Below, in pieces: positions 1 to 64,000 of a stretch of DNA of 64,000 nucleotides. Under the pieces are notes generated by a model. That model did not search any database and was not told where the DNA came from. It worked only from the letters and a program-made list of their open reading frames with translations. The position numbers and the translations under genes are program-made. Within the stretch, counting starts at the first letter, position 1; each line of letters begins with the position of its first letter. This DNA comes from Halorubrum salsamenti (lineage in GTDB: Archaea > Halobacteriota > Halobacteria > Halobacteriales > Haloferacaceae): contig NZ_VCNL01000004.1 of the NCBI RefSeq assembly GCF_007671685.1, forward strand, positions 124,001 to 188,000, given 5' to 3'.

Positions 1-948
1 GACGAACCGATCCATTGGCAGACGCCGCAGGAACGCGACATCGCGATGGTGTTCCAGTCGTACGCACTGTACCCGCATATGACCGTGTACGAGAACATGG
101 CGTTCGGACTGGAGGAATCGAGCGATCTCCCGGACGACGAGATCGACGATCGGGTCCACACGGCCGCGGAGACGCTCGGGATCACCGATCTCTTGAACCG
201 CAAACCCGGCGAACTCTCGGGCGGGCAACAACAACGCGTCGCGCTGGGCCGCGCTATCGTCCGCGATCCGAAGGTGTTCCTGCTCGACGAGCCGCTCGCG
301 AACCTCGACGCGAAGCTGCGTGCGGAGATGCGGACGGAGCTCCAACAGCTCCAAGAGGAGTTGGGGACCACAACCATCTACGTGACTCACGACCAGACCG
401 AAGCGATGACGATGTCCGATCGGATCGCGATCCTGGACGGCGGAACGCTCCAGCAGGTCGGGACGCCGATGCAATGTTACCACGAACCCGCGAACCTGTT
501 CGTCGCCGGGTTCATTGGGGAACCGTCGATGAACTTCTTCGACGTGACGTTGGAGGACGGCGTCCTCGTCGGTGACGGGTTCGAATATCCGCTTTCCGAG
601 GAGGCGCTCGCGAGCGTCGAGGGAACGACCGAGTTGGTGTTGGGCATTCGGCCGGAGAACATCGAGATCGGCGATGACGCCTCCGATCTGAACGATTTTC
701 CGGGAGTTATCGACGTGATCGAACCGCACGGCAACGAGAACGCCGTCCACCTCCGCTTCGCCGAGGCCGCCACGGAGGAGACCTTCACGTCGACCATCGA
801 CGGGATGCGACACTTCACCGGTGGACAGAACGTCAGCGTGTCGTTCCCCGAGGACGCGATCCACCTGTTCGACGCGAGGACCGGCGAGGCGGTTCGGAAC
901 CGTATCGTCGAGGAGGTCGAGCAGGTCCAAGAGATCGGGACAAGGTAG
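1..948 (+). CDS. Sugar ABC transporter ATP-binding protein (partial, 5' end outside window)
   Basis: The frame is already open at base 1, so the N-terminus with Walker A lies upstream of the window. Visible parts are the Q-loop (MVFQSYALYP), the ABC signature LSGGQQQR, Walker B (VFLLDEPLANLD), the switch histidine (VTHDQ) and the C-terminal regulatory region with an NFF/GIRPE pattern typical of MalK/UgpC ATPases of the CUT1 family. It should energise import of a sugar through the two permeases encoded at 2524-4423. It precedes its binding protein rather than following the permeases, and the binding-protein gene has its own promoter in the 164-base gap. The substrate cannot be read from the ATPase; the pentose-type enzymes downstream make a pentose or related sugar plausible. 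Confidence 0.93.
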   Translation, partial: DEPIHWQTPQERDIAMVFQSYALYPHMTVYENMAFGLEESSDLPDDEIDDRVHTAAETLGITDLLNRKPGELSGGQQQRVALGRAIVRDPKVFLLDEPLANLDAKLRAEMRTELQQLQEELGTTTIYVTHDQTEAMTMSDRIAILDGGTLQQVGTPMQCYHEPANLFVAGFIGEPSMNFFDVTLEDGVLVGDGFEYPLSEEALASVEGTTELVLGIRPENIEIGDDASDLNDFPGVIDVIEPHGNENAVHLRFAEAATEETFTSTIDGMRHFTGGQNVSVSFPEDAIHLFDARTGEAVRNRIVEEVEQVQEIGTR

Positions 949-986
949 AGACGACCGATCGCTCGGACGGCGGCTGGGGACGGAGG

Positions 987-1030
987 GGAGTACAGGGCGA
1001 GAGGGAGTACAGGGCGAGAGGGAGTACAGA
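987..1030 (+). repeat. 17-bp direct tandem repeat between ABC ATPase and binding-protein genes
   Basis: Two perfect 17-base units starting ggagtacagggcg lie at 987-1003 and 1004-1020. A third, partial unit starts at 1021. It sits between the ATPase stop and the promoter of the binding-protein gene. It may be slippage-derived or carry repeated binding half-sites; no function can be assigned. Confidence 0.85.
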
Positions 1031-1036
1031 GGGGCG

Positions 1037-1063
1037 GATCGATCGTTTCTCACACGATCGATC
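1037..1063 (+). promoter_or_regulatory. Inverted repeat upstream of sugar binding-protein gene (operator candidate)
   Basis: Two 9-base arms, gatcgatcg at 1037-1045 and its reverse complement at 1055-1063, are separated by 9 bases. The repeat ends 17 bases before the TATA-like box at 1081-1088. That position, upstream of TATA, is where an archaeal activator would bind; a transcript-end hairpin for the ATPase gene is the alternative. Confidence 0.5.
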
Positions 1064-1080
1064 GGTGTGAAAAACAAAAT

Positions 1081-1088
1081 TATTATAT
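1081..1088 (+). promoter_or_regulatory. TATA box for the sugar binding-protein gene
   Basis: The AT-rich box tattatat lies about 28 bases before the ATG at 1113. This is the usual spacing for a leaderless haloarchaeal transcript. It argues for 1113, not the in-frame GTG at 1089 or ATG at 1092, as the real start, because those would overlap the promoter itself. Confidence 0.65.
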
Positions 1089-1112
1089 GTGATGAATACA
1101 AGTATCTATGGT

Positions 1113-2492
1113 ATGCCTGAACAAGGTAACTCGGAGAGGAACGGCGACTACCTGACACGGCGGAAAATGATCGGTACCGGAGCGGCCGGCGTCGGCGTGA
1201 TGCTCGCCGGTTGTAGCGGGGGCGGCGACGGTTCCGACGGCTCCAACGGGTCCGACGGTTCCGACGGCTCTGACGGCTCCAACGGGTCCGACGGCTCCGA
1301 CGGGTCCGACGGGGAAGTGACGGACAACCCGATGGAAGCGCTCCACGGATGGACCGGCGGCGACGGAGCCGAAGCCGCCGCGGAGATCGTCACGATGTTC
1401 GAGGAGCGCTACCCCGACTACGAACATCAGATCGAACCGGTCGGCGGCGACGCGAACGTGAACCTCAACGCGACGGTCGCTCGGCGGCTCGCGAACCGGA
1501 ACCCGCCGGACGCGTTCGCCGGCTGGCCCGGCCTCAACATGGCCCAGTACGGCGGCACGCTGGACAGCCTGACGGAGATCTACGAGGAGAACGGCTGGGA
1601 GGACGTGATGGTTCCCAAGGCGCTCGAGGCGTGCCAGATGAACGACGAGTACCGTGCCGTTCCGCTCGGGTCCCATCGACTGAACAACCTCTTTTACAAC
1701 GTCAGCGTCCTCGAAGAGGCCGGCGTCAATCCCGACGACATCACCGACTGGGACTCGTTCACCACCGCGCGCCAGGCCATCGCCGACGAGACTGACTACA
1801 TCCCGGTGACGACGACGACGATCGCGCCGTGGACGGTCCTCCAGTACTGGGCGCAGATCATGTTGGGTACCGAGGGACAGGAGCCCTACGAGGCGTGGCT
1901 CGCGGGGGACGGCAACAAGGACGCGCTCGTCCGCGCGCTCGAGAAGACGCAGGACTTCGTCCAGACCCACACAAACGAGGACCGAGCGACGCTCAGCTTC
2001 CCCGAGGCCAACGACAAGCTCATCAACGGCGAGGCGGGCTTCTTCACGATGGGCAACTGGGCCGCCGGGATGTACCGGAACGCGGAGGACTTCGAGTTCG
2101 AGGAGGACTGGGGATGGCTCCCGTTCCCGGGCACCGAGGGCATGTACGTGTTCCACCTCGACTCGTTCATGTTCCCCCAGGACGGGAACGCGCCGGTCAA
2201 GGCTCGGGCGTTCGCCGAGCTGATCGGCGATCCCGAGCTCCAGGTCCGGTTCAACAACCTCAAAGGGTCCATCCCGCTCCGGACGGACATCGACGACGGG
2301 GAACTAGACGACTTCCTCACGATGAACGTGGAGCACCTCAACAACAACGACCAGTTCCCGCGGACGCTCGCACACGGACTCGCGTGTACGCCCGAGGAGC
2401 TCGACGCGTGTAAGGACGCGATGGCCAATAACTTCAGTGACCCGTACGACGCGGAGGCAACGGCGGACGCCCTGCTCGCCGTGTTCGAGTAA
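1113..2492 (+). CDS. Sugar ABC transporter substrate-binding lipoprotein (Tat-type)
   Basis: Family 1 extracellular solute-binding protein of about 459 residues. The N-terminus has twin arginines (TRRKMIG), a short hydrophobic stretch and a lipobox (LAGC), so it should be exported folded by Tat, lipidated at the Cys and anchored outside the membrane. A Gly/Ser/Asp/Asn linker (repeats of GSDGSNGSDG) follows and acts as a spacer; at DNA level it is a 9-base repeat array near 1228-1315. The rest matches the two-lobed sugar-binding fold in length. I chose ATG 1113 because the TATA box at 1081-1088 fits leaderless initiation there. The two permease genes follow after 31 bases. Substrate unproven. 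Confidence 0.92.
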   Translation: MPEQGNSERNGDYLTRRKMIGTGAAGVGVMLAGCSGGGDGSDGSNGSDGSDGSDGSNGSDGSDGSDGEVTDNPMEALHGWTGGDGAEAAAEIVTMFEERYPDYEHQIEPVGGDANVNLNATVARRLANRNPPDAFAGWPGLNMAQYGGTLDSLTEIYEENGWEDVMVPKALEACQMNDEYRAVPLGSHRLNNLFYNVSVLEEAGVNPDDITDWDSFTTARQAIADETDYIPVTTTTIAPWTVLQYWAQIMLGTEGQEPYEAWLAGDGNKDALVRALEKTQDFVQTHTNEDRATLSFPEANDKLINGEAGFFTMGNWAAGMYRNAEDFEFEEDWGWLPFPGTEGMYVFHLDSFMFPQDGNAPVKARAFAELIGDPELQVRFNNLKGSIPLRTDIDDGELDDFLTMNVEHLNNNDQFPRTLAHGLACTPEELDACKDAMANNFSDPYDAEATADALLAVFE

Positions 2493-2523
2493 TTCCCCGA
2501 ACCTCACCTCTTAAATCATATTT

Positions 2524-3489
2524 ATGGCACGTTCAGAAGACACGGTTACGAGGTCCCAAACGACCTCTTCGAGCGCGACCTCGGACGACCGGTGGGACCG
2601 GCTACGGCGGTTCTCGAAGAGCGACTTCGTCCGGAGTTTCCCCTACTGGTTCATCCCGTTCAGCATCATGGGCCTCGGCGTCTACGGCGGGATCGGCTGG
2701 AACACGCTGATCTCCCTCACCGACTACGAGGGGTTCACTGACCGGCCGGACTTCACGGACCTCGATCTGGACATGTACGTCCAGGCGATACAGGACCCGG
2801 CGGTGATCGTCACCACGAAAAACACGTTCATCCTGATGATCGTTTTCACGACGATCACCATGCTCCTCGGGCTGTTCCTCGCGATACTGCTCGACCGAGA
2901 GATCAGGTACAGAGAGAAGATACAGACGATCTACCTGCTACCGATGGCGCTGTCGTTCGTCGTCACCGCCCAGTTCTGGCTCTGGATGTACAACGTCAAC
3001 AACGGGCTGGTGAACGTCATCTTGGGAGTGGTCGGGTTGGGACCGTACAACTGGATCGGGAATCCCGACCTCGTCCTTTGGGCCGTGATCTTCGCGCTCA
3101 TCTGGCAGTTCAGCGGCTACGCCATGGTCGTGTTCCTGGCCGGACTCCAGTCGCTTCCCGACGACCAGTTCGAGGCCGCGAGGGTCGACGGCGCGAGCAC
3201 GTTCAAGACCTACTGGCGCGTGATCATTCCACAGCTGAAGTCGTCGTCGGTCAGCGCGGCGGTCATCCTGTTGATCTTCGCGCTGAAGGCGTTCACCTTC
3301 CTCTACTCGATGTTCGGGCAGTACCGGGTGCCGCAGGCCACGGACATCCTCGCGACCCTGATGGTTCGCGAGGCGTTCCAGCTACAGAACTGGGCGTACT
3401 CGGCGGCGGTCGCGACGATACTGCTCGTCATGTCGCTCGCCATCATCGCACCGTACCTCCACTACCAGCACAAGCAGGGGAGCCTCTGA
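2524..3489 (+). CDS. Sugar ABC transporter permease, MalF type
   Basis: A membrane permease of 321 residues with about six transmembrane helices after a polar N-terminal leader of about 45 residues. The cytoplasmic EAA loop, which docks on the ATPase, reads EAARVDGAS at about residue 217. Length and order (first of two permeases) fit the MalF/UgpA-like subunit of CUT1 importers. The stop at 3489 and the next ATG at 3491 are separated by one base, so the two permeases are co-transcribed and probably translationally coupled. Confidence 0.93.
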   Translation: MARSEDTVTRSQTTSSSATSDDRWDRLRRFSKSDFVRSFPYWFIPFSIMGLGVYGGIGWNTLISLTDYEGFTDRPDFTDLDLDMYVQAIQDPAVIVTTKNTFILMIVFTTITMLLGLFLAILLDREIRYREKIQTIYLLPMALSFVVTAQFWLWMYNVNNGLVNVILGVVGLGPYNWIGNPDLVLWAVIFALIWQFSGYAMVVFLAGLQSLPDDQFEAARVDGASTFKTYWRVIIPQLKSSSVSAAVILLIFALKAFTFLYSMFGQYRVPQATDILATLMVREAFQLQNWAYSAAVATILLVMSLAIIAPYLHYQHKQGSL

Positions 3490-3490
3490 C

Positions 3491-4423
3491 ATGAGCAAAC
3501 CAACTCACTCCCGGGCGGAAAGCATCGCGCGGATACTGCCGGCGCTTGACTACAGGAAGATCGGGCTCTCGTTCGTGGTCATGTTCTTCTTCGCCTTCTT
3601 CATCTCGCCGATCTGGACCGGGTTCGTGACCGCGTTCAAGACCACCGGGGCGGTCACGTCGACGACGCCGTTCATCCCGCCGGGGCCCAGCGGATTCACG
3701 TTGGAGAAGTGGACCGTGGCGTTCGACTACCTCTCGACGGGGATGATAAACAGCCTCATCATGTCCGTCCCGTCGACGATAGCCAGCGTGTTCCTCGGGA
3801 GCATCGCGGCGTACGGGCTCACGCTGGTCGACTGGAACAGGCGCCTCCAGTTCTCGATCCTCGTGTTGTTCCTGGTCGGTATCTTCATCCCGTATCAGGC
3901 GGTGTTGGTCCCCCTCTCGGACTTCTGGATCAACATCGTCGGGGTCGACGGGCTGCTCGCGCCGCTGGGGGGACTCCCGTACTTCACCGCCCGACATTCG
4001 CGGCTGTTCGCGGTGACGGTCACCCACGTCGTCTACGCGATCCCGATCTGTATGTTGCTGTTCCGGGGGTACTACATGTCGCTCTCCGACGAGCTCATCG
4101 AGGCCGCCAAGATCGACGGCGCAAGCATCACCAGCATCTACCGCCGGATCGTGCTCCCGCTGTCGAAGCCGATGATCGGCGTCGTGTTCATCTACCAGTT
4201 CACGATGATCTGGAACGAGTTCCTGTTCTCGTTGACGCTCATCGGGAGTTCGAGCAGCCCGGCCGCGACCGTGACGCTCGTGTTGTCCGGCTTGGGAAGT
4301 GACCTCTCCGGCGTCGACTTCGGCCTCCGGATGGCGGGGGCGTTCGTCGCCGCGCTTCCGACGCTCATCATCTACGTCCTCTTCGCGGAGCAGTTCGCGG
4401 AGGGACTCGCCTCGGACAACTAA
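3491..4423 (+). CDS. Sugar ABC transporter permease, MalG type
   Basis: The second permease, 310 residues, has six predicted transmembrane helices and the EAA loop EAAKIDGAS near residue 202. With the subunit at 2524 it forms the membrane channel of the CUT1 sugar importer. A pyrimidine/T-rich stretch directly after the stop suggests that the transporter transcript ends here. MalG-like proteins usually have a slightly shorter N-terminus than MalF partners, as seen here. Confidence 0.93.
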   Translation: MSKPTHSRAESIARILPALDYRKIGLSFVVMFFFAFFISPIWTGFVTAFKTTGAVTSTTPFIPPGPSGFTLEKWTVAFDYLSTGMINSLIMSVPSTIASVFLGSIAAYGLTLVDWNRRLQFSILVLFLVGIFIPYQAVLVPLSDFWINIVGVDGLLAPLGGLPYFTARHSRLFAVTVTHVVYAIPICMLLFRGYYMSLSDELIEAAKIDGASITSIYRRIVLPLSKPMIGVVFIYQFTMIWNEFLFSLTLIGSSSSPAATVTLVLSGLGSDLSGVDFGLRMAGAFVAALPTLIIYVLFAEQFAEGLASDN

Positions 4424-4440
4424 CCCGGTTTCACTTTTTT
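4424..4440 (+). terminator. T-rich termination signal after the ABC transporter operon
   Basis: Six consecutive T residues at 4435-4440 follow a ggtttcac stretch immediately after the permease stop. Archaeal RNA polymerase commonly terminates at such T tracts without a hairpin. The next gene starts about 60 bases later. Confidence 0.5.
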
Positions 4441-4501
4441 CGGCGACGGAAGCCGAGCGCTCCCAAAAGGATTACACGGGCGCGGGCGATGTACTGTTAC
4501 C

Positions 4502-4972
4502 ATGGCGACCGATCCGAACCGGAACGACCGACCGACGAGCGACCCGGGCGACGAGCCACGAGGACGGTGGGGACTGGCGACCTCATGGGCGATCGGCCTG
4601 GGTCTGTTCACAGGCGCGGTCGCGGGGACGATCGTTCCCTCCGAAACCGGCGCACAGGAGGTCAGACAGATGGCCGGATTCACCCTCGTGTTCATCCCGG
4701 CATTATACGTGGTGGTCACGAGCCGCTGGAGCTACTGGCGGCGGACGAACTCGTACATCCGGTTTGCGGTCTATCAGCTGTCGTTTCTCCCAGCCGCGTA
4801 CGTCCTCGTTCGGATCGCCGGCTCCGTCTTCGGCTTCACCGGGGCGCTCGGTCAGATCGTGGAAGTGATCGCGGCGCTGGCGGCGTTCGCCGTCGCCGTA
4901 TGGGTAACGTTCTACGGCGGTGCCGACCGGGCGTGGGTGGAGCTAATCGATCGAACCGGTATCGAGTGGTAA
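4502..4972 (+). CDS. Small integral membrane protein, function unknown
   Basis: I do not recognise this family. The 156-residue product has a polar, Pro/Asp/Arg-rich N-terminus of about 22 residues and then four likely transmembrane helices (about 25-45, 55-72, 88-108 and 113-135). No catalytic or metal motif is visible. It lies between the sugar transporter and the XacE-like gene on the same strand, with a T tract before it and 203 bases after it, so it is probably its own unit. Base composition matches the neighbours, so it looks like a real haloarchaeal gene. Confidence 0.7.
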   Translation: MATDPNRNDRPTSDPGDEPRGRWGLATSWAIGLGLFTGAVAGTIVPSETGAQEVRQMAGFTLVFIPALYVVVTSRWSYWRRTNSYIRFAVYQLSFLPAAYVLVRIAGSVFGFTGALGQIVEVIAALAAFAVAVWVTFYGGADRAWVELIDRTGIEW

Positions 4973-5137
4973 GGGGAGTCGCCAACTTCAGGCCCCGTAA
5001 CCGACGGCCGTCCCAGACGACCGTCGGTAGCGGTTCGGTGCGGCGGGCGGCGGAACTCGACGGTTGGGCCGTTCGTGTCCCGACCTCGATCGATCCCCGA
5101 ATTTATTAGTGGTGTCTGTGATACTACGATAGGTTTA

Positions 5138-5160
5138 CGTATGCGGAACACCCGCATACG
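5138..5160 (+). promoter_or_regulatory. Perfect palindrome in the leader of the xacE-like gene (operator candidate)
   Basis: Arms cgtatgcgg (5138-5146) and ccgcatacg (5152-5160) are perfect reverse complements around a 5-base centre. The repeat ends 15 bases before the ATG at 5176. The best TATA-like box upstream is atttatta at 5101-5108, which would place transcription start near 5130 and the palindrome just downstream of it. That position suits a repressor, or a regulator acting on the transcript. In Haloferax the pentose genes are controlled by XacR; whether this is the matching site is inference. Confidence 0.6.
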
Positions 5161-5175
5161 ACGACCGACGAGACC

Positions 5176-6042
5176 ATGCAGTATTACAAGCTCGACACCG
5201 CTGACACGGGACTGATTGTCGAAACCGACGGGACGGTGTACGACCTCGGGACGGCCGACACCTCGGTGAACACGTTCCGCGAACTGGCGAAGGCCGCGGC
5301 CGTGAGCGGGACATCCATCGACCGAATCGGAACGCGATTGACCCGGTCCGCGGAGACGCTGTCGCCCGCGGTACTGGAGGGAAGTCTGGACCGACCGATC
5401 GCCCCCGACGAGGTCTGGGCGGCCGGGGTCACCTACGAGATAAGCGAGGCGGCTCGAGAGCAGGAAAGCGACCGTCCCGACGTGTACATGGACGTGTACG
5501 CCTCTGAGCGCCCGGAGCTGTTCTTCAAGGCGACCGCCAGCCGTACCGTCGGAGACGGGGCGGCAGTCGGGATCCGCGGGGACTCCACGTGGGACGTCCC
5601 GGAGCCGGAGCTGGGGATCGTCCTGTTCAGGGGAGAGGTCGTCGGATACACCGTCGGCAACGACGTGAGCAGTCGATCGATCGAGGGCGAAAACCCCCTG
5701 TACCTCCCGCAGGCGAAGGTGTACGACCGGTGTTGTGCGATCGGTCCCGGCGTCACCTCGGCCGGGTCGGTCTCGGACCCACACGACCTCCGAATGGAGA
5801 TGCAGATCGAACGGAACGGCGACCGACTGTACGAGGGCTCCACGACGACCGCGAATATGAAGCGGAGCTGCGAGGAGCTCGTCTCGTACTTCTGCCGTCA
5901 CAACGCCGTTCCCGAACTCGCGGTCCTCCTCACCGGGACGTCGCTCGTGCCGGAGGACGACTTCACACTGGAAGAAGGCGACACCATATCGATAGACATC
6001 GACGAACTCGGCCGGATCAAGAACTCGGTCACGCAGGTGTAG
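5176..6042 (+). CDS. xacE: 2-keto-3-deoxy-pentonate dehydratase-like FAH family protein (XacE-like)
   Basis: A 288-residue fumarylacetoacetate-hydrolase-fold protein. The metal site shows as the acidic EPE motif (Glu143 and Glu145) followed by GNDVSSRSIEG. Haloarchaeal members of this size next to xylose dehydrogenase genes include XacE, which dehydrates 2-keto-3-deoxy-pentonate to 2-oxoglutarate semialdehyde in oxidative pentose breakdown. The XacA-like dehydrogenase at 8124 and the sugar ABC transporter support that role. The xylonate dehydratase (XacD) and semialdehyde dehydrogenase (XacF) partners are not in the window. A different acylpyruvase or sugar-acid dehydratase activity cannot be excluded. 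The start is ATG 5176, with a palindromic leader before it. Confidence 0.78.
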   Translation: MQYYKLDTADTGLIVETDGTVYDLGTADTSVNTFRELAKAAAVSGTSIDRIGTRLTRSAETLSPAVLEGSLDRPIAPDEVWAAGVTYEISEAAREQESDRPDVYMDVYASERPELFFKATASRTVGDGAAVGIRGDSTWDVPEPELGIVLFRGEVVGYTVGNDVSSRSIEGENPLYLPQAKVYDRCCAIGPGVTSAGSVSDPHDLRMEMQIERNGDRLYEGSTTTANMKRSCEELVSYFCRHNAVPELAVLLTGTSLVPEDDFTLEEGDTISIDIDELGRIKNSVTQV

Positions 6043-6458
6043 CGGGGCGAGTGGATCGCCGCCCCTCTTGTAGGGATACGTTTGCGTGGCTCCGTTGAGA
6101 TCCCTCTCAGATGACGCTCTCCTCTGAATCGGCCAGTCGATGACGACCGCTTCCCGATCGATAGCGGGGGTACGTGAATCCCTGTGGCGGATCGGTTATT
6201 GATAAGTGGCCGAGCGGTGTCGACGGCAGCTGTTTATAAGCGAACGACGAAATCGCTCACGGTCGTTTAAATATCTCATCGCGGCTGACGGACTACAACG
6301 CCCACTCCCGACATCGATCGTTCCGAGAGGAACTCCGATCGCCGAGTTCACGCCGCGGTGGGTCCTTGACTCCGGCGCGGTTCCGACGGTTATCCCGACC
6401 GTCGCCGGTGGACCGTCAGCAGAGGGGATCGACACTGCGGGTCGTGCGTTTGCGGTCG
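6043..6458. other. 416-base intergenic region containing one dispersed repeat
   Basis: Lies between the converging ends of the xacE-like gene (+) and the EamA permease gene (-). The only structured content I see is repeat copy A at 6227-6309. Short open frames here have no start signals or recognisable products. Confidence 0.6.
6227..6309 (-). repeat. Dispersed intergenic repeat, copy A (about 83 bp)
   Basis: Read on the minus strand it starts gggagtgggcgttgtag, passes gatatttaaac and gtgagcg, and ends cgcttataaacagctg. The same order of blocks occurs at 26450, 31095 and 55622. The two AT-rich blocks (TATTTAAAC and GCTTATAAA) form loose inverted arms around a GC-rich centre. It lies between two converging genes. 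Confidence 0.75.
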
Positions 6459-7331
6459 TCAGAGCGCGATAAGCGTCACTCCGAGGACGGCCATGACGGC
6501 CGCGAGGAGCCGGAGTCGGAAGTAGCGTTCCCCGAGCAGGACGCCGCCGAGAACCACAGCGATGACTGCCTGAGTGTTGACGATGGGAGACGCGATGCTC
6601 GCGGGAAGGATCGCGAAGGCCGTCGTCGTCGTGTGTTCGGCGAGCGCGACGATTGCCCCCACGCCGACGAACAGGGGAATCTCGCTACGAGTGACCGAGG
6701 GCGGGTTACGCACGGCGCTCGGCAGCAGTATGAGCGTGATACCGACGAGCAGTACCGGGACCCACAGGGTCGTCGGTACCCCGATCTCTTGAAGCACAAC
6801 GCGTTTGCCCACGTCGCCGACCGCATAACACATTGCGCTCAGCAGCGCGAACTGTGCCGGTCGGGAGTGATACACGTTGACGACCGGTCCGAGCAGGTTC
6901 CCCGGCTCGTAGTTCACGACGTACACCGCGACTGTCGCCACGACGACGCCGAAAATCTGAACGGCGGTCAACACCTGGCCGAGCAACAGGACCTCGATCG
7001 GGAGGACGAACACCGGAACGATCTTGCTGATCGGCGTGACGTACGAGAGGTCCCCGCTGCCGATAGCCCGTAAGAACAGCACGAACGCTATCGCGTGCAT
7101 GAGGACGGTCAGCACGACGACACCCAGCTCGAGCGGACCGATCCCGCCCGCGAGTTCCCTGCTGAAGTCGGTTCGAGAGACCATGACAGGGGCATACCAG
7201 ACGACCGCACACGAGTTGAGTAACACCGTGAGCGCCGCCGGCGAGAAGTCGCTGAACAGCCGCTTGAGCGAGAAGATGTATACGCCCCAGGCGACGGCCG
7301 CGAGCACCGCGAACGAGATCCCGGGATCCAT
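6459..7331 (-). CDS. EamA/DMT-family transporter
   Basis: About 290 residues and ten hydrophobic helices arranged as two five-helix EamA repeats; typical internal features are the GDLSYVTPISKIVPV and PIVNTQAVIAVVLGG stretches. DMT carriers export or exchange small metabolites, sugars or amino acids through the cytoplasmic membrane. The setting among pentose genes suggests a sugar or sugar-acid substrate, but this is inference. I chose ATG 7331 (MDPGIS) because a weak TATA-like box lies about 27-30 bases upstream; the in-frame GTG at 7352 would add seven residues. Confidence 0.82.
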   Translation of the reverse strand: MDPGISFAVLAAVAWGVYIFSLKRLFSDFSPAALTVLLNSCAVVWYAPVMVSRTDFSRELAGGIGPLELGVVVLTVLMHAIAFVLFLRAIGSGDLSYVTPISKIVPVFVLPIEVLLLGQVLTAVQIFGVVVATVAVYVVNYEPGNLLGPVVNVYHSRPAQFALLSAMCYAVGDVGKRVVLQEIGVPTTLWVPVLLVGITLILLPSAVRNPPSVTRSEIPLFVGVGAIVALAEHTTTTAFAILPASIASPIVNTQAVIAVVLGGVLLGERYFRLRLLAAVMAVLGVTLIAL

Positions 7332-7436
7332 TACGCGAATGAGACGGTTCACCCCACATCAATAGTTCGGTACCGGCGTTCGCGGAGGGCGGCGACGGGA
7401 CATACCATTAAGCGTCTCCGGAGCGAGGGTGGACTC

Positions 7437-7901
7437 ATGGCACTCGACACCCTTCTGCTCGCGGTCGGGCCGGGAGACAGCGATCGTACCGACCAGCTGG
7501 CTCGGACGGTGGTCGACATCGCAGGACCGGGCGGGACGACGGTCGTTCTTCTCCACGTGTTCACCCAAGAGGAGTACGACTCCGCGACGAACAACCTCGG
7601 AATCGACGACGCGTCCGAGGTCACCGCCGACGACGTGGCGAGACGGCACGGAACGGTCAGATCGATTTCAAAGACGTTCGAGGAGGACGGGATCGACTAC
7701 GAGATCCGAGGCGCCATCGGAACGCACGCCGACGAGATCGTCCGCCTCGCGACGGACACCGACTCCGACCTCGTGGTCGTCGGCGGACGCGGGCGCTCGC
7801 CGGCGGGGAAGGCGGTCTTCGGTTCGACCGCACAGGAAGTGATACTCGCCGCACCCTGTCCCGTGACGTTGGTCCGAAACGATCAAAACGGGCATAGCTA
7901 A
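7437..7901 (+). CDS. Universal stress protein, UspA family
   Basis: A 154-residue single-domain UspA protein. The C-terminal half has the ATP-binding pattern GGRGRSP...FGSTAQEV, so it probably binds ATP and forms dimers in the cytoplasm. Haloarchaea carry many such paralogs, often beside transporters. It is divergent from the EamA gene at 7331, with 105 bases between. Its precise role is unknown. Confidence 0.9.
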   Translation: MALDTLLLAVGPGDSDRTDQLARTVVDIAGPGGTTVVLLHVFTQEEYDSATNNLGIDDASEVTADDVARRHGTVRSISKTFEEDGIDYEIRGAIGTHADEIVRLATDTDSDLVVVGGRGRSPAGKAVFGSTAQEVILAAPCPVTLVRNDQNGHS

Positions 7902-8123
7902 TCGACCGTTTCGACGGATTTTGGGGTGGCTCCGCGACGAGGTCGCGGCGGACTGCGACGTGGTCGCGACGGCCGGCGGCGATGTCGACGTGGTGTCGTC
8001 CACTGGAAGCGCGCGGATCGGCGAGCGTGTACCGAACGAGCGTCGACGAAGACGGTGTACGGCACTACTGAGCCCGTCCGAGTGGTGGGAACGCTTTTGT
8101 GGTCGAGCGCCGATCAGATCGGT

Positions 8124-9197
8124 ATGTCTCCGAACACGCTGTTCAGGGAGTTCGATTCTCGCGACTGGCAGACGGCGACCGACGGGACGGTTCGCTACGC
8201 GCTCGTCGGCCTCGGCTGGTGGACGATGGACGTCGCGCTCCCGGCGATCGAGGAATCGACGTTCTGTGAGGCCGCCGTGTTGGTCAGCGGTTCGACCGAG
8301 AAGGCGACGCGTCTCGCCGACGAAAACGACGTTGAGCGGGGCATCACCTACGAGCAGTACCATGACGGGGTCGCCGCCGACGCTTACGACGCTGTGTACG
8401 TCGCGACGCCGAACGCGTACCATCTCGACTACGTCGAGACCGCCGCGGAGCTCGGCAAGGGCGTCCTCTGTGAGAAGCCGATGGAGGCGACGGTCGAGCG
8501 AGCCGAGCGGCTCGTCGAGGCGTGCGAGCGCCACGACGCCCCACTGATGGTGGCCTACCGGATGCAGACGGACCCGTTCGTGCGACTCGCGAAGTCGCTT
8601 CTCGACGATGGCGTCATCGGCGAGCCGGTTCAGGTGTACGGCGACAACACGCAGCCGTTACTCGAGATGATCCCCGACGAGGAACAGTGGCGGCTCGACC
8701 CGGATCTCACGGGCTACGGCACCTCCGTGATGGATCTGGGGATCTACTCCATCAACACGACACGGTTCCTGCTCGACCGGGAGCCGACGGAGGTACGGGC
8801 GAGCATGGCGTCGCTGCATCCGGCATTTGAGGGGGTCGACGACGAGCGGTCGTCGTTCCTCCTCAGGTTCGAGGACGACGTCCAGTTCGTCTCGACGGCC
8901 TCACAGCGGGCTCACGAGGACACTCAGTTGAAGATCACGGGCACCGAGGGACAGATCGAGTTGCGGCCGGCGTTCCACGGCGAGGTGGAACTGCGCGTCG
9001 AAGCCGGCGATCTCTCGGTCGAGATGGCACACGCGGCTGCCGGCGAGGTCGACGAGATGCGCGAGGAGTTCGACTACTTCGCCGATCGGCTCCTCACCGG
9101 GGCGGAGATCGGTCCGGACGGTCGCCACGGGCTCCGAGATATGGAGATCATCGAGGCGATTCACGAGGCGGCGGAGGAAAGCGGACTCCCCCTTTGA
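8124..9197 (+). CDS. xacA: Gfo/Idh/MocA oxidoreductase, D-xylose 1-dehydrogenase-like (XacA-like)
   Basis: A 357-residue NAD(P)-dependent oxidoreductase. The Rossmann motif is VGLGWW near residue 26 and the catalytic-lysine motif is EKPMEAT near residue 117, as in the Gfo/Idh/MocA family. The sequence closely resembles, from memory, the Haloferax xylose/arabinose dehydrogenase XacA (GWW after the glycine motif, ATPNAYHLDYVETAAEL, LCEKPMEAT, MDLGIYSINTTRFLLD). It would oxidise a pentose to its lactone as step one of oxidative pentose breakdown. ATG 8124 (MSPNTLF) fits homologues; upstream in-frame sequence is not protein-like. A weak TATA-like cttttg lies about 27 bases upstream. Confidence 0.82.
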   Translation: MSPNTLFREFDSRDWQTATDGTVRYALVGLGWWTMDVALPAIEESTFCEAAVLVSGSTEKATRLADENDVERGITYEQYHDGVAADAYDAVYVATPNAYHLDYVETAAELGKGVLCEKPMEATVERAERLVEACERHDAPLMVAYRMQTDPFVRLAKSLLDDGVIGEPVQVYGDNTQPLLEMIPDEEQWRLDPDLTGYGTSVMDLGIYSINTTRFLLDREPTEVRASMASLHPAFEGVDDERSSFLLRFEDDVQFVSTASQRAHEDTQLKITGTEGQIELRPAFHGEVELRVEAGDLSVEMAHAAAGEVDEMREEFDYFADRLLTGAEIGPDGRHGLRDMEIIEAIHEAAEESGLPL

Positions 9198-9243
9198 ATC
9201 GGGAGCCGGTGAGAGGCGGGGAGACTGGGGCCGCCTGACTCCA

Positions 9244-10005
9244 CTAGGTCGTGTCAACGTCCGCAGCCAGCGACGACAGGTGTTCGGTGAACAAGCCGGC
9301 GTCGACGCCGAGGGTCACGTACTGGACGCCCGCGTCGATCCAGCGGTTCGCGATCGCCGGCGTATCGGCGAACGCGCCGACCGCGACGCCGGCCTCGGCG
9401 GCGCGCTCACAGACGTCCTCCATCAGAGCTTCGACCCGCTCATGGGTCACTTGGCCGGGGATCCCCAGCGACTGCGAGAGGTCGTAGGGGCCGAGAAAGA
9501 CGGCGTCGATTCCGTCGACGCCGAGAATGTCCTCGATATTCTCGACTCCGCGTTCCCCCTCGACTTGGACGATGAGGACGACGTCCTCGTTTTGATCCTC
9601 AGTGTACGTGTCGCTCCCCCAGTAGTCGCCGGCTCGGACATACTGTGAGAGGCCGCGGCTCCCAAGCGGATCGAACCGGGCGGCGTCAACGGCGGCCCGA
9701 GCGTCGGCCTCCGTTTCGACCTGCGGAACTTGGACGCCGGCCGAACCGATATCAAGTGCCCGTTGGATCTCGGCCTCGTCGTTCGACCGGACGCGGACAA
9801 TCGGTGCGACGCCGCGGTTCTGCGCGGCGGTGGAAAGTTCGAGAGTGGTCTCGGCACCCAGCGGTCCGTGTTCTTGGTCGTAGACGACGAAATCCATGCC
9901 GGCGACCCCGATCATTTCCGAGACCATCGTTGAGTCAAGCAGTTGGATGGTGCCCACGACGGTCTCGCCGTTCAAGAGACGGTCACGGAAGGTTGCGTTC
10001 GCCAT
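9244..10005 (-). CDS. HpcH/HpaI family aldolase (2-keto-3-deoxy sugar acid aldolase-like)
   Basis: A 253-residue class II (metal-dependent) pyruvate aldolase of the HpcH/HpaI family. Visible motifs are DFVVYDQEHGP near residue 37, the metal/substrate region IVQVEGERGVENIEDI, and LGPYDLSQSLG. Such enzymes cleave 2-keto-3-deoxy acids to pyruvate and an aldehyde. Beside XacA- and XacE-like genes it could split 2-keto-3-deoxy-pentonate to pyruvate and glycolaldehyde, but the true substrate may be another deoxy sugar acid. I chose ATG 10005 (MANATF), where family homology begins; an in-frame extension to 10107 is basic and unlike the family. Confidence 0.85.
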   Translation of the reverse strand: MANATFRDRLLNGETVVGTIQLLDSTMVSEMIGVAGMDFVVYDQEHGPLGAETTLELSTAAQNRGVAPIVRVRSNDEAEIQRALDIGSAGVQVPQVETEADARAAVDAARFDPLGSRGLSQYVRAGDYWGSDTYTEDQNEDVVLIVQVEGERGVENIEDILGVDGIDAVFLGPYDLSQSLGIPGQVTHERVEALMEDVCERAAEAGVAVGAFADTPAIANRWIDAGVQYVTLGVDAGLFTEHLSSLAADVDTT

Positions 10006-10328
10006 GGTCGGAGATGTTTTGGATCGTACAAAGCTTTTGTTGTTGCCCCGCTTCCGCGTGGATTTCTTCCTTGACGATCCCCCAATTACGATCGAGAGAG
10101 GACTCAATACCGGTGACCTCCGAACAGCGGCCCAGAGGGAGACAACTGACGAGGAAAATCTCCCCCAGTTAGTTTCATATATCAGAACGTAGTTTTCGGA
10201 ACTCGTTCGTCACTGGACGCGAGGTCCGACCGTCTGTGCGCGTAGACACGGTACCCGTTCTAGAGCATCGATCACGCTCAAAAAAGGTGTTTCGCGATGT
10301 AGAACAGTAGAGCTCACAGTGAACCCAC

Positions 10329-10349
10329 CTCGGGGTCGAACCCCGAGGC
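10329..10349. repeat. Strong hairpin with 8-bp GC-rich arms
   Basis: Arms cctcgggg and ccccgagg are perfect complements around tcgaa. The sequence continues into gcactcaccc and a tatttatatata stretch. I recall similar hairpins near the ends of haloarchaeal IS200/IS605-type elements, so this may be a relic end, but no tnpA or tnpB sequence is visible nearby. Confidence 0.55.
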
Positions 10350-10521
10350 ACTCACCCTATTTATATATAGAGTAACTGATGTGCATTGAGTAGGAATTGA
10401 CCGCGGCCACCGGAACAATTGGTCTAGAAGGCCGTACGGGCCGATACGTGACCTATCAGCTCTCGATCAGTACGTTACGCAGATTATTCTCTATTACAGA
10501 ACAGATAGCTGCACTGAGACA

Positions 10522-10854
10522 TCATAGAGACCGGGAGTAATCGTAAGATGCGGGCGTTTCTACAAAGAACCGGCTGCAAACGGATCGGTCGGGTGTCTCG
10601 TCGCGATTACACAGTGTGATTGCAACGGTCGTTCCACACCCATAACGACTGCGCGCGTAGATACGTTGCTTCTCCGGTATCCATTCCTCTACAGTATCCA
10701 TTACAACCTTAAGATCATAATGGCGAGCCATTCGATCGAGATCCCGGAGTAGGCGAGCGAATTGTAAGGACAGAGCCGACCGTCCGGGGAAATCGAACGC
10801 GATGATAGTGTTCAGATACGTTGCTGCCACGCGAACGCAAGCGATCTCAACCAC
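10522..10854 (-). CDS. Hypothetical 110-residue protein or gene remnant
   Basis: I do not recognise this product. The frame encodes 110 residues with a helical, charged middle (LLRDLDRMARHYDLKVVMD) and several cysteines near the end. Amino acid composition is less acidic than a normal haloarchaeal protein and the region is AT-richer than its neighbours. It may be a remnant of a mobile or foreign gene, or not a gene at all. Confidence 0.25.
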   Translation of the reverse strand: MVEIACVRVAATYLNTIIAFDFPGRSALSLQFARLLRDLDRMARHYDLKVVMDTVEEWIPEKQRIYARSRYGCGTTVAITLCNRDETPDRSVCSRFFVETPASYDYSRSL

Positions 10855-11050
10855 TCGTTCGCAGTTTTCGCGATGATGATTAAGATATCTGAGGGGATAA
10901 CAATTTCATAATATATCTTATGAATAATGTGTTCGACTTTTGTTCCGGTTTCCAACGTCGGTCAGTTTGCGAACGAGACTGTGTTTATGACCGCCTCTTG
11001 GAGTAAAACTGATCTATCTGTGAAACACCCATCCTATTTATAAAATATTT

Positions 11051-11194
11051 ATGATGAAACTCGGCAAAGCCGATCGGAAAAATCAGTACATCTTGTCGGA
11101 TCAAGCGATCTGTGTAGTGGACCTTTTAAACCGGGATCGACGGTTATATACGGTTGATACTGTTCATTATCAATCTGAATCACCCGAAACGTGA
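11051..11194 (+). CDS. Possible 47-residue leaderless small protein
   Basis: A short frame starts ATG ATG AAA CTC GGC and ends at TGA 11192-11194. The product is mixed charged/hydrophobic (contains QYILSDQAICVVDLLNRDRR), with no recognised family. A TATA-like run (ctatttataaaat) lies about 8-20 bases upstream, closer than ideal for leaderless initiation. Its first 17 bases, with the preceding TTTAT, recur almost exactly near 55808-55824. It may be a real small protein or a decayed 5' gene end. Confidence 0.3.
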   Translation: MMKLGKADRKNQYILSDQAICVVDLLNRDRRLYTVDTVHYQSESPET

Positions 11195-11498
11195 TTCGGC
11201 TCTGGCCAGTTTCTGACTGCAGATCGGCCTTGTACATTTGTTATAGAAACCATTATAAAACTTAATTGTGGTTTATTTATCGCAGCGTGATTCAGACTGC
11301 GGCCTGATTCCGGCCGTAGATCAGCGTTGTGTACCTAGTTACGAACGGTAGGTCAACCCCCGATCAATACCAAACACATCAATAAATAAAATAGTATCTA
11401 AAAAGTATATTTCAGTCAAGCAGAGGCGTGTGCTGAGCTTCGGCAACAGCTACGATGTCGCTTCTCTCCACAGACGCGACGGTGCTCTCGTTTAAACA

Positions 11499-11512
11499 AC
11501 CGCTGCAGCGGT
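11499..11512. promoter_or_regulatory. Perfect 14-bp palindrome upstream of rfcC
   Basis: The string accgctgcagcggt equals its own reverse complement. It follows a tttaaac TATA-like string and lies about 180 bases before the rfcC start. It could be a regulator site or part of the leader; no gene-specific link is visible. Confidence 0.4.
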
Positions 11513-11691
11513 CATTTTCGGCGATAAGTCGTTCGAAGCTGTCTTCGCCGTCAGTCCGTGTCTGGACACGCCTGAACCGGGATGCAACTGACGTCTCCCA
11601 CGGGGGGCGAGCTCACAGAGGCGTTAGGACCGGCGGTCCGGACGAATACCGGACCGACCGATTCTTGAGCGCGTGGCCCGGAGGGTGCGAC

Positions 11692-12741
11692 ATGGAGGGA
11701 CCGCTGTGGATCGACGCGCACGCCCCGGCGCTCGACGAGATCCGACAGGACGAGGCCCGCGAGCGGTTGGAGCGCGCGGTCGACGAGCCGATGAACCTCG
11801 TCGTGCAGGGGCCGCCCGGCGTCGGGAAGACGGCGGCGACGCGGGCGCTGACCCGGGTCGCCCACGAGAACCCCGACAGCGACCTGATCGAGATCAACGT
11901 CGCAGACTTCTTCGGTCGGACGAAAAAGGAGATCCGGACCGACCCCCGCTTCGAGGGGTTCCTGCAGGGGCGCAGCCGGATGGCGAAACGCGACATGATC
12001 AACCGCGTGCTGAAGGAGTCGGCGTCGTACGCGCCGATGTCCGGTGAGTACAAGACGGTCCTACTCGACAACGCCGAGGCGATCCGCGAGGACTTCCAGC
12101 AGGCGCTCCGTCGAGTGATGGAACAGCACCACCGCACCACGCAGTTCGTTATCGCGACCCGCCAGCCGTCGAAGCTCATCGCGCCGATCCGCTCGCGGTG
12201 TTTCCCGGTCCGCGTGCGCGCGCCGACCACCGACGAGACGATCGACGTGCTCGAAACGATCTGCGAGCGCGAGGGCGTCGACTACGACGGTGACGGGCTG
12301 GAGTTCGTCGCCAGCGCGGCCGGCGGCGACCTCCGAGAGGCGATCCTCTCGGCGCAGGCCACCGCCGTCGAGGGCGGCGAGATCACTATGTCGACCGCCT
12401 ACGAGACGCTCGGCGAGGTCGGCGACGACGACGCGATCCGAGAGGCGCTCGCCGACGCCCGCGCCGGCGACCTGAAGGACGCGCGGTCGACCCTCGACGA
12501 CCTGCTCGACGAGGGCGGGTACGGCGGCGAGGAGCTCCTCCAAGAGACCCTGCGCGTCGCCCGCGCCGGCTCCGAGTACGGCGGCGACGACCTCGCGCGG
12601 CTCCACGTCCTCGCCGGCGAGGCCGACCTCGACCTCGTCGACGGGCTCGACGACCGGACCCACCTCGTCCACCTGCTCGCGGCGTGGGCGGCGGGGCGCA
12701 CCGAGCTCCGACCGGACCTGCGGGACCCCGCGGAGGCCTAA
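11692..12741 (+). CDS. rfcC: Replication factor C small-subunit paralog (RfcC-like clamp loader subunit)
   Basis: An AAA+ protein of 349 residues resembling RFC small subunits, which help load the PCNA clamp on DNA. Walker A is GPPGVGKT (residues 40-47); the arginine-finger SRC motif is present (IRSRCFPVRV). Walker B is degenerate: where canonical small subunits read DEAD, this one reads DNAE (126-129), so its own ATP hydrolysis may be weak. Haloarchaea have a second, divergent small subunit beside the archaetidylserine decarboxylase gene, the arrangement seen here (3-base gap). ATG 11692 (MEGPLWID) is chosen because the upstream in-frame 79 residues look non-coding. The rfcC name follows my memory of Haloferax usage. 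Confidence 0.85.
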   Translation: MEGPLWIDAHAPALDEIRQDEARERLERAVDEPMNLVVQGPPGVGKTAATRALTRVAHENPDSDLIEINVADFFGRTKKEIRTDPRFEGFLQGRSRMAKRDMINRVLKESASYAPMSGEYKTVLLDNAEAIREDFQQALRRVMEQHHRTTQFVIATRQPSKLIAPIRSRCFPVRVRAPTTDETIDVLETICEREGVDYDGDGLEFVASAAGGDLREAILSAQATAVEGGEITMSTAYETLGEVGDDDAIREALADARAGDLKDARSTLDDLLDEGGYGGEELLQETLRVARAGSEYGGDDLARLHVLAGEADLDLVDGLDDRTHLVHLLAAWAAGRTELRPDLRDPAEA

Positions 12742-12744
12742 TCT

Positions 12745-13377
12745 ATGGGACGGAGCCCCCCGCTCGCGGCGGTCCTCCCGTTCGACGTCGTCGACGAGGC
12801 GTGGCGGCTGGCGCTCGCGCCCGCGCTCGCCGCCGCGGTGGCGTTCCCGTTCCTGCCGCCGGTCGGGATCGGCCTGCTCGCGCTCGCGCTCGGCGTTCTC
12901 TGGTTCCACCGCGACCCCGACCGCTCGACGCCCGACGCAGAGGGGACCGTCGTCGCCCCCGCCGACGGCACCGTGTCGGTCGTGCGAGAGGAGGGAGAAC
13001 GCCTCCGGGTCGGCGTGTTCATGAACGTCACCGACGTGCACGTGAACCGCGCGCCGCTCGCGGGCGAGGTCCGCGAGGTGCGACACCGCCCCGGTGCGAA
13101 CCGCCCCGCGTTCAGCAAGGAGTCCGACCGCAACGAGCAGGTCGCGATCGACTTCGGCGAGTACGAGCTGTTGGTCATCGCCGGCTGGTTCGCCCGCCGG
13201 ATCCACCCCTCGGTCGAGCCCGGCGACGCCGTCGACCGCGGCGAGCGCGTCGGCCACGTCTCGTTCGGTTCGCGTGCGGACGCGGTTCTCCCCGCCGATA
13301 TCGACGAGAGCGACCTCCTCGTGAGCGAGGGCGACGCGGTGCGCGCCGGCGAGACGATCGTGGCCGAGCGGGACTGA
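12745..13377 (+). CDS. pssD: Archaetidylserine decarboxylase (phosphatidylserine decarboxylase family, PssD)
   Basis: A 210-residue pyruvoyl-dependent decarboxylase proenzyme. Two hydrophobic segments near the N-terminus (about 22-55) anchor it in the membrane. Family motifs are VAPADGTVSVV, FMNVTDVHVNRAP and the C-terminal FGSRADAVLP; self-cleavage between Gly and Ser of that FGS would create the pyruvoyl cofactor. It makes archaetidylethanolamine from archaetidylserine. In Haloferax the equivalent enzyme is needed for lipid attachment of archaeosortase-processed proteins (established for HVO_0146). It starts 3 bases after rfcC and is co-transcribed with it. Confidence 0.92.
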   Translation: MGRSPPLAAVLPFDVVDEAWRLALAPALAAAVAFPFLPPVGIGLLALALGVLWFHRDPDRSTPDAEGTVVAPADGTVSVVREEGERLRVGVFMNVTDVHVNRAPLAGEVREVRHRPGANRPAFSKESDRNEQVAIDFGEYELLVIAGWFARRIHPSVEPGDAVDRGERVGHVSFGSRADAVLPADIDESDLLVSEGDAVRAGETIVAERD

Positions 13378-13433
13378 GCTCGCAGATTCTCTTCACTGAG
13401 CGTGAGCGACCTCGAACACCGGAGGCGACCGCC

Positions 13434-14117
13434 TCAGACACCCAGCGCGTCGGCCAGTTCGTGGATCGACTCCACCGTGAGGTCCGGGTCGCCCGCGAAC
13501 GGCTCCCACGGCGTCCCCTTCCGGTCGACGCGGACCGCCTGCATCCCCGCGTGCGACGCGCCCAGCACGTCGAACCAGCCCGCCGTGACGTGGACGATTC
13601 CGTCGATCGGCGTCCCGGTCCGGGCGGCGCCGTGGCGGTACAGCTCCGCCGCCGGCTTGAACGTCTCCACCTCGTCGGCGCTTATCGTGTCCTCGACGAG
13701 GTCGCCGATCCCGGCGTGTTCGACCATCGAGTCGAGCATCTCCGGGTTTCCGTTCGAGAGCACGTACGGCTCGTACCCGCCCTCTCGCAGGCGCTCGATC
13801 CCCGACCGCACGTCGTCGAACACCTCCAGCTCGTGGTACACCGCGAGGATCTCGTCGCGCTCCTCGGTCGACAGATCGACGCCGTGAGCCGCCAGCGCGT
13901 GCGTCAGCGCGTCGCGGTTCATCTCGTAGAAGGGCTGGTAGGCGTCGATCGCGTTCGCGACGAACGTGTACGCCAGCGAGCGCGACCGCCAGAGCCGCGA
14001 CACCGGCTCCGGGTCGGGGACGCGGTCGGCGAGCGCCGCCTCGGCCGCCTCCACGTCGACGAGGGTGCTGTACGAGTCGAAGGTGACGGTCTGAACGCGG
14101 TCCGGGTCGAGTGGCAT
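13434..14117 (-). CDS. HAD-superfamily hydrolase, haloacid dehalogenase type II
   Basis: A 227-residue HAD-fold enzyme. Motif I is FDSYSTLVD with the nucleophilic Asp; motif II is VLSNGNP; motif III supplies Lys in ETFKPAAELY; the final acidic motif region is HVTAGWFDVLGASHAG. The pattern DSYSTL and the Asn in SNGNP are typical of (S)-2-haloacid dehalogenase type II, which removes halide from short 2-halo acids, though many members act on other substrates. It is a single gene converging with pssD. Confidence 0.87.
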   Translation of the reverse strand: MPLDPDRVQTVTFDSYSTLVDVEAAEAALADRVPDPEPVSRLWRSRSLAYTFVANAIDAYQPFYEMNRDALTHALAAHGVDLSTEERDEILAVYHELEVFDDVRSGIERLREGGYEPYVLSNGNPEMLDSMVEHAGIGDLVEDTISADEVETFKPAAELYRHGAARTGTPIDGIVHVTAGWFDVLGASHAGMQAVRVDRKGTPWEPFAGDPDLTVESIHELADALGV

Positions 14118-14175
14118 TCGGTCGCCCCTTCGAAGGCCCGCGTTATCATACCTCGTTCTCTACCGCCGAGCGGTT

Positions 14176-14961
14176 TTATAAGACGAACGGCCCTTGTTGG
14201 CGGATCGGCTCGCCGTGCGGACGCCCGGAGACGGCGACGAACCGGAGCCTCTCTCCCTCGTCGCTCTCTACCGTCACCTCTCTCGCGTCCGCGTTCGGGA
14301 GCACGTCGCCCGCGCCGAACTCGCGGCGGGCGTCGGCGTCGGCGCCGGCGTCGGCTTCTCTGACGGTCCCGCTCCCCTCCACGCCGTAGAGGAACCCGGA
14401 CCACTCGTCGGGAGTCTCCCACGTCCACGCGTCGGTGACGCGAACGTCGAGGTACTCCATGGGGGTGTACAGCTCGATCGGCGATCCCTCGCCGACGACG
14501 GTCGTGACGGTCGCACCGTCGAGCTCGGCCGTGGGAAGCTCCTCGGCGCTCGCGTCGACGTAGTCCGGGTCCGCCTCCTTCTCCTCGCGGGGAAGGTTCA
14601 CCCACAGCTGGAGCCCGTTACAGGCCTCGCCGTCGGCGGGGAACTCGGAGTGCCGGATGCCGCTCCCGGTCGTGATCCGCATCGCCTCGTTCTCGCGGGC
14701 GGTGTGCTCGACGCCGAGCGAGTCCGCGTGGTCCATCCCGCCCTCGATCATGTACGAGACGATCTCGAACCCCTTGTGCGGGTGCATCGGGAACCCCTTG
14801 TCGGGGTCGATGTAGAACCGCTCGAACAGCACGAACGGGTCCAGGTTGTCGGGATGGCCGCTCGTCGGGAACGCGCGATCGGAGTTCACGCCCGTCCCGT
14901 GTCGGACCGTCTCGCCGGAGAGCGGTTCGACGCCGCCCGCGGCCGCCTCGTCTGGTGTCAT
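14176..14961 (-). CDS. Pirin family protein (bicupin)
   Basis: About 261 residues with two cupin domains. The N-terminal cupin has the iron-site pattern HPHKGFE and the later motif GSGIRHSEFP; the central GLQLWVNLP string is diagnostic for pirins. Pirins bind Fe(II)/Fe(III); some are quercetinases and others redox sensors, so the substrate is open. ATG 14961 (MTPDEAA) is preferred over the in-frame upstream extension to 15042, which is unrelated to the family. It is divergent from the superoxide dismutase gene 200 bases away, which fits an oxidative-stress theme. Confidence 0.92.
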   Translation of the reverse strand: MTPDEAAAGGVEPLSGETVRHGTGVNSDRAFPTSGHPDNLDPFVLFERFYIDPDKGFPMHPHKGFEIVSYMIEGGMDHADSLGVEHTARENEAMRITTGSGIRHSEFPADGEACNGLQLWVNLPREEKEADPDYVDASAEELPTAELDGATVTTVVGEGSPIELYTPMEYLDVRVTDAWTWETPDEWSGFLYGVEGSGTVREADAGADADARREFGAGDVLPNADAREVTVESDEGERLRFVAVSGRPHGEPIRQQGPFVL

Positions 14962-15161
14962 ACTCGATCTGACTAGTTCGGCACTGATAAGGGTCGCGAC
15001 GCCGGTAGTCGAGAATAACCAGATACCGTATGGTTGTCTCAAAATATCGATCCAGTACCCTATTGAGTGGTGTATAACGAGCTGTAGTAGTAACAGAAAT
15101 ATTACTGAAATGCGTTACAGAGAACGTTCATACCCGTTCCGTGCATAGACAGGAATGTAAC

Positions 15162-15761
15162 ATGAGCTACGAACTCGATCCGCTGCCGTACGATTACGAC
15201 GCGTTAGAGCCGCACATTTCCGAGCAGGTGCTGGAATGGCATCACGACACCCATCATCAGGGGTACGTGAACGGGTGGAACGCGGCCGAGGAGACGCTCG
15301 AGGAGAACCGCGAGTCGGGCGACTTCTCGTCGTCGGGCGGCGCGCTCCGGAACGTGACCCACAACTCGTCGGGGCACATCCTCCACGACCTGTTCTGGCA
15401 GAACATGAGCCCCGAGGGCGGCGACGAGCCCGAGGGCGCGCTCGCCGAGCAGATCGAGGAGGACTTCGGGTCCTACGAGGCGTGGAAGGGCGAGTTCGAG
15501 GCGGCGGCGTCCGCGGCTGGCGGCTGGGCACTGTTAGTGTACGACTCGTTCTCGAACCGGCTCCGGAACGTCGTGGTCGACAAGCACGACCAGGGAGCGA
15601 TCTGGGGCGGTCACCCGATCCTCGCGCTGGACGTGTGGGAGCACTCCTACTACCACGACTACGGCCCGGCCCGCGGCGAGTTCGTCGACAATTTCTTCGA
15701 AGTCGTCGACTGGGACGAGCCCGCGACCCGCTACGAGCAGGCCGTCGAGCTCTTCGAGTAA
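15162..15761 (+). CDS. sod: Superoxide dismutase, Mn/Fe family
   Basis: A 199-residue cytoplasmic enzyme converting superoxide to oxygen and hydrogen peroxide. The first metal ligand is His27 in WHHDTHHQGY; the second is in SSGHILHDLFW; the last two lie in ALDVWEHSYYHDY (Asp and His). Haloarchaeal members of this size use manganese. ATG 15162 (MSYELDPLP) matches the family N-terminus exactly; a GTG upstream at 15141 would add seven unrelated residues. The upstream region to the divergent pirin gene is AT-rich with an atattact box near 15097. Confidence 0.96.
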   Translation: MSYELDPLPYDYDALEPHISEQVLEWHHDTHHQGYVNGWNAAEETLEENRESGDFSSSGGALRNVTHNSSGHILHDLFWQNMSPEGGDEPEGALAEQIEEDFGSYEAWKGEFEAAASAAGGWALLVYDSFSNRLRNVVVDKHDQGAIWGGHPILALDVWEHSYYHDYGPARGEFVDNFFEVVDWDEPATRYEQAVELFE

Positions 15762-15894
15762 CGAACACTGACCGATCGGCCGAACTCGGCCGATCCGACC
15801 GAGGTATTCCACCGTTCGCCCGCCGGGTCGTTCGGCCCGCTCGACGGGCGCTTTCGTTCCGCGAGCGGCGGCGCCGGCTTGCGACCTCTCCGAC

Positions 15895-16902
15895 TCACTC
15901 CGACAGCGTCGTCTCCACCACGTTCACCGACTCGTCGACGACCACTCGGAGCTCGTCGCCGGCGCAGGGCAGCGAGAGCCGAACCCGGAGCGGATCCTCG
16001 GAGACGACCGTCGTCCGCTCGTCGCTCACGCACCAGTCGAACTTCCAGAACGGTTCGGTGTTCAGGTCGACGCCGCGCTCGGAGAAGAACAGCAGCGTCT
16101 CCGCGTGGTCCAAGAGGGTGACGCCCACCGTCGACCGCAGCCGGTAGTTACACCGCCCGCAGACGTGTTCGACGGCGACGTCGAGGTCCTCCTCGTCGGG
16201 GTCGCGGACGAGCGTCGTCTCGACCGCGCCGGTGCACTCGGGGCAAACGCCGTCCGCGGCCAGACAGTAGTGGTGGCGGACGTAGTGGTGGAACGCCTGT
16301 AACAGCTCGTCGGTCGTGCGGTCGTCGAGCCCGCCGGAGGGGAACGGGTAGCTCACCTGAATCGTGCCGCAGTCGGCACAGCCCACGGTGAGCGTGTCGT
16401 CGACGTACCAGCCGTGGAGGTCGCCGTCGCAGTCGTAACACGACCCCTCGACCGGGAAGAACCCCACCTGCGCGCGCTCGGTGAGCGTCCCGGTGAAGAT
16501 GGCGCTGACGACCTTGCGGCCGGGGTACCGGAACTCGTAGCCGTCGTCGCTCCGCTTGACGAAGTGGCCGGTGAGCTGTCGGAGGTGGTAGTTGAAGTTG
16601 GCGCTGTCGTCGATGTCGACCCGCTCGAAGAGGTCGGTGAAGCTCACGGGCTCCTCGTCGGCGCCGAGTTCGAGGAGGGCGCGCAGGATGTCCACTCGAG
16701 TGTCGTTGCCGAGGGTGGCGAACACCTCCGCGGGGAGCACTCGGGACTCCGTCCGGAGGGCGGCCGTCAGGTCGCCGTCGGCGTCGACCTCTCGCTCCGC
16801 TCCCGCGTCGGCCTCCGCCGCCGGATCCGTTTCGGTCGCCGCGTCGGCCTCCGCACCCGCGTCCGCGCCGGCGGTCCGATCGAACTGACTCACACCGGAC
16901 AT
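15895..16902 (-). CDS. ArsR-type winged-helix regulator with two zinc ribbons
   Basis: About 335 residues. After an Ala/Asp/Glu-rich low-complexity leader (residues 5-50) comes an ArsR-like winged helix (FATLGNDTRVDILRALLEL ... FNYHLRQLTGHFV). Two zinc-ribbon pairs follow (CYDC/CADC and CPEC/CGRC), and the C-terminus is beta-rich. This architecture is common in haloarchaeal transcription regulators of unknown ligand. ATG 16902 (MSGVSQ) is chosen over a GTG at 16911. It is divergent from the Rieske gene and may control it; that is inference. The acidic leader is GC-rich repeat-like DNA. Confidence 0.82.
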   Translation of the reverse strand: MSGVSQFDRTAGADAGAEADAATETDPAAEADAGAEREVDADGDLTAALRTESRVLPAEVFATLGNDTRVDILRALLELGADEEPVSFTDLFERVDIDDSANFNYHLRQLTGHFVKRSDDGYEFRYPGRKVVSAIFTGTLTERAQVGFFPVEGSCYDCDGDLHGWYVDDTLTVGCADCGTIQVSYPFPSGGLDDRTTDELLQAFHHYVRHHYCLAADGVCPECTGAVETTLVRDPDEEDLDVAVEHVCGRCNYRLRSTVGVTLLDHAETLLFFSERGVDLNTEPFWKFDWCVSDERTTVVSEDPLRVRLSLPCAGDELRVVVDESVNVVETTLSE

Positions 16903-17014
16903 ACGCGACACGACCGGATAAAACCCATCGAACGGAGCAGTCCGCCGAACCGGTACCGGTCGAACGTCGGACCGGTCGGCAAACTTTTCGACCGCACGGC
17001 CTTACAGCGACCCC

Positions 17015-17434
17015 ATGCCTGGCACCACCGCGATCGCCGACCGCTCCGAGATCCCGGAGAGCGGGTCGTACCGCTTCACCGCCGAGGACGCCTTCGGAAA
17101 CGAGACGGAGGTCATCCTCGTTCCGTGCGAGGAGGAGCCGGGCGTCAGGGCGTGGGTCAACAACTGCACGCACGAGGACCAGCGCCTCGACACGGGCCGC
17201 GGCGCGGCGATCCGCGAGGGCGAGATCATCTGTCCGCGACACGGGTCGATGTTCGACGCCTGCTCCGGCGAGTGCGACAACGGAGAGGCGTCGGGGACCA
17301 CGCTTCCCGGGGTGGATGTCGCGGTCGAAGACGACACCGTCCTCCTCACCGACGAACACTACGACTACCTGCACGACGGCGGCCTGAACGACGGCGACGA
17401 CGGACCGGAGTCGTCCTCGCACCTCTCGTTTTGA
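17015..17434 (+). CDS. Rieske [2Fe-2S] domain protein
   Basis: A stand-alone Rieske ferredoxin-like protein of 139 residues. The cluster ligands are in CTHEDQRL and CPRHGSMFD, two Cys and two His with the usual CxH...CxxH spacing. It has no membrane anchor, so it is a soluble electron carrier rather than a bc1 subunit. The tail after residue 118 is acidic and probably disordered. It is divergent from the ArsR-type regulator with 112 bases between. Confidence 0.93.
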   Translation: MPGTTAIADRSEIPESGSYRFTAEDAFGNETEVILVPCEEEPGVRAWVNNCTHEDQRLDTGRGAAIREGEIICPRHGSMFDACSGECDNGEASGTTLPGVDVAVEDDTVLLTDEHYDYLHDGGLNDGDDGPESSSHLSF

Positions 17435-17466
17435 GGCGGTGTGATTCCGGCTCCGATCGAGTACAA

Positions 17467-18282
17467 TCAGGATCTCGGCCGCCCGAACGGTCGGACCGCC
17501 GGCGCGTCGATCACCGACTCCGGTGCCGCTTCGCCGCGGTCGGCGATCCACTTGACCGCTTCCGCGCCGAGCGCGATCGGACCGCCCAAGTCCGAGATCC
17601 GGACCGCCGCCAGCGACGCCGCGAGAGGTGGGCCGTCGTACGCCGCGGGCTCTACGCCGGCGTTATCGGGGTCCGCGCCCGGAACGACCGACAGCGCGTC
17701 GCGGAACGCCGGATACACTTCCCGCGCGAGCTCCCGCCGGGCGTCTCGGCGTCGATTCCGTAAGCGGTCCCGAAGTTCGAGGCGTCGCTCGCGGGCGTCG
17801 CGGGCGTCGGCGGCCCGTTCTCGGGCGCGTTGAAGCGCCTGTTCGGCCGCGATCCGCTCGCTCTGTGCGGCCGACAGCTCCGCGGCCGCCGACTCCAGGT
17901 CGCCGAGGGCCTCGTCGGTCTCCGCCTCGATCTCTCGGCGCGCTCGCACGCCCCCGCGGAGGGCCGCGACGCGCTCCTTCAGCCGGTCCTCCTCGCCGCT
18001 CGCTGTCGCGACCCGGCGCCGAGCCGCGTCGAGATCGACCGGCTCGACCTCGATCGCCGCGACGCGATCGCGGATCTCGATCAGTTCCTCCGCGATCGAC
18101 GACGCCAACCCGAGCGTTCGGGCCGCCGCCGCGAGTTCGCGCCGAAGGCTCGATTCCGTCGGAACGCGACCGATCACGGCGGTCGGCTCGGGAATCGGCA
18201 GTTCGAGAGCGGTAGCTATCTCGTCGTTTTCGGGCACTTCGTCGGGTCGTTCTCGATCGCCCCGCCCACCGGTCTCGCTCAC
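17467..18282 (-). CDS. Coiled-coil protein, haloarchaeal, function unknown
   Basis: A 271-residue acidic/basic protein dominated by a long helical coiled coil (about residues 60-185, rich in Arg, Glu and Ala). A conserved-looking C-terminal globular part contains VYPAFRDALSV and LAAVRISDLGGPIALG. No catalytic motif is visible. It is the last gene of a minus-strand unit: mcm, then 18669-18977, 18279-18617 and this gene, with a 4-base overlap to the gene before it. Linkage to mcm suggests a genome-maintenance role only by association. Confidence 0.75.
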   Translation of the reverse strand: MSETGGRGDRERPDEVPENDEIATALELPIPEPTAVIGRVPTESSLRRELAAAARTLGLASSIAEELIEIRDRVAAIEVEPVDLDAARRRVATASGEEDRLKERVAALRGGVRARREIEAETDEALGDLESAAAELSAAQSERIAAEQALQRARERAADARDARERRLELRDRLRNRRRDARRELAREVYPAFRDALSVVPGADPDNAGVEPAAYDGPPLAASLAAVRISDLGGPIALGAEAVKWIADRGEAAPESVIDAPAVRPFGRPRS

Positions 18283-18617
18283 AGTTCGTCGCCCCGCATC
18301 GAGTCCGGGGCCGGGTGGTCAGTTCCGGCGGCGAACGCGGCGTACGGCGTCGATTTCGCGTCGCGGTTCGCGTACGCGCTCGCCGCCTCGCGGACCGGTC
18401 CGTCGAGCGCGACGAACTCGTTGAACGGCTCCGTCCGCTCGATCTGTACGTCTCCGCGGTACGACTCGCGCAGCCGGAGTGCGAGGAACGCGGCGTACAC
18501 CGTTCCGTCGAGCAACGCTGCCCGCCCGAACCGCCGCGCGACGACCTCTTCGTGGCGCCGACAGAGGTTCCGGAGTCCGGTGCGGGCCGCCGTCGAATAC
18601 GTCACGACCAGCAGCAC
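18279..18617 (-). CDS. Conserved haloarchaeal protein, function unknown (mcm neighbourhood)
   Basis: A 112-residue protein without a recognised domain. It has a helical middle with many Arg/Glu residues (RRHEEVVARRFGR) and an acidic end. Its stop overlaps the start of the coiled-coil gene by four bases, so the two are translationally coupled. It is 51 bases downstream of the 102-residue gene that abuts mcm. Confidence 0.72.
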   Translation of the reverse strand: MLLVVTYSTAARTGLRNLCRRHEEVVARRFGRAALLDGTVYAAFLALRLRESYRGDVQIERTEPFNEFVALDGPVREAASAYANRDAKSTPYAAFAAGTDHPAPDSMRGDEL

Positions 18618-18668
18618 GAATGCGGCTGATCGGCTCCGGAACTTATCGGTTCCGAACCGATACGACGA

Positions 18669-18977
18669 TCATACTCGTTCCACGTCGAATTCGGGGACAG
18701 AGTCGGCTTTCGTATTTGTCATATCCGTTAAACGATCGAGCCCAGAGAGCGTGAGCACCCGCTCCCGTGCCGCGGGCGCCGAGGGCGCGACCACGATCGT
18801 CCCGTCGAGCGGTTCCTCGCCGACCGCGCGGAACACGTCGTCGTCGCCGTCGAACTCGGTGGCGTACGTCCGGAGGACCGCCGCCACGCGCTGCTCGGTG
18901 TCGGCGAGGTCGGCGTCGCCGTTCTCGAACGCTCGAAGCGCGTCCTCGACGTTCCGTATCGCGGAGATCCGGTCCAT
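18669..18977 (-). CDS. Small acidic protein directly downstream of mcm, function unknown
   Basis: A 102-residue acidic protein (MDRISAIRNVEDALRAFENG...), mainly helical, with no metal or enzyme motif that I recognise. Its ATG immediately follows the mcm stop codon with no spacer, a sign of co-transcription and coupled translation with the replicative helicase. A possible accessory to replication, by position only. Confidence 0.75.
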   Translation of the reverse strand: MDRISAIRNVEDALRAFENGDADLADTEQRVAAVLRTYATEFDGDDDVFRAVGEEPLDGTIVVAPSAPAARERVLTLSGLDRLTDMTNTKADSVPEFDVERV

Positions 18978-21900
18978 CTACGTGGTACGGAGGTGACCCT
19001 GCTTGGGCTCGTACACTTCGCCCTTCGTCCGGAGCTTCTCGATCTCCTGTTCGGCCTTCCCCGGGTCCATCCCGATCTCGCCGGCGCGGTCGAGCACCTC
19101 CTCGACGGGCGCACCCTCCTGGTACTCCTCCTCGACGTCCGCGATCAGTCCCTTGATGTTCTTGATTCGGTCGCGCTGGCTCTTGGAGGTGCCCGTCTCG
19201 ACCACGTCGGCGTCGAACTGCCCCGTCTCGGGATCGACGCCGATGTCCTTGAGACAGGACTCGACGATGTCGGTCGCGCGGTCGGCGTCCTCGCGCTCGA
19301 CGGTGTCCGAGAGCCGGAGCCGCGCGCTCGCCTCCGCGAGACGCACCATCGCCTCCAGCTTCCGGGCGGTGACGGGTACCGGGGCGTCCTCGTCGGCGCC
19401 CTTCGAGCGCAGGTCGACGTAGAACTCCTCGATCAGCTCCTTCGCCTCCTCCGTCATCGTCGGGTAACAGGAACGCTTCGCGTGGGCGATGTACTTTCGG
19501 AGCAGTTCGGCGTCGATCTCCGGCGCGACCTCTTCGGTCACCTCCGCGACCTGCTCCGGCGTGAACTCCGAGCTCGCCAACTCCTCGCGCTGGGTGTTGA
19601 GCTCGCCGGCGTAGTTCGTCTTGATGATGTGCTTCGCCAGCCTGGAGTCGTGTTCCGGATCCGGGCTGTCCGTCACGGTGAAGATGAGATCGAACCGGGA
19701 GATGAGCGCGGGTTCGAGGTCGATCTGCTCGCCGATCGGCTCGTACTGATCGAACCGCCCGTACTTGGGGTTCGCGGCGCCCAAGAGGGAACACCGCGCC
19801 TTCAGCGTCGCGTTGATCCCCGCCTTCGAGACGGAGATCTTCTGCTGTTCGAGCCCCTCGTGCATCGCGGAGCGGTCGGAGGAGTTGTGAACGACCACGC
19901 CGTTCGCGACGAAGTTGTGCGTCTCCTCGACTGTCAGGTCGTACACCTTCGGGGTCCGTCCGTCCTCGATCCTGGCCAAGATCGACCGGAGCTCCGCCTT
20001 GACGGCGTCCACTTCGCTCGCGATCGCGTCTCGTAGGTCCTCAAGTCGGTCCGGCTCAACGGCACCGGACAGCCACCGCGAGACGGTCGCCTGATCCACG
20101 TTGAGCGACGACGCGACATCCCCTTGACTGACGCCGTATGCCTCCAGCGCCGACGCCAACTCCGCCCTCGTGTCTCCGACCGGACCGCGTTCGATCAGGC
20201 TCCGTGCGCGCTGTTCAACGTTCTCGACGGGGCCGCCGAGAACGTCAGCGAGCCGCTGCCGGAGCACCTCGCTGCGGTGTTCGGCCGATTCCGGGGGGAC
20301 AGCTTCGACCGACTCCACCCGGCGCCACTTCACGTCTCCGCGGACGAACTCCCGTAGGCTACCGAGATCGGTCTCCTCGACCGCAACGAGCGTCTCTCGG
20401 AGTCGGTCGGTCACCATCTGGCGAACCTCGTCGCTCTCGCCCCACCCGCGGGAGATCTGTTGCTGTGACAGCGCCGTTCCCTCCGCGAGTTCGGACTGTG
20501 ACACGTGGTACCGGCCGCGCATCTCGGAGAGAGTCTCCCACGACGGATCGTCGCCGAGCATCGATCGGTCCGCGGTCGCCGCCTCCAATCTGTCCTCGAA
20601 CGCGGCGAGCACCCGGCGGGCGCGGTGGAGCGACACGTTCGCCGTTCCACTCTCGAAGTCGTGATACGTGACCGCGTTGAGTCCGCATTCGCTCTGGTGA
20701 AGCCGGAGCGACTCGCGACGCTCCGCCAGCACGCCGTCGATCTCTGGAATCACGTCCAGAATTGTGCGGTCGCCGTCGGCGGCGTCGACAACGCGGTCGA
20801 GCGCTTCTGCCTTTCGAGAGGCGGTGAACCCGATAGCGCGGCGGAACGCCGTGAGCGAGTCGGCGTCGGTCACCGTGAGGTAGTACACGTCTCGACTCTC
20901 GTCTCGCTCGCGATGCTGGAGCTGGCTCGACACGCCGAACTGTAAGAGGAGGGTTTGCGTGCCCTCCAGCAGGTCCCGGCTCGCGGAAGCGATCCGAACG
21001 TTCCCGGCCGACTCGTCGACGTGTCCTTCGCTGTCGGCCAGCGCGCGGACGAACGCCGATTTCGCCGCGCGGCTTCCGGCCGACACGGCGGTCGGGAAGC
21101 ATTTCTCGTCGTACCGACCCAAGTTCATCCCGGCGTCGAGGACGGCGTCGGCGTGCTCTTTCCCGGTAACCCGGACCGTCTCGACGCCGCCCTCACGCTT
21201 TTCGCTCGGAGGACGCGTTGGTTCCGAGCCGAACGCCGCCCGCGCCGCTCGCTCGAAGTCGTCCAAGAGCTCGTCGTCCGCGTTGGTGAACCGGACGCCG
21301 TACACGCCCTCGTCGCGGTCGTAGTAGACGTTCCCGTCGCCGGAGAGGTACCCGAGGACGCTCGCGGTCGCGGGGTCGACGCCGTCGTCGACGGGCTCGG
21401 CAGCCGGCCGATCGCCGCCGTTCGCGGCCATCGTTCCGCCGTCGGCCGCCTTCGTCGGAATCTCGCGGGGAACGTACACCCAGTCGCCCGCGTCGATCGC
21501 GGTCGCCTCGCGCTCGACGCGCTCGCCGCCGTCGAGGACGAAGAACGGGTGGTCCGCCGTCGCCGTCAGCGACTCGCCGGTCTCCGTCGTCACGCGGGTC
21601 AGCTCCGAGGGCGCGTCGTACTCGTGGACCGAGAACACGGGACGCTCGACCAGCTCTCCCTCCTCGCCCATCGACCAGACGTCGAGGTCGACGTCGCGGA
21701 TGCGGCGACCGTTCGAGAGCTCCTCGATCTCGCCGTCTTCGGCGGCCTCCCTCGCCAGTTCGTCGATCCGTTCCACGCGGCCGTCGGCGAGCGTGACGAG
21801 GGTGTCGCCCGTGACGCAGTCCATCTTGTCCAGCTCGTCGACCGCGGCGATCCCCTTGTCTGCGAGGACGAGCGCGCCGGCTTCGAGCGACCACTGCTGG

Positions 21901-23015
21901 CCGTCGCCGAAGTCGTCTCTCACAGCTGCGGCCGTAAGGCCTGCAGCGGATGATCCCTTACCCGAAGTATAAACTGATCTTGGAGCAATATTTTCTACAT
22001 AACTGATCATCTGTGATTTTCCGGTACCAGGGTCACCGATCAGGAGCATATGCAGGTCCCCGCGGATCCGCGAGCCGTCGGGGAGGTGTTTGGTGACCCC
22101 GGAGAACAGCTGGAGGATCATCGCGAGCTTCTCCTCCTCGTAGCCGTAGATGGCGGGCGCGATGGAGTTGACCATCGCGTCGTAAATGTCGTCGCGGTTG
22201 GAGAGCTCGATGATCTCGCGTTTGTCCGCCTCCGTGATGTCCATGTCCTCGAACTCCTCGTCCTCGATGGCGATGGAGACGCCGTCCATGTACAGATCGA
22301 AGATGGCGGACTTCTCGTTGCCCTGTTCGACCTGCTCGATGTGGAGGACGCCGACGCAGGTGACGTGGTCGCCGGGGCTCACCTCGCCGGTGATGTCGTC
22401 GACGATGTCGACGTCGATGTTCTGGGGCGTTTCCCCGCCGCGAAGTCCCTCGGGCGACTCCTGGATACGGAGCTTCTGGGAGTCGATGAACTCCGACTGA
22501 TCGAAGTTGACGCGGAAGGGGCCCTGTCGCTCACACCCCTGACACTCGTGGGGCTCTTGGAAGCCGCCGTCGCTCTGCGGGATGTACGTCATCGTGCCGC
22601 AGCGCTGGCACTCGAAGGCGGCCTCGGTCACCTTCGGGCGAACGTCCGTCGCCTTGCGGACGATGCCCTTGATCGAGACGAGCTTGCCGATGTGGTCGTC
22701 GTGGACGCGGATGCCACGGATATCGATGCTTTCGGGGAGGTTCTCGATCCGAACGTGCGCCCGCCCGAGGCTGACGTCTGCGGGGAGGTCGTAGAGCCGA
22801 AGCGCCTCCTCGGCGTACTCGCGCATCTGCTCCGGCTTCGTGCGGAAGTCCTCGGCGAGGTCGCGGTCGAACTGGTAGAGGTCGTCGTACTCGACGTACA
22901 GCGAGCGCTGTTCGTTGGGGTATCGCTGCGCGAGGGTGCCGATCTCCTCGCGGTAGTAGTTGCGGTAGAACTGAATGAACCGCTCCGTGAGGTCCTGATT
23001 CCCGGCCTGAGCCAT
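18978..23015 (-). CDS. mcm: MCM replicative DNA helicase precursor containing an intein
   Basis: A 1345-residue precursor; removing the intein (residues 400-1044) leaves a 700-residue MCM, the normal haloarchaeal size. MCM forms the hexameric ring that unwinds DNA at replication forks. The N-terminal domain has a four-Cys zinc site (CQRC ... CQGC, about 136-161). The AAA+ part has Walker A GDPGTGKS (327-334), Walker B AAVDELDKMD just before the intein, and after it SSDRSAMHEGLEQQ, the arginine finger SRFD and the lid. The intein splits the Walker B helix, so splicing is needed for activity. Codons of about residues 322-367 are strikingly AT-rich compared with the rest. A small gene abuts the stop. 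Confidence 0.97.
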   Translation of the reverse strand: MAQAGNQDLTERFIQFYRNYYREEIGTLAQRYPNEQRSLYVEYDDLYQFDRDLAEDFRTKPEQMREYAEEALRLYDLPADVSLGRAHVRIENLPESIDIRGIRVHDDHIGKLVSIKGIVRKATDVRPKVTEAAFECQRCGTMTYIPQSDGGFQEPHECQGCERQGPFRVNFDQSEFIDSQKLRIQESPEGLRGGETPQNIDVDIVDDITGEVSPGDHVTCVGVLHIEQVEQGNEKSAIFDLYMDGVSIAIEDEEFEDMDITEADKREIIELSNRDDIYDAMVNSIAPAIYGYEEEKLAMILQLFSGVTKHLPDGSRIRGDLHMLLIGDPGTGKSQMISYVENIAPRSVYTSGKGSSAAGLTAAAVRDDFGDGQQWSLEAGALVLADKGIAAVDELDKMDCVTGDTLVTLADGRVERIDELAREAAEDGEIEELSNGRRIRDVDLDVWSMGEEGELVERPVFSVHEYDAPSELTRVTTETGESLTATADHPFFVLDGGERVEREATAIDAGDWVYVPREIPTKAADGGTMAANGGDRPAAEPVDDGVDPATASVLGYLSGDGNVYYDRDEGVYGVRFTNADDELLDDFERAARAAFGSEPTRPPSEKREGGVETVRVTGKEHADAVLDAGMNLGRYDEKCFPTAVSAGSRAAKSAFVRALADSEGHVDESAGNVRIASASRDLLEGTQTLLLQFGVSSQLQHRERDESRDVYYLTVTDADSLTAFRRAIGFTASRKAEALDRVVDAADGDRTILDVIPEIDGVLAERRESLRLHQSECGLNAVTYHDFESGTANVSLHRARRVLAAFEDRLEAATADRSMLGDDPSWETLSEMRGRYHVSQSELAEGTALSQQQISRGWGESDEVRQMVTDRLRETLVAVEETDLGSLREFVRGDVKWRRVESVEAVPPESAEHRSEVLRQRLADVLGGPVENVEQRARSLIERGPVGDTRAELASALEAYGVSQGDVASSLNVDQATVSRWLSGAVEPDRLEDLRDAIASEVDAVKAELRSILARIEDGRTPKVYDLTVEETHNFVANGVVVHNSSDRSAMHEGLEQQKISVSKAGINATLKARCSLLGAANPKYGRFDQYEPIGEQIDLEPALISRFDLIFTVTDSPDPEHDSRLAKHIIKTNYAGELNTQREELASSEFTPEQVAEVTEEVAPEIDAELLRKYIAHAKRSCYPTMTEEAKELIEEFYVDLRSKGADEDAPVPVTARKLEAMVRLAEASARLRLSDTVEREDADRATDIVESCLKDIGVDPETGQFDADVVETGTSKSQRDRIKNIKGLIADVEEEYQEGAPVEEVLDRAGEIGMDPGKAEQEIEKLRTKGEVYEPKQGHLRTT
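19884..21818 (-). mobile_element. MCM intein with LAGLIDADG homing endonuclease and helix-turn-helix segments
   Basis: Residues 400-1044 of the mcm product (645 aa). Splicing block A is CVTGDTLVTLADG with nucleophile Cys400; block B is TATADHPFFVLDGGE; blocks F/G are VYDLTVEETHNFVANG and VVVHN ending at Asn1044, with Ser as the first C-extein residue. The two endonuclease motifs are VLGYLSGDGNVYY and FVRALADSEGHVD. Between the endonuclease and the C-terminal splicing part lies about 250 residues with two HTH-like segments (SQSELAEGTALSQQQISRGW and GVSQGDVASSLNVDQATVSR). Canonical splicing residues look intact, so it is probably active in splicing; endonuclease activity is likely but unproven. 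Confidence 0.95.
21915..22052 (-). other. AT-rich codon island inside mcm around Walker A
   Basis: The coding stretch for about residues 322-367 uses A/T-ending codons unlike the rest of the gene. By eye about 20 of the 62 bases at 21959-22020 are G or C, against roughly two thirds in the surroundings. The protein sequence stays a normal MCM. It covers GDPGTGKS through YTSGKGSSAAGLTAA, the AAA+ region near known MCM intein sites, so it may be a conversion tract or recoded intein-site scar. Confidence 0.7.
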
Positions 23016-23202
23016 TACGAAATCACTTCGTCGCCATCACGTATGAACCTCATGCTCGGGGCGGACGTGATTCCGCTCGGTCCGCTGCGTTCGAATTAGC
23101 TCGGACCTGATTAGTTTTTGGGGGTACTCGAAATCAGACGGATATCGATACTAATCAACGACTGGAGCGTTGTAAAATTTATAACTTTTGAAACATGTAT
23201 CT

Positions 23203-23210
23203 TTATAATA
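23203..23210 (+). promoter_or_regulatory. TATA box for the small membrane protein at 23234
   Basis: The box tttataat is centred about 27 bases before the ATG at 23234, matching leaderless initiation. The 218-base region from mcm to this gene is AT-rich throughout and must also contain the mcm promoter on the other strand. Confidence 0.6.
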
Positions 23211-23233
23211 CCTTAAAATAACGTACCGATCAC

Positions 23234-23479
23234 ATGTCAGGAGAAAATGACACCGGTAACCCGATCGTCGTAGCACTCGTCTCTCTGCTTATCCCCGGGC
23301 TGGGACACATTATCGGCGGACTGAAAGGCCGCGGCCTCTACTGGATCGCGGGCTGGGCGATCTACCTGCTGGTCTCCTTCGTCCTCGTGTTCGTCGGGAT
23401 CGGGATCTTCATGTTGTTCCTCGAACCCGTGTGGCGGATCGCGTCGGCGATAGACGGATACGTTCAGGCCAGCGACTGA
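23234..23479 (+). CDS. Small two-helix membrane protein, TM2-like
   Basis: An 81-residue protein. A Pro-Gly-Leu-Gly-His turn (LLIPGLGHIIGG) joins the first hydrophobic helix to a GRGLYW segment and a second long helix, as in TM2-type or DUF5683-type membrane proteins. The function is unknown. The start ATG fits a TATA box 27 bases upstream. Divergent from mcm. Confidence 0.78.
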   Translation: MSGENDTGNPIVVALVSLLIPGLGHIIGGLKGRGLYWIAGWAIYLLVSFVLVFVGIGIFMLFLEPVWRIASAIDGYVQASD

Positions 23480-23566
23480 GGCGTCGACGGCGTCGGTCGC
23501 CGTCACCGAACCGGTTTCTCTCGGCGAGTCCTGTCAGAGGCGACCGGCACGAGACGAGCGACCGGC

Positions 23567-23926
23567 CTACGTCTTCCCCACGTACGTCGCGTCCGCGGAG
23601 GTACGTCCGTCGTTGAAGGAGAGCACCTTCGCGCGGATCACGTCGCCTTTCGCCACGTCGCCGGGGATGTCCTCGGTGAAGACGACGAATCCCTCCACCT
23701 TACCGACGGCGACCTCTTCGCCCGAGTGGTGGTCGGTGAGTTCGGTGACACCGAACTCGTACGTCTCGCCGATCTCGACCGGCGGCTCGCGCTCTTGGGC
23801 GGCCTCGTGGGCGCGCTTCGACTCGCGCGCGTCCGACGAGGGAGCGCGCAGGCGACGCGCGACGACCAACAGGACGAGCAGGACGATCACGGCGGCACCG
23901 ATGACGACCGGCGACGACGGTAACAT
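23567..23926 (-). CDS. TRAM domain protein with N-terminal membrane anchor
   Basis: About 119 residues. A single hydrophobic helix at residues 5-24 (VVIGAAVIVLLVLLVVARR) is followed by a charged linker and a C-terminal TRAM domain (PVEIGETYEFGVTEL ... EGFVVFTED ... GDVIRAKVLSF). Archaeal TRAM proteins bind RNA; a membrane-tethered version suggests RNA-related work at the membrane, but its job is unknown. I chose ATG 23926 (MLPSSP) so that the helix is near the terminus; an upstream in-frame start at 23950 adds eight residues. Confidence 0.82.
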   Translation of the reverse strand: MLPSSPVVIGAAVIVLLVLLVVARRLRAPSSDARESKRAHEAAQEREPPVEIGETYEFGVTELTDHHSGEEVAVGKVEGFVVFTEDIPGDVAKGDVIRAKVLSFNDGRTSADATYVGKT

Positions 23927-24106
23927 ACCGGGCGGTCGACCCGTGGTCACCTAAACGCTCGGGGTTCGCGGTGCAGTTCGGGTCCGCCGGCATCGACTGC
24001 GGTCGCGCCGGCCACATGAGAAACGCCTTTGCTCTCGAAGCCCCCCGTTCGACGTGATGCGAACGACTCTCGGTCGCCGTCGAGTCGCCCACGGGCGTGG
24101 TGCGGC

Positions 24107-26449
24107 GTGAAGGTCGCGGACGCGGTGCCGGAGTTCGCCGACGCCTTCGGGTTCGAGGAGTTCAATCGGATGCAACGCGAGGCGCTCCCAGGAATCTTGG
24201 AGACCGACCACAACGTGGTCGCGTCGGCGCCGACGGCCTCGGGCAAGACCGCCCTCGCCGAGCTCGCGATCTGCAAGACGCTCTCGGAGGGCGGGACCGC
24301 GCTGTTCATCGCGCCGCTCCGAGCGCTCACCAACGAGAAGGAGAGCGAGTGGGAGCGGTTCGAGGAGCTCGGCTACTCGGTGTACGTCGTCTCCGGCGAG
24401 CGCGACCTGAACCCCCGTCGCGCCGAGCGCGCGGACGTGCTCGTGACGACGCCCGAGAAGGCCGACAGCGCCACCCGAAAGCACGACTCCGGGCGCTATT
24501 CGTTCATCACCGACGTGGACTGCGTCGTCATCGACGAGGTCCACCTGCTCGACAGCGAGAAGCGCGGCGCGGTGCTCGAAGTCACCGTCTCGCGGCTCCG
24601 CCGCCTGCAGGACCCCCGCGTCGTCGCGCTCTCGGCGACGATGCCGAACGTCGCGGACGTCGCCGAGTGGCTCGACGCGCCCGCGGAGACGACCTACGAG
24701 TTCGGCGACGAGTACCGTCCGGTCGATCTGGAGACCGGAGTCAAGACGTACTCGCACGGCTCGAACGCCTTCGCGGACAAGTACCGGCGACTCTACCGCG
24801 CGCTCGACCTGGCCGAGCCGCACGTGCGCGAGGACGGGCAGGCGCTCGTGTTCGTCTCCTCGCGACAGGACACGGTGCAGGCCGCGAAGAAGGCGCGCGA
24901 CGAGATCACCGACCGCGACATCCCGATCGACTCGCGGGGCGACTACGACTTCCACAACGAGGCGAAAGAGCTGACCAACGACACGCTCCGCCAGTCGGTC
25001 ACCGACGGCGTCGGCTTCCACCACGCGGGGCTCGGGAAGGAGGACCGCGACCGCGTCGAGGAGTGGTTCAAGCAGGGGAAGATCAAGCTCCTCTTCTCCA
25101 CGTCGACGCTGGCGTGGGGGGTGAACCTCCCGGCGCGCTGCGTCGTCATCCGCGACACGAAGTACCACGACCCGCTGGAGGGCGAGACCGACATCTCGCC
25201 GCTCGACGTGCTCCAGATGCTCGGGCGCGCCGGCCGCCCTGGCTACGACGACGTGGGATACGGCTGGGTGGTCTGCGACCGCGCGGACGCCGACAAGTAC
25301 CGCGAACTGCTGAAGGAGGGCAAAGAGATCGAATCCCGGCTCGCCGCGGAACTGGAGTCGCACCTCAACGCCGAGATCGCGATGGGGACCATCCGCGGGC
25401 TCGAAGACGTGATGGAGTGGCTGGAGACCACCTTCTACTACGTCCGCGCCGAGTCGAAGCCCGAGGCGTACGAGTTCGCCACCCTCCGCGACCGCGTCCG
25501 CGACACCCTCGAATCGCTCGTCGACGACGGCTTCGTCGCGGCCGACGACCAGCTCGCCATCGAGCCGACGGGACTCGGACGACTCGCCTCGAAGTACTAC
25601 CTGCGGCTCGACACGGCCCGTCGTTTCCGGCGGCTCGCCGACCGGGAGACGCTGACGGTCGATTCGGTGTTAGAGACCGTCGCGTCGGCCGGCGAGTTCG
25701 ACTCGGTCTCCGCGCGGTCGGCCGAATCGGACGCGATCGACCGGATCCTCGACGGCCGCGACACCGAGTTGGAGGACGGGCACCGCAAGGTGTTCGCGAT
25801 CCTGCTCGCCGGGATGGCGGACTCGATCCCCTCGGACCTGCGCTCGGACGCGTGGGTGATCCGGCAGAACGCCCTCCGTCTGCTCGCCGCGCTCTCGGAG
25901 TTCCTCGACCGGTTCGCCGGCCCCCGCGCCGCCAACCTCGCGTGCCGCGTGGAGGCGCGCGTCGAGCACGGGGTCTCCCGCGAGGCGGTCGCGCTCACCG
26001 CGATCGACGGGGTCGGCTCCGGCCGCGCCGAGCGGCTCGCGGACGCCGGGCTCACCTCCCCCGCGGACGTCGTCGACGCCGGCGCCAAGGAACTCGAGAA
26101 CGCCGGCATGAGCGGCTCCGTCGCCGAGCGGATCGTCGACGCCGCCCGGGACTGTCCCCGGATCGACGTGGACTGGGGCGACTTCCCCGACGCCATCGCC
26201 GTCGGCGAAAACGAGATGTGCGAGGTCGCCGTGGCCGCCGTCTCCGGGAGCGCCCGCGCGGGGATCCGGGTGACCGTCAACGACGTGGAGATGACCGCGA
26301 CGACGACGTACCTCGACGGGGCGACGACGGTCCCGGTCGGCGTGTTCGGAACCCCGGACGCCGACGAGCTGGAGTTCGTCGTCGAGGTCGTCTTCCCCGA
26401 CCTGCCGCTGATGCCCGTCAGAGCGACGCGGACGGTTCGGGTGGAGTAG
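24107..26449 (+). CDS. Ski2-like DExH helicase (Hel308/Brr2/ASCC3-type architecture)
   Basis: A 780-residue superfamily 2 helicase. Motif I is APTASGKT, motif II DEVH, motif III ALSATMPN, and motif VI MLGRAGRPGYDD. After the two RecA domains come a winged-helix/ratchet region, a helix-hairpin-helix-like part (TAIDGVGSGRAERLADAGL) and an Ig-like Sec63-type C-terminus (DVDWGDFPDAI ... FPDLPLMPVRATRTVRV). This differs from the canonical haloarchaeal Hel308 as I remember it, so it may be a second Ski2 paralog acting in DNA repair or RNA handling. The start is taken as GTG 24107 (VKVADAVPEF), where family similarity begins; an in-frame ATG-less extension reaches 24029. Confidence 0.87.
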   Translation: MKVADAVPEFADAFGFEEFNRMQREALPGILETDHNVVASAPTASGKTALAELAICKTLSEGGTALFIAPLRALTNEKESEWERFEELGYSVYVVSGERDLNPRRAERADVLVTTPEKADSATRKHDSGRYSFITDVDCVVIDEVHLLDSEKRGAVLEVTVSRLRRLQDPRVVALSATMPNVADVAEWLDAPAETTYEFGDEYRPVDLETGVKTYSHGSNAFADKYRRLYRALDLAEPHVREDGQALVFVSSRQDTVQAAKKARDEITDRDIPIDSRGDYDFHNEAKELTNDTLRQSVTDGVGFHHAGLGKEDRDRVEEWFKQGKIKLLFSTSTLAWGVNLPARCVVIRDTKYHDPLEGETDISPLDVLQMLGRAGRPGYDDVGYGWVVCDRADADKYRELLKEGKEIESRLAAELESHLNAEIAMGTIRGLEDVMEWLETTFYYVRAESKPEAYEFATLRDRVRDTLESLVDDGFVAADDQLAIEPTGLGRLASKYYLRLDTARRFRRLADRETLTVDSVLETVASAGEFDSVSARSAESDAIDRILDGRDTELEDGHRKVFAILLAGMADSIPSDLRSDAWVIRQNALRLLAALSEFLDRFAGPRAANLACRVEARVEHGVSREAVALTAIDGVGSGRAERLADAGLTSPADVVDAGAKELENAGMSGSVAERIVDAARDCPRIDVDWGDFPDAIAVGENEMCEVAVAAVSGSARAGIRVTVNDVEMTATTTYLDGATTVPVGVFGTPDADELEFVVEVVFPDLPLMPVRATRTVRVE

Positions 26450-26546
26450 GGAGTGTTGCTGTCGGAATCCGACCTTGTGAGTCGCCGCTGACGACGGGGT
26501 ATTTAAACAGCGATGAGCGACAGCGACGATCGCTTATAAATAGCTG
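26450..26546 (+). repeat. Dispersed intergenic repeat, copy B (about 97 bp)
   Basis: Begins ggagtgttgctgtcgg right after the helicase stop, passes gtatttaaacagcgatgagcg, and ends gatcgcttataaatagctg. It shares this block order with copies at 6227 (minus), 31095 and 55622. The terminal TTATAAA string is positioned like a TATA box for the structured element that follows. Confidence 0.8.
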
Positions 26547-26798
26547 TGCGGTGGCGCGCGCCTCCGAGTGGCCGGTAGGCCACGAGGAGCGCCGCGTGAG
26601 GGAGTCGGTCGCCCGGAGCAACGCGGAGGGCGACCGACGAGGCTGGGGAGGCGTGAGGTGCTGTGCTGTGCGGGGTGGGACTCAAAGGGGCAGCCGCGAG
26701 GACGAAGACGGGCGGCGCAAGGACCGCAGGAGTGAACGGAGTGAGTGACGAGGACCGCAGCGAGGCCATCAAGTCCTCGCGGCTGGGGCTTTGGAGGT
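26547..26798 (+). repeat. Larger structured repeat, copy 1 (candidate non-coding RNA or palindromic element)
   Basis: Shares the left block gcggtggcgcgcgcctccgag and the right block tcctcgcggctggggctt (ending near 26798) with the element at 36834-36970. It contains a hairpin gtggcc-ggta-ggccac at 26568-26583 and a long-range 13-bp perfect pairing between 26690-26702 and 26773-26785. The TATA-like box at 26533-26538 sits about 27 bases before the tccgagtgg block. No protein frame with start signals covers it. Confidence 0.65.
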
Positions 26799-26816
26799 GT
26801 TCACCGTCGATCTAGT

Positions 26817-26906
26817 GCCAGTAATCGTTTATAAACGAGCGACTGTGGATTTGGTTGCCTTCACCGTCAATCCGGAATCTCTCATTTATAAGCGATCGAT
26901 CGGAAC
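26817..26906 (-). repeat. Two partial arms of the dispersed repeat
   Basis: The strings cgtttataaacgagcgactg (near 26829-26848) and catttataagcgatcgat (near 26882-26899) resemble the TTTATAAGC-ended arm of the dispersed repeat in the opposite orientation. They look like truncated copies flanking the larger element. The remaining sequence to 27031 shows no gene. Confidence 0.5.
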
Positions 26907-27031
26907 TCCGGAGTCGTTCACCACGCTAGCAACCAGAGACACCCGATCTCGATCGCTCACGACACCCGTTCCACATCCGTAATAAACCCCCGCTCCCGCC
27001 GCTTTTCACCCATACCGCGGCCACCCGTCGT

Positions 27032-27793
27032 ATGCCCGAACGACTCCGCGTGTTCGCAGGCGACTGCCGAGTGACCGAACGCGGCGACCGTTCCCGCACC
27101 CACCGCGGGCGCGTCGTCGTCCTCATCAAGCCCGACGACACCACCCTCGTCCACGACGCCGACGGCTACCAACCGGTCGCGTGGCTCACCCGGCCCGACT
27201 CGGTCGTCGTCGAGGGCGACGGCGACGGATTCTCGATCACCGCCCGCGACGGCACTCGCCGGCTCCGGGTCGTCGCCGAGGAGGCGACCGCGAGCCGCGC
27301 GCTGCCGGTCACCGAGGCCGGCCTCCCGGTCGGCACCTGTCCGGAGGACGGCGGGGTGCTCGTGCGCTCGCGCGGCGACGTGGTCTGTCTCGACTGCGAG
27401 GAGCGATGGGGGCTCCCGGCCGGCGCGAGCGTCACCGACGGGGTCTGCGACGACTGCGGGCGCCCGAAGATCCGGATCGAGCGCGGCGAGCCGTTCCACC
27501 TCTGTCTCGACCCCGCGTGCGACCCGATGGAGGCCGCCGTCAGCGACCGGTTCGACCGGGTCTGGGACTGTCCGGACTGCGAGGGCGACCTCACCGTCCA
27601 GTCCGCGCCCGGTCGCGTGTATCTCGCCTGCGAGAACCGTCCGGACTGTGAGACCACCTTCTCGATCCCCTCCGGCGTCGTCGTCGACGAGTGCGACTGC
27701 GGGCTCCCGGTCTTCGAGACGGCCGCCGGCCACGGCTGTCTGGACGGGAGCTGTGAGCATGAGGGACACGTCGCTCCCGGCGGGGAAAACTGA
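27032..27793 (+). CDS. NucS N-terminal-domain protein with zinc ribbons, lacking the nuclease domain
   Basis: A 253-residue protein. Residues 1-85 (RLRVFAGDCRVTERGDRSRTHRGRV..LIKPDDTTLVHDADGYQPVAW) resemble the N-terminal DNA-binding/dimer domain of archaeal NucS/EndoMS. In place of the RecB-like DUF91 catalytic domain there are zinc-ribbon modules: CLDCEERWG, CDDCGRPK, CPDCEGDL and CENRPDCE, similar to topoisomerase C-terminal zinc fingers. It probably binds DNA without cutting it. It sits between a Ski2-like helicase and tyrS as a single gene. Whether it works with a full-length NucS encoded elsewhere is unknown. Confidence 0.75.
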   Translation: MPERLRVFAGDCRVTERGDRSRTHRGRVVVLIKPDDTTLVHDADGYQPVAWLTRPDSVVVEGDGDGFSITARDGTRRLRVVAEEATASRALPVTEAGLPVGTCPEDGGVLVRSRGDVVCLDCEERWGLPAGASVTDGVCDDCGRPKIRIERGEPFHLCLDPACDPMEAAVSDRFDRVWDCPDCEGDLTVQSAPGRVYLACENRPDCETTFSIPSGVVVDECDCGLPVFETAAGHGCLDGSCEHEGHVAPGGEN

Positions 27794-27855
27794 AATCGCG
27801 GCGCGACTGCGCGCGACCGGGACCGCCGCGCGACCGGGACCGAAACCGCCTCCGC

Positions 27856-28869
27856 CTACTCCGCGAGCTGCTCGCGCCCAGGCGCGATCAGCCGGTCGAG
27901 GTACTCCGCGAGCGCGCCCTTCGCGTCGGCGGGGTGGAGTTCGCCCGACTCCAGATCGGCCTCCAGCGCGTCGTAGGTCTCGTACTCCAAGTCGCCGCCG
28001 TACTCCTCGGGGCGCTCGACGACCACCGTCTCGAACCGCGGGAACACGTGGTACTCGAACACCTGTAGGACGGGGTTCTCCCGCGACTCGCCGTCGTCGG
28101 TCGGCTCGGGGTCGGCCGTCGGCGGGCAGTACGCGTCGTTCACCTTCGACTCGATGTCGTCGCGAGAGTCCTCCATCGAGATGGTGACTCCCTCGCTGGA
28201 GGACATCTTCCCGCGGCCGGTGCCCAGGTCGGCGATGAGCGGGGTGTGCAGGCTCGTCGGCGGCTCGCGGTCGATGCTCGGGAGCACGTCGCGCGCGAGC
28301 ATGTGGACCTTGCGCTGTTCCATCCCGCCGACCGCCAGATCGACGCCGAGGTACGGGATGTCGAGCGCCTGCATCAGGGGGTACACCGCCTGCGACACCT
28401 TCACGGAGTCGCCGGAGGTGATCTCGGCCATCGCGCGCTCGGCCCGCGCGAGCGTCGTCTCGAGCTCCAGCGAGTGGAGGTCGAGCGTGTAGTCGTCGTC
28501 GAGCTGGAAGTCGGAGCCGAGCACGAACTGCGTGTTCGACTCGTCGAGCCCGTAGGCGATGAACTGGTCGCGCATCCGTTCGGCGGTGTGGCGGATCTCC
28601 TCGAACGACCCCTTGTCGTTGAGGTAGGCGTGCACGTCGGCCAGAAGGACCGTCACCTCGAACCCTGCCTCTTGGAGGTCGATCAGCTTGTTCGCGGTGA
28701 GCATGTGCCCGATGTGGAGGACGCCCGAGGGCTCGTAGCCGACGTACGCCCGCTTCCCGTCGGGGTCGTCGGCCAGCGCCTCGATCTCCTCCTCGGTGAC
28801 CACCTCGGCCGCGTTCCGGGTGATCCGCTCGTAAGCGTCCATACTCCCGACTGTGCGGTTGTCGGTCAT
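27856..28869 (-). CDS. tyrS: Tyrosyl-tRNA synthetase
   Basis: A class I aminoacyl-tRNA synthetase of 337 residues charging tRNA-Tyr. The HIGH motif appears literally in SGVLHIGHM and the KMSKS motif as GKMSSSEG. Length and domain content fit the archaeal/eukaryal short TyrRS without the bacterial S4 domain. Tyrosine-binding motifs such as YPLMQALDIPYLGVDLAVGG are present. ATG 28869 is used; an in-frame ATG at 28842 (MDAYERI) is a possible alternative. It converges with the NucS-like gene. Confidence 0.96.
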   Translation of the reverse strand: MTDNRTVGSMDAYERITRNAAEVVTEEEIEALADDPDGKRAYVGYEPSGVLHIGHMLTANKLIDLQEAGFEVTVLLADVHAYLNDKGSFEEIRHTAERMRDQFIAYGLDESNTQFVLGSDFQLDDDYTLDLHSLELETTLARAERAMAEITSGDSVKVSQAVYPLMQALDIPYLGVDLAVGGMEQRKVHMLARDVLPSIDREPPTSLHTPLIADLGTGRGKMSSSEGVTISMEDSRDDIESKVNDAYCPPTADPEPTDDGESRENPVLQVFEYHVFPRFETVVVERPEEYGGDLEYETYDALEADLESGELHPADAKGALAEYLDRLIAPGREQLAE

Positions 28870-28955
28870 ATGACTTCTGGATGCGTGCGGACGGGTGGCG
28901 GGGACGGGAAGGAGAAGAGCGTCTCGGCGGGGAGCCGCCGCGGAGGCCTCCGGAC

Positions 28956-31010
28956 TTACTCCTCAGTTTCGGGCAGGGTCCGCCCCGCCCGATGCTCCGA
29001 GATGATCCGGTCGAGGTGCTCCTGTTTCTCGGTCTTCCGCCGCCGTTCGGCCCGGCGCTCCCAGTCGTCGAGGGCGGCCGCCACGGCCTCCTCGCTCGCG
29101 ACCGCCAGCTCGTCGACCTCGCGGACCGGGACCGCGTCGGCCGGGAGCACCGGCACGTCGTGGTCGAAGAGGACCTGATCGGCCACGTCCGAGAGGTTCC
29201 CGTCGCGGATCACGGCGCGGGGGTCGGTCTCGGCCAGCCGCTCCGCGGTCCGCCGGCCGGCACCGGAGGCGTCCCGGAGGTAGACCACGTCGCCCGCGAC
29301 CAGCCCGTACGCCTCGTCGGCGGCCTCGATCGCGTCGAGCGTGAACTGCTCCACGATCTTCACGCTGACGAGCCCCCGATCGTCGGCCACGTCGTCGAAG
29401 TTCGAGTGGTCGAGCCGCCACAGCTCCTTCAGCGTCTCCACTTTCCCCTCGAGCTCCGCGACCCGCTCTCGCGCCTCGTCGCGCTCGCGCTCCAGCCGGT
29501 CCGTCTCGCGTTCGAGCCGCGACACGGCGCGCCGGGAGCGCGCCTCGATGCGCTCCTCGCGTTTCGCCTCCTCCAGCTCGCCCTCCAGCTCTTCGATCCG
29601 CTCGTCGCGCTCGGCGAGGTCCTCTTCCAGCGACTCCGCGTGCGACTCCAGCCGGTCGACGCGCTCGCGGAGCCGCCGGATCGTCTCCTCCTCCTCGGTG
29701 CGCTCGGGCTCGGTGGGGTCGGCCTCGTCGGCCTCGTCGTCGCCTCCCCCGCCATCGCCGCTCCCGCCGTCCTCGCTCAGATCCGCGATGACGGACTCCA
29801 CGGAGGCGTCGCCGGCGACGACGCCCGCGATCACCGCCTCGCGGTCGAGCCGTGGCGGGGTCTTCGCCGCGATGCGTTCGAACTGGTCCTCGTGGTCGTC
29901 GTAGGCGTACAGCGCCGCCGCCAGCGCGTCGCGTTCGTGGTCGTTCTGGTAGTTCGTCTCCCGGGTCCGGTGGAGCTTCTCGTCGACGGGGAGGTCCGTG
30001 GTCGGTCGCCACCCGGCGGCGTCGAACGAGCGCCGGAACTTCTCGACGGTCTCGGGCATCGGCTCCACGTCGGCGGCGACGATGATCGGGCGCCCCTGCT
30101 CGATGATCCACTCGGTCACGTCGGCGGTGTCCGCCGTCCGCGAGGAGTACAGCGCGTGGACGGTGCCGTCGAGCCCGACCACGGCGGCCGCGGTGGTAGT
30201 GCCGGGATCGATCCCGACGATCACCCGATCGCGCCGCTGCACGAGCGGCTCGTACTCGATCCCGTCGCGGCGCTCGCGCTCGACCTCGACGCGCACGTCG
30301 CCGGCTCGCGAGCTCGACACGGGGATGTCCTCCGGGCGCGCTTCGACCGTGAACGTCGCGTTCGCGTAGCCGCCGTACTTCTCGGTCACGTCGCGCTCGA
30401 ACGACAGGTTCGCCTCCTTCAGCTTCGACTGGACCTGTCGCGTCCGCTTCCGAACGTTTCCGTGGATCCGCCGGGTGTAGCGGTCCTGGCTCCACCCGCC
30501 CTTCCCGGTCGAGCGCCCGCGGGACACCTTCACCGTCGTCTCGTCGGTGAAGGCGGTCACCTCGTGACCGACGTTGGCGGCCGCGAGCCGAGCCGACGCC
30601 TCCGCCTCTTTCATCGGCTCCTTCCCGTAGGGGATCCCGTGGCGAGAGGCGACCCGCGAGAGGGGCTCCGGGCGCTCCGCGCCGGTCACCTGCACCAGCC
30701 GCGTGCCGTCGGGGAGCGACCGGAGGAACCCCACGAGTTCGTTTTTGTCCGCCGCCAGCTCGTAGGCGTTGTCGGTGGCGACGTACAGCGGCTCGCGGTC
30801 GTCGATCAGCCGGCAGAGCTTCCGGAACGACACCACGTCGCGGGTGACCCGCGCCATCGGGCCGTCCGCGTCGGGCGCGTCCGGGTCGTCCTCGTCGACG
30901 GGGTCCAAGATGACGAGGGCGTAGGAAGGGTCGTCGCCGCGAACGTCGCCGCTGTGCACGTCGACGCCGAACACCGGCCGGTCGCGGGCGCGGATGGTCC
31001 GGGTTGTCAC
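28956..31010 (-). CDS. DUF460 protein: RNase H-like fold with long coiled coil
   Basis: A 684-residue archaeal protein. The N-terminal half includes FGVDVHSGD and, near residues 270-290, VIVGIDPGTTTAAAVVGLDG, a RuvC/RNase H-like motif with its acidic residue; DHERDALAAALYAY supplies further acidic residues. A strongly charged coiled coil of about 130 residues follows (ERVDRLESHAESLEEDLAER...), then a C-terminal globular domain. The family (DUF460) is predicted to have nuclease-like activity on DNA or RNA, but no function is established that I know of. It runs 86 bases upstream of tyrS on the same strand. Confidence 0.88.
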   Translation of the reverse strand: MTTRTIRARDRPVFGVDVHSGDVRGDDPSYALVILDPVDEDDPDAPDADGPMARVTRDVVSFRKLCRLIDDREPLYVATDNAYELAADKNELVGFLRSLPDGTRLVQVTGAERPEPLSRVASRHGIPYGKEPMKEAEASARLAAANVGHEVTAFTDETTVKVSRGRSTGKGGWSQDRYTRRIHGNVRKRTRQVQSKLKEANLSFERDVTEKYGGYANATFTVEARPEDIPVSSSRAGDVRVEVERERRDGIEYEPLVQRRDRVIVGIDPGTTTAAAVVGLDGTVHALYSSRTADTADVTEWIIEQGRPIIVAADVEPMPETVEKFRRSFDAAGWRPTTDLPVDEKLHRTRETNYQNDHERDALAAALYAYDDHEDQFERIAAKTPPRLDREAVIAGVVAGDASVESVIADLSEDGGSGDGGGGDDEADEADPTEPERTEEEETIRRLRERVDRLESHAESLEEDLAERDERIEELEGELEEAKREERIEARSRRAVSRLERETDRLERERDEARERVAELEGKVETLKELWRLDHSNFDDVADDRGLVSVKIVEQFTLDAIEAADEAYGLVAGDVVYLRDASGAGRRTAERLAETDPRAVIRDGNLSDVADQVLFDHDVPVLPADAVPVREVDELAVASEEAVAAALDDWERRAERRRKTEKQEHLDRIISEHRAGRTLPETEE

Positions 31011-31094
31011 GGGTTCACTAGGCCGTTGGCGCGTATATACCCCACGCCGGGTGTGGCGGTTTCGGCGCGGGATCCGGCTCAGTAACTGACGACT

Positions 31095-31176
31095 GGTGTG
31101 GGTGTTGCAGTTTGTCGACTGCGGATACGTTATTTATAAGCCTGCGAGCGATAGCGACGACCGTTTATAAATAAAC
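31095..31176 (+). repeat. Dispersed intergenic repeat, copy C (about 82 bp)
   Basis: Starts ggtgtgggtgttgcag, passes cgttatttataag and gcgagcgatagcgacga, and ends ccgtttataaataaac, matching copies A, B and D in block order. It fills most of the 173-base gap between the DUF460 gene start and the panB stop; the left part of the gap holds the DUF460 promoter. Confidence 0.75.
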
Positions 31177-31183
31177 ATCCGAC

Positions 31184-31990
31184 TCAGTACAAATCCTCAA
31201 GCTCCGACTCGACGTGCGAGTGCTCCTCGGCCGGGAACTCGCCGTCCGTCACCGCCTCCTTGTACGCCTCGACCGCGTCGAGCATCTCGCCGCGCACGTC
31301 GCCGAACCGCCGGGAGAACGGCGGCGACCACTCGCCGAGCCCCACCGCGTCGTTGATCACGAGCACCTGCCCGTCGCAGTCCGGGCCTGCACCGATACCG
31401 ATCGTCGGGATCTCCAGCGCCTCGGTCACCGCGCCCGCGAGGTTCGCGGGAACGTGTTCCAACACGAGCGCGAACGCGCCGGCCTCGACGTGCTCTCCGG
31501 CGAGGTCGATGATCTCCTCGGCGGCGTCCCGATCGGTCCCCTGTCGCGTGTAGCCGCCGAGCCGGTTGACGTGCTGGGGCGTCAAGCCGAGGTGCGCCAT
31601 CACCGGAATCCCGATGTCGGTCATCCGCCGCGTCATCTCGACGGTGTGGGGACCGCTCTCGATCTTCACCGCGTCGGCGTTCGCCTCCTTCAGGAGCCGG
31701 CCGGCGTTGCGCACCGACTCCGCCTCGTCGACGCCGAAGGAGAGGAAGGGCATGTCGGCGACGACGAGCGCGTCCTCCGTCGCGCGGGCGACCGCCGCGG
31801 TCCGGCTTTTGACCTCTGCCATCGTCACGGGGAGCGTCGAGTCGTAGCCGAGGGCGGCGTTGCCCATGCTGTCGCCGACGAGGATGACGTCGATCCCGGC
31901 CTCGTCGACGACCGCCGCCGTCGGGGCGTCGTAGGCGGTCAGCATCGTGATCGGCTCGTCGCCCTCCCGGAGTCCCCGCGTCGTGGTCAT
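31184..31990 (-). CDS. panB: 3-methyl-2-oxobutanoate hydroxymethyltransferase
   Basis: A 268-residue TIM-barrel enzyme, the first step of pantothenate (coenzyme A) synthesis: it transfers a hydroxymethyl group from methylene-tetrahydrofolate-type donors to 2-oxoisovalerate. Motifs are ITMLTAYDAPTA, VGDSMGNAALGY (metal Asp), MPFLSFG, KIESG, and GIGAGPDCDGQVLVINDAVGL. ATG 31990 (MTTTRGLRE) matches the family start; an in-frame extension to 32059 lies in the region upstream. It stands alone here. Confidence 0.95.
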   Translation of the reverse strand: MTTTRGLREGDEPITMLTAYDAPTAAVVDEAGIDVILVGDSMGNAALGYDSTLPVTMAEVKSRTAAVARATEDALVVADMPFLSFGVDEAESVRNAGRLLKEANADAVKIESGPHTVEMTRRMTDIGIPVMAHLGLTPQHVNRLGGYTRQGTDRDAAEEIIDLAGEHVEAGAFALVLEHVPANLAGAVTEALEIPTIGIGAGPDCDGQVLVINDAVGLGEWSPPFSRRFGDVRGEMLDAVEAYKEAVTDGEFPAEEHSHVESELEDLY

Positions 31991-32115
31991 ACCTCGAACA
32001 CACCCGGGCACCCCGTTAAAGTCGCCGGAATCAGGAAAATCGGGTCCCTCCCGGACCACTCCCTCCGCGTGCGCGGACCGTCACCGATTTGCGCGTCCGT
32101 CACGGACGGTCCGGC

Positions 32116-32487
32116 GTGCAACCTGTCGAGCGGGCCGACTACGAGGGCGTCGACTACGGCTGGGTGATGCAGACGACGTTCGTCGTCACCATCCTCGTGG
32201 GCGCGCCGGTCGTCGCGGTCCTCTCCGCGTTCGTCACTCTCGACTCGTGGGGGGCCCGCGCGGCCTTCGCTATCCGGGTCGGTGCCCCGATCTGGTTCGT
32301 CACCGCCGTCGCCGTCGCGGTCTACGCGCGACGCACCGACGCCGGTGACGGTGGAGTGGCGAAAGCTGACGACAGCGACGCCGACAGCGGCGACAGCGAT
32401 GGCTCCGGGGCCGCCGATTCCGGAGACGCCGACGCCGGCGAGGGTGAGACGTCCGGCGAGGACGACTCCGCCGACGGAAACGCCTGA
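32116..32487 (+). CDS. Small haloarchaeal membrane protein with acidic tail
   Basis: About 123 residues. Two transmembrane helices (about 16-40 and 50-70) are followed by an acidic, low-complexity tail of Asp, Ser, Gly and Glu (about 75-123), certainly disordered. The N-terminal ERADYEGVDYGWVMQTTF string resembles a haloarchaeal DUF5822-type family. GTG 32116 (VQPVERADYEG) is chosen because family members begin near this motif; an in-frame TTG at 32089 is less likely. Function unknown. Confidence 0.75.
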   Translation: MQPVERADYEGVDYGWVMQTTFVVTILVGAPVVAVLSAFVTLDSWGARAAFAIRVGAPIWFVTAVAVAVYARRTDAGDGGVAKADDSDADSGDSDGSGAADSGDADAGEGETSGEDDSADGNA

Positions 32488-32521
32488 ACCGCTACCCGAT
32501 CTCCCTCATCCCCCGGTTCGG

Positions 32522-33187
32522 TCACCGATCGATCAGGTCCGCCGCCCACGCGAAGGGGACGCCCGCGCGCTCCGCCGCCACGGCGTCGCGCCGCGAGTCA
32601 CCGACGAACAGCGCGCGCGCCGGCTCGGCGCCGAGGCGCTCGACCGCCGCGAGCACCGACTCCGGCTCCGGCTTGTGCGTGTCGACCGTGTCACGGCCGA
32701 CGATCGCGTCCGGGTCGAGCGCGTTGCCGAGCCCGTGGGTCTCCACGGCGACCCGGCAGGCCTCCTCGCAGTTGAGCGAGCAGACGCCCGCGGGAGGGGC
32801 GTTCCGGCCGTCGTCGACCCCCGCGACGCCCTCGATCAGCCGCCCACCGAGCGGGAGCAGTATCGAATCGCGCGCGCCGGCCCGTTCGTGAGCCGCGATG
32901 GTCTCCTCGACCGGGCCACGGATCCCGTACTCCCCGGCGGCTTCGAGCAGGCCCCACAGGTCGTCGGTCGGGGATATCATCGCGTGCTCGGCGTACACGT
33001 CGAGGACCGACTCCGCGACCGCGCCCCAGTCGACCGCGAGCTCGACGAGGGTGCCGTCCAGGTCGTAGACGACGGCGTCGTACGCGGCGAGGTCGATCGG
33101 TCGGCCGACGCTCGAAACGGTGCCGGCGACGCTTTTGGGGGCGTCCCCGTCCGTCTCGACCGGGAAATCGGCGTCGTTGCCCGTCAT
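32522..33187 (-). CDS. HAD-superfamily hydrolase (phosphatase-like)
   Basis: A 221-residue HAD enzyme. Motif I is VVYDLDGTLV with the catalytic Asp pair; motif III/IV regions are THKPEPESVLAAVERLG and LFVGDSRRDAVAAERAG, as in phosphoglycolate-phosphatase-like proteins. An unusual CSLNCEEACR string sits in the middle. The ATG at 33187 overlaps the stop of the acyl-CoA dehydrogenase gene by four bases, so translation is coupled. Substrate unknown. Confidence 0.86.
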   Translation of the reverse strand: MTGNDADFPVETDGDAPKSVAGTVSSVGRPIDLAAYDAVVYDLDGTLVELAVDWGAVAESVLDVYAEHAMISPTDDLWGLLEAAGEYGIRGPVEETIAAHERAGARDSILLPLGGRLIEGVAGVDDGRNAPPAGVCSLNCEEACRVAVETHGLGNALDPDAIVGRDTVDTHKPEPESVLAAVERLGAEPARALFVGDSRRDAVAAERAGVPFAWAADLIDR

Positions 33188-34383
33188 TGGCCCAACACCC
33201 CCCGCGCGATGATCGTCTTCTGGATCTCCGTCGTTCCCTCGTAGATCTCCGTGATCTTCGCGTCGCGGTAGAACCGCTCGACGTCGAACTCCGTCGTGTA
33301 GCCGTACCCGCCGTGGATCTGGACGGCCTCGTTGGTCACGGACATCGCGGTCTCGCTGGCGCGGTACTTCGCCTGCGAGGCCGCGACGCGGTTGTCCTCG
33401 CCGGCCTCCGCCTGCCGGCACGCCTCGCGGACCAGCAGGCGGGCCGCCGAGACGTCGGTCGCCATCTCAGCGAACTTGTGGCGAATCGTCTGGATGTCGT
33501 CGATCGGCCCGCCGAACTGCTCGCGCTCCGCGGCGTACGCCTTCGCCTCGTCGAAGGCCGCCTGCGCCAGCCCGACCGCCTGCGACGCGATGCCGATCCG
33601 GCCGCCGGTGAGCGTCCGGAAGGCGGCCGAGAGCCCTTTCCCCTCCTCGGTGAGCCGGTTCTCGACTGGAATCCGGCAGTCGTCGAAGCTGATACCGGTC
33701 GTGTCCGAGGCGCGGAGCCCGAGCTTCTCCTCCTTCTTGCCGACCTCGAACCCCTCGGCGTCGGCCGGGACGAGGAACTGGGTGATCGACCCGCGGTCGT
33801 CGGCGGTGCCGCCTTCGCCCGTCGCCTCCCCGACATCGGGGGCGTCGGCCTTCGCGAAGACGACCGCGACCCCGCCCCGCTGCCCGTTCGTGATCCACTG
33901 CTTCTCGCCGTTGAGGACGTACTCGTCGGTCTCCGGGTCGTACTCCGCGGTCGTCGACATCTCCGCCGGGTTCGACCCCGCGTGCGGCTCGGAGAGGCAG
34001 AACATCCCCACGGGCCGTCCCTCGGACGCCATCTCCGGGAGCCAGCGCTCCCGTTGGTCCTCACTGCCGAACTCGGCGATACAGGAGGTCGCGAGGCAGT
34101 GGACGGAGAGCGCGGTCGCGACCGCGAGGTGACCGTACGCGAGCTCCTCGTTGACGATCGCGTAGGTCGTCTCGTCGGCGCCGAAGCCGCCGTACTCCTC
34201 GGGGACCGTGAGGCCGGTCAGGCCGAGTTCGGCGAGTCCGTCCCACACCTCCTCCGGGAACGACTCGGTCTCGTCGGCCTCGCCGGCCCCGGGCCGGACC
34301 TCCTCGGCCGCGAACTCGCTGACGAGGTCGCGGATCGCCTCCTGTTCGTCGGTGAGCGACGAGCCGACGCGTGCGCCAGTCAT
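33184..34383 (-). CDS. Acyl-CoA dehydrogenase
   Basis: A 399-residue FAD-dependent dehydrogenase that introduces a double bond into acyl-CoA, passing electrons to electron-transfer flavoprotein. Family signatures include MFCLSEPHAGSNPAEM, KQWITNGQRGGVAVVFAK, GLRASDTTGISFDDC and the C-terminal IHGGYGYTTEFDVERFYRDAKI. The glutamate of EIYEGTTEIQ near the C-terminus matches the catalytic base position of short/medium-chain enzymes. Chain-length preference cannot be set. Coupled to the downstream HAD gene. Confidence 0.95.
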   Translation of the reverse strand: MTGARVGSSLTDEQEAIRDLVSEFAAEEVRPGAGEADETESFPEEVWDGLAELGLTGLTVPEEYGGFGADETTYAIVNEELAYGHLAVATALSVHCLATSCIAEFGSEDQRERWLPEMASEGRPVGMFCLSEPHAGSNPAEMSTTAEYDPETDEYVLNGEKQWITNGQRGGVAVVFAKADAPDVGEATGEGGTADDRGSITQFLVPADAEGFEVGKKEEKLGLRASDTTGISFDDCRIPVENRLTEEGKGLSAAFRTLTGGRIGIASQAVGLAQAAFDEAKAYAAEREQFGGPIDDIQTIRHKFAEMATDVSAARLLVREACRQAEAGEDNRVAASQAKYRASETAMSVTNEAVQIHGGYGYTTEFDVERFYRDAKITEIYEGTTEIQKTIIARGVLGQ

Positions 34384-34458
34384 ACCATTCGGTTCGATCT
34401 CACACTGAAAAAGGTGAGCGATCGGGGGTGGGGGTCCGGCTCGCTCCGGAGCCTCCCG

Positions 34459-35478
34459 CTACTCCCACAGCGGGTACAGCTCGTCGCGCGGCGCCTCGTC
34501 GATCCGGTCGCCGTCGAGGAGGACGGTCCCGGAACCGTCGCCGCCCTCGCTACCCTCGCCCCCGCCACCCCCCTCGTCCTCTGCCGCCCGCACCTCCCCG
34601 ATCTCGCCGGCGCCGATCCCGGCGGCCGCCAGCGCGTCGGTCGCCTCGTCGACGCGCTCCGGAGGCACCGCCGCCAGCAGCGCGCCGGAGCCGAACGTCG
34701 CCAGCGGGTCGACGCCGAGCGCGGCACAGCAGGCCTCCGTTTCGGGTCGAATCGGGACTCGGTCGCGTTCGACCACCAACCTGGTCCCGCTCGCGCTCGC
34801 GGTCTCCACGAGGGCGGTCAGCAGGCCGCCCTCGGTGGGGTCGTGCATGGCGCTCGCGGCGTCGCGCGCGGCGGCCCCGTCGGGGACGACGCTCACCTCG
34901 TCGAGGAAGCCGGCGGCCGCGTCGAGCGTCGCGGCCGGCACCCCGGCCTCGGCGCACTCCTCGCGGAAGTCGGTCGCGAGGATCGCGGTCGCCTCGATGC
35001 CGGCGCCCTTCGTGAGCAGGAGCCGGTCGCCCGGCTCGGCCCCGCCGCTCGACACGAACCGGTCCGTGGTGCCGAGCGCGGTCATCGAACAGAGCGGACG
35101 CTCCAGCGACGGCAGCACCTCGGTGTGGCCGCCGACGATCGCGACGCCCAGACCGCGGGCGGTCTCGTCGACCTGCTCCGTGACGGTCCGCCGTCGCGCC
35201 GGGTCGTCGTCGGGGAGAAAGAGCGTGTGGGTGAGCCACCGCGGATCCGCGCCGCTGGCGGCCACGTCGTTGCAGGCGACGTGGACCGCGAGTTCGCCGA
35301 CCGCGTCCGCCGCCAGCGACAGGGGGTCCGCGGCGACGACGAGGGTCGACTCGGCGCCGTCGAGGTCGATCGCGGCCGCGTCCTCGCCGTAGGCCGGTCC
35401 CACGTCGACCGCGGCGTCGTCGGCGCCGGTCGCCGCGAGCACCTCTGCGAGCGCCTCGGGGCCGAGCTTTCCGGTCAT
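34459..35478 (-). CDS. AIR synthase-related protein (HypE/ThiL-like fold)
   Basis: A 339-residue ATP-binding protein of the PurM/HypE/ThiL superfamily. Motifs are GPAYGEDAAAIDLDG, a metal/ATP site near the N-terminus, VACNDVAASGADPRW, VGGHTEVL and MHDPTEGGLL. No hydrogenase genes are nearby, so a HypE role in hydrogenase maturation is unlikely; the substrate is unknown. A Gly/Glu/Ser/Asp low-complexity loop lies near the C-terminus. ATG 35478 (MTGKLGPEAL) overlaps the stop of the AlaX gene by four bases. Confidence 0.85.
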   Translation of the reverse strand: MTGKLGPEALAEVLAATGADDAAVDVGPAYGEDAAAIDLDGAESTLVVAADPLSLAADAVGELAVHVACNDVAASGADPRWLTHTLFLPDDDPARRRTVTEQVDETARGLGVAIVGGHTEVLPSLERPLCSMTALGTTDRFVSSGGAEPGDRLLLTKGAGIEATAILATDFREECAEAGVPAATLDAAAGFLDEVSVVPDGAAARDAASAMHDPTEGGLLTALVETASASGTRLVVERDRVPIRPETEACCAALGVDPLATFGSGALLAAVPPERVDEATDALAAAGIGAGEIGEVRAAEDEGGGGGEGSEGGDGSGTVLLDGDRIDEAPRDELYPLWE

Positions 35479-36770
35479 CGGTCGCGGAGCCACGCGACGA
35501 CGGCCTCCGGGTCGGCGTCGATCCCGCCGCCCTGCGCGAACGTCGGGCCGCCCCCGCCCCCGCCGCCGAACTCGTCGGTGACGGCGTCCACGACTGCGCC
35601 GGCGTCAGGGGCGTCCCCGTCGTCCGCGTCGCCGCCGCCGACCGCCCCGTCCGCGACCGCGGCGACCACGAACGGCGCGTCCCCCGCCCCGACCGCCGCG
35701 ATCGCGTCGGGCGAGCCCTCCGCGGAGAGGACGCGCCGGGCCGGCTCGCGCAGGTCGTTCGGGTCGGCGTCGTCGACCGTCCCGACCGCCCACGTCGCGC
35801 CGTCTGCGTCGGCCTCGGTCGTCGGGAGCTCTCGCAGGCGAGCGGCGAGCAGGTCGGCGGTGGCGCCCTGGAGGTCGGCCTCCAGTTGATCGGTCCGCTC
35901 GCGGAGCCGGTCGACCGCGTCCGGGAGGTCGCCGATCCGCGCGTCGAGGGCCGTCGCCGCGTCGAGCGCCGCCGCGTGGACCGCGGCCTCGTGGTCGATC
36001 GCGGTCGGCCCCACCGCGAACTCCACGCGGGTCACGCCCTCGCCGGGGTTCGACCGGTCAAGCACGGAGACCGGGCCGATCTCGCTCGTGTTCCGGACGT
36101 GGGTCCCGCCGCAGGCGGCCACGTCCCAGGTCGGCGCGTCCGCTCCGCCCCGTTTCCCGTCGCGCTCCCCGCCGCGCTCGCCGACCGTCACGACCCGGAC
36201 CGCCTCGCTGCCGCTCATCGCGCCCTCCTCGGTCTTCGTGTTGAACGCGATGCCGTCGAGCGCGCGGGCCTCGCCCTCGGGGAGGGTCTCCCACGACACC
36301 GGCAGCGAGTCCCAGACGGCCCGATTCGCGAGCCGCTCCAGCTCGACGAGATCACCGTCGTCGAGCGGCTCCGCGGTCGTCAGGTCGACGCGGACCTTCG
36401 TCTCCGAGATGTCGAAGCCGGCGTAGCCGAGGTCCTCGCAGGTCCGCCGCGCCGCGCCGTACAGCACGTGTGAGGCGGTGTGCGCGCGGGTGCAGTAGGT
36501 CCGAAACGCGCCGTCGACGATCGCCGAGACGGTCTCTCCGGCCTCGGGGAGCGTCTCGGCGCCTTCGTCGAGGACGTGGACCACCCGGCCGTCGCGCTCG
36601 ATCACGCCCGCGACGAGGGTCCCGTCGACTGTCCCCCGATCCGCCGGCTGACCGCCCGACTCGGCGTAGAAGTACGTCTCGTCGAGGACGACCTCGCGGC
36701 CGTCGACCGATTCGACCGTCGCCTCGAACTCCCGGACATCGGGTTCCGCCGGCGCGCGTGACGCAGTCAT
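35475..36770 (-). CDS. Alanyl-tRNA editing protein AlaX-like with DHHA1-type tail
   Basis: A 431-residue stand-alone editing factor related to the AlaRS editing domain. It hydrolyses mischarged tRNA-Ala (Ser or Gly). The zinc/catalytic motifs are HTASHVLYGA near residue 100 and CGGTHVRNTSEIG near residue 222; the YFYAESGGQPADRG string is typical of the family. The C-terminal half has a coiled coil and a DHHA1-like end with a glycine-rich GGGGGGGPTFAQGGG string, as in AlaRS. The downstream AIR-synthase-type gene is translationally coupled. Confidence 0.9.
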   Translation of the reverse strand: MTASRAPAEPDVREFEATVESVDGREVVLDETYFYAESGGQPADRGTVDGTLVAGVIERDGRVVHVLDEGAETLPEAGETVSAIVDGAFRTYCTRAHTASHVLYGAARRTCEDLGYAGFDISETKVRVDLTTAEPLDDGDLVELERLANRAVWDSLPVSWETLPEGEARALDGIAFNTKTEEGAMSGSEAVRVVTVGERGGERDGKRGGADAPTWDVAACGGTHVRNTSEIGPVSVLDRSNPGEGVTRVEFAVGPTAIDHEAAVHAAALDAATALDARIGDLPDAVDRLRERTDQLEADLQGATADLLAARLRELPTTEADADGATWAVGTVDDADPNDLREPARRVLSAEGSPDAIAAVGAGDAPFVVAAVADGAVGGGDADDGDAPDAGAVVDAVTDEFGGGGGGGPTFAQGGGIDADPEAVVAWLRDR

Positions 36771-37082
36771 TGGCGGTCCGTGGTGGCGGTCGGATAAATA
36801 GGTGGGCGCCTCGGCGATCGCTTATAACTGAATGTGCGGTCGGCGCGCGCCTCCGAGTGGCCGCCATCGGCGGCCGCGAGGAGCGCGAACGGGACCACGA
36901 ACGTCGTTCCTGCTCGCTTCGCTGCGCGGGCTGCGACGTTCGGCGGTCCTCGCGGCTGGGGCTTTGGAGGCCGTCTCCGCCGCTCCGCCATCAACAGCTT
37001 ATAAGCGGGCCTCTGATGGGCTCTCGACTCCCACTGATACCTAAAAATCCGAAACCGCGGCTCGTCGAGACGCGCCGACCGC
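36771..37082. other. 312-base intergenic region with the second large repeat
   Basis: Between the AlaX gene start and the dodecin stop. It contains the larger structured element (36834-36970), a TATA-like cttata at 36821-36826 and a partial repeat arm acagcttataagcggg near 36994-37009. No protein-coding frame is credible. Confidence 0.65.
36834..36970 (+). repeat. Larger structured repeat, copy 2 (candidate non-coding RNA or palindromic element)
   Basis: Left block gcggtcggcgcgcgcctccg and right block tcctcgcggctggggctt match copy 1 at 26547-26798, but the middle is shorter and different. Its hairpin at 36857-36877 has 9-bp arms (gtggccgcc and ggcggccgc, one G-U pair) where copy 1 has gtggcc/ggccac: different bases, same fold. 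The TATA-like cttata at 36821-36826 lies about 27 bases before the ctccgagtgg block, the same offset as in copy 1. Confidence 0.65.
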
Positions 37083-37283
37083 TCAATCCTCAAGCTCGAA
37101 CGCGACCTCGACCTCGGCCTGGTACTCCCGGTCAACCGCGCCCTTCAGTTCGACGCCGAATTCCTCGACTTCGACCCAGTAGACGTTCTCCAGCGTGTCC
37201 TCGGCGCGATCGATCGCCTCGTCGGCGGCGTCGTCGAAGCTCTCCTCGCTCGTCCCGATCAACGTGATCTTTTTAAACACCAT
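37083..37283 (-). CDS. Dodecin (flavin-binding storage protein)
   Basis: A 66-residue dodecin, which assembles as a hollow dodecamer binding riboflavin-type flavins. The flavin-stacking Trp is in [14 protein letters not shown] and the glutamine in [13 protein letters not shown]. It probably buffers free flavin and protects against light-driven damage. ATG 37283 ([10 protein letters not shown]) is the family start; TATA-like tataaaa (37311-37317, read as tttata on this strand) lies about 30 bases upstream. Confidence 0.94.
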
Positions 37284-37359
37284 GTCACGTGGTAGTTGCA
37301 CGCACGGCGATATAAAAGCAGGTGAAAATCCGCGACGGCGCGTCAGTCACTCGCTGCGG

Positions 37360-37698
37360 TCAGGGGCTGCCGGGTGCGCCTTCCATCACCGCGAAGTCCT
37401 CGCCGTCGGCGTCGATGCCGATCACCGCCCAGTCGTACGGGGGTTTCTTCGAGACGAGGCGGTCTCGCAGGTCTCCCGCCCGGTCGCGCCACGTGACGAA
37501 ACAGCGGAGCCGCGGTGTCTCGCCGCCGTCCGCCAGATACGGGTCGAGATCGTCGTCCTCCATACACAACACGGTCACGAGCACACGCCGCCATTTTCGC
37601 TCCGCGACGAACTCCTGTCCGCCCTCGGAGACGGTGTACCCGAGTTCGCGAAAAACGTCTCTGGCCTCCGTCGTCGGTGGGATGCTCGCAGTGGCCAT
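37360..37698 (-). CDS. Haloarchaeal protein of unknown function (112 aa)
   Basis: A compact alpha/beta protein. Visible segments are ARDVFRELGYTVSEGGQEFVAERKWRRV (N-terminal), a CMEDDD acidic turn and CFVTWRDRAGDLRDRL. No catalytic motif is recognised. It resembles a haloarchaea-restricted family (I recall DUF7116, not verified). Single gene between dodecin and a zinc-ribbon protein. Confidence 0.75.
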   Translation of the reverse strand: MATASIPPTTEARDVFRELGYTVSEGGQEFVAERKWRRVLVTVLCMEDDDLDPYLADGGETPRLRCFVTWRDRAGDLRDRLVSKKPPYDWAVIGIDADGEDFAVMEGAPGSP

Positions 37699-37826
37699 CT
37701 ACCTCGACGTTGGCCGGCTTCCGTGATAAACTTTCTCACGATTCCGGTCGCCCGCGAGACCGGTCGAGCAGACACGGGCCGTGCCTCTAGTCGAGCGCGG
37801 TAGATCCCCCGATCACTCCTCTCCCG

Positions 37827-38072
37827 CTACTCGTGGGCGGCGTCCCACTCGTCGGGCTTCCTCAGGTTGCCGCACTCCGTACACTGGATCCGTCCCATCG
37901 TGTCCATCGCGGTGTCGAACGACTCGCAGTTCCCGCACTGGAACCCCCACCGCGAGGACCCGTCGGCGTCGGCGAACACGACGTAGAAGGGACCCTCGGC
38001 GCCCCGCTCGACCTGCGTCCGGTCGGTGTACACCCGCTCGCCGTCGGTCGTCGTCAACGCGTCGAGACTCAT
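37827..38072 (-). CDS. Small zinc-ribbon protein (81 aa), DUF5816-like
   Basis: An 81-residue protein with one four-Cys zinc site: CGNCESFD and CTECGNLR. Its N-terminal half is beta-rich (ERVYTDRTQVERGAEGPFYVVF). Likely a cytoplasmic nucleic-acid or protein-binding zinc finger; function unknown. ATG 38072 (MSLDALTTTD) is preferred; the extension to 38186 has no family similarity. Confidence 0.8.
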   Translation of the reverse strand: MSLDALTTTDGERVYTDRTQVERGAEGPFYVVFADADGSSRWGFQCGNCESFDTAMDTMGRIQCTECGNLRKPDEWDAAHE

Positions 38073-38155
38073 ACGTACCCGTATCGGTCGGAGCCGTTTA
38101 AAAGCGTGACTCGACCGTGAGGAGAGCCGCGGGACGGCTGCGGTCGACGGGCCGG

Positions 38156-38521
38156 TTACGTCCGGAACGACTCGCCACAGCCGCACTCGGAGACGACGTT
38201 CGGGTTCTCGACCTCGAAGCCGGCGGCCTGCAGGCCGTGCTCGTAGTCGAGCTTGCTCCCGCCGATGTAGTTCCGGCTCGCCGGGTCGACGAACACGCGC
38301 AGCCCGTGGTGTTCGACCACGAGGTCGTCGTCTTCCGGCTCCGTGTCGAACCGCATCCCGTACGAGAGGCCCGCGCAGCCGCCCTGCTGGACGAACAGCC
38401 GGAGCCCGGCCTCATCCGTGTCGAGGCCCTCGCCCTCGAGGAGCGAAAGTGCCTCCTCCGCGGCGTCTGCGGTCACCTCGATCGCCGGGTCGCTTCCCGT
38501 ATCGACCGTTTCGGTGCTCAT
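38156..38521 (-). CDS. A-type iron-sulfur carrier/assembly protein (IscA/ErpA family)
   Basis: A 121-residue HesB/IscA-fold protein that carries Fe-S clusters or iron to apoproteins. The three ligand cysteines are in QQGGCAGLSYGM (one) and SECGCGESF (two). ATG 38521 (MSTETVD) is supported by a TATA-like ttttatc on this strand about 25-30 bases upstream (38541-38550). It is divergent from the GH32 gene. Close bacterial analogues are ErpA and IscA; which one it matches cannot be told. Confidence 0.93.
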   Translation of the reverse strand: MSTETVDTGSDPAIEVTADAAEEALSLLEGEGLDTDEAGLRLFVQQGGCAGLSYGMRFDTEPEDDDLVVEHHGLRVFVDPASRNYIGGSKLDYEHGLQAAGFEVENPNVVSECGCGESFRT

Positions 38522-38611
38522 GCGAACACGTTCCGTCCGAACGATAAAAACCCTGCCGGCGCCGGCGGCGCGGACGACACGGTTTTGACTCGGTGGCGAG
38601 TGAACGAGAGT

Positions 38612-40867
38612 ATGACGGCGTCGCCGTCCCGCGTCGGGATCCTCACCGACGGGGACCGCTCCGAGGAGCAGCGCGCCGCGGCCGACTGGCTGGCCGCGCG
38701 CGACGGGATCGCGGTCGAGACGGTCGCGTTCGACGGGCTCAGCGACCGCGACGTCTCCACCGACTTCGACGCGCTCTGGTGGCACCGCGCGGCCCCGATC
38801 GCGGAGACCGACCCACTCGACGACGCGGCCGGGACGATCGACCGGTACCTCTCCGACGGCGGCGGCCTCCTCTTGACGCTCCGCGCGATGGCGTCGATCG
38901 ACCGTCTCTCCGTCGAGTCGGTCCCGCCCGACCGAGTCGGCGAGGAATCGCTCGCGGAGCCGACCGGCGTACTGTGGCGCTCGCTGTACGCCGACCATCC
39001 AGCGATGGCGTCGCTGGAGGGGCTTCGGCACCCCGTTCGAGAGCGCGGCACGGTCCCGGCGGTCCGGTACGAGCGCGTGCTCCCCCAGCGCGGCGAACCC
39101 CTCGCCTCGACGATCCGCGGCGACACCGCGGTCCCGGACGAGGTGACCGCCGTCTCGTGGCGAGTCGGCGAGTGCAGCGAGCGAGACGAGCACAACGAGT
39201 ACGCCGAGTCCGCGGGCGCTGTCGTCGGGCTCGGCGCGCCCGTCCTGTTCGCCGGCCCGCCCGCGTCGGACGACGGCCCGACCGCCGACCGGCTCACGGA
39301 GACCCGCGACCGCCTCGTCGCCGGCTGCCTCCGGAGCCTCACGGTCGACGGCGGGACGGTCGCCCGACCGACCGACGCCGAGGACATGCGCCGGCTCCGC
39401 GACCGGGTCGACGCCGCCGGCGAGGACAGGCCCGGCGGCCGCCCGAAGTACCACCTCACGCCGCCCGCCAACTGGCTGAACGACCCGAACGGGCTGATCC
39501 GGTGGGACGGGCAGTACCACGTCTTCTACCAGTACAACCCCGCGGGTCCGTTCCACAACACGATCCACTGGGGCCACGCCGTCAGCGACGACCTCGTGAC
39601 GTGGCGCGACGAGCCGGTCGCGCTCGCTCCCTCCCCCGACGGCCCCGACCGCGACGGCTGCTGGTCGGGCTGTGCGGTCGACGACGACGGCACCCCGACC
39701 CTGCTGTACACGGGCGGGAACGGCCGCGATCAGCTGCCGTGTCTCGCGACGGCGGACGACTCGGGCCTCCGGTCGTGGGAGAAGTACGAGGGCAACCCCG
39801 TCATCGAGTCGCCGCCGGCCGACCTCGACGTGCTCGAAACGGAGCACTGGCGCGCCGAGTTCCGCGACCACAACGTCTGGCGCGAGGGCGGGCGTTGGCA
39901 CCACCTCATCGGGACCGGCCTCGCCGACGGCGGCGGCGCGGCGCTGCTGTACACCTCCGAGACGCTCACCGACTGGACCTACGAGGGGACCCTGCTCGCC
40001 GGCGGGCCCGACGCCGGCGCGGTGTGGGAGTGCCCCGAGCTGATCGATCTGGGCGATCGCCGGCTCCTCCACGTCTCCGACTACGAGAACGTCGTCTACT
40101 TCCTCGGGACCGTCGAGGACGGCGAACTCGCGGTCGAGTCGGAGGGGCTGCTCGACCACGGCGACTTCTACGCGCCGCAGTCGCTGACCGACGCGAACGC
40201 CGGTGACGGCGGCGACGATGACGCGGACGACGCCGCTCGCTCGCTCACCTGGGGCTGGCTCCCCGAGGCCCGCGACGTGGACGCGCAGTGGGACGCCGGC
40301 TGGTCCGGCGCGCTCTCGCTCCCTCGCGTGATCGAGACCGCCCCCGACGGCGACCTCCGCCAGCGCCCGGCCGACGAGGTGACCGAACTCCGGACCGAGC
40401 GACTCGCAGACGCCGCCGCTATCGACCTCGCGCCCGACGACCGCCGCCGGCTCGACGTCTCGGGCGCGGCGATCGAGATCGAGGCGGAGATCGCGCTCGA
40501 CGACGCCGAGGCGGTCGAGCTCTCCGTGTTCGAGACGCCCGACCGCGCCGAACACACCCCGATCCGCTACGCGCGCGACGGGACGCTGTCGGTCGATCGC
40601 GCCCCGTCGAGCCGTGATCCCCGCGCGTTCGCCGACGCGCAGTCGATGGCGGTTCCCCCTTACGACGAGCCCCTTTCCCTGCGCGTGTTCCTCGATCGCT
40701 CCGCGATCGAGATCTACGCGAACGGGCGCCGCTGTCTCACGAGCCGAGTGTATCCGACCCGCGACGACGCGGTCGGCGTCTCCGCGCGCGCCGAGGGAGG
40801 CCGCGCGGCGATCGCGTCGCTGTCGGCGTGGGAACTCGGCGAGGCGATGCCGACGGGCGAGGAGTGA
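38612..40867 (+). CDS. GH32 beta-fructosidase with N-terminal ThuA/DUF4960-like domain
   Basis: A 751-residue protein. Residues 1-270 form an extra domain (GILTDGDRSEEQRAAADWLAARDG ... WWHRAAP) resembling the amidotransferase-like DUF4960/ThuA folds. The GH32 catalytic domain starts near 280: nucleophile Asp291 in NWLNDPNG, Asp419 in FRDHNVW (transition-state stabiliser; RDP in most relatives), acid/base Glu473 in WECPEL. A GH32 C-terminal beta-sandwich ends the protein. It cleaves terminal fructose from sucrose or fructans. No signal peptide is visible, so it probably acts inside the cell on imported sugar. A TrmB regulator, a GH68 gene and an ABC importer are nearby. It diverges from the A-type Fe-S gene. 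Confidence 0.93.
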   Translation: MTASPSRVGILTDGDRSEEQRAAADWLAARDGIAVETVAFDGLSDRDVSTDFDALWWHRAAPIAETDPLDDAAGTIDRYLSDGGGLLLTLRAMASIDRLSVESVPPDRVGEESLAEPTGVLWRSLYADHPAMASLEGLRHPVRERGTVPAVRYERVLPQRGEPLASTIRGDTAVPDEVTAVSWRVGECSERDEHNEYAESAGAVVGLGAPVLFAGPPASDDGPTADRLTETRDRLVAGCLRSLTVDGGTVARPTDAEDMRRLRDRVDAAGEDRPGGRPKYHLTPPANWLNDPNGLIRWDGQYHVFYQYNPAGPFHNTIHWGHAVSDDLVTWRDEPVALAPSPDGPDRDGCWSGCAVDDDGTPTLLYTGGNGRDQLPCLATADDSGLRSWEKYEGNPVIESPPADLDVLETEHWRAEFRDHNVWREGGRWHHLIGTGLADGGGAALLYTSETLTDWTYEGTLLAGGPDAGAVWECPELIDLGDRRLLHVSDYENVVYFLGTVEDGELAVESEGLLDHGDFYAPQSLTDANAGDGGDDDADDAARSLTWGWLPEARDVDAQWDAGWSGALSLPRVIETAPDGDLRQRPADEVTELRTERLADAAAIDLAPDDRRRLDVSGAAIEIEAEIALDDAEAVELSVFETPDRAEHTPIRYARDGTLSVDRAPSSRDPRAFADAQSMAVPPYDEPLSLRVFLDRSAIEIYANGRRCLTSRVYPTRDDAVGVSARAEGGRAAIASLSAWELGEAMPTGEE

Positions 40868-40875
40868 GCGGCCGA

Positions 40876-42333
40876 TCAGTCGTCCGTCGACTCCGCGGTC
40901 GCCACCGGCTCGTCGACGTCGCTCGCGACGCCCCGGTCAGTGAGGTCGCCGCGGCGCCACGTCCCCCGGCGGTACCACGCGTACGCGACGGCCGCGCCGA
41001 CGACGTTCGATACCGCGAACGACAGCCAGATGCCGGTCTCGCCGATCCGGTCGGCGGCGACCCACGCGATCGGGAACCGGATAACTCCGAGCATCAGCAC
41101 CGAGATGGCCGCGGCGGTGAGCGTCTTCCCCGCCCCGCGGAAGCTCCCGGTGTACGCGCGCATGACGCCGATGAAGCCGAACGTCAGCGCGACGATCCGG
41201 AGGAACTGCGAGCCGACCGCGACCACGCGGGCGGCGTCGGCCTGATCGGCGCCGACGAACACGGAGACGATCGGCTCGGGGACGAGGAAGACGGCGACGC
41301 CGGCGACCGAGAGGACGGCAAACAGCGTCTTGGCCGCCAGAGTCGCCGCCCGTTCGGCTCGGTCGGGCTTGCCCGAGCCGATGTTCTGGCCGGTCATCGT
41401 CTCGACGCCGCGGGCGACCGCGATCGCCGGGAGGAAGACCACGGAGAACACCCGCGTGCCGATCCCGTAGGCGGCCACGACCGGGTCGGGGAACAGCGCG
41501 ACGATGAAAAGCAGGAGGTTCATCGACACCGCCCGCCCGGTTCCCTCGATCGAGGCCGGCAGGCCGATGCGGAGAAGCCGGCGCAGGTAGCTCGCGTCCG
41601 GCGTCATATCCCGGAGGTTGATCTGGACCCCGCGCACCCCGCGGAACATGATCGCCAGTCCGACGATCAGCGCCAGCGCCCGAGAGAACACGGTCGCGAT
41701 CGCCGCGCCCTCGATCCCGAGCGCGGGGAACGGCCCCCATCCGAAGATGAGGAACGGGTCGAGCGCGATGTTGAGCACGACGGAGCCGAACATCACGAGC
41801 ATGGGAGTGATCGTATCGCCGTACCCGCGCATGAGCGCGATGAACACCGCGAACCCGAACATGGCCACGAGCCCCAGCGAGATGACCTCCATGTAGCTCG
41901 ACGCGAGGGGTAACACGTCCGCCGACGCGCCCATCAGATCGAGGAATTCCCCGACGAAGAAGTAGCCGACGCCGCCGAGGAGCACCGAGGCGATCACCGC
42001 GAACGTCACCGTCTGCGAGGCGGCGTACTCCGCCTCGCGCGCCTCGCCCGCCCCGGTGTACTGGGCGACGAGCACGCTGCCGGCGACGGAGATCCCCATC
42101 CCGAGCGAGATCAGCAGGAACACCATCGGGAACGCGAAGCTGATCGCCGCGAGCGCGTCCGTGCTGTACTGGCCCAGCCAGAACGTGTCCGCGAGGTTGT
42201 ACGCCGTCTGAAAGAGGTTCGTGACGACGATCGGCATCGAGAGGAAGAAGAGCGGCTTCGCGATCCCGCCCGACGTGAGGTCGAACTCCTCGGGCCCCTT
42301 AAACAGGGCGTCGGCGCGGTCGAGGAGTCCCAT
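40876..42333 (-). CDS. MATE family efflux transporter
   Basis: A 485-residue multidrug/toxin extrusion protein with about twelve transmembrane helices in two six-helix halves. Motifs include PIVVTNLFQTAYNLADTFWLG and the second-half PASIEGTGRAVSMNLLLF, with PAIAVARGVETMTGQNIG. It would export cationic or hydrophobic compounds using a Na+ or H+ gradient. Its ATG is overlapped by the stop of a 39-residue frame upstream (TGATG), and a TetR-type operator lies before that. The TetR gene at 42636 is divergent, a usual pump-regulator pair. Confidence 0.94.
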   Translation of the reverse strand: MGLLDRADALFKGPEEFDLTSGGIAKPLFFLSMPIVVTNLFQTAYNLADTFWLGQYSTDALAAISFAFPMVFLLISLGMGISVAGSVLVAQYTGAGEAREAEYAASQTVTFAVIASVLLGGVGYFFVGEFLDLMGASADVLPLASSYMEVISLGLVAMFGFAVFIALMRGYGDTITPMLVMFGSVVLNIALDPFLIFGWGPFPALGIEGAAIATVFSRALALIVGLAIMFRGVRGVQINLRDMTPDASYLRRLLRIGLPASIEGTGRAVSMNLLLFIVALFPDPVVAAYGIGTRVFSVVFLPAIAVARGVETMTGQNIGSGKPDRAERAATLAAKTLFAVLSVAGVAVFLVPEPIVSVFVGADQADAARVVAVGSQFLRIVALTFGFIGVMRAYTGSFRGAGKTLTAAAISVLMLGVIRFPIAWVAADRIGETGIWLSFAVSNVVGAAVAYAWYRRGTWRRGDLTDRGVASDVDEPVATAESTDD

Positions 42334-42452
42334 CAGCGGGACGCCCTCGTGCGCTTTCGCAGTTCGTCGGCCGAGAGGCGACTCCCGGTGTCTCTCTCCT
42401 CGGGATCGGTACGGAACGCTGCCGTCGGGGTCGCCGTCGCTCCATCATCCAT
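42333..42452 (-). CDS. Possible 39-residue leader peptide coupled to the MATE gene
   Basis: Reads from ATG 42452 through a charged sequence (MDDGATATPTAAFRTDPEER ..., ending in an Arg-rich stretch) to TGA, whose last base is the A of the MATE ATG. A ribosome finishing here could re-start at the pump gene. It lies 20 bases inside the palindromic operator at 42472-42485. The codon pattern is haloarchaeal, but no homologue is known to me. It may instead be an in-frame-independent chance frame. Confidence 0.4.
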   Translation of the reverse strand: MDDGATATPTAAFRTDPEERDTGSRLSADELRKRTRASR

Positions 42453-42635
42453 CGTGGTCGATATCGTACTTACTGACTAGTCAGTCAAAAACGTTCGGAA
42501 GCGCGGATACGCTTCGAGACACCGTCTCCACTGGGTTCTCCTCGCGAATTCCGAGTGATCTTACGGTAAGTTCTCGCAGGTGTCGGGCGGGCTCGGCCGC
42601 AATCGTTATTCGCCCGTGGCCGGAAGCGTCGTGAC
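42334..42635. other. 302-base divergent regulatory region, MATE pump / TetR
   Basis: Holds the leader frame (42333-42452), the perfect palindrome at 42472-42485, a second short palindrome cttac-g-gtaag at 42560-42570, and a TATA-like gttatt at 42605-42610 about 28 bases before the TetR ATG. Confidence 0.6.
42472..42485. promoter_or_regulatory. Perfect 14-bp palindrome, TetR operator candidate
   Basis: actgactagtcagt equals its reverse complement and resembles TGACTNNNNAGTCA-type sites of TetR-family repressors. It lies between the pump leader and the TetR gene, closer to the pump, so the likely target is the MATE transcript. A second, shorter palindrome nearer the TetR gene might serve autoregulation. 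Confidence 0.65.
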
Positions 42636-43226
42636 ATGGCCGAACCATCGGGGCGGACCTTCTCGGACGCGGACGAGGAGATAATGCGGGCGACCTACCG
42701 CGCGCTCCGCGAACACGGATACGCCGATCTCACGATCAAGCGGATCGCGGCGGAGTACGGCAAATCGACCGCCGCGGTGCACTACCACTACGACACGAAG
42801 GAGGAGCTGTTGGCGGCGTTTCTCGACTACATCCTGAATTGGTTCGTCGCCTCCATCCGCGAGGTCGAGACGACCGACCCCGAACAGCGCCTGACGGTTC
42901 TGCTCGACAAGCTGCTCGTCGCGCCGCAGGAGAACCCCGACCTGTCCGTCGCGCTGCTGGAGATGCGGAGTCAGGCCCCCTACAACGAGGCGTTCGCCGA
43001 GCGCTTCCGGCAGAACGACGAGTACGTCCGTTACCTGGTCAAGGCCGTCATCAACCACGGCATCGACGAGGGCGTGTTCGCAGATGTCGACGCCGACCGC
43101 GTCACGCGGTCGCTGCTGACGATCGTCGAGGGCGCCCGTACCCGATCGGTGGTGTTCGACGACGTGGGCGAGTACGAGCGCGCGCGGGCGACCGCGGAGG
43201 AGTACGTCGACGCGACGCTCAGATGA
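42636..43226 (+). CDS. TetR family transcriptional regulator
   Basis: A 196-residue repressor. The N-terminal helix-turn-helix reads ALREHGYADLTIKRIAAEYGKSTAAVHYHYDTKEELLAAFLDYI (about 23-68), the TetR signature. The helical C-terminal ligand domain has no recognisable specificity. It probably represses the divergent MATE pump until an exported compound binds. TATA-like gttatt about 28 bases before ATG supports a leaderless start. Confidence 0.93.
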   Translation: MAEPSGRTFSDADEEIMRATYRALREHGYADLTIKRIAAEYGKSTAAVHYHYDTKEELLAAFLDYILNWFVASIREVETTDPEQRLTVLLDKLLVAPQENPDLSVALLEMRSQAPYNEAFAERFRQNDEYVRYLVKAVINHGIDEGVFADVDADRVTRSLLTIVEGARTRSVVFDDVGEYERARATAEEYVDATLR

Positions 43227-43248
43227 GCGCGCTCAGGCGAGTCGACGC

Positions 43249-43728
43249 TTAGCGGCCTGACCGCTCGCTCGCAGCGTCCCCGGAGTCGACCTCCAGACCG
43301 CCAGACAGATCGGCCGTACACCAGTGACAGAAGTCGAGCTCCGGATCGACCTCCTTCCCGCAGTTCGGACAGCTGTCGGTCGTCTCTCCGGCCACGTCCT
43401 TCGTCCCCTCGCCCGTGTTCCTCGTCGCCTCGGTCGCGTTCTCCGTCCGGGCGAGCGCGTTCTGCGCGCGGGCGATGACGTACGCGTCGACGACGCTTGC
43501 GCCCCCCACGAGCAGGGTCGGCGCGACGCTCAGCGGATCGACCGGCTCGCCGGCCGCGAGCGCCTCGATCGCCGCCGGCTCGACGAAGACGTAGCTCACC
43601 GCGAACAGCACCGCGAGCCAGCCGACCGCGCGGCGCCACCGACGCAAGTAGAGGTGACCGAACCCGGTCACGAGCGCGCCGAGAAGGGCCGCGAGCCAGG
43701 GCCGCTTCTGCGATATCGTTCGCTCCAT
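43249..43728 (-). CDS. Small membrane protein with C-terminal zinc ribbon
   Basis: About 159 residues. Three or four hydrophobic helices (from LAALLGALVTGFGHLYL to VAPTLLVGGASVVDAYVIA) are followed by a charged linker and a zinc ribbon CPNCGKEVDPELDFCHWC. Similar to many small haloarchaeal membrane proteins with a ribbon facing the cytoplasm; function unknown. ATG 43728 (MERTISQKRPW) starts the family-like part; the extension to 43917 is unlikely. It converges with the TetR gene. Confidence 0.78.
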   Translation of the reverse strand: MERTISQKRPWLAALLGALVTGFGHLYLRRWRRAVGWLAVLFAVSYVFVEPAAIEALAAGEPVDPLSVAPTLLVGGASVVDAYVIARAQNALARTENATEATRNTGEGTKDVAGETTDSCPNCGKEVDPELDFCHWCTADLSGGLEVDSGDAASERSGR

Positions 43729-43855
43729 GCCCGAACTTACCGGTCGGTCAGGTATAAGCCTTCTACCGCTTCGGAATCCGGACGATGTGCCGACCGATCG
43801 CTCACGGCACTCGCCAGCGGCGTTCACGCTCGCGAGCGCTCGGGTGAGTCGCCAC

Positions 43856-45301
43856 TTAAATAGCGCCGTGGGAGCCGCCGTTCCCTCCGGCGCCGGCGTC
43901 GCCGAGCGACTCGCCAACCTCCTCGTCGACCGTCCCCTCGTCGACCGCCCCCTCGTCGACCGTCCCGCTCGGTCCCGCGACGTATCCCCCGACGCTCCCG
44001 CCCTCCCGGATCCGGCCGTCGAGCGCGTTGTCGTCGAATAGGTCCGAATCGTCGACCGACGGCAGCGGCTCGTCCGGGACGGGGATCCGCCACGCGTCGA
44101 GCGTCCCGAGGAGCCGCGTCCGGTCTCCCTCTACCGCCAGCCGGAGAGTCGGCGCGAGCGTCCCGCCGAACCGCTCCCGCTGCTCGGCCTCGGGGAGGTC
44201 GGCGATCGCGTCGAGCGAGTCGCCGGCGAAGTCGTAGTAGTTGAGGAAGCTCTGGACGAGCACCTCCTCGTCGTGGGCGAACGCCATCCACGAGTACGCC
44301 TGAAACGGCGCCTCCGGCGGATTCGTGGCGACCAGCCCGGAGCCGTTCAGGGGGCGATACTCGCCGCCGAGCGCGTCGGCGACGAAGCCGTAGAGCCCGT
44401 CGGGGCCGGTGACGCCCGGCGCGAACGTGTGGACGTGGCTGCAGACGAACAGGTAGTAGCGCCCGTCGGCGACGACGACGTGCGGGCGCTCCAGCTCCTG
44501 ATTGACCTCGGTCGCGTCCAGCAGGGGCGGGCGGAGCTCCCACGAGAGCGGGTCGCCGGACTCCGAGACGGCGACGCCGACGCAGCCGTTGAACTCCCGC
44601 CGGTGAGCGGTCTCCGGGTCGTCGCCCTCCCGCTCAGGGGCGGGCGCGTTCGCCTCGAACAGCAGGTGCGTCTCGCCCGTCGTCGGGTCCTCGAAGAACC
44701 ACGGGTCCCGGAAGGTGTAGGTCATCCCGCGCGACTGCGCCTCGGTCTCGTACCACTCGCCGTCGGGGGTCAGCAGCGTCTCGTGGGTCCACGGGCCGGA
44801 GAGCTCGACCCCGTCCTCGCCGGCGCCCACCGTCCCGCCGTGCGCGACCGCGATCCGCTGGGCGTACGTCATCTCGTCGGCGGTCTCGTCGCCGGCGGCG
44901 GTGTAGTAGAGGTAGACCTCGCCGTCGTCGTACAGCGCGGAGCCGGCCCACTGGCGCTGGCCGAGCGCGCCGCCGTCGAAGACCGGCCCCGCGTCGCGCC
45001 AAGTCTCGCCGTCCGGCGAGTAGAAACACCGGATCTCGGCCACGTCGTGTCGTTTACCGGGGAGCAGCTCGGCCGGCGCCGTCAGCGAGAACGCGAGCCG
45101 ATACCCGCCCACGTCGGCGATCTCGCCGTGTCGGTCGCGGAGCAGCCACGTGTCCCAGATGTGAAGCTCCGGGAAGGGGTCGATCTCGGGGGCGCCCGCC
45201 GCCGGGGCGACGTTCTCGCGCCGGCGTTCGATCGACGCGGCCTGCGCTCTGGTCCACCGCGACAGCGAGTGACCGCCGTCGCTCTCCGGCGTCTCGTGCA
45301 T
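43856..45301 (-). CDS. GH68 levansucrase/inulosucrase-like fructosyltransferase
   Basis: A 481-residue GH68 enzyme. Nucleophile Asp50 in HIWDTWLL, transition-state Asp199 in TFRDPWFF and acid/base Glu271 in ELERPHVVV are all in place, so it should split sucrose and build or hydrolyse fructans. There is no recognisable Sec or Tat signal, which is odd for a levan maker. The tail after about residue 420 carries a tandem TVDEGAVDEGTVDEE repeat encoded by a 15-base DNA repeat (43921-43967). ATG 45301 fits TATA-like gaataaag (45323-45330) for a leaderless start. It is divergent from a TrmB regulator. Confidence 0.93.
   Translation of the reverse strand: MHETPESDGGHSLSRWTRAQAASIERRRENVAPAAGAPEIDPFPELHIWDTWLLRDRHGEIADVGGYRLAFSLTAPAELLPGKRHDVAEIRCFYSPDGETWRDAGPVFDGGALGQRQWAGSALYDDGEVYLYYTAAGDETADEMTYAQRIAVAHGGTVGAGEDGVELSGPWTHETLLTPDGEWYETEAQSRGMTYTFRDPWFFEDPTTGETHLLFEANAPAPEREGDDPETAHRREFNGCVGVAVSESGDPLSWELRPPLLDATEVNQELERPHVVVADGRYYLFVCSHVHTFAPGVTGPDGLYGFVADALGGEYRPLNGSGLVATNPPEAPFQAYSWMAFAHDEEVLVQSFLNYYDFAGDSLDAIADLPEAEQRERFGGTLAPTLRLAVEGDRTRLLGTLDAWRIPVPDEPLPSVDDSDLFDDNALDGRIREGGSVGGYVAGPSGTVDEGAVDEGTVDEEVGESLGDAGAGGNGGSHGAI
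43921..43967 (-). repeat. 15-bp tandem repeat within the GH68 gene tail
   Basis: About three units of gtcgaccgtcccctc (small variations) encode the repeated TVDEG/AVDEG residues. The tail follows the catalytic fold and is likely flexible. Copy number may vary between strains. Confidence 0.75.
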
Positions 45302-45379
45302 ACGCCTCCTCCGCCAGCGACCGAATAAAGCCTTTTCAGTCGGAACGGCGTTCGGTCTGGACCACCCCCCGTAACGGAA

Positions 45380-45393
45380 ATAAAACGTTTTAT
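45380..45393. promoter_or_regulatory. Perfect AT-rich palindrome at the trmB/GH68 divergent promoter
   Basis: ataaaacgttttat equals its reverse complement. Its right half, ttttat at 45388-45393, is at the TATA distance (about 25 bases) from the ATG at 45416. A regulator bound here would block the trmB-side promoter and sit about 50 bases upstream of the GH68 promoter. It looks like an autoregulated operator for the TrmB protein. Confidence 0.6.
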
Positions 45394-45415
45394 CACAGCC
45401 GTGGTAGTTCAGAGC

Positions 45416-45526
45416 ATGGCAGGAACACGCACTGAACGAGATCGGCCGAAACGCGGCGCAGCCAGTCGAACCGAAACGAACCGCCGCAACCGTACGGGCC
45501 GACACGAGATCGCACGCGGGGGATGA
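45416..45526 (+). CDS. Possible 36-residue basic leader peptide coupled to trmB
   Basis: A TATA-like box at 45388-45394 lies about 25 bases before this ATG, so leaderless translation would begin here and not at trmB. The product is Arg/Thr/Gly-rich (MAGTRTERDRPKRGAAS...). Its TGA overlaps the trmB ATG in an ATGA arrangement, so the two would be translationally coupled. No homologue is recognised. Confidence 0.5.
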   Translation: MAGTRTERDRPKRGAASRTETNRRNRTGRHEIARGG

Positions 45527-46599
45527 AGGTGGACCGCGCAGAACTCACCGAGACCCTGGAGGACGCCGGCCTCTCGCCGTATCAGGCGGACGCCTACGTC
45601 ACCGTCCTCGAACTCGGCTCCGCGCCGGTCACCCGGGTCGCCGACGCCAGCGGGGTCCCCGACCCCCGGATCTACGACGTGTTGCGCGACTTGGAGAGCG
45701 CCGGCTACATCGAGACCTACGAGCAGGAGTCGCTGTACGCCCGCGCCAACAGCCTCGACGAGATCACCGAGGACCTCCGGACGCGAGCGAACCGGTTCAC
45801 CGAGGCCACCGAGGAGATCGAGCGCCGCTGGAACGAGCCGTCCGTCGAGCAGTCCACCGTCAGCATCGTCACCCGCTTCGAGACGGTGATCAAGAACGCC
45901 GACGAGTTCATCCGCGACGCCGACACGCAGGTGAACGTCTCGCTCGGCGTCGAGCACTTCGAGCGGCTCCGTCCCGCGCTGCAGGCGGCGACGGAGCGCG
46001 GCGTCCGCGTCAACCTCTCCATCCACACTCCGGACGGGAGTACGGACTCGCTCCCCGACCCCGAGGACCTCGCCGAGGTCTGCTCGGAGGCGCGCCACCG
46101 TCGGCTCCCCTCCCCGTTCGTGGTGATCGTCGACCGGACGCGGACCTGTTTCGCGCCCCACGCCGGATCGACCAACGAGTACGGCGTGCTCGTCGACGAC
46201 CGCACCCACACGTACGTGTTCCACTGGTACTTCCTGACGACCCAGTGGGACACGTGGGAACCGATCTACACGTCCATCGACGACGAGCCGCCGATCGACT
46301 ACATCGACATCCGGTACTGCGTCCGCGACGTGACCCCGCTCCTTCGAAACGGCGACACGGTGCGGGTCCGGATCGAGGGGATCGACACCGACACCGGCGC
46401 CGACCGCGCCGTGGAGGGGACCCTCTCCGAGGTCATCGTCACCGGCGACGAAGACGTGGCGGCCGAGACCATCGCGAGCTACGGCGGCCGGGTCGCCCTC
46501 GTGGTCGAGACCGACGACGGCCCCGTCGAGGTCGGCGGCTGGGGGGCGATGGTCGAGGCCGTCGAGGCCCACCGGATCACGGTCGTCGACGTGGAGTGA
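45523..46599 (+). CDS. TrmB family sugar-responsive transcriptional regulator
   Basis: A 358-residue regulator. The N-terminal winged helix (LSPYQADAYVTVLELG ... DVLRDLESAGYIETYEQ, residues 18-70) and the following coiled segment (NRFTEATEEIERRW) are typical of TrmB. The C-terminal domain (about 110-240) is phospholipase-D-like, the TrmB sugar-sensing fold, and ends in a beta-rich part. It lies between the GH68 gene and the CUT1 transporter and converges with the transporter. It probably controls fructan/sucrose genes. The ATGA overlap with the leader frame is unusual. Confidence 0.92.
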   Translation: MKVDRAELTETLEDAGLSPYQADAYVTVLELGSAPVTRVADASGVPDPRIYDVLRDLESAGYIETYEQESLYARANSLDEITEDLRTRANRFTEATEEIERRWNEPSVEQSTVSIVTRFETVIKNADEFIRDADTQVNVSLGVEHFERLRPALQAATERGVRVNLSIHTPDGSTDSLPDPEDLAEVCSEARHRRLPSPFVVIVDRTRTCFAPHAGSTNEYGVLVDDRTHTYVFHWYFLTTQWDTWEPIYTSIDDEPPIDYIDIRYCVRDVTPLLRNGDTVRVRIEGIDTDTGADRAVEGTLSEVIVTGDEDVAAETIASYGGRVALVVETDDGPVEVGGWGAMVEAVEAHRITVVDVE

Positions 46600-46698
46600 G
46601 CGCCGGTGTGGGGAGGTCCCGTCCGCGCCGAGCCGAGGCTCGCCGGCGTCGAACGAGACGGAAAAATGCAGCGCCGACGGCGATCCGACCGAGCTACG

Positions 46699-47826
46699 TC
46701 ACTCCAGCGAGTGCGTGATCGCGTCGCCGCTCGCCCGGTCGAACAGGTGGACGTTCTCGCGGTCCATCACGATCCGGATGTCGTCGCCCTCCGCGATCTC
46801 CGTGTCGGGCGCGAGGTTGATGAGGAGCTGTCCCTCGCCGCGTCCCTCGGCGCTCGCCTCCACGTCGCGGTCGAACAGCAGGTAGGCGTTGACCTCCTTC
46901 CCCATCGGCTCGATCACGTCGACGACGGCGTCGAACGCCTTCGTCGGCGAGGCCGCCTTCCGGGCGTCCTCCTCTAAGAACACGTCCTCGGGACGGATCC
47001 CGACCGTGATGTCCTGTCCCGGCGAGACCCCGTGTGTCTCGGGGTCGAAGTCGATCTGCGTGTACTGGGACTCGAAGCCGCCGTCGACGACCGCTCCCTC
47101 GATGAAGTTCATCGCGGGCGACCCGATGAAGCCGGCGACGAACAGGTTCGCGGGCTCGTTGTAACACTCGAGCGGCGGCGCCACCTGCTGGAGCACGCCG
47201 CTGTTTATCACCGCGATCCGGTCGGACATCGTCATCGCCTGCGCCTGGTCGTGGGTGACGTAGATGATCGTCGTGTCCAGCTCGCGGTGGAGCCGCTGGA
47301 GCTGCGTGCGCATGTGGACCCGCAGCTCCGCGTCGAGGTTCGCCAGCGGCTCGTCCATCAGGAACGCGTCCGGGTTGCGGACGATGGCGCGGGCGATCGC
47401 GACGCGCTGGCGCTGCCCGCCGGACATCTCGCTCGGCATCCGGTCCATCATCCCCTCCAGCTGGACGATGTCGGCCGCCTCCTCGACGCGCCGGTCCACC
47501 TCCTCCTGGTCGTACTTCCGGAGCCGGAGCCCGAAGGAGATGTTGTCGTACACGTCCATGTGGGGGAACAGCGCGATGTTCTGGAACACCATGGAGATCC
47601 CCCGGTCCTTCGGCGGGAGGTTCGTCACGTCGCGCCCGCCGATCTCGATGGTACCCTCGGTGGGCAGCGTGAGCCCGGCGATCGTCTCCATCGTGGTCGA
47701 CTTCCCGCACCCGGAGGGGCCGACGAAGGTGACGAACTCACCGTCGTTGATCTCCAGGTTCATGTCGTCGACTGCCGTTACGTCCTCGTACCGTTTCGTG
47801 ATTCCCTCTAATGTGACTGATGCCAT
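46699..47826 (-). CDS. Sugar ABC transporter ATP-binding protein (MalK/UgpC family)
   Basis: A 375-residue ATPase. Walker A is GPSGCGKST near residue 36, the Q-loop MVFQNIALFPH, the signature MSGGQRQRVAIARA, Walker B FLMDEPLANLD, the switch His VTHDQ, and the C-terminal TOBE-type regulatory domain (GIRPEDVFLEE). It is the last gene of the order binding protein, permease, permease, ATPase, with a start 3 bases after the permease stop. It powers the fructan-island sugar importer. Confidence 0.95.
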   Translation of the reverse strand: MASVTLEGITKRYEDVTAVDDMNLEINDGEFVTFVGPSGCGKSTTMETIAGLTLPTEGTIEIGGRDVTNLPPKDRGISMVFQNIALFPHMDVYDNISFGLRLRKYDQEEVDRRVEEAADIVQLEGMMDRMPSEMSGGQRQRVAIARAIVRNPDAFLMDEPLANLDAELRVHMRTQLQRLHRELDTTIIYVTHDQAQAMTMSDRIAVINSGVLQQVAPPLECYNEPANLFVAGFIGSPAMNFIEGAVVDGGFESQYTQIDFDPETHGVSPGQDITVGIRPEDVFLEEDARKAASPTKAFDAVVDVIEPMGKEVNAYLLFDRDVEASAEGRGEGQLLINLAPDTEIAEGDDIRIVMDRENVHLFDRASGDAITHSLE

Positions 47827-47828
47827 GG

Positions 47829-48827
47829 TTACTCCTTAACCGCCCCCGTGGTGAGTCCGCTCACGATCTTCTCCTGTGCGACGACGACGAGGATGGCGAC
47901 CGGCAGCACCGCGACGATGCTGGCGGCGGCCATGAGATTGTACAGCACCTCGAACTCGCCCTGGAACCGCAGTATCCCCTCGAGCATCGGGGCCCAGTTC
48001 CCCGGCCGCCCGTCGGTCATCAGCGAGCTGAAGAAGTACTCGTTGTACACCGAGATGAACGTCAACACGCCGGCGGTCGCGACGCCGGGCGCCGACAGCG
48101 GGACGATGACCCGGAACAGCGCGCCGAGCCGAGTCGTCCCCTCCACGCGGGCCGCGTCCTCCAGCCCGTCGGGGATCTGCGAGTAGAACGTCATCAGGAT
48201 GAATATCGACAGCGGCAGGAAGATCGCCGACAGCGGGATGAAGATCGCGTACGGGGTGTTATACAGCGACCCGGCCGAGATCAGCGGCCGCAACACGTCG
48301 ACGTTGGTGTTGAACAGCCGGTTCAGCGGGATGAAGAAGGCCGCCGGCGGGAAGAAGGACGTGACGAGGACTAAGAGCAGCATCGCGTTGCGTCCCCGGA
48401 ACCGGAGCCGACCGAACACGTAACCGGCGAGGCTCCCGACGAGCAGCACCGCAACGGTCGCAATCGTCGCGATCAGGAAGCTGTTGAACACGTACCGGTG
48501 GAACGGCAGCGTCTGGAAGACCTCGACGAACGCCGCCGGGTTGAACCCCGCCGGGAGGAACACGCCGACCTCGGAGAGGTTGTTCCGCGGCGTCAGCGCG
48601 ACCACGAGCAGCCAGTAGAACGGGAACAGCGTCGTGACGACGAAGAAGACCGTCGCGACGTAGAACGTCGCCCGGTACGCGCGGTCCGGGTTGGAGATCA
48701 TCTTCGCGGCCCACGCCTCGATGATGCCGCGGTCGAGTTCGGGCTCGTCCGCCTTGGCCTGATCGGCCATCTCGACGGTCGGATCGGCCTCGTCGACCGA
48801 CTCGCCGTCGGGGCGGTCGGCGCTCAT
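47829..48827 (-). CDS. Sugar ABC transporter permease, MalG type
   Basis: A 332-residue inner permease with six transmembrane helices after a 60-residue acidic leader; the EAA loop is DAARVEGTT. It shares a four-base overlap with the partner permease and lies 3 bases before the ATPase gene. Partner of the subunit at 48824 in the CUT1 importer. The leader is longer than in bacterial MalG. Confidence 0.94.
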   Translation of the reverse strand: MSADRPDGESVDEADPTVEMADQAKADEPELDRGIIEAWAAKMISNPDRAYRATFYVATVFFVVTTLFPFYWLLVVALTPRNNLSEVGVFLPAGFNPAAFVEVFQTLPFHRYVFNSFLIATIATVAVLLVGSLAGYVFGRLRFRGRNAMLLLVLVTSFFPPAAFFIPLNRLFNTNVDVLRPLISAGSLYNTPYAIFIPLSAIFLPLSIFILMTFYSQIPDGLEDAARVEGTTRLGALFRVIVPLSAPGVATAGVLTFISVYNEYFFSSLMTDGRPGNWAPMLEGILRFQGEFEVLYNLMAAASIVAVLPVAILVVVAQEKIVSGLTTGAVKE

Positions 48828-49831
48828 GCCACACCCCCGTTGCTGTTACGCAGCGCAAGCAGGTACGCGACCACGAATCCGCTGATGACGACCGCGGTCA
48901 GGAACGCCACCGCGGAAGCGGTCGCCCAGCGCCGACTGTTCTGGAGCGCGATGATTACGAGGCAGGTCAGCGACGGCACCGTCTCACAGCCCGCCGTGGC
49001 GTCGATCAGCCCGTAGATGCGCATCGCGTCCATCGTCCGGAACAGCATCGCGACGAGCAGCGCCGGCGCCACGAGCGGCAGGGTGATGTACCGGAACCGC
49101 TGCCACGGCGAGGCGCCCGACACCTTCGCCACGTCGTAGAGCCCGCGATCGATGCTCTGGAGCCCCGCCAGAATGAGCAGCGCCATGAACGCCGTCGTCT
49201 TCCAGATGTCGGCGACCAACACGATCATGAACGAGTCAGAGCTGCTCGACAGCGGGTTGTCGCCGAACACGCCGAGCCACTGCATGAACTCGGTCCCGAA
49301 GCCGATGGTCGGGTTGAACAGGAGGAAGAAGATCATTCCCTGAATGACGATGGGGATGGCCCACGGGATGATGATCGACACCCGGACCCACCGGCGACCG
49401 TAGAAGTCCTGATCGAGCACGAGGGCCTGTCCGAACCCGATCAGCGTCTCGAACAGGACGCTCAAGATCGCGAACGCCAGCGTGACGAACAGCGCCTGCT
49501 GGAGGAACGGCGCCCCGAACGTCACGAACGGGAACGAGTCCGTGGTCGATATCGAGATGAACTGCTGCGTGAAGTTCGTGTCGCCGGTCAGCAGGTCGAC
49601 GTAGTTGTCGAGGCCGATGAACTCGCCGAACGGGTCGGCCGACGCCACGGCGTCCGCGAGCAGTGAGAACCGGAACGTCTCGATCAGCGGGTAGAACGCG
49701 ACGACCGCGAGCAGCAGGAATGCGGGAGCTAACAGGACGTAGGCGTACACCTCCTCGCTCTGCGTCTCCAGCCAGTTGAGCGGCCGGGCGAGCAGCGAAC
49801 CCCCCTCGTCCGCTCGCGTGTCGGTTGACAT
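48824..49831 (-). CDS. Sugar ABC transporter permease, MalF type
   Basis: A 335-residue permease with six transmembrane helices; the EAA-loop region reads YDVAKVSGASPWQRF, a variant of the EAA motif. A cytoplasmic leader precedes the helices. Gene order (after the binding protein, before the second permease) fits MalF. Translationally coupled to the next permease by a four-base overlap. Confidence 0.94.
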   Translation of the reverse strand: MSTDTRADEGGSLLARPLNWLETQSEEVYAYVLLAPAFLLLAVVAFYPLIETFRFSLLADAVASADPFGEFIGLDNYVDLLTGDTNFTQQFISISTTDSFPFVTFGAPFLQQALFVTLAFAILSVLFETLIGFGQALVLDQDFYGRRWVRVSIIIPWAIPIVIQGMIFFLLFNPTIGFGTEFMQWLGVFGDNPLSSSSDSFMIVLVADIWKTTAFMALLILAGLQSIDRGLYDVAKVSGASPWQRFRYITLPLVAPALLVAMLFRTMDAMRIYGLIDATAGCETVPSLTCLVIIALQNSRRWATASAVAFLTAVVISGFVVAYLLALRNSNGGVA

Positions 49832-49843
49832 GCTCGTCCCTCG

Positions 49844-51319
49844 TTATTCAGCCAGGTCGGATTCGATCGAGCTGAGCGAGCTTTCTAAGTCGGACATGGC
49901 GTCCTCGGGCGACTTCTCGGCCTGATACGCCGCCGAGACCTCGGAGGCGACCTGCGGGCTCTGGTCGGGCCACGCCACGGTGACCGGACGCGGGACCGTG
50001 TTCTGGCCGGCGACCGCGAGCGTGTCGAGGAAGTCGCCGAGCGCGCCCACCTCGTCGGGATCGACCGACTCGGTGACCGACGGGTCCGGCGGGAGGTACC
50101 CCCCCTCGGCGAAGTTGCTCTGCATGACCTCCTCGTTGGCGAACGCCTCCAGCACCTGAACGCACTCGTCGAGCCGCTGGGTGTTCGGGTTGATCGTGAG
50201 GTGCCAGCCGCCGAGCGCCCCGGCCGGGCCGCCGGTGCCCTCGTAGGCGCCCTCGCCCGCCTCGACGCCGTACGGGAGCGGCATCACGTCGTAGTCCTCC
50301 GGGTCGAAGCTGTCGGAGTCGAGGTTGATCGGGATCGCGTACGGCCAGTTGCGCATGAAGATCGCGTTCCCGCCCGTGAACGGCTCGCGGGCCGGCTCCT
50401 CGGTGAAGGAGAGCAGGTCGGTCGTCGAGATCTGCGGGAAGTCGGGATGGGCGTACTCCGCGTCGGGCCCCTCCATGAACGACCGCATCATGCGGATCGT
50501 GTCGTGGACGGGCTCCTCGTTGACCGTGACCGGCCGGTCGCCGATCGGGCCGAAGAGGTTCTCGTGGTCGCCGAAGTACGCGCCGCCGAAGGCGGTCATC
50601 GTCTCGTTGAACGTACAGCAGGCGAGCCCGACGTAGTTGTCGGCCTGCGTGGTGAACCCGTAGTCGAAGCTGTCGCCGTCGGGGCCGCCGTTCTGCTCCC
50701 ACACGTCCGCGGCCATCTCGGCGAACTCCTGCCAGCTCATCGGCTCGGTCGCCCAGTTCTCGCCCTCGGGGTCGTAGCCGGCGTCCTCGACGACGTCCCT
50801 CCGGTAGTGCATCACCGGGTAGTCGGGGAACAGCGGGAGCCCGAACAGGTCTCCGCTCTCCGGGTCGCTCGCGGTGCTCACCGCGCTGTCGAGGTAGTCG
50901 TTCTGAACGTAATCGAGCGTCTCGGAGGAGAGCTCCTCGCTCAGGTTCACGAGCTGGCCGCGCGCGATGAACGGGATGGTCCATCCCGAGTCCATCATGA
51001 AGATGTCCGGGCTCGCCCGCCCGGCGTCAAGCGCCGACGTGAACTCCGACCGGCGCGCCCCCGACTCGAAGTCGCCCGGCAGGATCTCGATCTCGATCTC
51101 CTCGTCGAGCCCCGCGTCGTGGAGGCTCTGGCTGACCGAGTCGCCGATCCCCGCCCACTCGCTGTCCATCGTGATCTGGATCGGCCCGTCGCCGCCGCCC
51201 CCACCGCCGGAACAGCCGGCAAGCCCGACGGTCGCCCCTGCAGCGCCCGTCGCCTCCAGGAACCGTCGCCGCGATACCCCCACACGCCCCGTTTCGTGAT
51301 CGGATTCTCTGTCGACCAT
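49844..51319 (-). CDS. Sugar ABC transporter substrate-binding lipoprotein (Tat-type)
   Basis: A 491-residue family 1 solute-binding protein. The N-terminus has SRRRFLEATG (twin arginine), a hydrophobic core and a lipobox LAGC followed by a short glycine linker, so it is Tat-exported and lipid-anchored outside. Starts the four-gene CUT1 transporter. ATG 51319 (MVDRESDHE) fits a TATA-like attatata on this strand (about 51346-51357), about 30 bases upstream. The linked GH32 and GH68 genes suggest sucrose or fructo-oligosaccharide as cargo; inference. Confidence 0.94.
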   Translation of the reverse strand: MVDRESDHETGRVGVSRRRFLEATGAAGATVGLAGCSGGGGGGDGPIQITMDSEWAGIGDSVSQSLHDAGLDEEIEIEILPGDFESGARRSEFTSALDAGRASPDIFMMDSGWTIPFIARGQLVNLSEELSSETLDYVQNDYLDSAVSTASDPESGDLFGLPLFPDYPVMHYRRDVVEDAGYDPEGENWATEPMSWQEFAEMAADVWEQNGGPDGDSFDYGFTTQADNYVGLACCTFNETMTAFGGAYFGDHENLFGPIGDRPVTVNEEPVHDTIRMMRSFMEGPDAEYAHPDFPQISTTDLLSFTEEPAREPFTGGNAIFMRNWPYAIPINLDSDSFDPEDYDVMPLPYGVEAGEGAYEGTGGPAGALGGWHLTINPNTQRLDECVQVLEAFANEEVMQSNFAEGGYLPPDPSVTESVDPDEVGALGDFLDTLAVAGQNTVPRPVTVAWPDQSPQVASEVSAAYQAEKSPEDAMSDLESSLSSIESDLAE

Positions 51320-51507
51320 TACACCTGTTGTTACAAAATACACCCGTATATAATTATTGATGCCAACACTTATGCATGATCGGGCGCACGCGCTCGAGAG
51401 CGAATTCGAACCGATCACCGTTGGCCGACCGCGCCTCCTGAGTCCCCGAGTCCCTCCCGACGCCGTCGGAACGGCTATGGATCCCGAGCGTCGAGTGGGT
51501 GCCAGTC

Positions 51508-51969
51508 ATGGGTTCAACCGGCACGGTCGCGGGACGGGTACGAGACGGGGTGGTTCAGTGGCTCGAACGCGTGTTCTTCGGGGGCGCGGAGATCTCGCTG
51601 CTGTCGTCGCCCGCGTTCGCCGCGGTGCTCGTCCTCCAGACGCGCTACCCCGACGCGGCCCCGATCGCCGGACTCCTCGCGATCGGGTTCGGGAGCGTCG
51701 CGATCGCGCTGTTCCGCGCGAAGGTCCTCGACGTCGGGGCGTGGCCGCGGCGCGGCGAACTGGCGACCCTCCCCCTGCGAGTCGGCTACTTCAGCGCCCT
51801 CTTCCTCCTCTCGACGGTCGGAGTCGCGGCGGCGGCGACGGCGGCCGGATCGCTGTGGTTCGCCCTGCTCGGCGGGGTCGTCCAACCCCTCGGCCTCGCG
51901 GCGTTCCCCCGCGCCTACCGCGCCGTCCACGGCGAACCGCTCCAGCGCACGCCCGGGGTGGAGCTGTGA
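51508..51969 (+). CDS. Integral membrane protein, function unknown
   Basis: About 153 residues with four transmembrane helices (about 30-45, 53-72, 86-112 and 115-135) and an amphipathic N-terminus. No family recognised. The GTG of the next gene overlaps its TGA, so the two are translationally coupled. ATG 51508 is used; an in-frame GTG at 51499 is equally possible. Divergent from the sugar transporter operon. Confidence 0.72.
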   Translation: MGSTGTVAGRVRDGVVQWLERVFFGGAEISLLSSPAFAAVLVLQTRYPDAAPIAGLLAIGFGSVAIALFRAKVLDVGAWPRRGELATLPLRVGYFSALFLLSTVGVAAAATAAGSLWFALLGGVVQPLGLAAFPRAYRAVHGEPLQRTPGVEL

Positions 51970-52952
51970 GCGACGGCCGGTCCGCCGTCGACGCCCTGCG
52001 GGACGCGGTCGCCGCGCTCGCCGATCCCGATCACACCGGCGAGAACCGCTGTCTCCCCTGCACGGTCGTCAACGCGGTCGGCGTCGCGGCCGTGGCCGGG
52101 CTGGTCTCGCGTCGCCGCCGGTCGCTCGGGCTCCTCGCCGCCGTCCTCGGCGGCGCGGCGATCTGGCTTCGCGGCTACGTCCTCCCCGGGACCCCGCGAT
52201 TCGCCCCGCGGCTCGTCGCCCCCCTCCCGATCGATATCGGTCCCGACCACCGGGCGGGGCTCGGCTCCGGATCGCTCGCCGACGACGCGGTCACGGTCGA
52301 TGTGAGGGGAGACGAACCGGCGGGAGACGAACCGGCGGAGAGTGACGCGGAGACGGGCGACTCGGAGACGGGCGATCCGGACCGCGATCCCGGATACGAC
52401 GCCGGTATCGCGCCGAGCGAGGGAGATGCGGACCGCGGGGGCGACAGCGACGGCGACGCCGTCGGCCCGGAGGCCCTCATGACGACGCTCGTCGACGCGG
52501 GCGCCCTCGTCGACGACGGCGAGACGCTCCTCCTCGATGAGTCGTTCCGGACGGCGGTGTACGACCGGATCGACGCGCTCCGTCGCGGCCCCGACGAGGA
52601 ACTCGCCGAGCGCGCTGCGGCGCTCGCCGGGACCGACGTCGAAGGGCAGGTCCACGACGGCCGAATTCTCCTCGCCGGACGGCGCGACGCGTGGCTGAGC
52701 CGGCCGATCGCGCTCGCGGAGACGGCCGCCGCGGAGACCCTCCGCGAGCGCGGGGTCGACGACGCGGTCGCCCGGCAGGCGGCGCGGCCGCTCCGCGCGT
52801 TCCTCGACGCCTGTCCGGTCTGTGACGGTCCGGTCCGCGAGACGACGCTGCGGAACTGCTGTGGCGGCCCAGGGGGCGTCAGCGGGAACCCCGAGCGACC
52901 GGTCCGCGCCTGTGCCGACTGCGACGCGGTCGTCTTCGCCGACCGGTCCTGA
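51966..52952 (+). CDS. Zinc-binding haloarchaeal protein with acidic linker, function unknown
   Basis: A 328-residue product starting at GTG 51966 and overlapping the upstream stop. Two hydrophobic stretches near residues 35-75 and a CLPCTVVNAVG string suggest a membrane-linked N-terminus. An acidic, repetitive linker follows (GDEPAGDEPAESDAETGDS). The C-terminus has a zinc ribbon-like CPVCDGPVRETTLRNCC ... CADCDAV. No enzymatic motif is recognised. Its tight coupling to the membrane protein suggests they act together. Confidence 0.75.
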   Translation: MSDGRSAVDALRDAVAALADPDHTGENRCLPCTVVNAVGVAAVAGLVSRRRRSLGLLAAVLGGAAIWLRGYVLPGTPRFAPRLVAPLPIDIGPDHRAGLGSGSLADDAVTVDVRGDEPAGDEPAESDAETGDSETGDPDRDPGYDAGIAPSEGDADRGGDSDGDAVGPEALMTTLVDAGALVDDGETLLLDESFRTAVYDRIDALRRGPDEELAERAAALAGTDVEGQVHDGRILLAGRRDAWLSRPIALAETAAAETLRERGVDDAVARQAARPLRAFLDACPVCDGPVRETTLRNCCGGPGGVSGNPERPVRACADCDAVVFADRS

Positions 52953-53004
52953 GGGCGGCGACGGGGCGCTCGGCGGCGCCGAGGCGACGATCGAGTTGCC
53001 CCGC

Positions 53005-54159
53005 TCACTGCGCCCGGTCGCCGTCGCGCGTCGCCGCGGCCGGCTCGTCGGCGGCGGGCGACGGAGCGCCCGCTCGCCCGTCGGCGACGCCGGGATCGGG
53101 GCCGTCGGCCGCGGCGGTGACCGTCACGTCGCGCTTGGGGTAGGGGATCTCGATGTCGGCCGCGGCCAGCGCCTTGTACAGCGCGCGGTTGAGCTCGTGT
53201 TGGGCGCGCCGCCGTCGCGTCGGTCCCCTGACCCAACAGAGCAGCTCGTACTGCAGCGCAGAGTCCCCGAACGAGCGGAGCCGCGCCCGCGGCTTCGGGG
53301 AGTCGAGGACCAGCGCCTCCGCCTGCACGACCTCGATCGCGAGCGCCTCGAACGCGTCGATGTCGGTCCCGTAGGCGACGCCGATTGGCACCCGGACGCG
53401 GCGCCGGCGCTGCGGCGCGGACTCGTTGGTGACCTTCGCGGCGTTGAGCGCGGCGTTCGGAACCGTCACCAGCACCTCGTCGCGGGTGAGAAGCGTCGTC
53501 GAGCGCACGCCGACCTTGATCACGGTCCCCGCGGTGCCGTCGTCGAGGACGATGTAATCGCCGATCTTGTAGGTGTCGTCGAAGTACAGCGCGATGCCGC
53601 CGAAGAAGTTCGCGACCGTGTCCTTCGCGGCGAAGCCGACCGCGATGCCGGCGACCCCCGCGGCGCCCAGGAGCGGCGTGATCTCGATGCCCCACAGCCA
53701 CAGCAGCGTCCCGGCGCTGCCGACGAGGACCGCGAGCGTCCAGACGTTCGAGAAGACGGGCGCGAAGTCGAACCGGCCGCCCTCCTCGTTGACGGCGGCG
53801 ACGACCTGGTTCACGACACCGTTCGCGGCGTGTGCCCACACCAGCACGATGACCGACAGCGACGGTCGGCCGAAGATGTCGTCGAGCAGCTGCGGGTCGA
53901 CGAGGACGGACGATCGGATCGCGGGGACCTGGGTGAGGACGAACACTCCGGCGAGCGCGGCGGTGACGACGAGCGGCGCGCGAAGCGAGGAGATGACGAT
54001 GTCGTCGTACCCGGAGTCGGTGGCCGAGACGTACCGGCGCGCGAGTCGCAACACGACGAACTCCATCCCGAGGGCGGCGACGACGGAGACCGCGAGGACC
54101 GCGACCGTCGCCTCGACCGCGGTGAGCCCTTCGAACAACGCGGGCAGGGAGGGAATCAT
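53005..54159 (-). CDS. Small-conductance mechanosensitive channel, MscS family
   Basis: A 384-residue MscS channel. Several N-terminal helices precede the pore helix LLGAAGVAGIAVGFAAKDTVANFFGGIALYFDD, the MscS signature (Gly/Ala-rich pore lining). The beta domain (GDYIVLDDGTAGTVIKVGVRSTTLLTRDEVLVTVPNA) follows. It opens under membrane tension to release solutes on osmotic downshock, a need in salt lakes. The C-terminal tail of about 40 residues is acidic and disordered. It lies in the order hisD, mscS on the same strand. Confidence 0.94.
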   Translation of the reverse strand: MIPSLPALFEGLTAVEATVAVLAVSVVAALGMEFVVLRLARRYVSATDSGYDDIVISSLRAPLVVTAALAGVFVLTQVPAIRSSVLVDPQLLDDIFGRPSLSVIVLVWAHAANGVVNQVVAAVNEEGGRFDFAPVFSNVWTLAVLVGSAGTLLWLWGIEITPLLGAAGVAGIAVGFAAKDTVANFFGGIALYFDDTYKIGDYIVLDDGTAGTVIKVGVRSTTLLTRDEVLVTVPNAALNAAKVTNESAPQRRRRVRVPIGVAYGTDIDAFEALAIEVVQAEALVLDSPKPRARLRSFGDSALQYELLCWVRGPTRRRRAQHELNRALYKALAAADIEIPYPKRDVTVTAAADGPDPGVADGRAGAPSPAADEPAAATRDGDRAQ

Positions 54160-54244
54160 GTCGTCCGAGACGCGACAGCGGGAGATAACGGTTTCTGCGG
54201 CGAGTGGCTGCCGACGGCCGACGACTGGATCTTCCGAACCGCGT

Positions 54245-55522
54245 CTACTCGAACCGCTTCCGGACGCTCTCCGCGTGCGCCTCTAACCCCTCGGCCTCGG
54301 CGAGGGTCGTGATCGCCTCGGAGAGGCCGTCGAGCGCGTCGCGGTCGAGCCGCTGGACCGTCGACGACCTGAGGAAGGTGTCGACGGAGAGCCCGCCGTA
54401 CCGCTTCGCGCCGCCGTTCGTCGGCAACACGTGGTTCGTCCCGGTCGCGTAGTCGCCGGCGGCCACGGGGGAGTACGGCCCGAGGAACACCGAGCCGGCG
54501 TTCGAGATCCGATCGAGGAGCGCCTCGTCGTCGGCGGCGACGATCGAGAGGTGCTCGGCCGCGTACTCCTCGGCGAACAGCACCGCCTCGGGCATCGACC
54601 GGGCGTGGAGGACGCCGGAGGCGTCGTTGTCGAGGGCGGCCCGGATCGTCTCCTCGCGCTCGCGGCCGGCGGCCTGCTCGTCGACAGCGTCCGCGACCGC
54701 CGCCGCGAGGTCCGGGTCGTCGGTGACCACGACCACGGAGGCGTTCGGGTCGTGTTCGGCCTGCGCGACCAGATCGGCGGCGACGAGGTCGGGGTCGGCG
54801 GTCTCGTCCGCGAGCACGAGCACCTCGCTCGGCCCGGCGAGGAAGTCGATCTCCACGTCGCCCTGCACGACCGCCTTCGCGGCGGTGACCCACTTGTTAC
54901 CGGGGCCGACCACCTTCTGGGCGTTCGTGACCGTCTCCGTGCCGTACGCGAGCGCGGCGATCGCCTGTGCGCCGCCGGCCTGATACACCGCGTCCGCGCC
55001 GGCCTCGTGGACCGCCGCGAGCGTGACCGGGTTCAGATCCTCGGCCGGCGGAGTCGCGACCGACACGTGGTCGACGCCCGCCACCGTCGCCGGGATCACG
55101 CCCATCAGCGCGCTGGAGGGATACGCCGCCGCGCCGCCGGGCACGTACACTCCCGCGCGGTCGAGCGGGCGGAACCGGCGACCGAGCTCGCGGTCGCCGA
55201 ACTCCTCGCGCCAGTCCTCGGGGCGCTGCCGGTCGTGGAACTCGCGGATGTTCGCGGCCGCCTCGCGGACCGCGTCGAGCACCGGGTCGTTCGCGTCGTC
55301 GAGCTCGGCGTGCGCGCGCTCCGCGTCGTCCGTCACGTCGATGTTGCCGACGGTCACCCCGTCGAACTCCTCGGAGAACTCCCGCAGCGCCACGTCCCCC
55401 TCCTCGCGCACCCGGCCGACGATCTCGCTCACGTCGTCGCGGACCGCGTCGACGCCCGCGTCGCGCTCGAAGAAGGCGCGACGCTCGGCCGGCGAGAGGT
55501 CGGCGACGGTTCGTACGTCCAT
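54245..55522 (-). CDS. hisD: Histidinol dehydrogenase
   Basis: A 425-residue zinc enzyme for the last two steps of histidine synthesis (histidinol to histidine, two NAD+). The family motif is VGPGNKWVTAAKAVVQGDVEIDFLAGPSEVLVLAD; zinc-ligand histidine residues lie in regions such as DLVAQAEHDPNASVV. ATG 55522 (MDVRTVADLSP) is the family start; the in-frame extension to 55546 is unlikely. It is not in a his operon here, as is common in haloarchaea. Confidence 0.95.
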   Translation of the reverse strand: MDVRTVADLSPAERRAFFERDAGVDAVRDDVSEIVGRVREEGDVALREFSEEFDGVTVGNIDVTDDAERAHAELDDANDPVLDAVREAAANIREFHDRQRPEDWREEFGDRELGRRFRPLDRAGVYVPGGAAAYPSSALMGVIPATVAGVDHVSVATPPAEDLNPVTLAAVHEAGADAVYQAGGAQAIAALAYGTETVTNAQKVVGPGNKWVTAAKAVVQGDVEIDFLAGPSEVLVLADETADPDLVAADLVAQAEHDPNASVVVVTDDPDLAAAVADAVDEQAAGREREETIRAALDNDASGVLHARSMPEAVLFAEEYAAEHLSIVAADDEALLDRISNAGSVFLGPYSPVAAGDYATGTNHVLPTNGGAKRYGGLSVDTFLRSSTVQRLDRDALDGLSEAITTLAEAEGLEAHAESVRKRFE

Positions 55523-56102
55523 ACCCGTACTCCGAGCCGCGGTCAAAAGGGCGTTCCGACTTCGCCTACCCCCCGAATGCGCTCTCGCCGAAACGGCCGG
55601 CCGTTAAGGGCCGACCGACGGCGGGAGTGGGTGTTACAGCCGCTGTCGGGGAAGCGATATTTAAACAGCGGTGAGCGACTGCAACGATCACTTATAAACA
55701 AGCTCCCGCCGCACCGATTCACCCGCCCCCCACCATCAAACGGGTGTGAGACGCCCCGTCCGGCGATCCGGGATCGGCCCGAACCTGCGGCGGTGTTGCG
55801 GAACATTTTTATAATGAAACTCGGGTAGATACACGTGATGATCGCGGAGGCTCGTCTCGACGCCGCCCTTATCCGAGGCCGACGAGCCCCGCGACCGCGA
55901 CGAGGCGTCCGACCGCCGCGACCGGCTTCCGGCGCGGCGCGACGACCGGCCCCTTCGGGCCAGTAACCTTCCTCCCTCGTCGCGTTCGCGCCGCTCCGTT
56001 CCGGTGAGTGACAGCTACGTCCTCCGGTAGCGTCGGCGCCGTCATTTTCTTGCAATATCTAAAGCGACGAATTTAAGGGGGAGAGTCCATTCTACTTCGG
56101 TA
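55523..56102. other. 580-base intergenic region before argG
   Basis: Contains repeat copy D (55622-55705) and a TTTATAATGAAACTCGG string at 55808-55824 that also occurs at 11048-11064. Towards the end a tctaaagcg and gaatttaag box near 56057-56077 is the likely argG promoter. A GC-rich stretch at 55850-56030 shows no gene. Confidence 0.6.
55622..55705 (+). repeat. Dispersed intergenic repeat, copy D (about 84 bp)
   Basis: Starts cgggagtgggtgttacag, passes gatatttaaacagcggtgagcg and ends atcacttataaacaagctc, matching the block order of copies A, B and C. It is a close match to copy A on the opposite strand, including the gggagtggg start. Confidence 0.8.
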
Positions 56103-57332
56103 ATGGCAACCGTTGCACTCGCGTTCAGTGGGGGACTCGACACGACCGTCTGCGTGCCGCTGTTGAAAGAGGAGTACGGCTACGACGAGGTCATCGGCGT
56201 CAACGTCGACGTCGGACAGCCGACCGAGGAGTTCGACGAAGCCGAGGAGACCGCCGAGGCGCTCGGGCTCGACATCCACGTCGTCGACGCCAAAGAGGAG
56301 TTCGCTGACCTCTGTTTCGACGCGGTGAAGGCGAACGCGACGTATCAGGGCTACCCGCTCGGCACCGCCCTCGCGCGTCCCGTCATCGCCGAGGCGATCC
56401 TCGGCGTCGCCGAGGAGCAGGGCTGTGACGCCATCGCGCACGGCTGCACCGGGAAGGGGAACGACCAGCTCCGGTTCGAGGCCGTCTGGCGCGGCTCCGA
56501 CCTCGAAGTGATCGCCCCCGTGCGCGAGCTCGGGCTCACCCGCGAGTGGGAGATCGACTACGCCGCCGAGAAGGACCTGCCCGTCGAGGCCGGCGACGGC
56601 GGCGTCTGGTCGATCGACGAGAACATCTGGTCGCGCGCGGTCGAGGGCGGCGAGCTGGAGGACCCGAACTACGAGCCCCCGGAGGACATCTACGAGTGGA
56701 CCGCGGAGCCCGAGGGCGAGACCACAATCGAGATCGCCTTCGAGGAGGGCGTCCCGGTCGCGGTCGACGGCGAGGCGATGGACCCCGTCCCGCTCATCCA
56801 GCATCTGAACGAGTACGCCGGCGGCTACGGCATCGGCCGCACCGACGTGATGGAGGACCGCATGCTCGGGCTGAAGGTGCGCGAGAACTACGAGCACCCG
56901 GCCGCGACCGTCCTGCTGACGGCCCACCAGGCGCTCGAAGACCTCGTCCTCACCAAGAACGAGCGCTCGTTCAAGAAGGGGATCGAGCAGGAGTGGTCCG
57001 AGAAGGCGTACCAGGGCCTCGTCTTCGCCCCCGTCGTCGACGCGCTCGACGCGTTCGTCGACGAGACGCAGGACGTGGTGACCGGCACCGCGACCGTGAA
57101 GGTCTCCGGCGGCAACTGCCGCGTCGTCGCCCGCGACTCCGAGTACGCGGTCTACTCCGAGGAGATGGCCTCGTTCAACACCGAGGACGTGGCCGGCATC
57201 GCACAGGAGGACGCAACGGGCGTCGCGAAGTACCACGGGCTCCAGGAGCGCCTCGCCAACGACGTGAAGGAGTCGGTCTCGAAGCCCGAACTCGCGACGG
57301 ACGGAAGCGGAATCGACGACGAGTCCGAATAG
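56103..57332 (+). CDS. argG: Argininosuccinate synthase
   Basis: A 409-residue ATP-dependent ligase joining citrulline and aspartate. The pyrophosphatase P-loop is AFSGGLDTTV at residues 7-16; the family strings YPLGTALARPVIAEA and HGCTGKGNDQLRFE are present. The promoter-like gaatttaag lies about 30 bases upstream. Stop and argH start are adjacent (no gap), so it heads an argG-argH transcription unit. Confidence 0.97.
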   Translation: MATVALAFSGGLDTTVCVPLLKEEYGYDEVIGVNVDVGQPTEEFDEAEETAEALGLDIHVVDAKEEFADLCFDAVKANATYQGYPLGTALARPVIAEAILGVAEEQGCDAIAHGCTGKGNDQLRFEAVWRGSDLEVIAPVRELGLTREWEIDYAAEKDLPVEAGDGGVWSIDENIWSRAVEGGELEDPNYEPPEDIYEWTAEPEGETTIEIAFEEGVPVAVDGEAMDPVPLIQHLNEYAGGYGIGRTDVMEDRMLGLKVRENYEHPAATVLLTAHQALEDLVLTKNERSFKKGIEQEWSEKAYQGLVFAPVVDALDAFVDETQDVVTGTATVKVSGGNCRVVARDSEYAVYSEEMASFNTEDVAGIAQEDATGVAKYHGLQERLANDVKESVSKPELATDGSGIDDESE

Positions 57333-58805
57333 ATGACCGACGACGATCCCGGCACGGCCGTCCGCCGCGACCGCTTCAGCGACGGCCCCGCCCGCGAGTT
57401 CCTGTCGAGCCTCGCCGCCGACGCGGCGATCTTCGAGGCCGACCTCGCGGTCGACCGCGCGCACACGGTGATGCTCGCCGAGCAGGGGATCGTCGATAGC
57501 GCGGTCGCCGGCGAGATCCTCGCGGCGCTCGACGACGTGGAGGCCGCCGGCCACGGCGAACTGTCCGACGGCGAGGACATCCACGAGGCGATCGAGACGG
57601 CGGTCATCGACCGGATCGGGCCGGACGGCGGGCGGATGCACACCGCCCGCTCGCGCAACGACGAGGTGGCGACCTGCATCCGGTACCGCCTGCGCGAAGA
57701 CCTGCTCGCCGCGGCCGAGGCCACGGTCGCGCTCCGCGAGGCGCTCGTCGAGGTCGCGAGCGAGCACGCGGAGACGGTGATGCCCGGCTACACCCACCTC
57801 CAGCCGGCCCAGCCGACGACGGTCGCGCACTACCTGCTCTCCTACGAGGGCGGGGTCGCCCGCGACACCGAGCGCCTGCTCGACGCGTACGACCGGGTCA
57901 ACCGGTCGCCGCTCGGTGCGGCCGCCTTCGCGGGGACGCCGTTCGACATCGACCGCGACCGCACCGCCGAGCTGCTCGGTTTCGACGGGACCGTCCGGAA
58001 CTCGACGGACGCGGCCTCCTCGCGCGACTTCCTCGCGGAGGGGTCGACCGCGTGCGCGACGCTCGCGACGACGCTGTCGGGGCTCGCGGAGGACCTCGTC
58101 CTCTTCTCGAACAAGGGGTTCGTGGAGCTGTCGGACGCGTACGCCTCCACCTCCTCGATCATGCCCCAGAAGAAGAACCCCGACACGCTGGAGCTGACCC
58201 GCGGCGTCGCTGGCGACGCGATCGGCGAGGCGACGGGGACGCTGAGCCTGCTGAAGGGGCTCCCCCGCGCGTACAACCGCGACCTCCAGCGCGCCCACGC
58301 TGGCGTGTTCGAGATCGCGGACGACGTGCGCGAGGCGACCGAAGTCGCCGCGGGCGCGGTCGCGACCGCCGACTGGGACGAGGCGACGCTCGCGGACGCC
58401 GCGGGCGAGGGGTTCTCGACGGCGACCGGCGTGGCCGACCTGCTCGCGATGGGCGGGATGCCCTTCCGGACCGCTCACGAGATCGTCGCGACCGCCGCCG
58501 AGGCCGTCTCCGACGGCGACTCGCCGGCCGCCGCGGCCGCAAAAGTTGACGAAGCCACCCGAAAGGTGACGGGCGAGCCCCTCTCGGCGCACGTGAGCCG
58601 CGAGGACGTGGAGTCCGCGCTCGATCCCGCCGCCAGCGTCGCGAGCCGGGACTCCGCCGGGGGGCCTGCCCCCGACGCCGTCGCCGACGAGCTCGCGACC
58701 GCCGAGGCGGGGATCGAGGCCGACGACGCGGCGCTCGCCGACGAGCGGGAGTCGCTCGCGACGGCGGCGGCGCTGCTGGACGCGGAGGTGGACTCGTATG
58801 CGTGA
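57333..58805 (+). CDS. argH: Argininosuccinate lyase
   Basis: A 490-residue fumarase-superfamily lyase that splits argininosuccinate to arginine and fumarate, the last step of arginine synthesis. The signature SSIMPQKKNPDTLEL contains the catalytic Ser of the flexible loop; other conserved parts are TARSRNDEV and GYTHLQPAQPTTVAHY. Directly adjacent to argG. The lysW gene follows 250 bases later and has its own promoter. Confidence 0.97.
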   Translation: MTDDDPGTAVRRDRFSDGPAREFLSSLAADAAIFEADLAVDRAHTVMLAEQGIVDSAVAGEILAALDDVEAAGHGELSDGEDIHEAIETAVIDRIGPDGGRMHTARSRNDEVATCIRYRLREDLLAAAEATVALREALVEVASEHAETVMPGYTHLQPAQPTTVAHYLLSYEGGVARDTERLLDAYDRVNRSPLGAAAFAGTPFDIDRDRTAELLGFDGTVRNSTDAASSRDFLAEGSTACATLATTLSGLAEDLVLFSNKGFVELSDAYASTSSIMPQKKNPDTLELTRGVAGDAIGEATGTLSLLKGLPRAYNRDLQRAHAGVFEIADDVREATEVAAGAVATADWDEATLADAAGEGFSTATGVADLLAMGGMPFRTAHEIVATAAEAVSDGDSPAAAAAKVDEATRKVTGEPLSAHVSREDVESALDPAASVASRDSAGGPAPDAVADELATAEAGIEADDAALADERESLATAAALLDAEVDSYA

Positions 58806-58922
58806 GCCGACGACGACCGCTTTCGGTCGGCGACCGCGGCCACCGCGACGACCGGCGCCGTCGGCGATCGATCCGCGACCGCCGACGGCTCCGCCGTCCC
58901 CGCGAGGGGACACACTAACTAC

Positions 58923-58944
58923 TGAAATCTGATATCGGATTTCA
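58923..58944. promoter_or_regulatory. 22-bp near-perfect palindrome upstream of lysW (regulator site candidate)
   Basis: tgaaatc and gatttca arms surround a gatatc centre, with one mismatched pair. It lies between argH and lysW, before two TATA-like boxes (58988-58996 and 59020-59029). It is well placed for an amino-acid responsive regulator controlling the lysW-arg operon. Confidence 0.6.
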
Positions 58945-59019
58945 CACCGCGGTTTGTACGACCGGTTTTCATCCGTTAGCGGGGGGTATATTTATTGTAA
59001 AACAGATTACAAGTTCGAA

Positions 59020-59030
59020 GGATTTATGCG
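59020..59030 (+). promoter_or_regulatory. TATA-like box for the lysW operon
   Basis: ggatttatgcg is centred about 27-30 bases before ATG 59056, as expected for a leaderless start. A second, stronger-looking tatatttatt at 58988-58997 could give a longer transcript starting near 59020. Confidence 0.5.
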
Positions 59031-59055
59031 GGTTCACGGTCGAGTGGGTTGTACG

Positions 59056-59244
59056 ATGACGACCGACACCGATCCGGTGATGGCAGAGGATCCGATCACG
59101 GGCGAAGAGATCGAGCTTCCGGCCGACGTCGAGGTCGGCGAGATCATTGACAGCCCGGTTACCGGGACCGAGCTGGAGGTCATCTCGCTGGACCCCGTCG
59201 TGTTAGAAGAGGCTCCCGAACTCGAGGAGGACTGGGGCGAGTAG
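59056..59244 (+). CDS. lysW: LysW/ArgW-type amino-group carrier protein without zinc cysteines
   Basis: A 62-residue acidic carrier. The C-terminus EDWGE matches LysW exactly; its last Glu is the acceptor to which the substrate amino group is attached. In related archaea the N-terminal zinc finger has two CPxC pairs. Here the first pair position is EDPITG (Asp12, Thr15) and the second DSPVTG (Ser33, Thr36): all four cysteines are gone while the flanking residues (ELPADVEVGEI) are kept. It starts the argX-argC-argB-argD-argE operon. ATG 59056 is chosen; ATG 59080 is an alternative. Confidence 0.93.
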   Translation: MTTDTDPVMAEDPITGEEIELPADVEVGEIIDSPVTGTELEVISLDPVVLEEAPELEEDWGE

Positions 59245-59285
59245 ATGGCGACGACCGCCACGACCGCGACACGCGAGTGGTCGAC

Positions 59286-60224
59286 ATGCAAGTAGGGATC
59301 CTCTACTCGCGGATCCGGAAGGACGAGAAGCTGCTGCTCGGCGAACTCCGCGAGCGCGGCCACGAGGTCACGAAGATCGACGTCCGCAAGGAGCGCTTCG
59401 GGCTGGAGTCGACCACGGCCGACGTCGGCGACCTCGATCTGGTCGTCGACCGCTGCCTGTCGACGAGCCGGTCGCTGTACGCGACCAAGTTCCTCGACAG
59501 CTACGGCGTCCCGGTGGTGAACGCCCCCGAGACGGGTGACGTCTGCGCCGACAAGGCGAAGAACTCGCTCGCGCTCGCGGAGGCCGACATCCCCACCCCG
59601 GCGACCGAGATCGCGTTCACGAAGGAGGCCGCGATGGAGGCCATCGAGGAGTTCGGCTACCCCTGCGTGCTCAAGCCCGTCGTCGGCTCGTGGGGCCGGC
59701 TGATGGCGAAGATCGACACGCGGAGCGCCGCGGAGGCGATCTTAGAGCACAAGGAGACGCTCGGCCACTACGAGCACAAGGTGTTCTACATCCAGGAGTT
59801 CGTCGACAAGCCCGGCCGCGACATCCGCGTGCTGGCGGTCGACGGCGAGCCGGTCGCCGCGATGACCCGGTCGTCCGACCACTGGCTCACGAACGCCGCG
59901 AAGGGCGGCGAGACGACATCGTTCGACCTCGACGACCGCGCGCTCGACCTGGTCGAGCGCGCCTCCGAGGCGGTCGGCGGCGGCATGCTCGGCGTCGACC
60001 TGATGGAGGTAGGAGTCGAACCGGAAGCGGACACCGGTGAGACCGGCGGCACCGGCTCCGGCGAGTACACCGTTCACGAGGTGAACCACACGGTCGAGTT
60101 CAAGGCGCTCGACTCGGCCACCGACGTCGACGTGCCCGCGAAGGTCGTCGACTGGCTGGAGGCGAAGGCGACCGCGGCGGCCGGCGACGGCGCCGCGGAC
60201 GACACCGCGGAGGCGCACACATGA
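59286..60224 (+). CDS. argX: LysW-glutamate ligase (ArgX/LysX family)
   Basis: A 312-residue ATP-grasp ligase that joins the C-terminal Glu of LysW to the amino group of glutamate (arginine route) or alpha-aminoadipate. ATP-grasp features are CVLKPVVGSWGRLMAKI, YIQEFVDKPGRDIRV and the metal region VHEVNHTVEFK. ATG 59286 (MQVGILYSR) matches the family; a GTG at 59277 is the in-frame alternative. Haloarchaea usually make lysine by another route, so arginine synthesis is likely. An extra Gly/Thr-rich loop (EADTGETGGTGSG) lies before the C-terminus. Overlaps argC by four bases. Confidence 0.94.
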   Translation: MQVGILYSRIRKDEKLLLGELRERGHEVTKIDVRKERFGLESTTADVGDLDLVVDRCLSTSRSLYATKFLDSYGVPVVNAPETGDVCADKAKNSLALAEADIPTPATEIAFTKEAAMEAIEEFGYPCVLKPVVGSWGRLMAKIDTRSAAEAILEHKETLGHYEHKVFYIQEFVDKPGRDIRVLAVDGEPVAAMTRSSDHWLTNAAKGGETTSFDLDDRALDLVERASEAVGGGMLGVDLMEVGVEPEADTGETGGTGSGEYTVHEVNHTVEFKALDSATDVDVPAKVVDWLEAKATAAAGDGAADDTAEAHT

Positions 60225-61270
60225 CCGACGAGACGTACACCGCGAGCGTCGTCGGCGGCACCGGGTTCACCGGCGGCGAGCTGTTGCGGATCCTCTCGGG
60301 CCACCCCGAGTTTGACGTTGTGCAGGCCACGTCGCGGTCGGCCGACAACATGACGGTCGGTCGCTCGCACCCGAACCTGCGCGGGCTCGACCTGCGTTTT
60401 TCGGATCCGGACGATCTGGAGTCGGTCGACGTGCTGTTCTCGGCGACGCCCCACGGCGTCTCGATGGGACAGATCGACGAGTACTTCGAGGCCGCCGACA
60501 CGGTCGTCGACCTCTCGGCGGACTTCCGCCTGCCCAAGGCGGAGCTGTACGACGAGTGGTACGACGGCCACGAGTCGCCCGAGTACTTGGGGCGCGCGGA
60601 GTACGCGCTCCCCGAGATCAACCGCGAGAACCTCCCCGGCGCCGACCTGATCGCCGGCGGCGGCTGCAACGCGACCGCGACGATGCTCGGGCTCAAGCCA
60701 CTCGTCGACGCGGGCGCGCTCGGTCCGGACACGGGCGAGGTCGTCGTCGACGTGAAGGTGGGTTCCTCGGAGGGCGGCGCCGGCGGCGGCGCGGCCTCCT
60801 CGCACCCGGAGCGGTCGGGCGTCGTGCGCCCGTACGCGCCCACCGGCCACCGCCACGAGGCGGAGATCGAGGCGTACCTCGGGCTCGACGTTTCCTTCAC
60901 CGTTCACGCGGTCGAGATGGTCCGCGGCGCGAGCGCGACCTGCCACGTCTTCCCCGACGAGCCCGTCTCGAAGGCGGACCTGTGGCAGGCGTACCGCGGC
61001 GCCTACGCCGACGAGCCGTTCATGCGGATCGTCTCCGGCGGGGGCGGCGTCTACCGCTACCCCGAGCCGAAGGCGGTCGCCGGCACCAACCACGGCGAGG
61101 TCGGCTTCGAGCTCGACCCCGGGAACCGGCGTATCGTCGTCTTCTCGGCGATAGACAACATGATGAAAGGCTCCGCCGGACAGGCGGTCCACGCGGCGAA
61201 CGTCGCCCTCGGGCTGCCGGAGGAATCCGGTCTGGAGTTCCAGGGGCTCCACCCCGTGGGGTCGCCATGA
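60221..61270 (+). CDS. argC: [LysW]-glutamyl-phosphate/semialdehyde reductase (N-acetyl-gamma-glutamyl-phosphate reductase family)
   Basis: A 349-residue NADPH enzyme reducing the carrier-bound glutamyl phosphate to the semialdehyde. The Rossmann GGTGFTGGELLR is near residue 7 and the catalytic Cys is in GGGCNATATML near residue 149. The C-terminus has HGEVGFELDPGNRRIVV and NMMKGSAGQAVHAAN. Translationally coupled to argX and argB by four-base overlaps. A glycine-rich insert (EGGAGGGAASSH) differs from acetyl-type ArgC proteins. Confidence 0.96.
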   Translation: MTDETYTASVVGGTGFTGGELLRILSGHPEFDVVQATSRSADNMTVGRSHPNLRGLDLRFSDPDDLESVDVLFSATPHGVSMGQIDEYFEAADTVVDLSADFRLPKAELYDEWYDGHESPEYLGRAEYALPEINRENLPGADLIAGGGCNATATMLGLKPLVDAGALGPDTGEVVVDVKVGSSEGGAGGGAASSHPERSGVVRPYAPTGHRHEAEIEAYLGLDVSFTVHAVEMVRGASATCHVFPDEPVSKADLWQAYRGAYADEPFMRIVSGGGGVYRYPEPKAVAGTNHGEVGFELDPGNRRIVVFSAIDNMMKGSAGQAVHAANVALGLPEESGLEFQGLHPVGSP

Positions 61271-62181
61271 CGGGGGAGCGCGACGCGACCGCGGACAGCG
61301 GCGCACCCGCAGACGAGCCCCCGGTCGTCGTCAAGATCGGCGGCGCGAAGGCGGTCGACCCGGCCGGCGCGGTCGGCGACGTGGCACACCTCGCCGCCAA
61401 CGGACGGCAGGTCGTCGTCGTCCACGGCGGCTCCACGGTCGTCGACGAGGTTATCGAGCGGCTCGGCATGGATCCCGAGTACGTCGAGTCCGCCTCCGGC
61501 GTCACCGGTCGGTTCACCGACGCGGAGACGATGGAGGCGTTCACGATGGCGATGGCCGGCAAGCTCAACACCGAGCTGACGGCGCAGTTCCGCGAGGCCG
61601 GCGTCGACGCGGTCGGCCTCTCCGGCGTCGACGGCGGGCTCCTCTCGGGGCCGCGCAAGTCGGCGGTCCGCGTGGTCGAGGACGGCAAGAGGAAGATCCG
61701 CCGCGGCGAGCACTCCGGCCGGATCGAGTCGGTGAACGCCGACCTCCTCTCCGGCCTGCTCGCCGACGGCTACACCCCCGTCGTCTCGCCGCCCATGGAG
61801 GGGAAAGAGGGAGACGGCGGCGTCACTCCGGTCAACACCGACGCGGACCGGGCGGCCGCCGCGGTCGCCGGCGCGGTCGGTGCCGACCTCGTCCTGCTGA
61901 CGGACGTGTCCGGCGTGTACGCGGACCCCGACGACCCCGACACGCTGATCGAGTCGGCGGCGACGCCCGGCGAACTCGACGCGGTCGAGGACGCCGCCGA
62001 GGGGTTCATGGGCAAGAAGGTGATGGCCGCCAAAGAGGCGCTCTCTGGCGGATCCGGCCGCGTCGTCGTCGCCGACGCCAACGTCCGCGATCCGATCGTC
62101 GCCGCGCTCGGGGGCGAGGGGACGACGATCGAACGCTCCGCGATTGCGGAACAGGCCGAAACGGAGGGCGAGACCGCATGA
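61267..62181 (+). CDS. argB: [LysW]-glutamate kinase (acetylglutamate kinase family)
   Basis: A 304-residue amino acid kinase that phosphorylates the LysW-bound glutamate. The kinase signature VVKIGGAKAVDP and VVVHGGSTVVDEV are near the N-terminus; VNTDADRAAAAVAGAVGADLVLLTDVSG marks the C-terminal half. In LysW systems this enzyme replaces ArgB acting on acetylglutamate. Overlaps argC and argD by four bases each, fixing the operon order. Confidence 0.96.
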   Translation: MTGERDATADSGAPADEPPVVVKIGGAKAVDPAGAVGDVAHLAANGRQVVVVHGGSTVVDEVIERLGMDPEYVESASGVTGRFTDAETMEAFTMAMAGKLNTELTAQFREAGVDAVGLSGVDGGLLSGPRKSAVRVVEDGKRKIRRGEHSGRIESVNADLLSGLLADGYTPVVSPPMEGKEGDGGVTPVNTDADRAAAAVAGAVGADLVLLTDVSGVYADPDDPDTLIESAATPGELDAVEDAAEGFMGKKVMAAKEALSGGSGRVVVADANVRDPIVAALGGEGTTIERSAIAEQAETEGETA

Positions 62182-63305
62182 GCGGCTTCGTCTTCTCCGA
62201 GAAGCCGATCGAGATCGCCTCGGGCGACGGCGTGACCCTCACCGGCACGAACGGGAGCGAGTACCTCGACTTCGGCGCGAGCTACGCGTGTACGCCGGTC
62301 GGTCACTGCCACCCCGAGGTCGTCGACGCCGCGACGAGCCAGCTGGAGGAGCTCATGTACGTGCAGGCGTCGTACCCGCACGCGGCGCGGACGGCGCTGT
62401 ACGAACGGCTCTCCGAGGCCGGACCGGGCGACGTCGACGAGGTCTGGCTCTGTAACTCCGGCACCGAGGCCAACGAGGCCGCGCTGAAGTTCGCCCGGCA
62501 CGCGACCGGCCGCGAGAAGATAATCGCGACGACGCAGGGGTTCCACGGCCGGACGATGGGCGCGCTCGCGACCACGTGGAAGCAGAAGTACAAGCAGGGG
62601 TTCGAGCCGCTCGCCGGCGGCGTCGAGTTCGTCGAGTACGGCGACGTCGACGCGATGCGAGAGGCGGTCGACGACGAGACCGCCGCGGTGATCTTGGAGC
62701 CCTTGCAGGGGGAAGGCGGGATCAACCCCGCCGCCACCGAGTACCTGCAGGCGGTCCGGGAGGCGACGGAGGAGACGGGGGCCGCGATGGTCCTCGACGA
62801 GATCCAGACCGGACTCGGCCGTACCGGGTCGCTGTGGGCCGCCGAGCGCCACGGCGTGGTGCCCGACGTGCTCACGACCGCGAAGGGGCTCGCCAGCGGG
62901 CTCCCGATCGGCGCGACGCTCTGTCGCGACTGGATCGCCGAGGACGCCGGCAACCACGGCTCGACGTTCTCCGGCGGGCCCGTCGTCTCCGCGGCCGCGG
63001 GAGCGACCCTCGACGTGATCGAGCGCGAGGACCTCCCCGCACACGCCGCCGAGATGGGCGAGTACATCCGCGGGCAGATCGAGGAGCGCCTCGGCGACGA
63101 CGTTCGCGACGTGCGCGGCGACGGCCTGATGATCGGCATCGAGGTGAAGCGCGGCTCGAACCGCCTGCTGCGCGATCTGGCGATCGAGCACCAGGTGCTC
63201 GCGCTGCCGGCGGGCCGCACCGTGTTGCGCCTGCTCCCGCCGCTGACGATCGAGCGCGAGCACGCCGACGCGGTGGTCGACGCGCTCGCCGAGGTGATCG
63301 GGTGA
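62178..63305 (+). CDS. argD: [LysW]-ornithine aminotransferase (class III aminotransferase)
   Basis: A 375-residue PLP-dependent aminotransferase that converts the LysW-bound semialdehyde to LysW-ornithine using glutamate. The PLP lysine is in TTAKGLASGLPIG; the family string GTEANEAALKFAR and MVLDEIQTGLGRTG are clear. Its stop is overlapped by the argE start. Part of the argX-to-argE carrier pathway. Confidence 0.96.
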   Translation: MSGFVFSEKPIEIASGDGVTLTGTNGSEYLDFGASYACTPVGHCHPEVVDAATSQLEELMYVQASYPHAARTALYERLSEAGPGDVDEVWLCNSGTEANEAALKFARHATGREKIIATTQGFHGRTMGALATTWKQKYKQGFEPLAGGVEFVEYGDVDAMREAVDDETAAVILEPLQGEGGINPAATEYLQAVREATEETGAAMVLDEIQTGLGRTGSLWAAERHGVVPDVLTTAKGLASGLPIGATLCRDWIAEDAGNHGSTFSGGPVVSAAAGATLDVIEREDLPAHAAEMGEYIRGQIEERLGDDVRDVRGDGLMIGIEVKRGSNRLLRDLAIEHQVLALPAGRTVLRLLPPLTIEREHADAVVDALAEVIG

Positions 63306-64000
63306 TGTCGACCGGCAAGGAGCGCGAATCGGACGCGACCGACGCGGACGATTCGGCGACCGGGTCGACCGCCGCCGACGACTCGTCGGCGCCCGGGACC
63401 GACGTGGTCGCGGGCGGCGGCTACCCCGAGGCCTGCGACACGCCGGCCCGGAAGCTGCTGTACGACATGGTCTCCATCCCCTCGCCCTCGGGCGAGGAGG
63501 AGCAGGCCGCGAAGCGCCTCGTCGACTTCTTCGAGGCCAACGGTCGGGAGGCGTGGATCGACGAGGTCGGTAACGTCCGCGCGCCCGCCAGCGACGCCGT
63601 CCTGCTGACCTCGCACGTCGACACCGTTCCGGGCGACATCCCGGTCGAGGTGAAGCCGGCGGACGAGGACGACGCGGTCGGCGAGCCGGGCGAGCCCGTC
63701 CTCTGGGGGCGCGGGACCGTGGACGCCACCGGTCCCCTCGTCGCGATGGCGGTCGCGGCGGTCAAAACGGGCGTCTCGTTCGTCGGCGTCGCCGGCGAGG
63801 AGACGAACTCGCGGGGCGCCCGGTTCCTCGTCGAGGACCGCGACGCGCCCGAGTCCGTGGTGAACGGGGAGCCCTCCGGCTGGGACGGCGTCACCCTCGG
63901 CTACCGCGGCTTCCTCGCGGGGACGTACGTGAACACGAGCGAGTCCGGTCACACCTCGCGCCCGGAGCCGAACGCGATCCAGCACGCGATCGACTGGTGG
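63305..64000 (+). CDS. argE: [LysW]-ornithine hydrolase, M20 peptidase family (partial, 3' end outside window)
   Basis: Open to the last base (232 codons visible). An Asp/Ser/Thr-rich N-terminus of about 40 residues is followed by the M20 metallopeptidase core: SHVDTVPGDIP (metal His and Asp), WGRGTVDATGPL (second metal Asp), GVAGEETNSRGA (catalytic Glu pair). It releases ornithine from LysW for conversion to arginine by ArgF (likely downstream), ArgG and ArgH. Its ATG overlaps the argD stop by one base. Confidence 0.95.
   Translation, partial: MSTGKERESDATDADDSATGSTAADDSSAPGTDVVAGGGYPEACDTPARKLLYDMVSIPSPSGEEEQAAKRLVDFFEANGREAWIDEVGNVRAPASDAVLLTSHVDTVPGDIPVEVKPADEDDAVGEPGEPVLWGRGTVDATGPLVAMAVAAVKTGVSFVGVAGEETNSRGARFLVEDRDAPESVVNGEPSGWDGVTLGYRGFLAGTYVNTSESGHTSRPEPNAIQHAIDWW

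What the first reader, a model, noticed from the sequence alone, without database searches (positions are those of the whole stretch)
26450..26798. Structured element in two copies with a covarying hairpin and fixed TATA distance
The element at 26547-26798 and its relative at 36834-36970 share end blocks but have different middles. The early hairpin changes sequence (gtggcc/ggccac versus gtggccgcc/ggcggccgc) yet keeps pairing. In both copies a TATA-like box, ctTATA, is centred about 27 bases before the same ctccgagtgg block. This suggests a transcribed structured RNA with its own promoter, or a non-autonomous mobile element carrying a promoter. I have seen similar blocks in haloarchaeal DNA, but no described function is known to me.
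Basis: partly seen in the sequence, partly recalled or inferred. Interest (0 to 1): 0.68.

Follow-up and report, generated by a model that had tools for sequence, protein, structure and literature searches.

The report
Haloarchaeal dispersed structured-RNA repeat family
The window holds one full and one truncated copy of a previously uncatalogued, roughly 250-nucleotide folded RNA element that is scattered in many copies between the genes of salt-loving archaea, often with its own promoter in the genus Halorubrum, and whose fold rather than its sequence has been preserved across the whole order.

Summary
Window 26548-26797 is a full copy, and 36836-36970 an internally replaced derivative, of a dispersed intergenic family: 37 copies in 949 kb of this Halorubrum genome (roughly 140 genome-wide, extrapolated). 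A covariance model from 60 copies (97.5% of cells paired; 32 of 52 pairs with double changes; 0/500 shuffles) finds it in 175 of 243 Halobacteriales genomes (56 of 77 genera) and in none sampled outside the order. Pairing is kept on one strand only (G·T 284 versus A·C 18), pointing to selection on RNA. A TATA box lies at the fixed place in 69 of 130 Halorubrum copies. A young Halorubrum subfamily sits inside inverted-repeat transposon-like ends, so the module has spread as MITE-like cargo. Copies are intergenic, enriched between convergent genes and rare between divergent ones, as bacterial REP elements are. Reverse transcriptase is absent from all 24 genomes checked; Y1 and IS110 transposases are absent from several high-copy ones. 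No Rfam family or paper matched. Function and transcription are inferred, not shown. Best reading: a transcribed, RNA-selected, non-autonomous dispersed element, tolerated and perhaps used at gene 3' ends.

The parts
26500..26507 (+). Upstream AT-rich box TATTTAAA, recurrent near -47 in Halorubrum copies
26534..26541 (+). TATA box (TTATAAAT), predicted promoter of the RNA
   Evidence: 69/130 copies have a TATA-like box at this place
26548..26797 (+). Full-length structured RNA element (model R1 positions 1-253, 217.8 bits)
26556..26597 (+). 5' domain: closing stem and first hairpin (GTGGCC/GGCCAC)
   Evidence: helices 1 and 2
26604..26638 (+). Second hairpin GTCGGTCGCC/GGCGACCGAC, hypervariable between copies
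26641..26658 (+). Conserved G-rich linker GGCTGGGGAGGCGTGAGG
26673..26797 (+). Core: GGGTGGGACTCAAAGGGGC, long variable arm, GGGGCTTTGGAGG; the part shared across the order
26798..26914 (+). Two degenerate downstream repeat units, each with a TATA-like box (26828-26836, 26885-26893)
36822..36827 (+). TATA box of the second copy
36836..36970 (+). Truncated derivative: 5' hairpin and 3' block kept, unrelated stem between
36998..37005 (+). TATA-like box downstream of the second copy

Best explanation
This is one copy of an order-wide haloarchaeal family of dispersed intergenic elements that encode a structured RNA of about 120 nt (core only) to 250 nt (full form). In Halorubrum the RNA is probably transcribed from its own TATA promoter, and the unit has spread as a passenger of non-autonomous transposons with inverted-repeat ends. 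Selection keeps the RNA fold (5' hairpins, a G-rich core, a long arm), while individual hairpins are exchanged wholesale between copies. Most likely it works like bacterial REP/BIME elements: a commensal repeat tolerated at gene 3' ends, where the folded, G-tract-rich RNA acts as a transcript boundary (blocking read-through or exonucleases) between convergent genes. Shown: family, fold, strand specificity, intergenic and convergent bias, TATA enrichment, transposon-like ends of a young subfamily. Inferred: transcription itself, mobility outside Halorubrum, and the boundary function (about 0.3 on its own).
For: Family and copy number. Covariation with controls: Halorubrum; other genera, 43/52 pairs with double changes, 93.6% paired, though that alignment was fitted to the model. 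Strand-specific selection: G·T 284 versus A·C 18 in pairs, unpaired C>T 0.047 and G>A 0.029. Distribution: 175/243 in the order, no hit outside the order in the phylum sample. Promoter: TATA 69/130 versus 29/260 control windows. Mobility in Halorubrum: unrelated flanks meeting at shared inverted ends GATCGATAGCGGGAGT; 19 of 20 matches of that motif on a 949-kb contig lie beside elements; outer termini shared with cargo cassettes, one with a perfect 8-bp target duplication AAACGATC. Placement: 111/113 intergenic, convergent 44/96 versus 27/317, divergent 6/96 versus 108/317; in G147 14/14 intergenic and 11/14 behind a co-directional gene. Hairpin swapping at an orthologous site.
Against: No transcript was observed. 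About half of Halorubrum copies lack a TATA box at the expected place, and the copies read in G147 and G232 show none by eye. In Halorubrum tandem gene pairs there is no orientation preference (22 sense, 24 antisense), so a 3'-UTR function is not general. There is no U-run after the element (T4 in 5/110 versus 38/323 control), so it is not a canonical terminator. The convergent bias may merely reflect selection against insertion into promoters. Genomes without a detected copy are common (68 of 243). Only one target-site duplication was seen, for a cargo cassette and not for an RNA copy.
Confidence: 0.6

Rival explanations
1. It is simply a MITE: a non-autonomous DNA transposon whose interior palindromes are passive, and apparent covariation comes from whole-hairpin exchange between copies.
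For: Inverted ends on a young Halorubrum subfamily, IS6-like outer termini with an 8-bp duplication on cargo cassettes, whole-hairpin swaps and 138 second-hairpin alleles in 179 copies.
Against: G·T exceeds A·C about 15-fold only within pairs, which passive palindromes would not show; the RNA core is shared across 56 genera whereas the ends were seen only in Halorubrum.
Confidence: 0.2
2. It is a REP-like element moved by a single-strand-specific Y1 (RAYT or IS200/IS605) transposase, so that the fold matters as single-stranded DNA.
For: Placement like REP elements; one-strand selection would also fit top-strand single-stranded DNA hairpins; inverted pairs in some genomes.
Against: No Y1 transposase in five genomes with many copies (G015, G149, G275, G253, G075); TATA box at fixed place; inverted transposon-like ends.
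Confidence: 0.07
3. It is a SINE-like retroelement copied from RNA by a reverse transcriptase acting in trans.
For: High-copy, promoter-bearing structured RNA, tandem 3' repeat units, truncated copies.
Against: No RVT_1 protein in 24 genomes, while three of 14 control genomes rang; external promoter.
Confidence: 0.04
4. It is the bridge or guide RNA of an RNA-guided transposase (IS110 or TnpB type) acting in trans.
For: Structured RNA linked to mobile DNA; IS110-like gene near one copy (L296).
Against: IS110 absent from 21 of 24 genomes including the window's own; no variable guide loop seen. The TnpB link was not tested.
Confidence: 0.05

Closest known systems
REP/BIME elements of enterobacteria and pseudomonads (from general knowledge)
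   Same: Many dispersed intergenic palindromic copies, enriched between convergent genes and rare between divergent ones; inverted pairs in some genomes
   Different: Several times longer, with multiple covarying domains and a promoter in Halorubrum; no obligatory Y1 transposase
MITEs and other non-autonomous DDE transposons of haloarchaea (for example those of Haloquadratum, PMC3119063)
   Same: Young Halorubrum copies are bounded by inverted repeats in unrelated flanks
   Different: The interior is an RNA conserved across an order; most copies lack recognisable ends
IS110 bridge RNA and TnpB omega RNA (archaeal omega RNAs: PMC12558985)
   Same: Structured RNA linked to mobile DNA
   Different: Not generally beside a transposase gene; no IS110 in the own genome; TnpB not tested
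SINE-type retroelements (from general knowledge)
   Same: High-copy RNA with its own promoter, truncated copies
   Different: No reverse transcriptase in 24 genomes; external promoter

Membership tests
REP/BIME with RAYT | Intergenic placement at gene ends, avoidance of divergent promoters | tested here: met
REP/BIME with RAYT | A Y1 transposase in the genome | tested here: not met
   absent from five genomes with many copies
MITE (non-autonomous DDE transposon) | Terminal inverted repeats bounding the copies | tested here: met
   for a young Halorubrum subfamily only; most copies lack them
MITE (non-autonomous DDE transposon) | Target-site duplication of the element | tested here: inconclusive
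   8-bp duplication seen for one cargo cassette with similar outer termini, not for an RNA copy
MITE (non-autonomous DDE transposon) | An autonomous relative with matching ends | tested here: inconclusive
   cassettes with these termini on contig C1 hold cargo genes, none identified as a transposase; other contigs were not read
SINE-type retroelement | Reverse transcriptase available in the cell | tested here: not met
   0 of 24 genomes
IS110 bridge RNA | IS110 recombinase in the genome | tested here: not met
   absent from 21 of 24 genomes
TnpB omega RNA | Association with tnpB genes | not tested
   no search spent on it
Rfam 15 families | Match above gathering score | tested here: not met
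Structured non-coding RNA | Compensatory changes beyond shuffled and slid controls, on one strand | tested here: met
Structured non-coding RNA | Observed transcript | not testable with these tools
   no RNA-seq data held

The most novel reading that the evidence does not exclude
An order-specific haloarchaeal RNA system: a quadruplex-capable, duplex-anchored RNA core (GGG-N-GGG ... GGGG-[arm]-GGGG closed by a covarying GAAAG/CUUUC helix) acting in trans with an unidentified conserved protein, either to move its own element without reverse transcriptase, IS110 or Y1 transposase, or to serve a multi-copy cellular function.
Probability: 0.22. Interest if true: 0.88.

Novelty: new variant of a known kind. 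Interest (0 to 1): 0.68.

Why it matters
It may be among the most numerous structured-RNA loci of haloarchaea, yet it matched no Rfam 15 family and no paper in the open-access library. It comes with a working covariance model, testable transcription starts, and a natural experiment in how palindromic stems are exchanged between genomic copies. If the RNA is needed for spread, it would be an RNA-dependent element without the usual enzymes; if it serves the host, it is an archaeal counterpart of bacterial REP elements that works as RNA.

Tried and rejected
Rfam scan: nothing. Phage collection: nothing; plasmids: three weak records, so it is not mainly a plasmid or virus element. Literature searches by topic and by motif found no description; the library is open access only. 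SINE-like retrotransposition, Y1/RAYT and IS110 bridge RNA were tested through their enzymes and not supported. A classical intrinsic terminator was considered: T-runs downstream are rarer than in control spacers. A general 3'-UTR role fits the direction in G147 (11/14) but not Halorubrum. Looking for exact pre-insertion sites between species gave only diverged spacers. A loose scan for inverted ends was mostly noise and was not used. Two early scripts on the orthologous locus had wrong orientation or coordinates and were replaced.

Full report
1. Observation. Both copies are present as described, with minor corrections. The full copy is window 26548-26797. The second, 36836-36970, keeps the 5' hairpin and the 3' block but has an unrelated stem between them. 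The TATA boxes are centred about 25.5 and 26.5 bases before CTCCGAG. These two hairpins alone are not covariation (an extension plus one U-A to U-G change), but the larger family shows it plainly.

2. A high-copy family. The 3' block with up to two mismatches occurs 123 times in this genome against 2 for the reversed pattern. A profile finds 37 separate copies on contig C1 (949 kb) and nothing on reversed sequence; about 140 copies genome-wide is an extrapolation. All 22 congeneric genomes first searched are positive, and the named hits are mostly Halorubrum (the few hits in unrelated bacteria look like chance matches to a 17-base pattern).

3. Fold. Sixty full-length copies were aligned (A1). 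The consensus has a 5' domain (closing stem and hairpin), a second hairpin that aligns poorly because it is hypervariable, a G-rich linker, and a long arm closed by CAAAG/CTTTG next to invariant G-tracts. Of 52 pairs, 32 have changes on both sides; 97.5% of cells pair; no shuffle of 500 reaches any of the five measures, and slid structures fall to 31-43% paired. Cells count sequences, not events, and the shuffles ignore relatedness.

4. RNA rather than double-stranded DNA. Departures from Watson-Crick pairing on the read strand are G·T 284 against A·C 18 (219 to 15 in pairs dominated by G-C), whereas unpaired positions show similar C>T and G>A rates (0.047 and 0.029). In other genera it is 82 to 12. 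A symmetric DNA structure would give equal numbers; single-stranded DNA would not be excluded by this test alone. The test matters because whole hairpins are exchanged between copies (point 6), which could by itself mimic covariation.

5. Order-wide. Model R1 hits 175 of 243 Halobacteriales genomes in 56 of 77 genera, many full length at E 1e-15 to 1e-24, but none of the sampled genomes of the phylum outside the order and none of several genomes of the same family, so it does not simply fire on G+C. Sequences from other genera carry the signature GGGTGGGACTGAAAGGGGC-[arm]-GGGGCTTTC, with their own compensatory changes such as GGAAG/CTTCC and GACAG/CTGTC. On 24 matches from other genera 43 of 52 pairs have double changes and 93.6% of cells pair (that alignment was fitted to the model). 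The core motif with one mismatch occurs 0 to 168 times per genome. Loci L315-L334 were chosen by part of the core, so its conservation there is partly by selection.

6. Hairpin exchange. At the window locus the relative G005 has the same element in closely similar flanks, but the first hairpin and the distal arm are replaced outright by other palindromes. Across 179 copies there are 138 different second hairpins. Some distal arms appear inverted (rows L094, L129, L210 of A1). I infer copy-to-copy conversion or template switching.

7. Promoter. A TATA-like box lies at -22 to -8 of the module in 69 of 130 copies against 29 of 260 control windows, with a second AT-rich box near -47. The haloarchaeal TATA and BRE consensus is given in PMC4983044. 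Downstream units of about 57 bp repeat TATA plus the 3' block; I read them as tandem copies whose RNA has been deleted, since a deletion intermediate exists (L024).

8. Mobility in Halorubrum. Five related copies lie in unrelated flanks and share sequence out to inverted ends GATCGATAGCGGGAGT...ACTCCCGCTATCGATC. On C1, 19 of 20 matches to that end lie beside elements. Further out some copies carry termini like GGCTCTGTTGAAATCCT, which also bound several unrelated cargo genes, one with a perfect 8-bp duplication AAACGATC. The resemblance to IS6-type ends is from memory, and no transposase with these ends was identified. At the window locus about half of 30 Halorubrum genomes have the element, always in the same orientation; others have a short spacer or other genes there.

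9. Placement. With a home-made gene caller, 111 of 113 Halorubrum copies are intergenic; 44 of 96 lie between convergent genes (27 of 317 element-free spacers), 6 of 96 between divergent genes (108 of 317), and tandem spacers show no orientation preference, 22 to 24. Contig C1 alone gives a similar picture. In G147 all 14 are intergenic and 11 follow a co-directional gene.

10. Mechanisms tested. No RVT_1 in 24 genomes although control genomes ring; no Y1 transposase in five genomes with many copies; no IS110 in 21 of 24. These absences argue against SINE-like, REP/RAYT and bridge-RNA models; TnpB was not tested. Four G-tracts of three or more are conserved in 104 of 110 Halorubrum and 45 of 54 other copies, so a quadruplex is possible but unproven. 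T-runs after the element are rarer than in control spacers, against a classical terminator.

11. Conclusion. An order-wide family of dispersed, intergenic, RNA-selected elements; in Halorubrum promoter-bearing and spread inside transposon-like ends. The boundary function is my best guess, about 0.3. No prior description was found in Rfam 15 or the open-access library; a description in a subscription journal cannot be excluded.

Noticed in passing
G000 contig C1 296130-296728, 637433-638089, 785409-795134 (loci L184, L201, L209): Single-gene cassettes bounded by inverted GGCTCTGTTGAAATCC termini without a recognised transposase; one has a perfect 8-bp duplication, and flanks TCGGCAAC and GTTGCCGA of two neighbours are reverse complements, as after an inversion.
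   Followed up: partly
G232 (L326, L327, L330, L332), G102, G076 and G253: Core elements in inverted pairs, head to head 35-50 bp apart in G232 and tail to tail in G253, forming long palindromes.
   Followed up: partly
L063, L093, L241: Smaller palindromes (CGCCGGCGGC..GCCGCCGGC and GTGGCGCGTAGCGCCAC) are nested inside element copies.
   Followed up: no
G000 C1 about 531929, - strand: A transposon-like end followed by the two promoter boxes but without the RNA module: an RNA-free relative or a deletion between TATA repeats.
   Followed up: partly
window 51543-51638: ARAGORN calls a 96-base tRNA-Arg (TCG), longer than usual, possibly with an intron.
   Followed up: no
window about 55611 (+): A match with 5 mismatches to the transposon-like end, without an element beside it.
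   Followed up: no

Follow-up and report, generated by a model that had tools for sequence, protein, structure and literature searches.

The window, that is, the whole stretch of 64,000 nucleotides of Halorubrum salsamenti DNA that was analysed, encodes at 59056-59244 an amino-group carrier protein of the LysW/ArgW type that is devoid of cysteine. LysW carriers are described as binding zinc. The cysteine-free protein is probably (with a probability of about 0.7) the sole carrier of a LysW-type arginine pathway, and the lineage to which it belongs would have replaced the zinc form singly and in place in several haloarchaeal lineages. This reading builds on the sequence of ArgW, the distribution of its forms, their two-state pattern and the finding that argW and the genes beside it do not share one history. 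The novelty lies in the observations that cysteine-free ArgW forms one lineage and that argW and its operon neighbours have different histories. No description of a cysteine-free LysW was found in the open-licence PubMed Central literature.

The features assigned in the arg region of the window were as follows.

56103-57332, plus strand: argG (NF010392, 656.8 bits against 512)
57333-58805, plus strand: argH (TIGR00838, 457.7 bits against 279.5)
59056-59244, plus strand: argW/lysW, cysteine-free amino-group carrier protein of 62 aa (reading frame, family scores, alignment; single copy in the genome)
59089-59103, plus strand: former zinc knuckle 1, D12-P-I-T-G16 (alignment with solved LysW sequences; conservation)
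59152-59166, plus strand: former zinc knuckle 2, S33-P-V-T-G37 (alignment with solved LysW sequences; conservation)
59227-59241, plus strand: C-terminal EDWGE of ArgW, its last Glu being the attachment point by homology (conservation; E54 of NgArgW)
59286-60224, alternative start GTG 59277, plus strand: argX, ATP-grasp ligase (TIGR02144, 286.5 bits against a cut-off of 275.6)
60221-61270, plus strand: argC, LysY-like reductase (TIGR01850, 342.5 bits against 233.6)
61267-62181, plus strand: argB, LysZ-like kinase (reading frame; named by its place in the operon and by tblastn matches in other arg operons)
62178-63305, plus strand: argD, LysJ-like aminotransferase (TIGR00707, 414.7 bits against 410.05)
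63302-64000, cut by the end of the window, plus strand: argE, LysK-like hydrolase, start GTG 63302 or ATG 63305 (NF003367)

The residues of the window ArgW are MTTDTDPVMAEDPITGEEIELPADVEVGEIIDSPVTGTELEVISLDPVVLEEAPELEEDWGE. The frame, the coordinates and the residues all agree with the earlier note, which had reported from the letters alone that the four cysteines were lost and that D-P-I-T and S-P-V-T stood in their place; the C-terminal EDWGE, described there as intact, is complete. The former zinc knuckles read DPITG and SPVTG, with D12, T15, S33 and T36 as the aligned partners of the cysteines of Thermococcus kodakarensis LysW. The protein passed the cut-offs of TIGR01206 lysW (65.0 bits against 53.2) and of Pfam Zn_ribbon_LysW, PF21344 (50.4 bits against 27), and scored below that of NF041070, a stricter model of archaeal LysW/ArgW (46.9 against 75). 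The NF041070 cut-off was also failed by a four-cysteine (Cys4) ArgW of Halapricum (68.5). Since none of the four ligands that define a zinc-ribbon LysW (four Cys, or three Cys and one His) is present, the window ArgW was filed as a zinc-less variant and not as a zinc-ribbon LysW.

The described LysW/ArgW carriers (TIGR01206; PDB 5k2m, 3wwl, 3vpb) share with the window protein its length, predicted fold, acidic sequence and EDWGE tail, and are encoded in the same operon with LysX/LysY/LysZ/LysJ/LysK-type enzymes; they differ in the zinc knuckles, which DPITG and SPVTG replace in the window. The LysW of Sulfolobus tokodaii, bound by ArgX in the crystal (3vpb, the title of which lists Zn), has three Cys, and in the alignment a His stands close to its second knuckle. 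NgArgW of Natrinema gari is likewise a haloarchaeal arginine carrier needed in vivo, but it keeps four cysteines and is zinc-binding in its authors' view (PMC10433800).

In the window argW is encoded together with an ArgX-type ligase and the downstream enzymes. The earlier note placed it in an overlapping operon, and this holds for argX/argC/argB/argD/argE; argW itself overlaps neither neighbour, lying 250 bp after argH and 41 bp before the ATG of argX. The part of argE that is present had the [LysW]-lysine hydrolase NF003367 as its best NCBIfam match (E 2.5e-80) and remained below the full-length cut-off (270.5 against 363 bits) because the gene is cut by the end of the window. The GSWGR motif is found in the window ArgX and in 205 of 210 ArgX sequences. 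ArgX was found near 211 of 219 argW loci and, wherever argW is in the operon, both of its forms lie just before argX.

Among the best 80 of 290 loci matched by a cysteine-free query, 78 were cysteine-free and two had cysteines; the former came from Halorubrum, Haloferax, Halobellus, Haloquadratum, Halogeometricum, Salinigranum, Halalkalicoccus, some Natronomonas, Halovenus and others. Since this sample leans towards the query, 391 genomes sampled from the class were searched with DNA patterns for the cysteine-free and the four-cysteine form. A check on 219 loci (147 cysteine-free, 72 Cys4) showed no misassignment by these patterns, and the reversed control of the cysteine-free pattern gave no match in the 391 genomes. 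The mapping of the lineages that keep the cysteines, suggested in the earlier note, was thereby obtained: the four-cysteine form is present in 295 of the 391 genomes and the cysteine-free form in 93 (48 of 345 without the window's own genus). A profile search detected ArgW in 387 of these genomes and no match in four. Only one genome of the 387, G166, has both forms, so that 295+93-1 accounts for every genome with ArgW and none is left for forms with one to three cysteines. A set of 220 argW loci, gathered largely with the cysteine-free query and containing duplicates (the window's gene three times), comprised 148 loci with no Cys, 72 with four or more and none between.

The 93 cysteine-free genomes are spread over 11 of 86 genera. 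Of the genomes drawn, they include 45 of 46 in the window's genus, 12 of 13 in genus g2 (one without match), all 15 in g6 (Haloferax by sequence), both in g16, all three in g19, both in g23 and all seven in family f9. Two genera are mixed: g37, Natronomonas by sequence, has five cysteine-free and five Cys4 genomes among 11, with one lacking a match, and g56, Halovenus by sequence, has one cysteine-free and five Cys4 genomes. G166 completes the count of 93. Within the genus Halorubrum an ArgW match was obtained in 51 of 52 genomes, G040 (84% complete) being the one without; 50 of these proteins are 89-100% identical to that of the window and one, from G041, is 54% identical and has four cysteines. 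A tblastn search (E 1e-3) for the cysteine-free argW gave no match in 72,556 plasmid and 50,697 phage records; on viral contigs 51 stretches came up as candidates, and not one was confirmed. A search for a donor covered 294 genomes sampled across the phylum and matched 52, each of them a member of the window's own class.

In some genomes argW was found in an unusual setting. The Cys4 argW of G166 is in the arg operon (L224:8122-8307) and its cysteine-free argW stands alone (L225:6291-6452), with no match to argG/H/X/C/B/D in the surrounding 17 kb, between two genes that resemble photolyases by eye. The sole ArgW of G121 (L226), G053 (L227) and G093 (L228) is a Cys4 form that does not adjoin argX; the best match to argX stands either on a different contig or at a distance of 16 kb or 1.3 Mb. 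An isolated Cys4 argW of the CPECGADVALHDD type without adjoining argX is present in G111 (L169), G199 (L171) and Halapricum (L081), the first two having an operonic copy besides. G082 (L173 and L194) and G245 (L211 and L219) each have two Cys4 argW genes, every one followed by its own argX-like gene, although one of the matches in G245 runs over a stop codon. Unusual Cys4 proteins (CPVC...WEVERGEI) are encoded in the small-genome families f5 and f11 (L182, L198, L209, L218), whose ArgX sequences are the most distant on the ArgX tree. The ArgX of a record titled Halobellus captivus ZY8 (L024) falls inside Halorubrum, unlike that of Halobellus captivus ZY21 (L061), and the record is possibly mislabelled. 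Four search results were rejected as ArgW: L220 (G046) and L222 (G045) of Halorubrum are other small zinc-ribbon proteins of the CPECGAEVEV type, L221 (G051) is an unrelated frame containing CPECG, and L223 (G214, genus g69) is a weak match with no clear protein.

The history of argW was compared with that of its operon in 147 loci (82 cysteine-free, 65 Cys4) thinned from 210 ArgX sequences. The ArgX tree, obtained by a quick search with 20 of its 144 inner branches strongly supported and 68 under 80, requires nine changes of ArgW form, two of which are forced by strongly supported branches. Gathering the cysteine-free loci into a single ArgX clade costs 122 log-likelihood units and was rejected (AU p 0.003). 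The ArgC and ArgH trees, built by a fast method from 141 and 139 loci, require 11 and 17 changes, respectively. The ArgW tree from which the four cysteine columns had been removed requires one change, with a support of 74 for the dividing branch; on this tree, which has 47 columns and two strongly supported branches only, one cysteine-free clade was not rejected (p 0.81).

The same mismatch was visible in the DNA. In Natronomonas the identity across forms was 0.79 in the upstream stretch, which is mainly argH (0.81 and 0.80 within forms), and 0.83 in argX (0.85 and 0.85 within), but 0.67 in argW (0.88 and 0.85 within). In Halorubrum, with one Cys4 genome, the corresponding values were 0.83 against 0.84 for the upstream stretch, 0.85 against 0.85 for argX and 0.57 against 0.90 for argW. 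Flanks equally similar across forms around an argW that is not were thus found in two of the three genera tested; in the Halovenus-like group, where the two cysteine-free rows are identical, identity across forms was 0.73 in argH, 0.68 in argX and 0.58 in argW. Scanned in 60-base windows, identity recovers within about 130 bases of the end of argW in both Natronomonas and Halorubrum; the upstream edge of the dip is not sharp, the intergenic DNA being poorly conserved. With three Cys4 loci in the Halorubrum comparison several argH windows were also lower across forms. At the protein level G041 and the window are 92% identical in ArgG, 85% in ArgH, 81% in ArgX, 88% in ArgC, 83% in ArgB and 69% in ArgD, and 52% in ArgW. 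The discordance of the ArgW and ArgX trees, together with the dip in identity at argW in two genera, points to a probable exchange of argW by itself within an otherwise conserved operon. G166 perhaps represents a stage before or after such an exchange.

The relation to LysW proteins outside the class also bears on the origin of the cysteine-free form. At the non-cysteine sites the cysteine-free proteins are on average 66% identical to T. kodakarensis LysW and the haloarchaeal Cys4 proteins 47%, the latter mean setting apart four deep-branching sequences that are themselves 57-65% identical to it; Thermus thermophilus LysW is about equally close to both (56% for cysteine-free, 57% for Cys4). 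Closeness to Thermococcus and an operon whose other genes seem to have a different history argue against a simple local loss of cysteines.

Two old paralogues, one with zinc and one zinc-free, might instead have been present in an early haloarchaeon and sorted by differential loss, with no need of transfer. The closeness to Thermococcus LysW is what an old lineage could show, G166 still has both forms, and some other genera have a second copy of the Cys4 gene. On the other hand, both forms occupy the same place before argX, both are kept in only one of 387 genomes, and their coexistence within g37 and g56 would require two copies until recently, which makes this explanation a rather unlikely one.

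Independent loss of the cysteines in each lineage, followed by convergence under the same selection, is much less probable still. The scatter of the cysteine-free lineages over the ArgX tree would agree with it, and convergence is cheap in such a short protein. However, once the four columns are left out, a single branch still sets all 82 cysteine-free rows apart, the majority residue differs at about a dozen further positions, and no genome or locus has one to three cysteines.

The sequences standing in place of the zinc knuckles vary within narrow limits, and this regularity, like the recurrence of the cysteine-free DNA pattern with its empty reversed control, far exceeds what chance would give. 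In 56 distinct cysteine-free cores of 51 residues the first knuckle never departs from [DE]-P-[LIVM]-[TSA]-G, nor the second from [SN]-P-[VAI]-[TS]-G, while 69 distinct Cys4 cores have C-x-[EVQT]-C and C-x-x-C at the same positions. Residue 22 is P in 56 of 56 cysteine-free cores, and H in 54 and P in four of the 69 Cys4 cores; it is one of the positions at which the two sets differ. The constancy of the knuckles and these further differences indicate that the former zinc site is a fixed alternative and not a product of random decay. D59-W-G-E62 is invariant in all 56 and 69 cores, and E58 is Q once, among Cys4. Distinct cysteine-free cores have a mean identity of 0.855 over the 47 non-cysteine columns, whereas only 0.53-0.70 of the codons of shared residues match between genus-level groups, so selection on cysteine-free ArgW looks purifying.

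That the window argW is dead or serves in another role, with the true carrier elsewhere, is hardly credible. The hallmark motif is absent from it and G166 has a cysteine-free copy outside the operon; against this stand an intact attachment tail, strong conservation and the adjoining argX. Moreover, neither the single protein nor a profile including four-cysteine forms found a second LysW, a possibility raised in the earlier note for a cysteine-containing copy, at E values up to 10 in the window's genome (3.67 Mb, 99.96% complete). A sequencing or assembly error, the other doubt raised there, is refuted and may be dismissed, as close relatives also lack the cysteines and identical knuckle residues recur in many separately sequenced genomes.

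Several published data bear on the function of the carrier. Deletion of argW or the E54A substitution makes Natrinema gari, whose NgArgW is a Cys4 form, dependent on arginine (PMC10433800), and insertions in argB, argC and argD do so in Haloferax volcanii (PMC4300041), which identifies the arg operon as the arginine pathway of the latter. HVO_0047, the ArgW of H. volcanii, is reported to be 61% identical to TK0279 (PMC8305020). Three cysteine-free Haloferax ArgWs are 60% and one Cys4 ArgW is 53% identical to TK0279; since the published value fits the former better and all 15 genomes of g6 are cysteine-free, H. volcanii itself very probably has the cysteine-free form. As Haloferax needs its arg operon for arginine and has this form, cysteine-free ArgW probably works in vivo. 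The pathway enzymes of haloarchaea are reported to keep basic active-site surroundings, which would suit an acidic carrier (PMC3402447); the net charge of the cysteine-free cores is about -18 on average.

At seven ArgX positions compared between sister groups the residues follow the lineage and not the form of ArgW. Some ArgX residues looked associated with the ArgW form when all lineages were pooled: among the rows listed, residue 218 is R in 78% of the partners of cysteine-free and 11% of those of Cys4 ArgW. In Natronomonas of both forms, however, it is E, with one D. No ArgX residue tracking the ArgW form was found, the independent-pairs test having two pairs on strongly supported branches, and this suggests that ArgX accepts both carrier forms.

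Under the preferred reading, replacement in place by a cysteine-free lineage, the pathway would proceed as follows. By homology, ArgX would link glutamate through its amino group to the terminal Glu of ArgW, at that residue's side chain, a role assigned to this Glu after E54 of NgArgW (PMC10433800); ArgB, ArgC and ArgD would convert the ArgW-bound intermediate and ArgE would free ornithine. The LysW fold and the acidic surface are presumably kept without zinc, each zinc knuckle being replaced by a D/S-P-aliphatic-T-G turn. In zinc's stead, this turn would be held by its Pro and its aliphatic residue together with side-chain hydrogen bonds from Asp/Ser and Thr. Judging from the residues present, metal binding by D/T/S/T at the former site is unlikely because only one charged ligand is available. 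The knuckles of the Cys4 LysW of Thermococcus are CPVCG twice, with Pro and an aliphatic residue present too, so these residues may be inherited and not compensatory, and part of the cysteine-free pattern is probably old.

AlphaFold2, run with 32 aligned sequences, gave the cysteine-free ArgW four strands and a mean pLDDT of 85.9, with values of 91-93 in the block means of residues 11-50. A Cys4 control model, A3 (12 sequences), reached a pLDDT of 86.9 with only two strands called, and strand counts were therefore set aside. Foldseek ranked LysW chains first to sixth among its PDB matches, at modest scores (E values of 5e-3 to 6e-2, none under 1e-3). The five best matches by VIA were also LysW (Z 3.2-4.0, rmsd 1.7-2.1 over 38-40 residues), tied with the unrelated ZitP zinc finger (Z 3.1), and no Z reached 5. 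The LysW fold of cysteine-free ArgW is a prediction, made by a network whose training data include LysW structures. A zinc-finger fold standing without zinc is reported for Ros-family members and for three zinc-free C(P)XCG proteins of H. volcanii; these are other proteins with other jobs, and the H. volcanii examples keep their cysteines (PMC11241148).

The earlier note's observation is thus confirmed and its interpretation borne out in part. A working carrier without zinc ligands is well supported, and it presumably contains no zinc. Stabilization by high salt, suggested there, is not supported as the cause and is rejected as a sufficient one, since Cys4 forms are commoner in the class and both forms occur within g37 and g56.

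Cysteine-free ArgW would then be one stable lineage that displaces the zinc form in place as a lone gene, the direction and means of such an exchange being presumed. In a bolder version, for and against which the odds seem about even, haloarchaea have two interchangeable carriers, and the zinc-free one, derived from an old Thermococcus-like lineage, moves as a lone gene of less than 200 bases into vertically inherited operons with its partners unchanged. If this is true, a structural metal is optional in an essential carrier, and its loss perhaps spares zinc or removes an oxidation-prone site; as causes of the spread, zinc economy and escape from thiol oxidation are no more than ideas. Roughly one in four of the haloarchaeal genomes sampled (93 of 391) has a carrier without a zinc ligand, and close relatives that differ in argW alone provide a natural experiment on the role of structural zinc. 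Single-gene exchange, with the operon conserved around it, would also indicate the freedom with which a carrier may be replaced although every partner has to recognise it.
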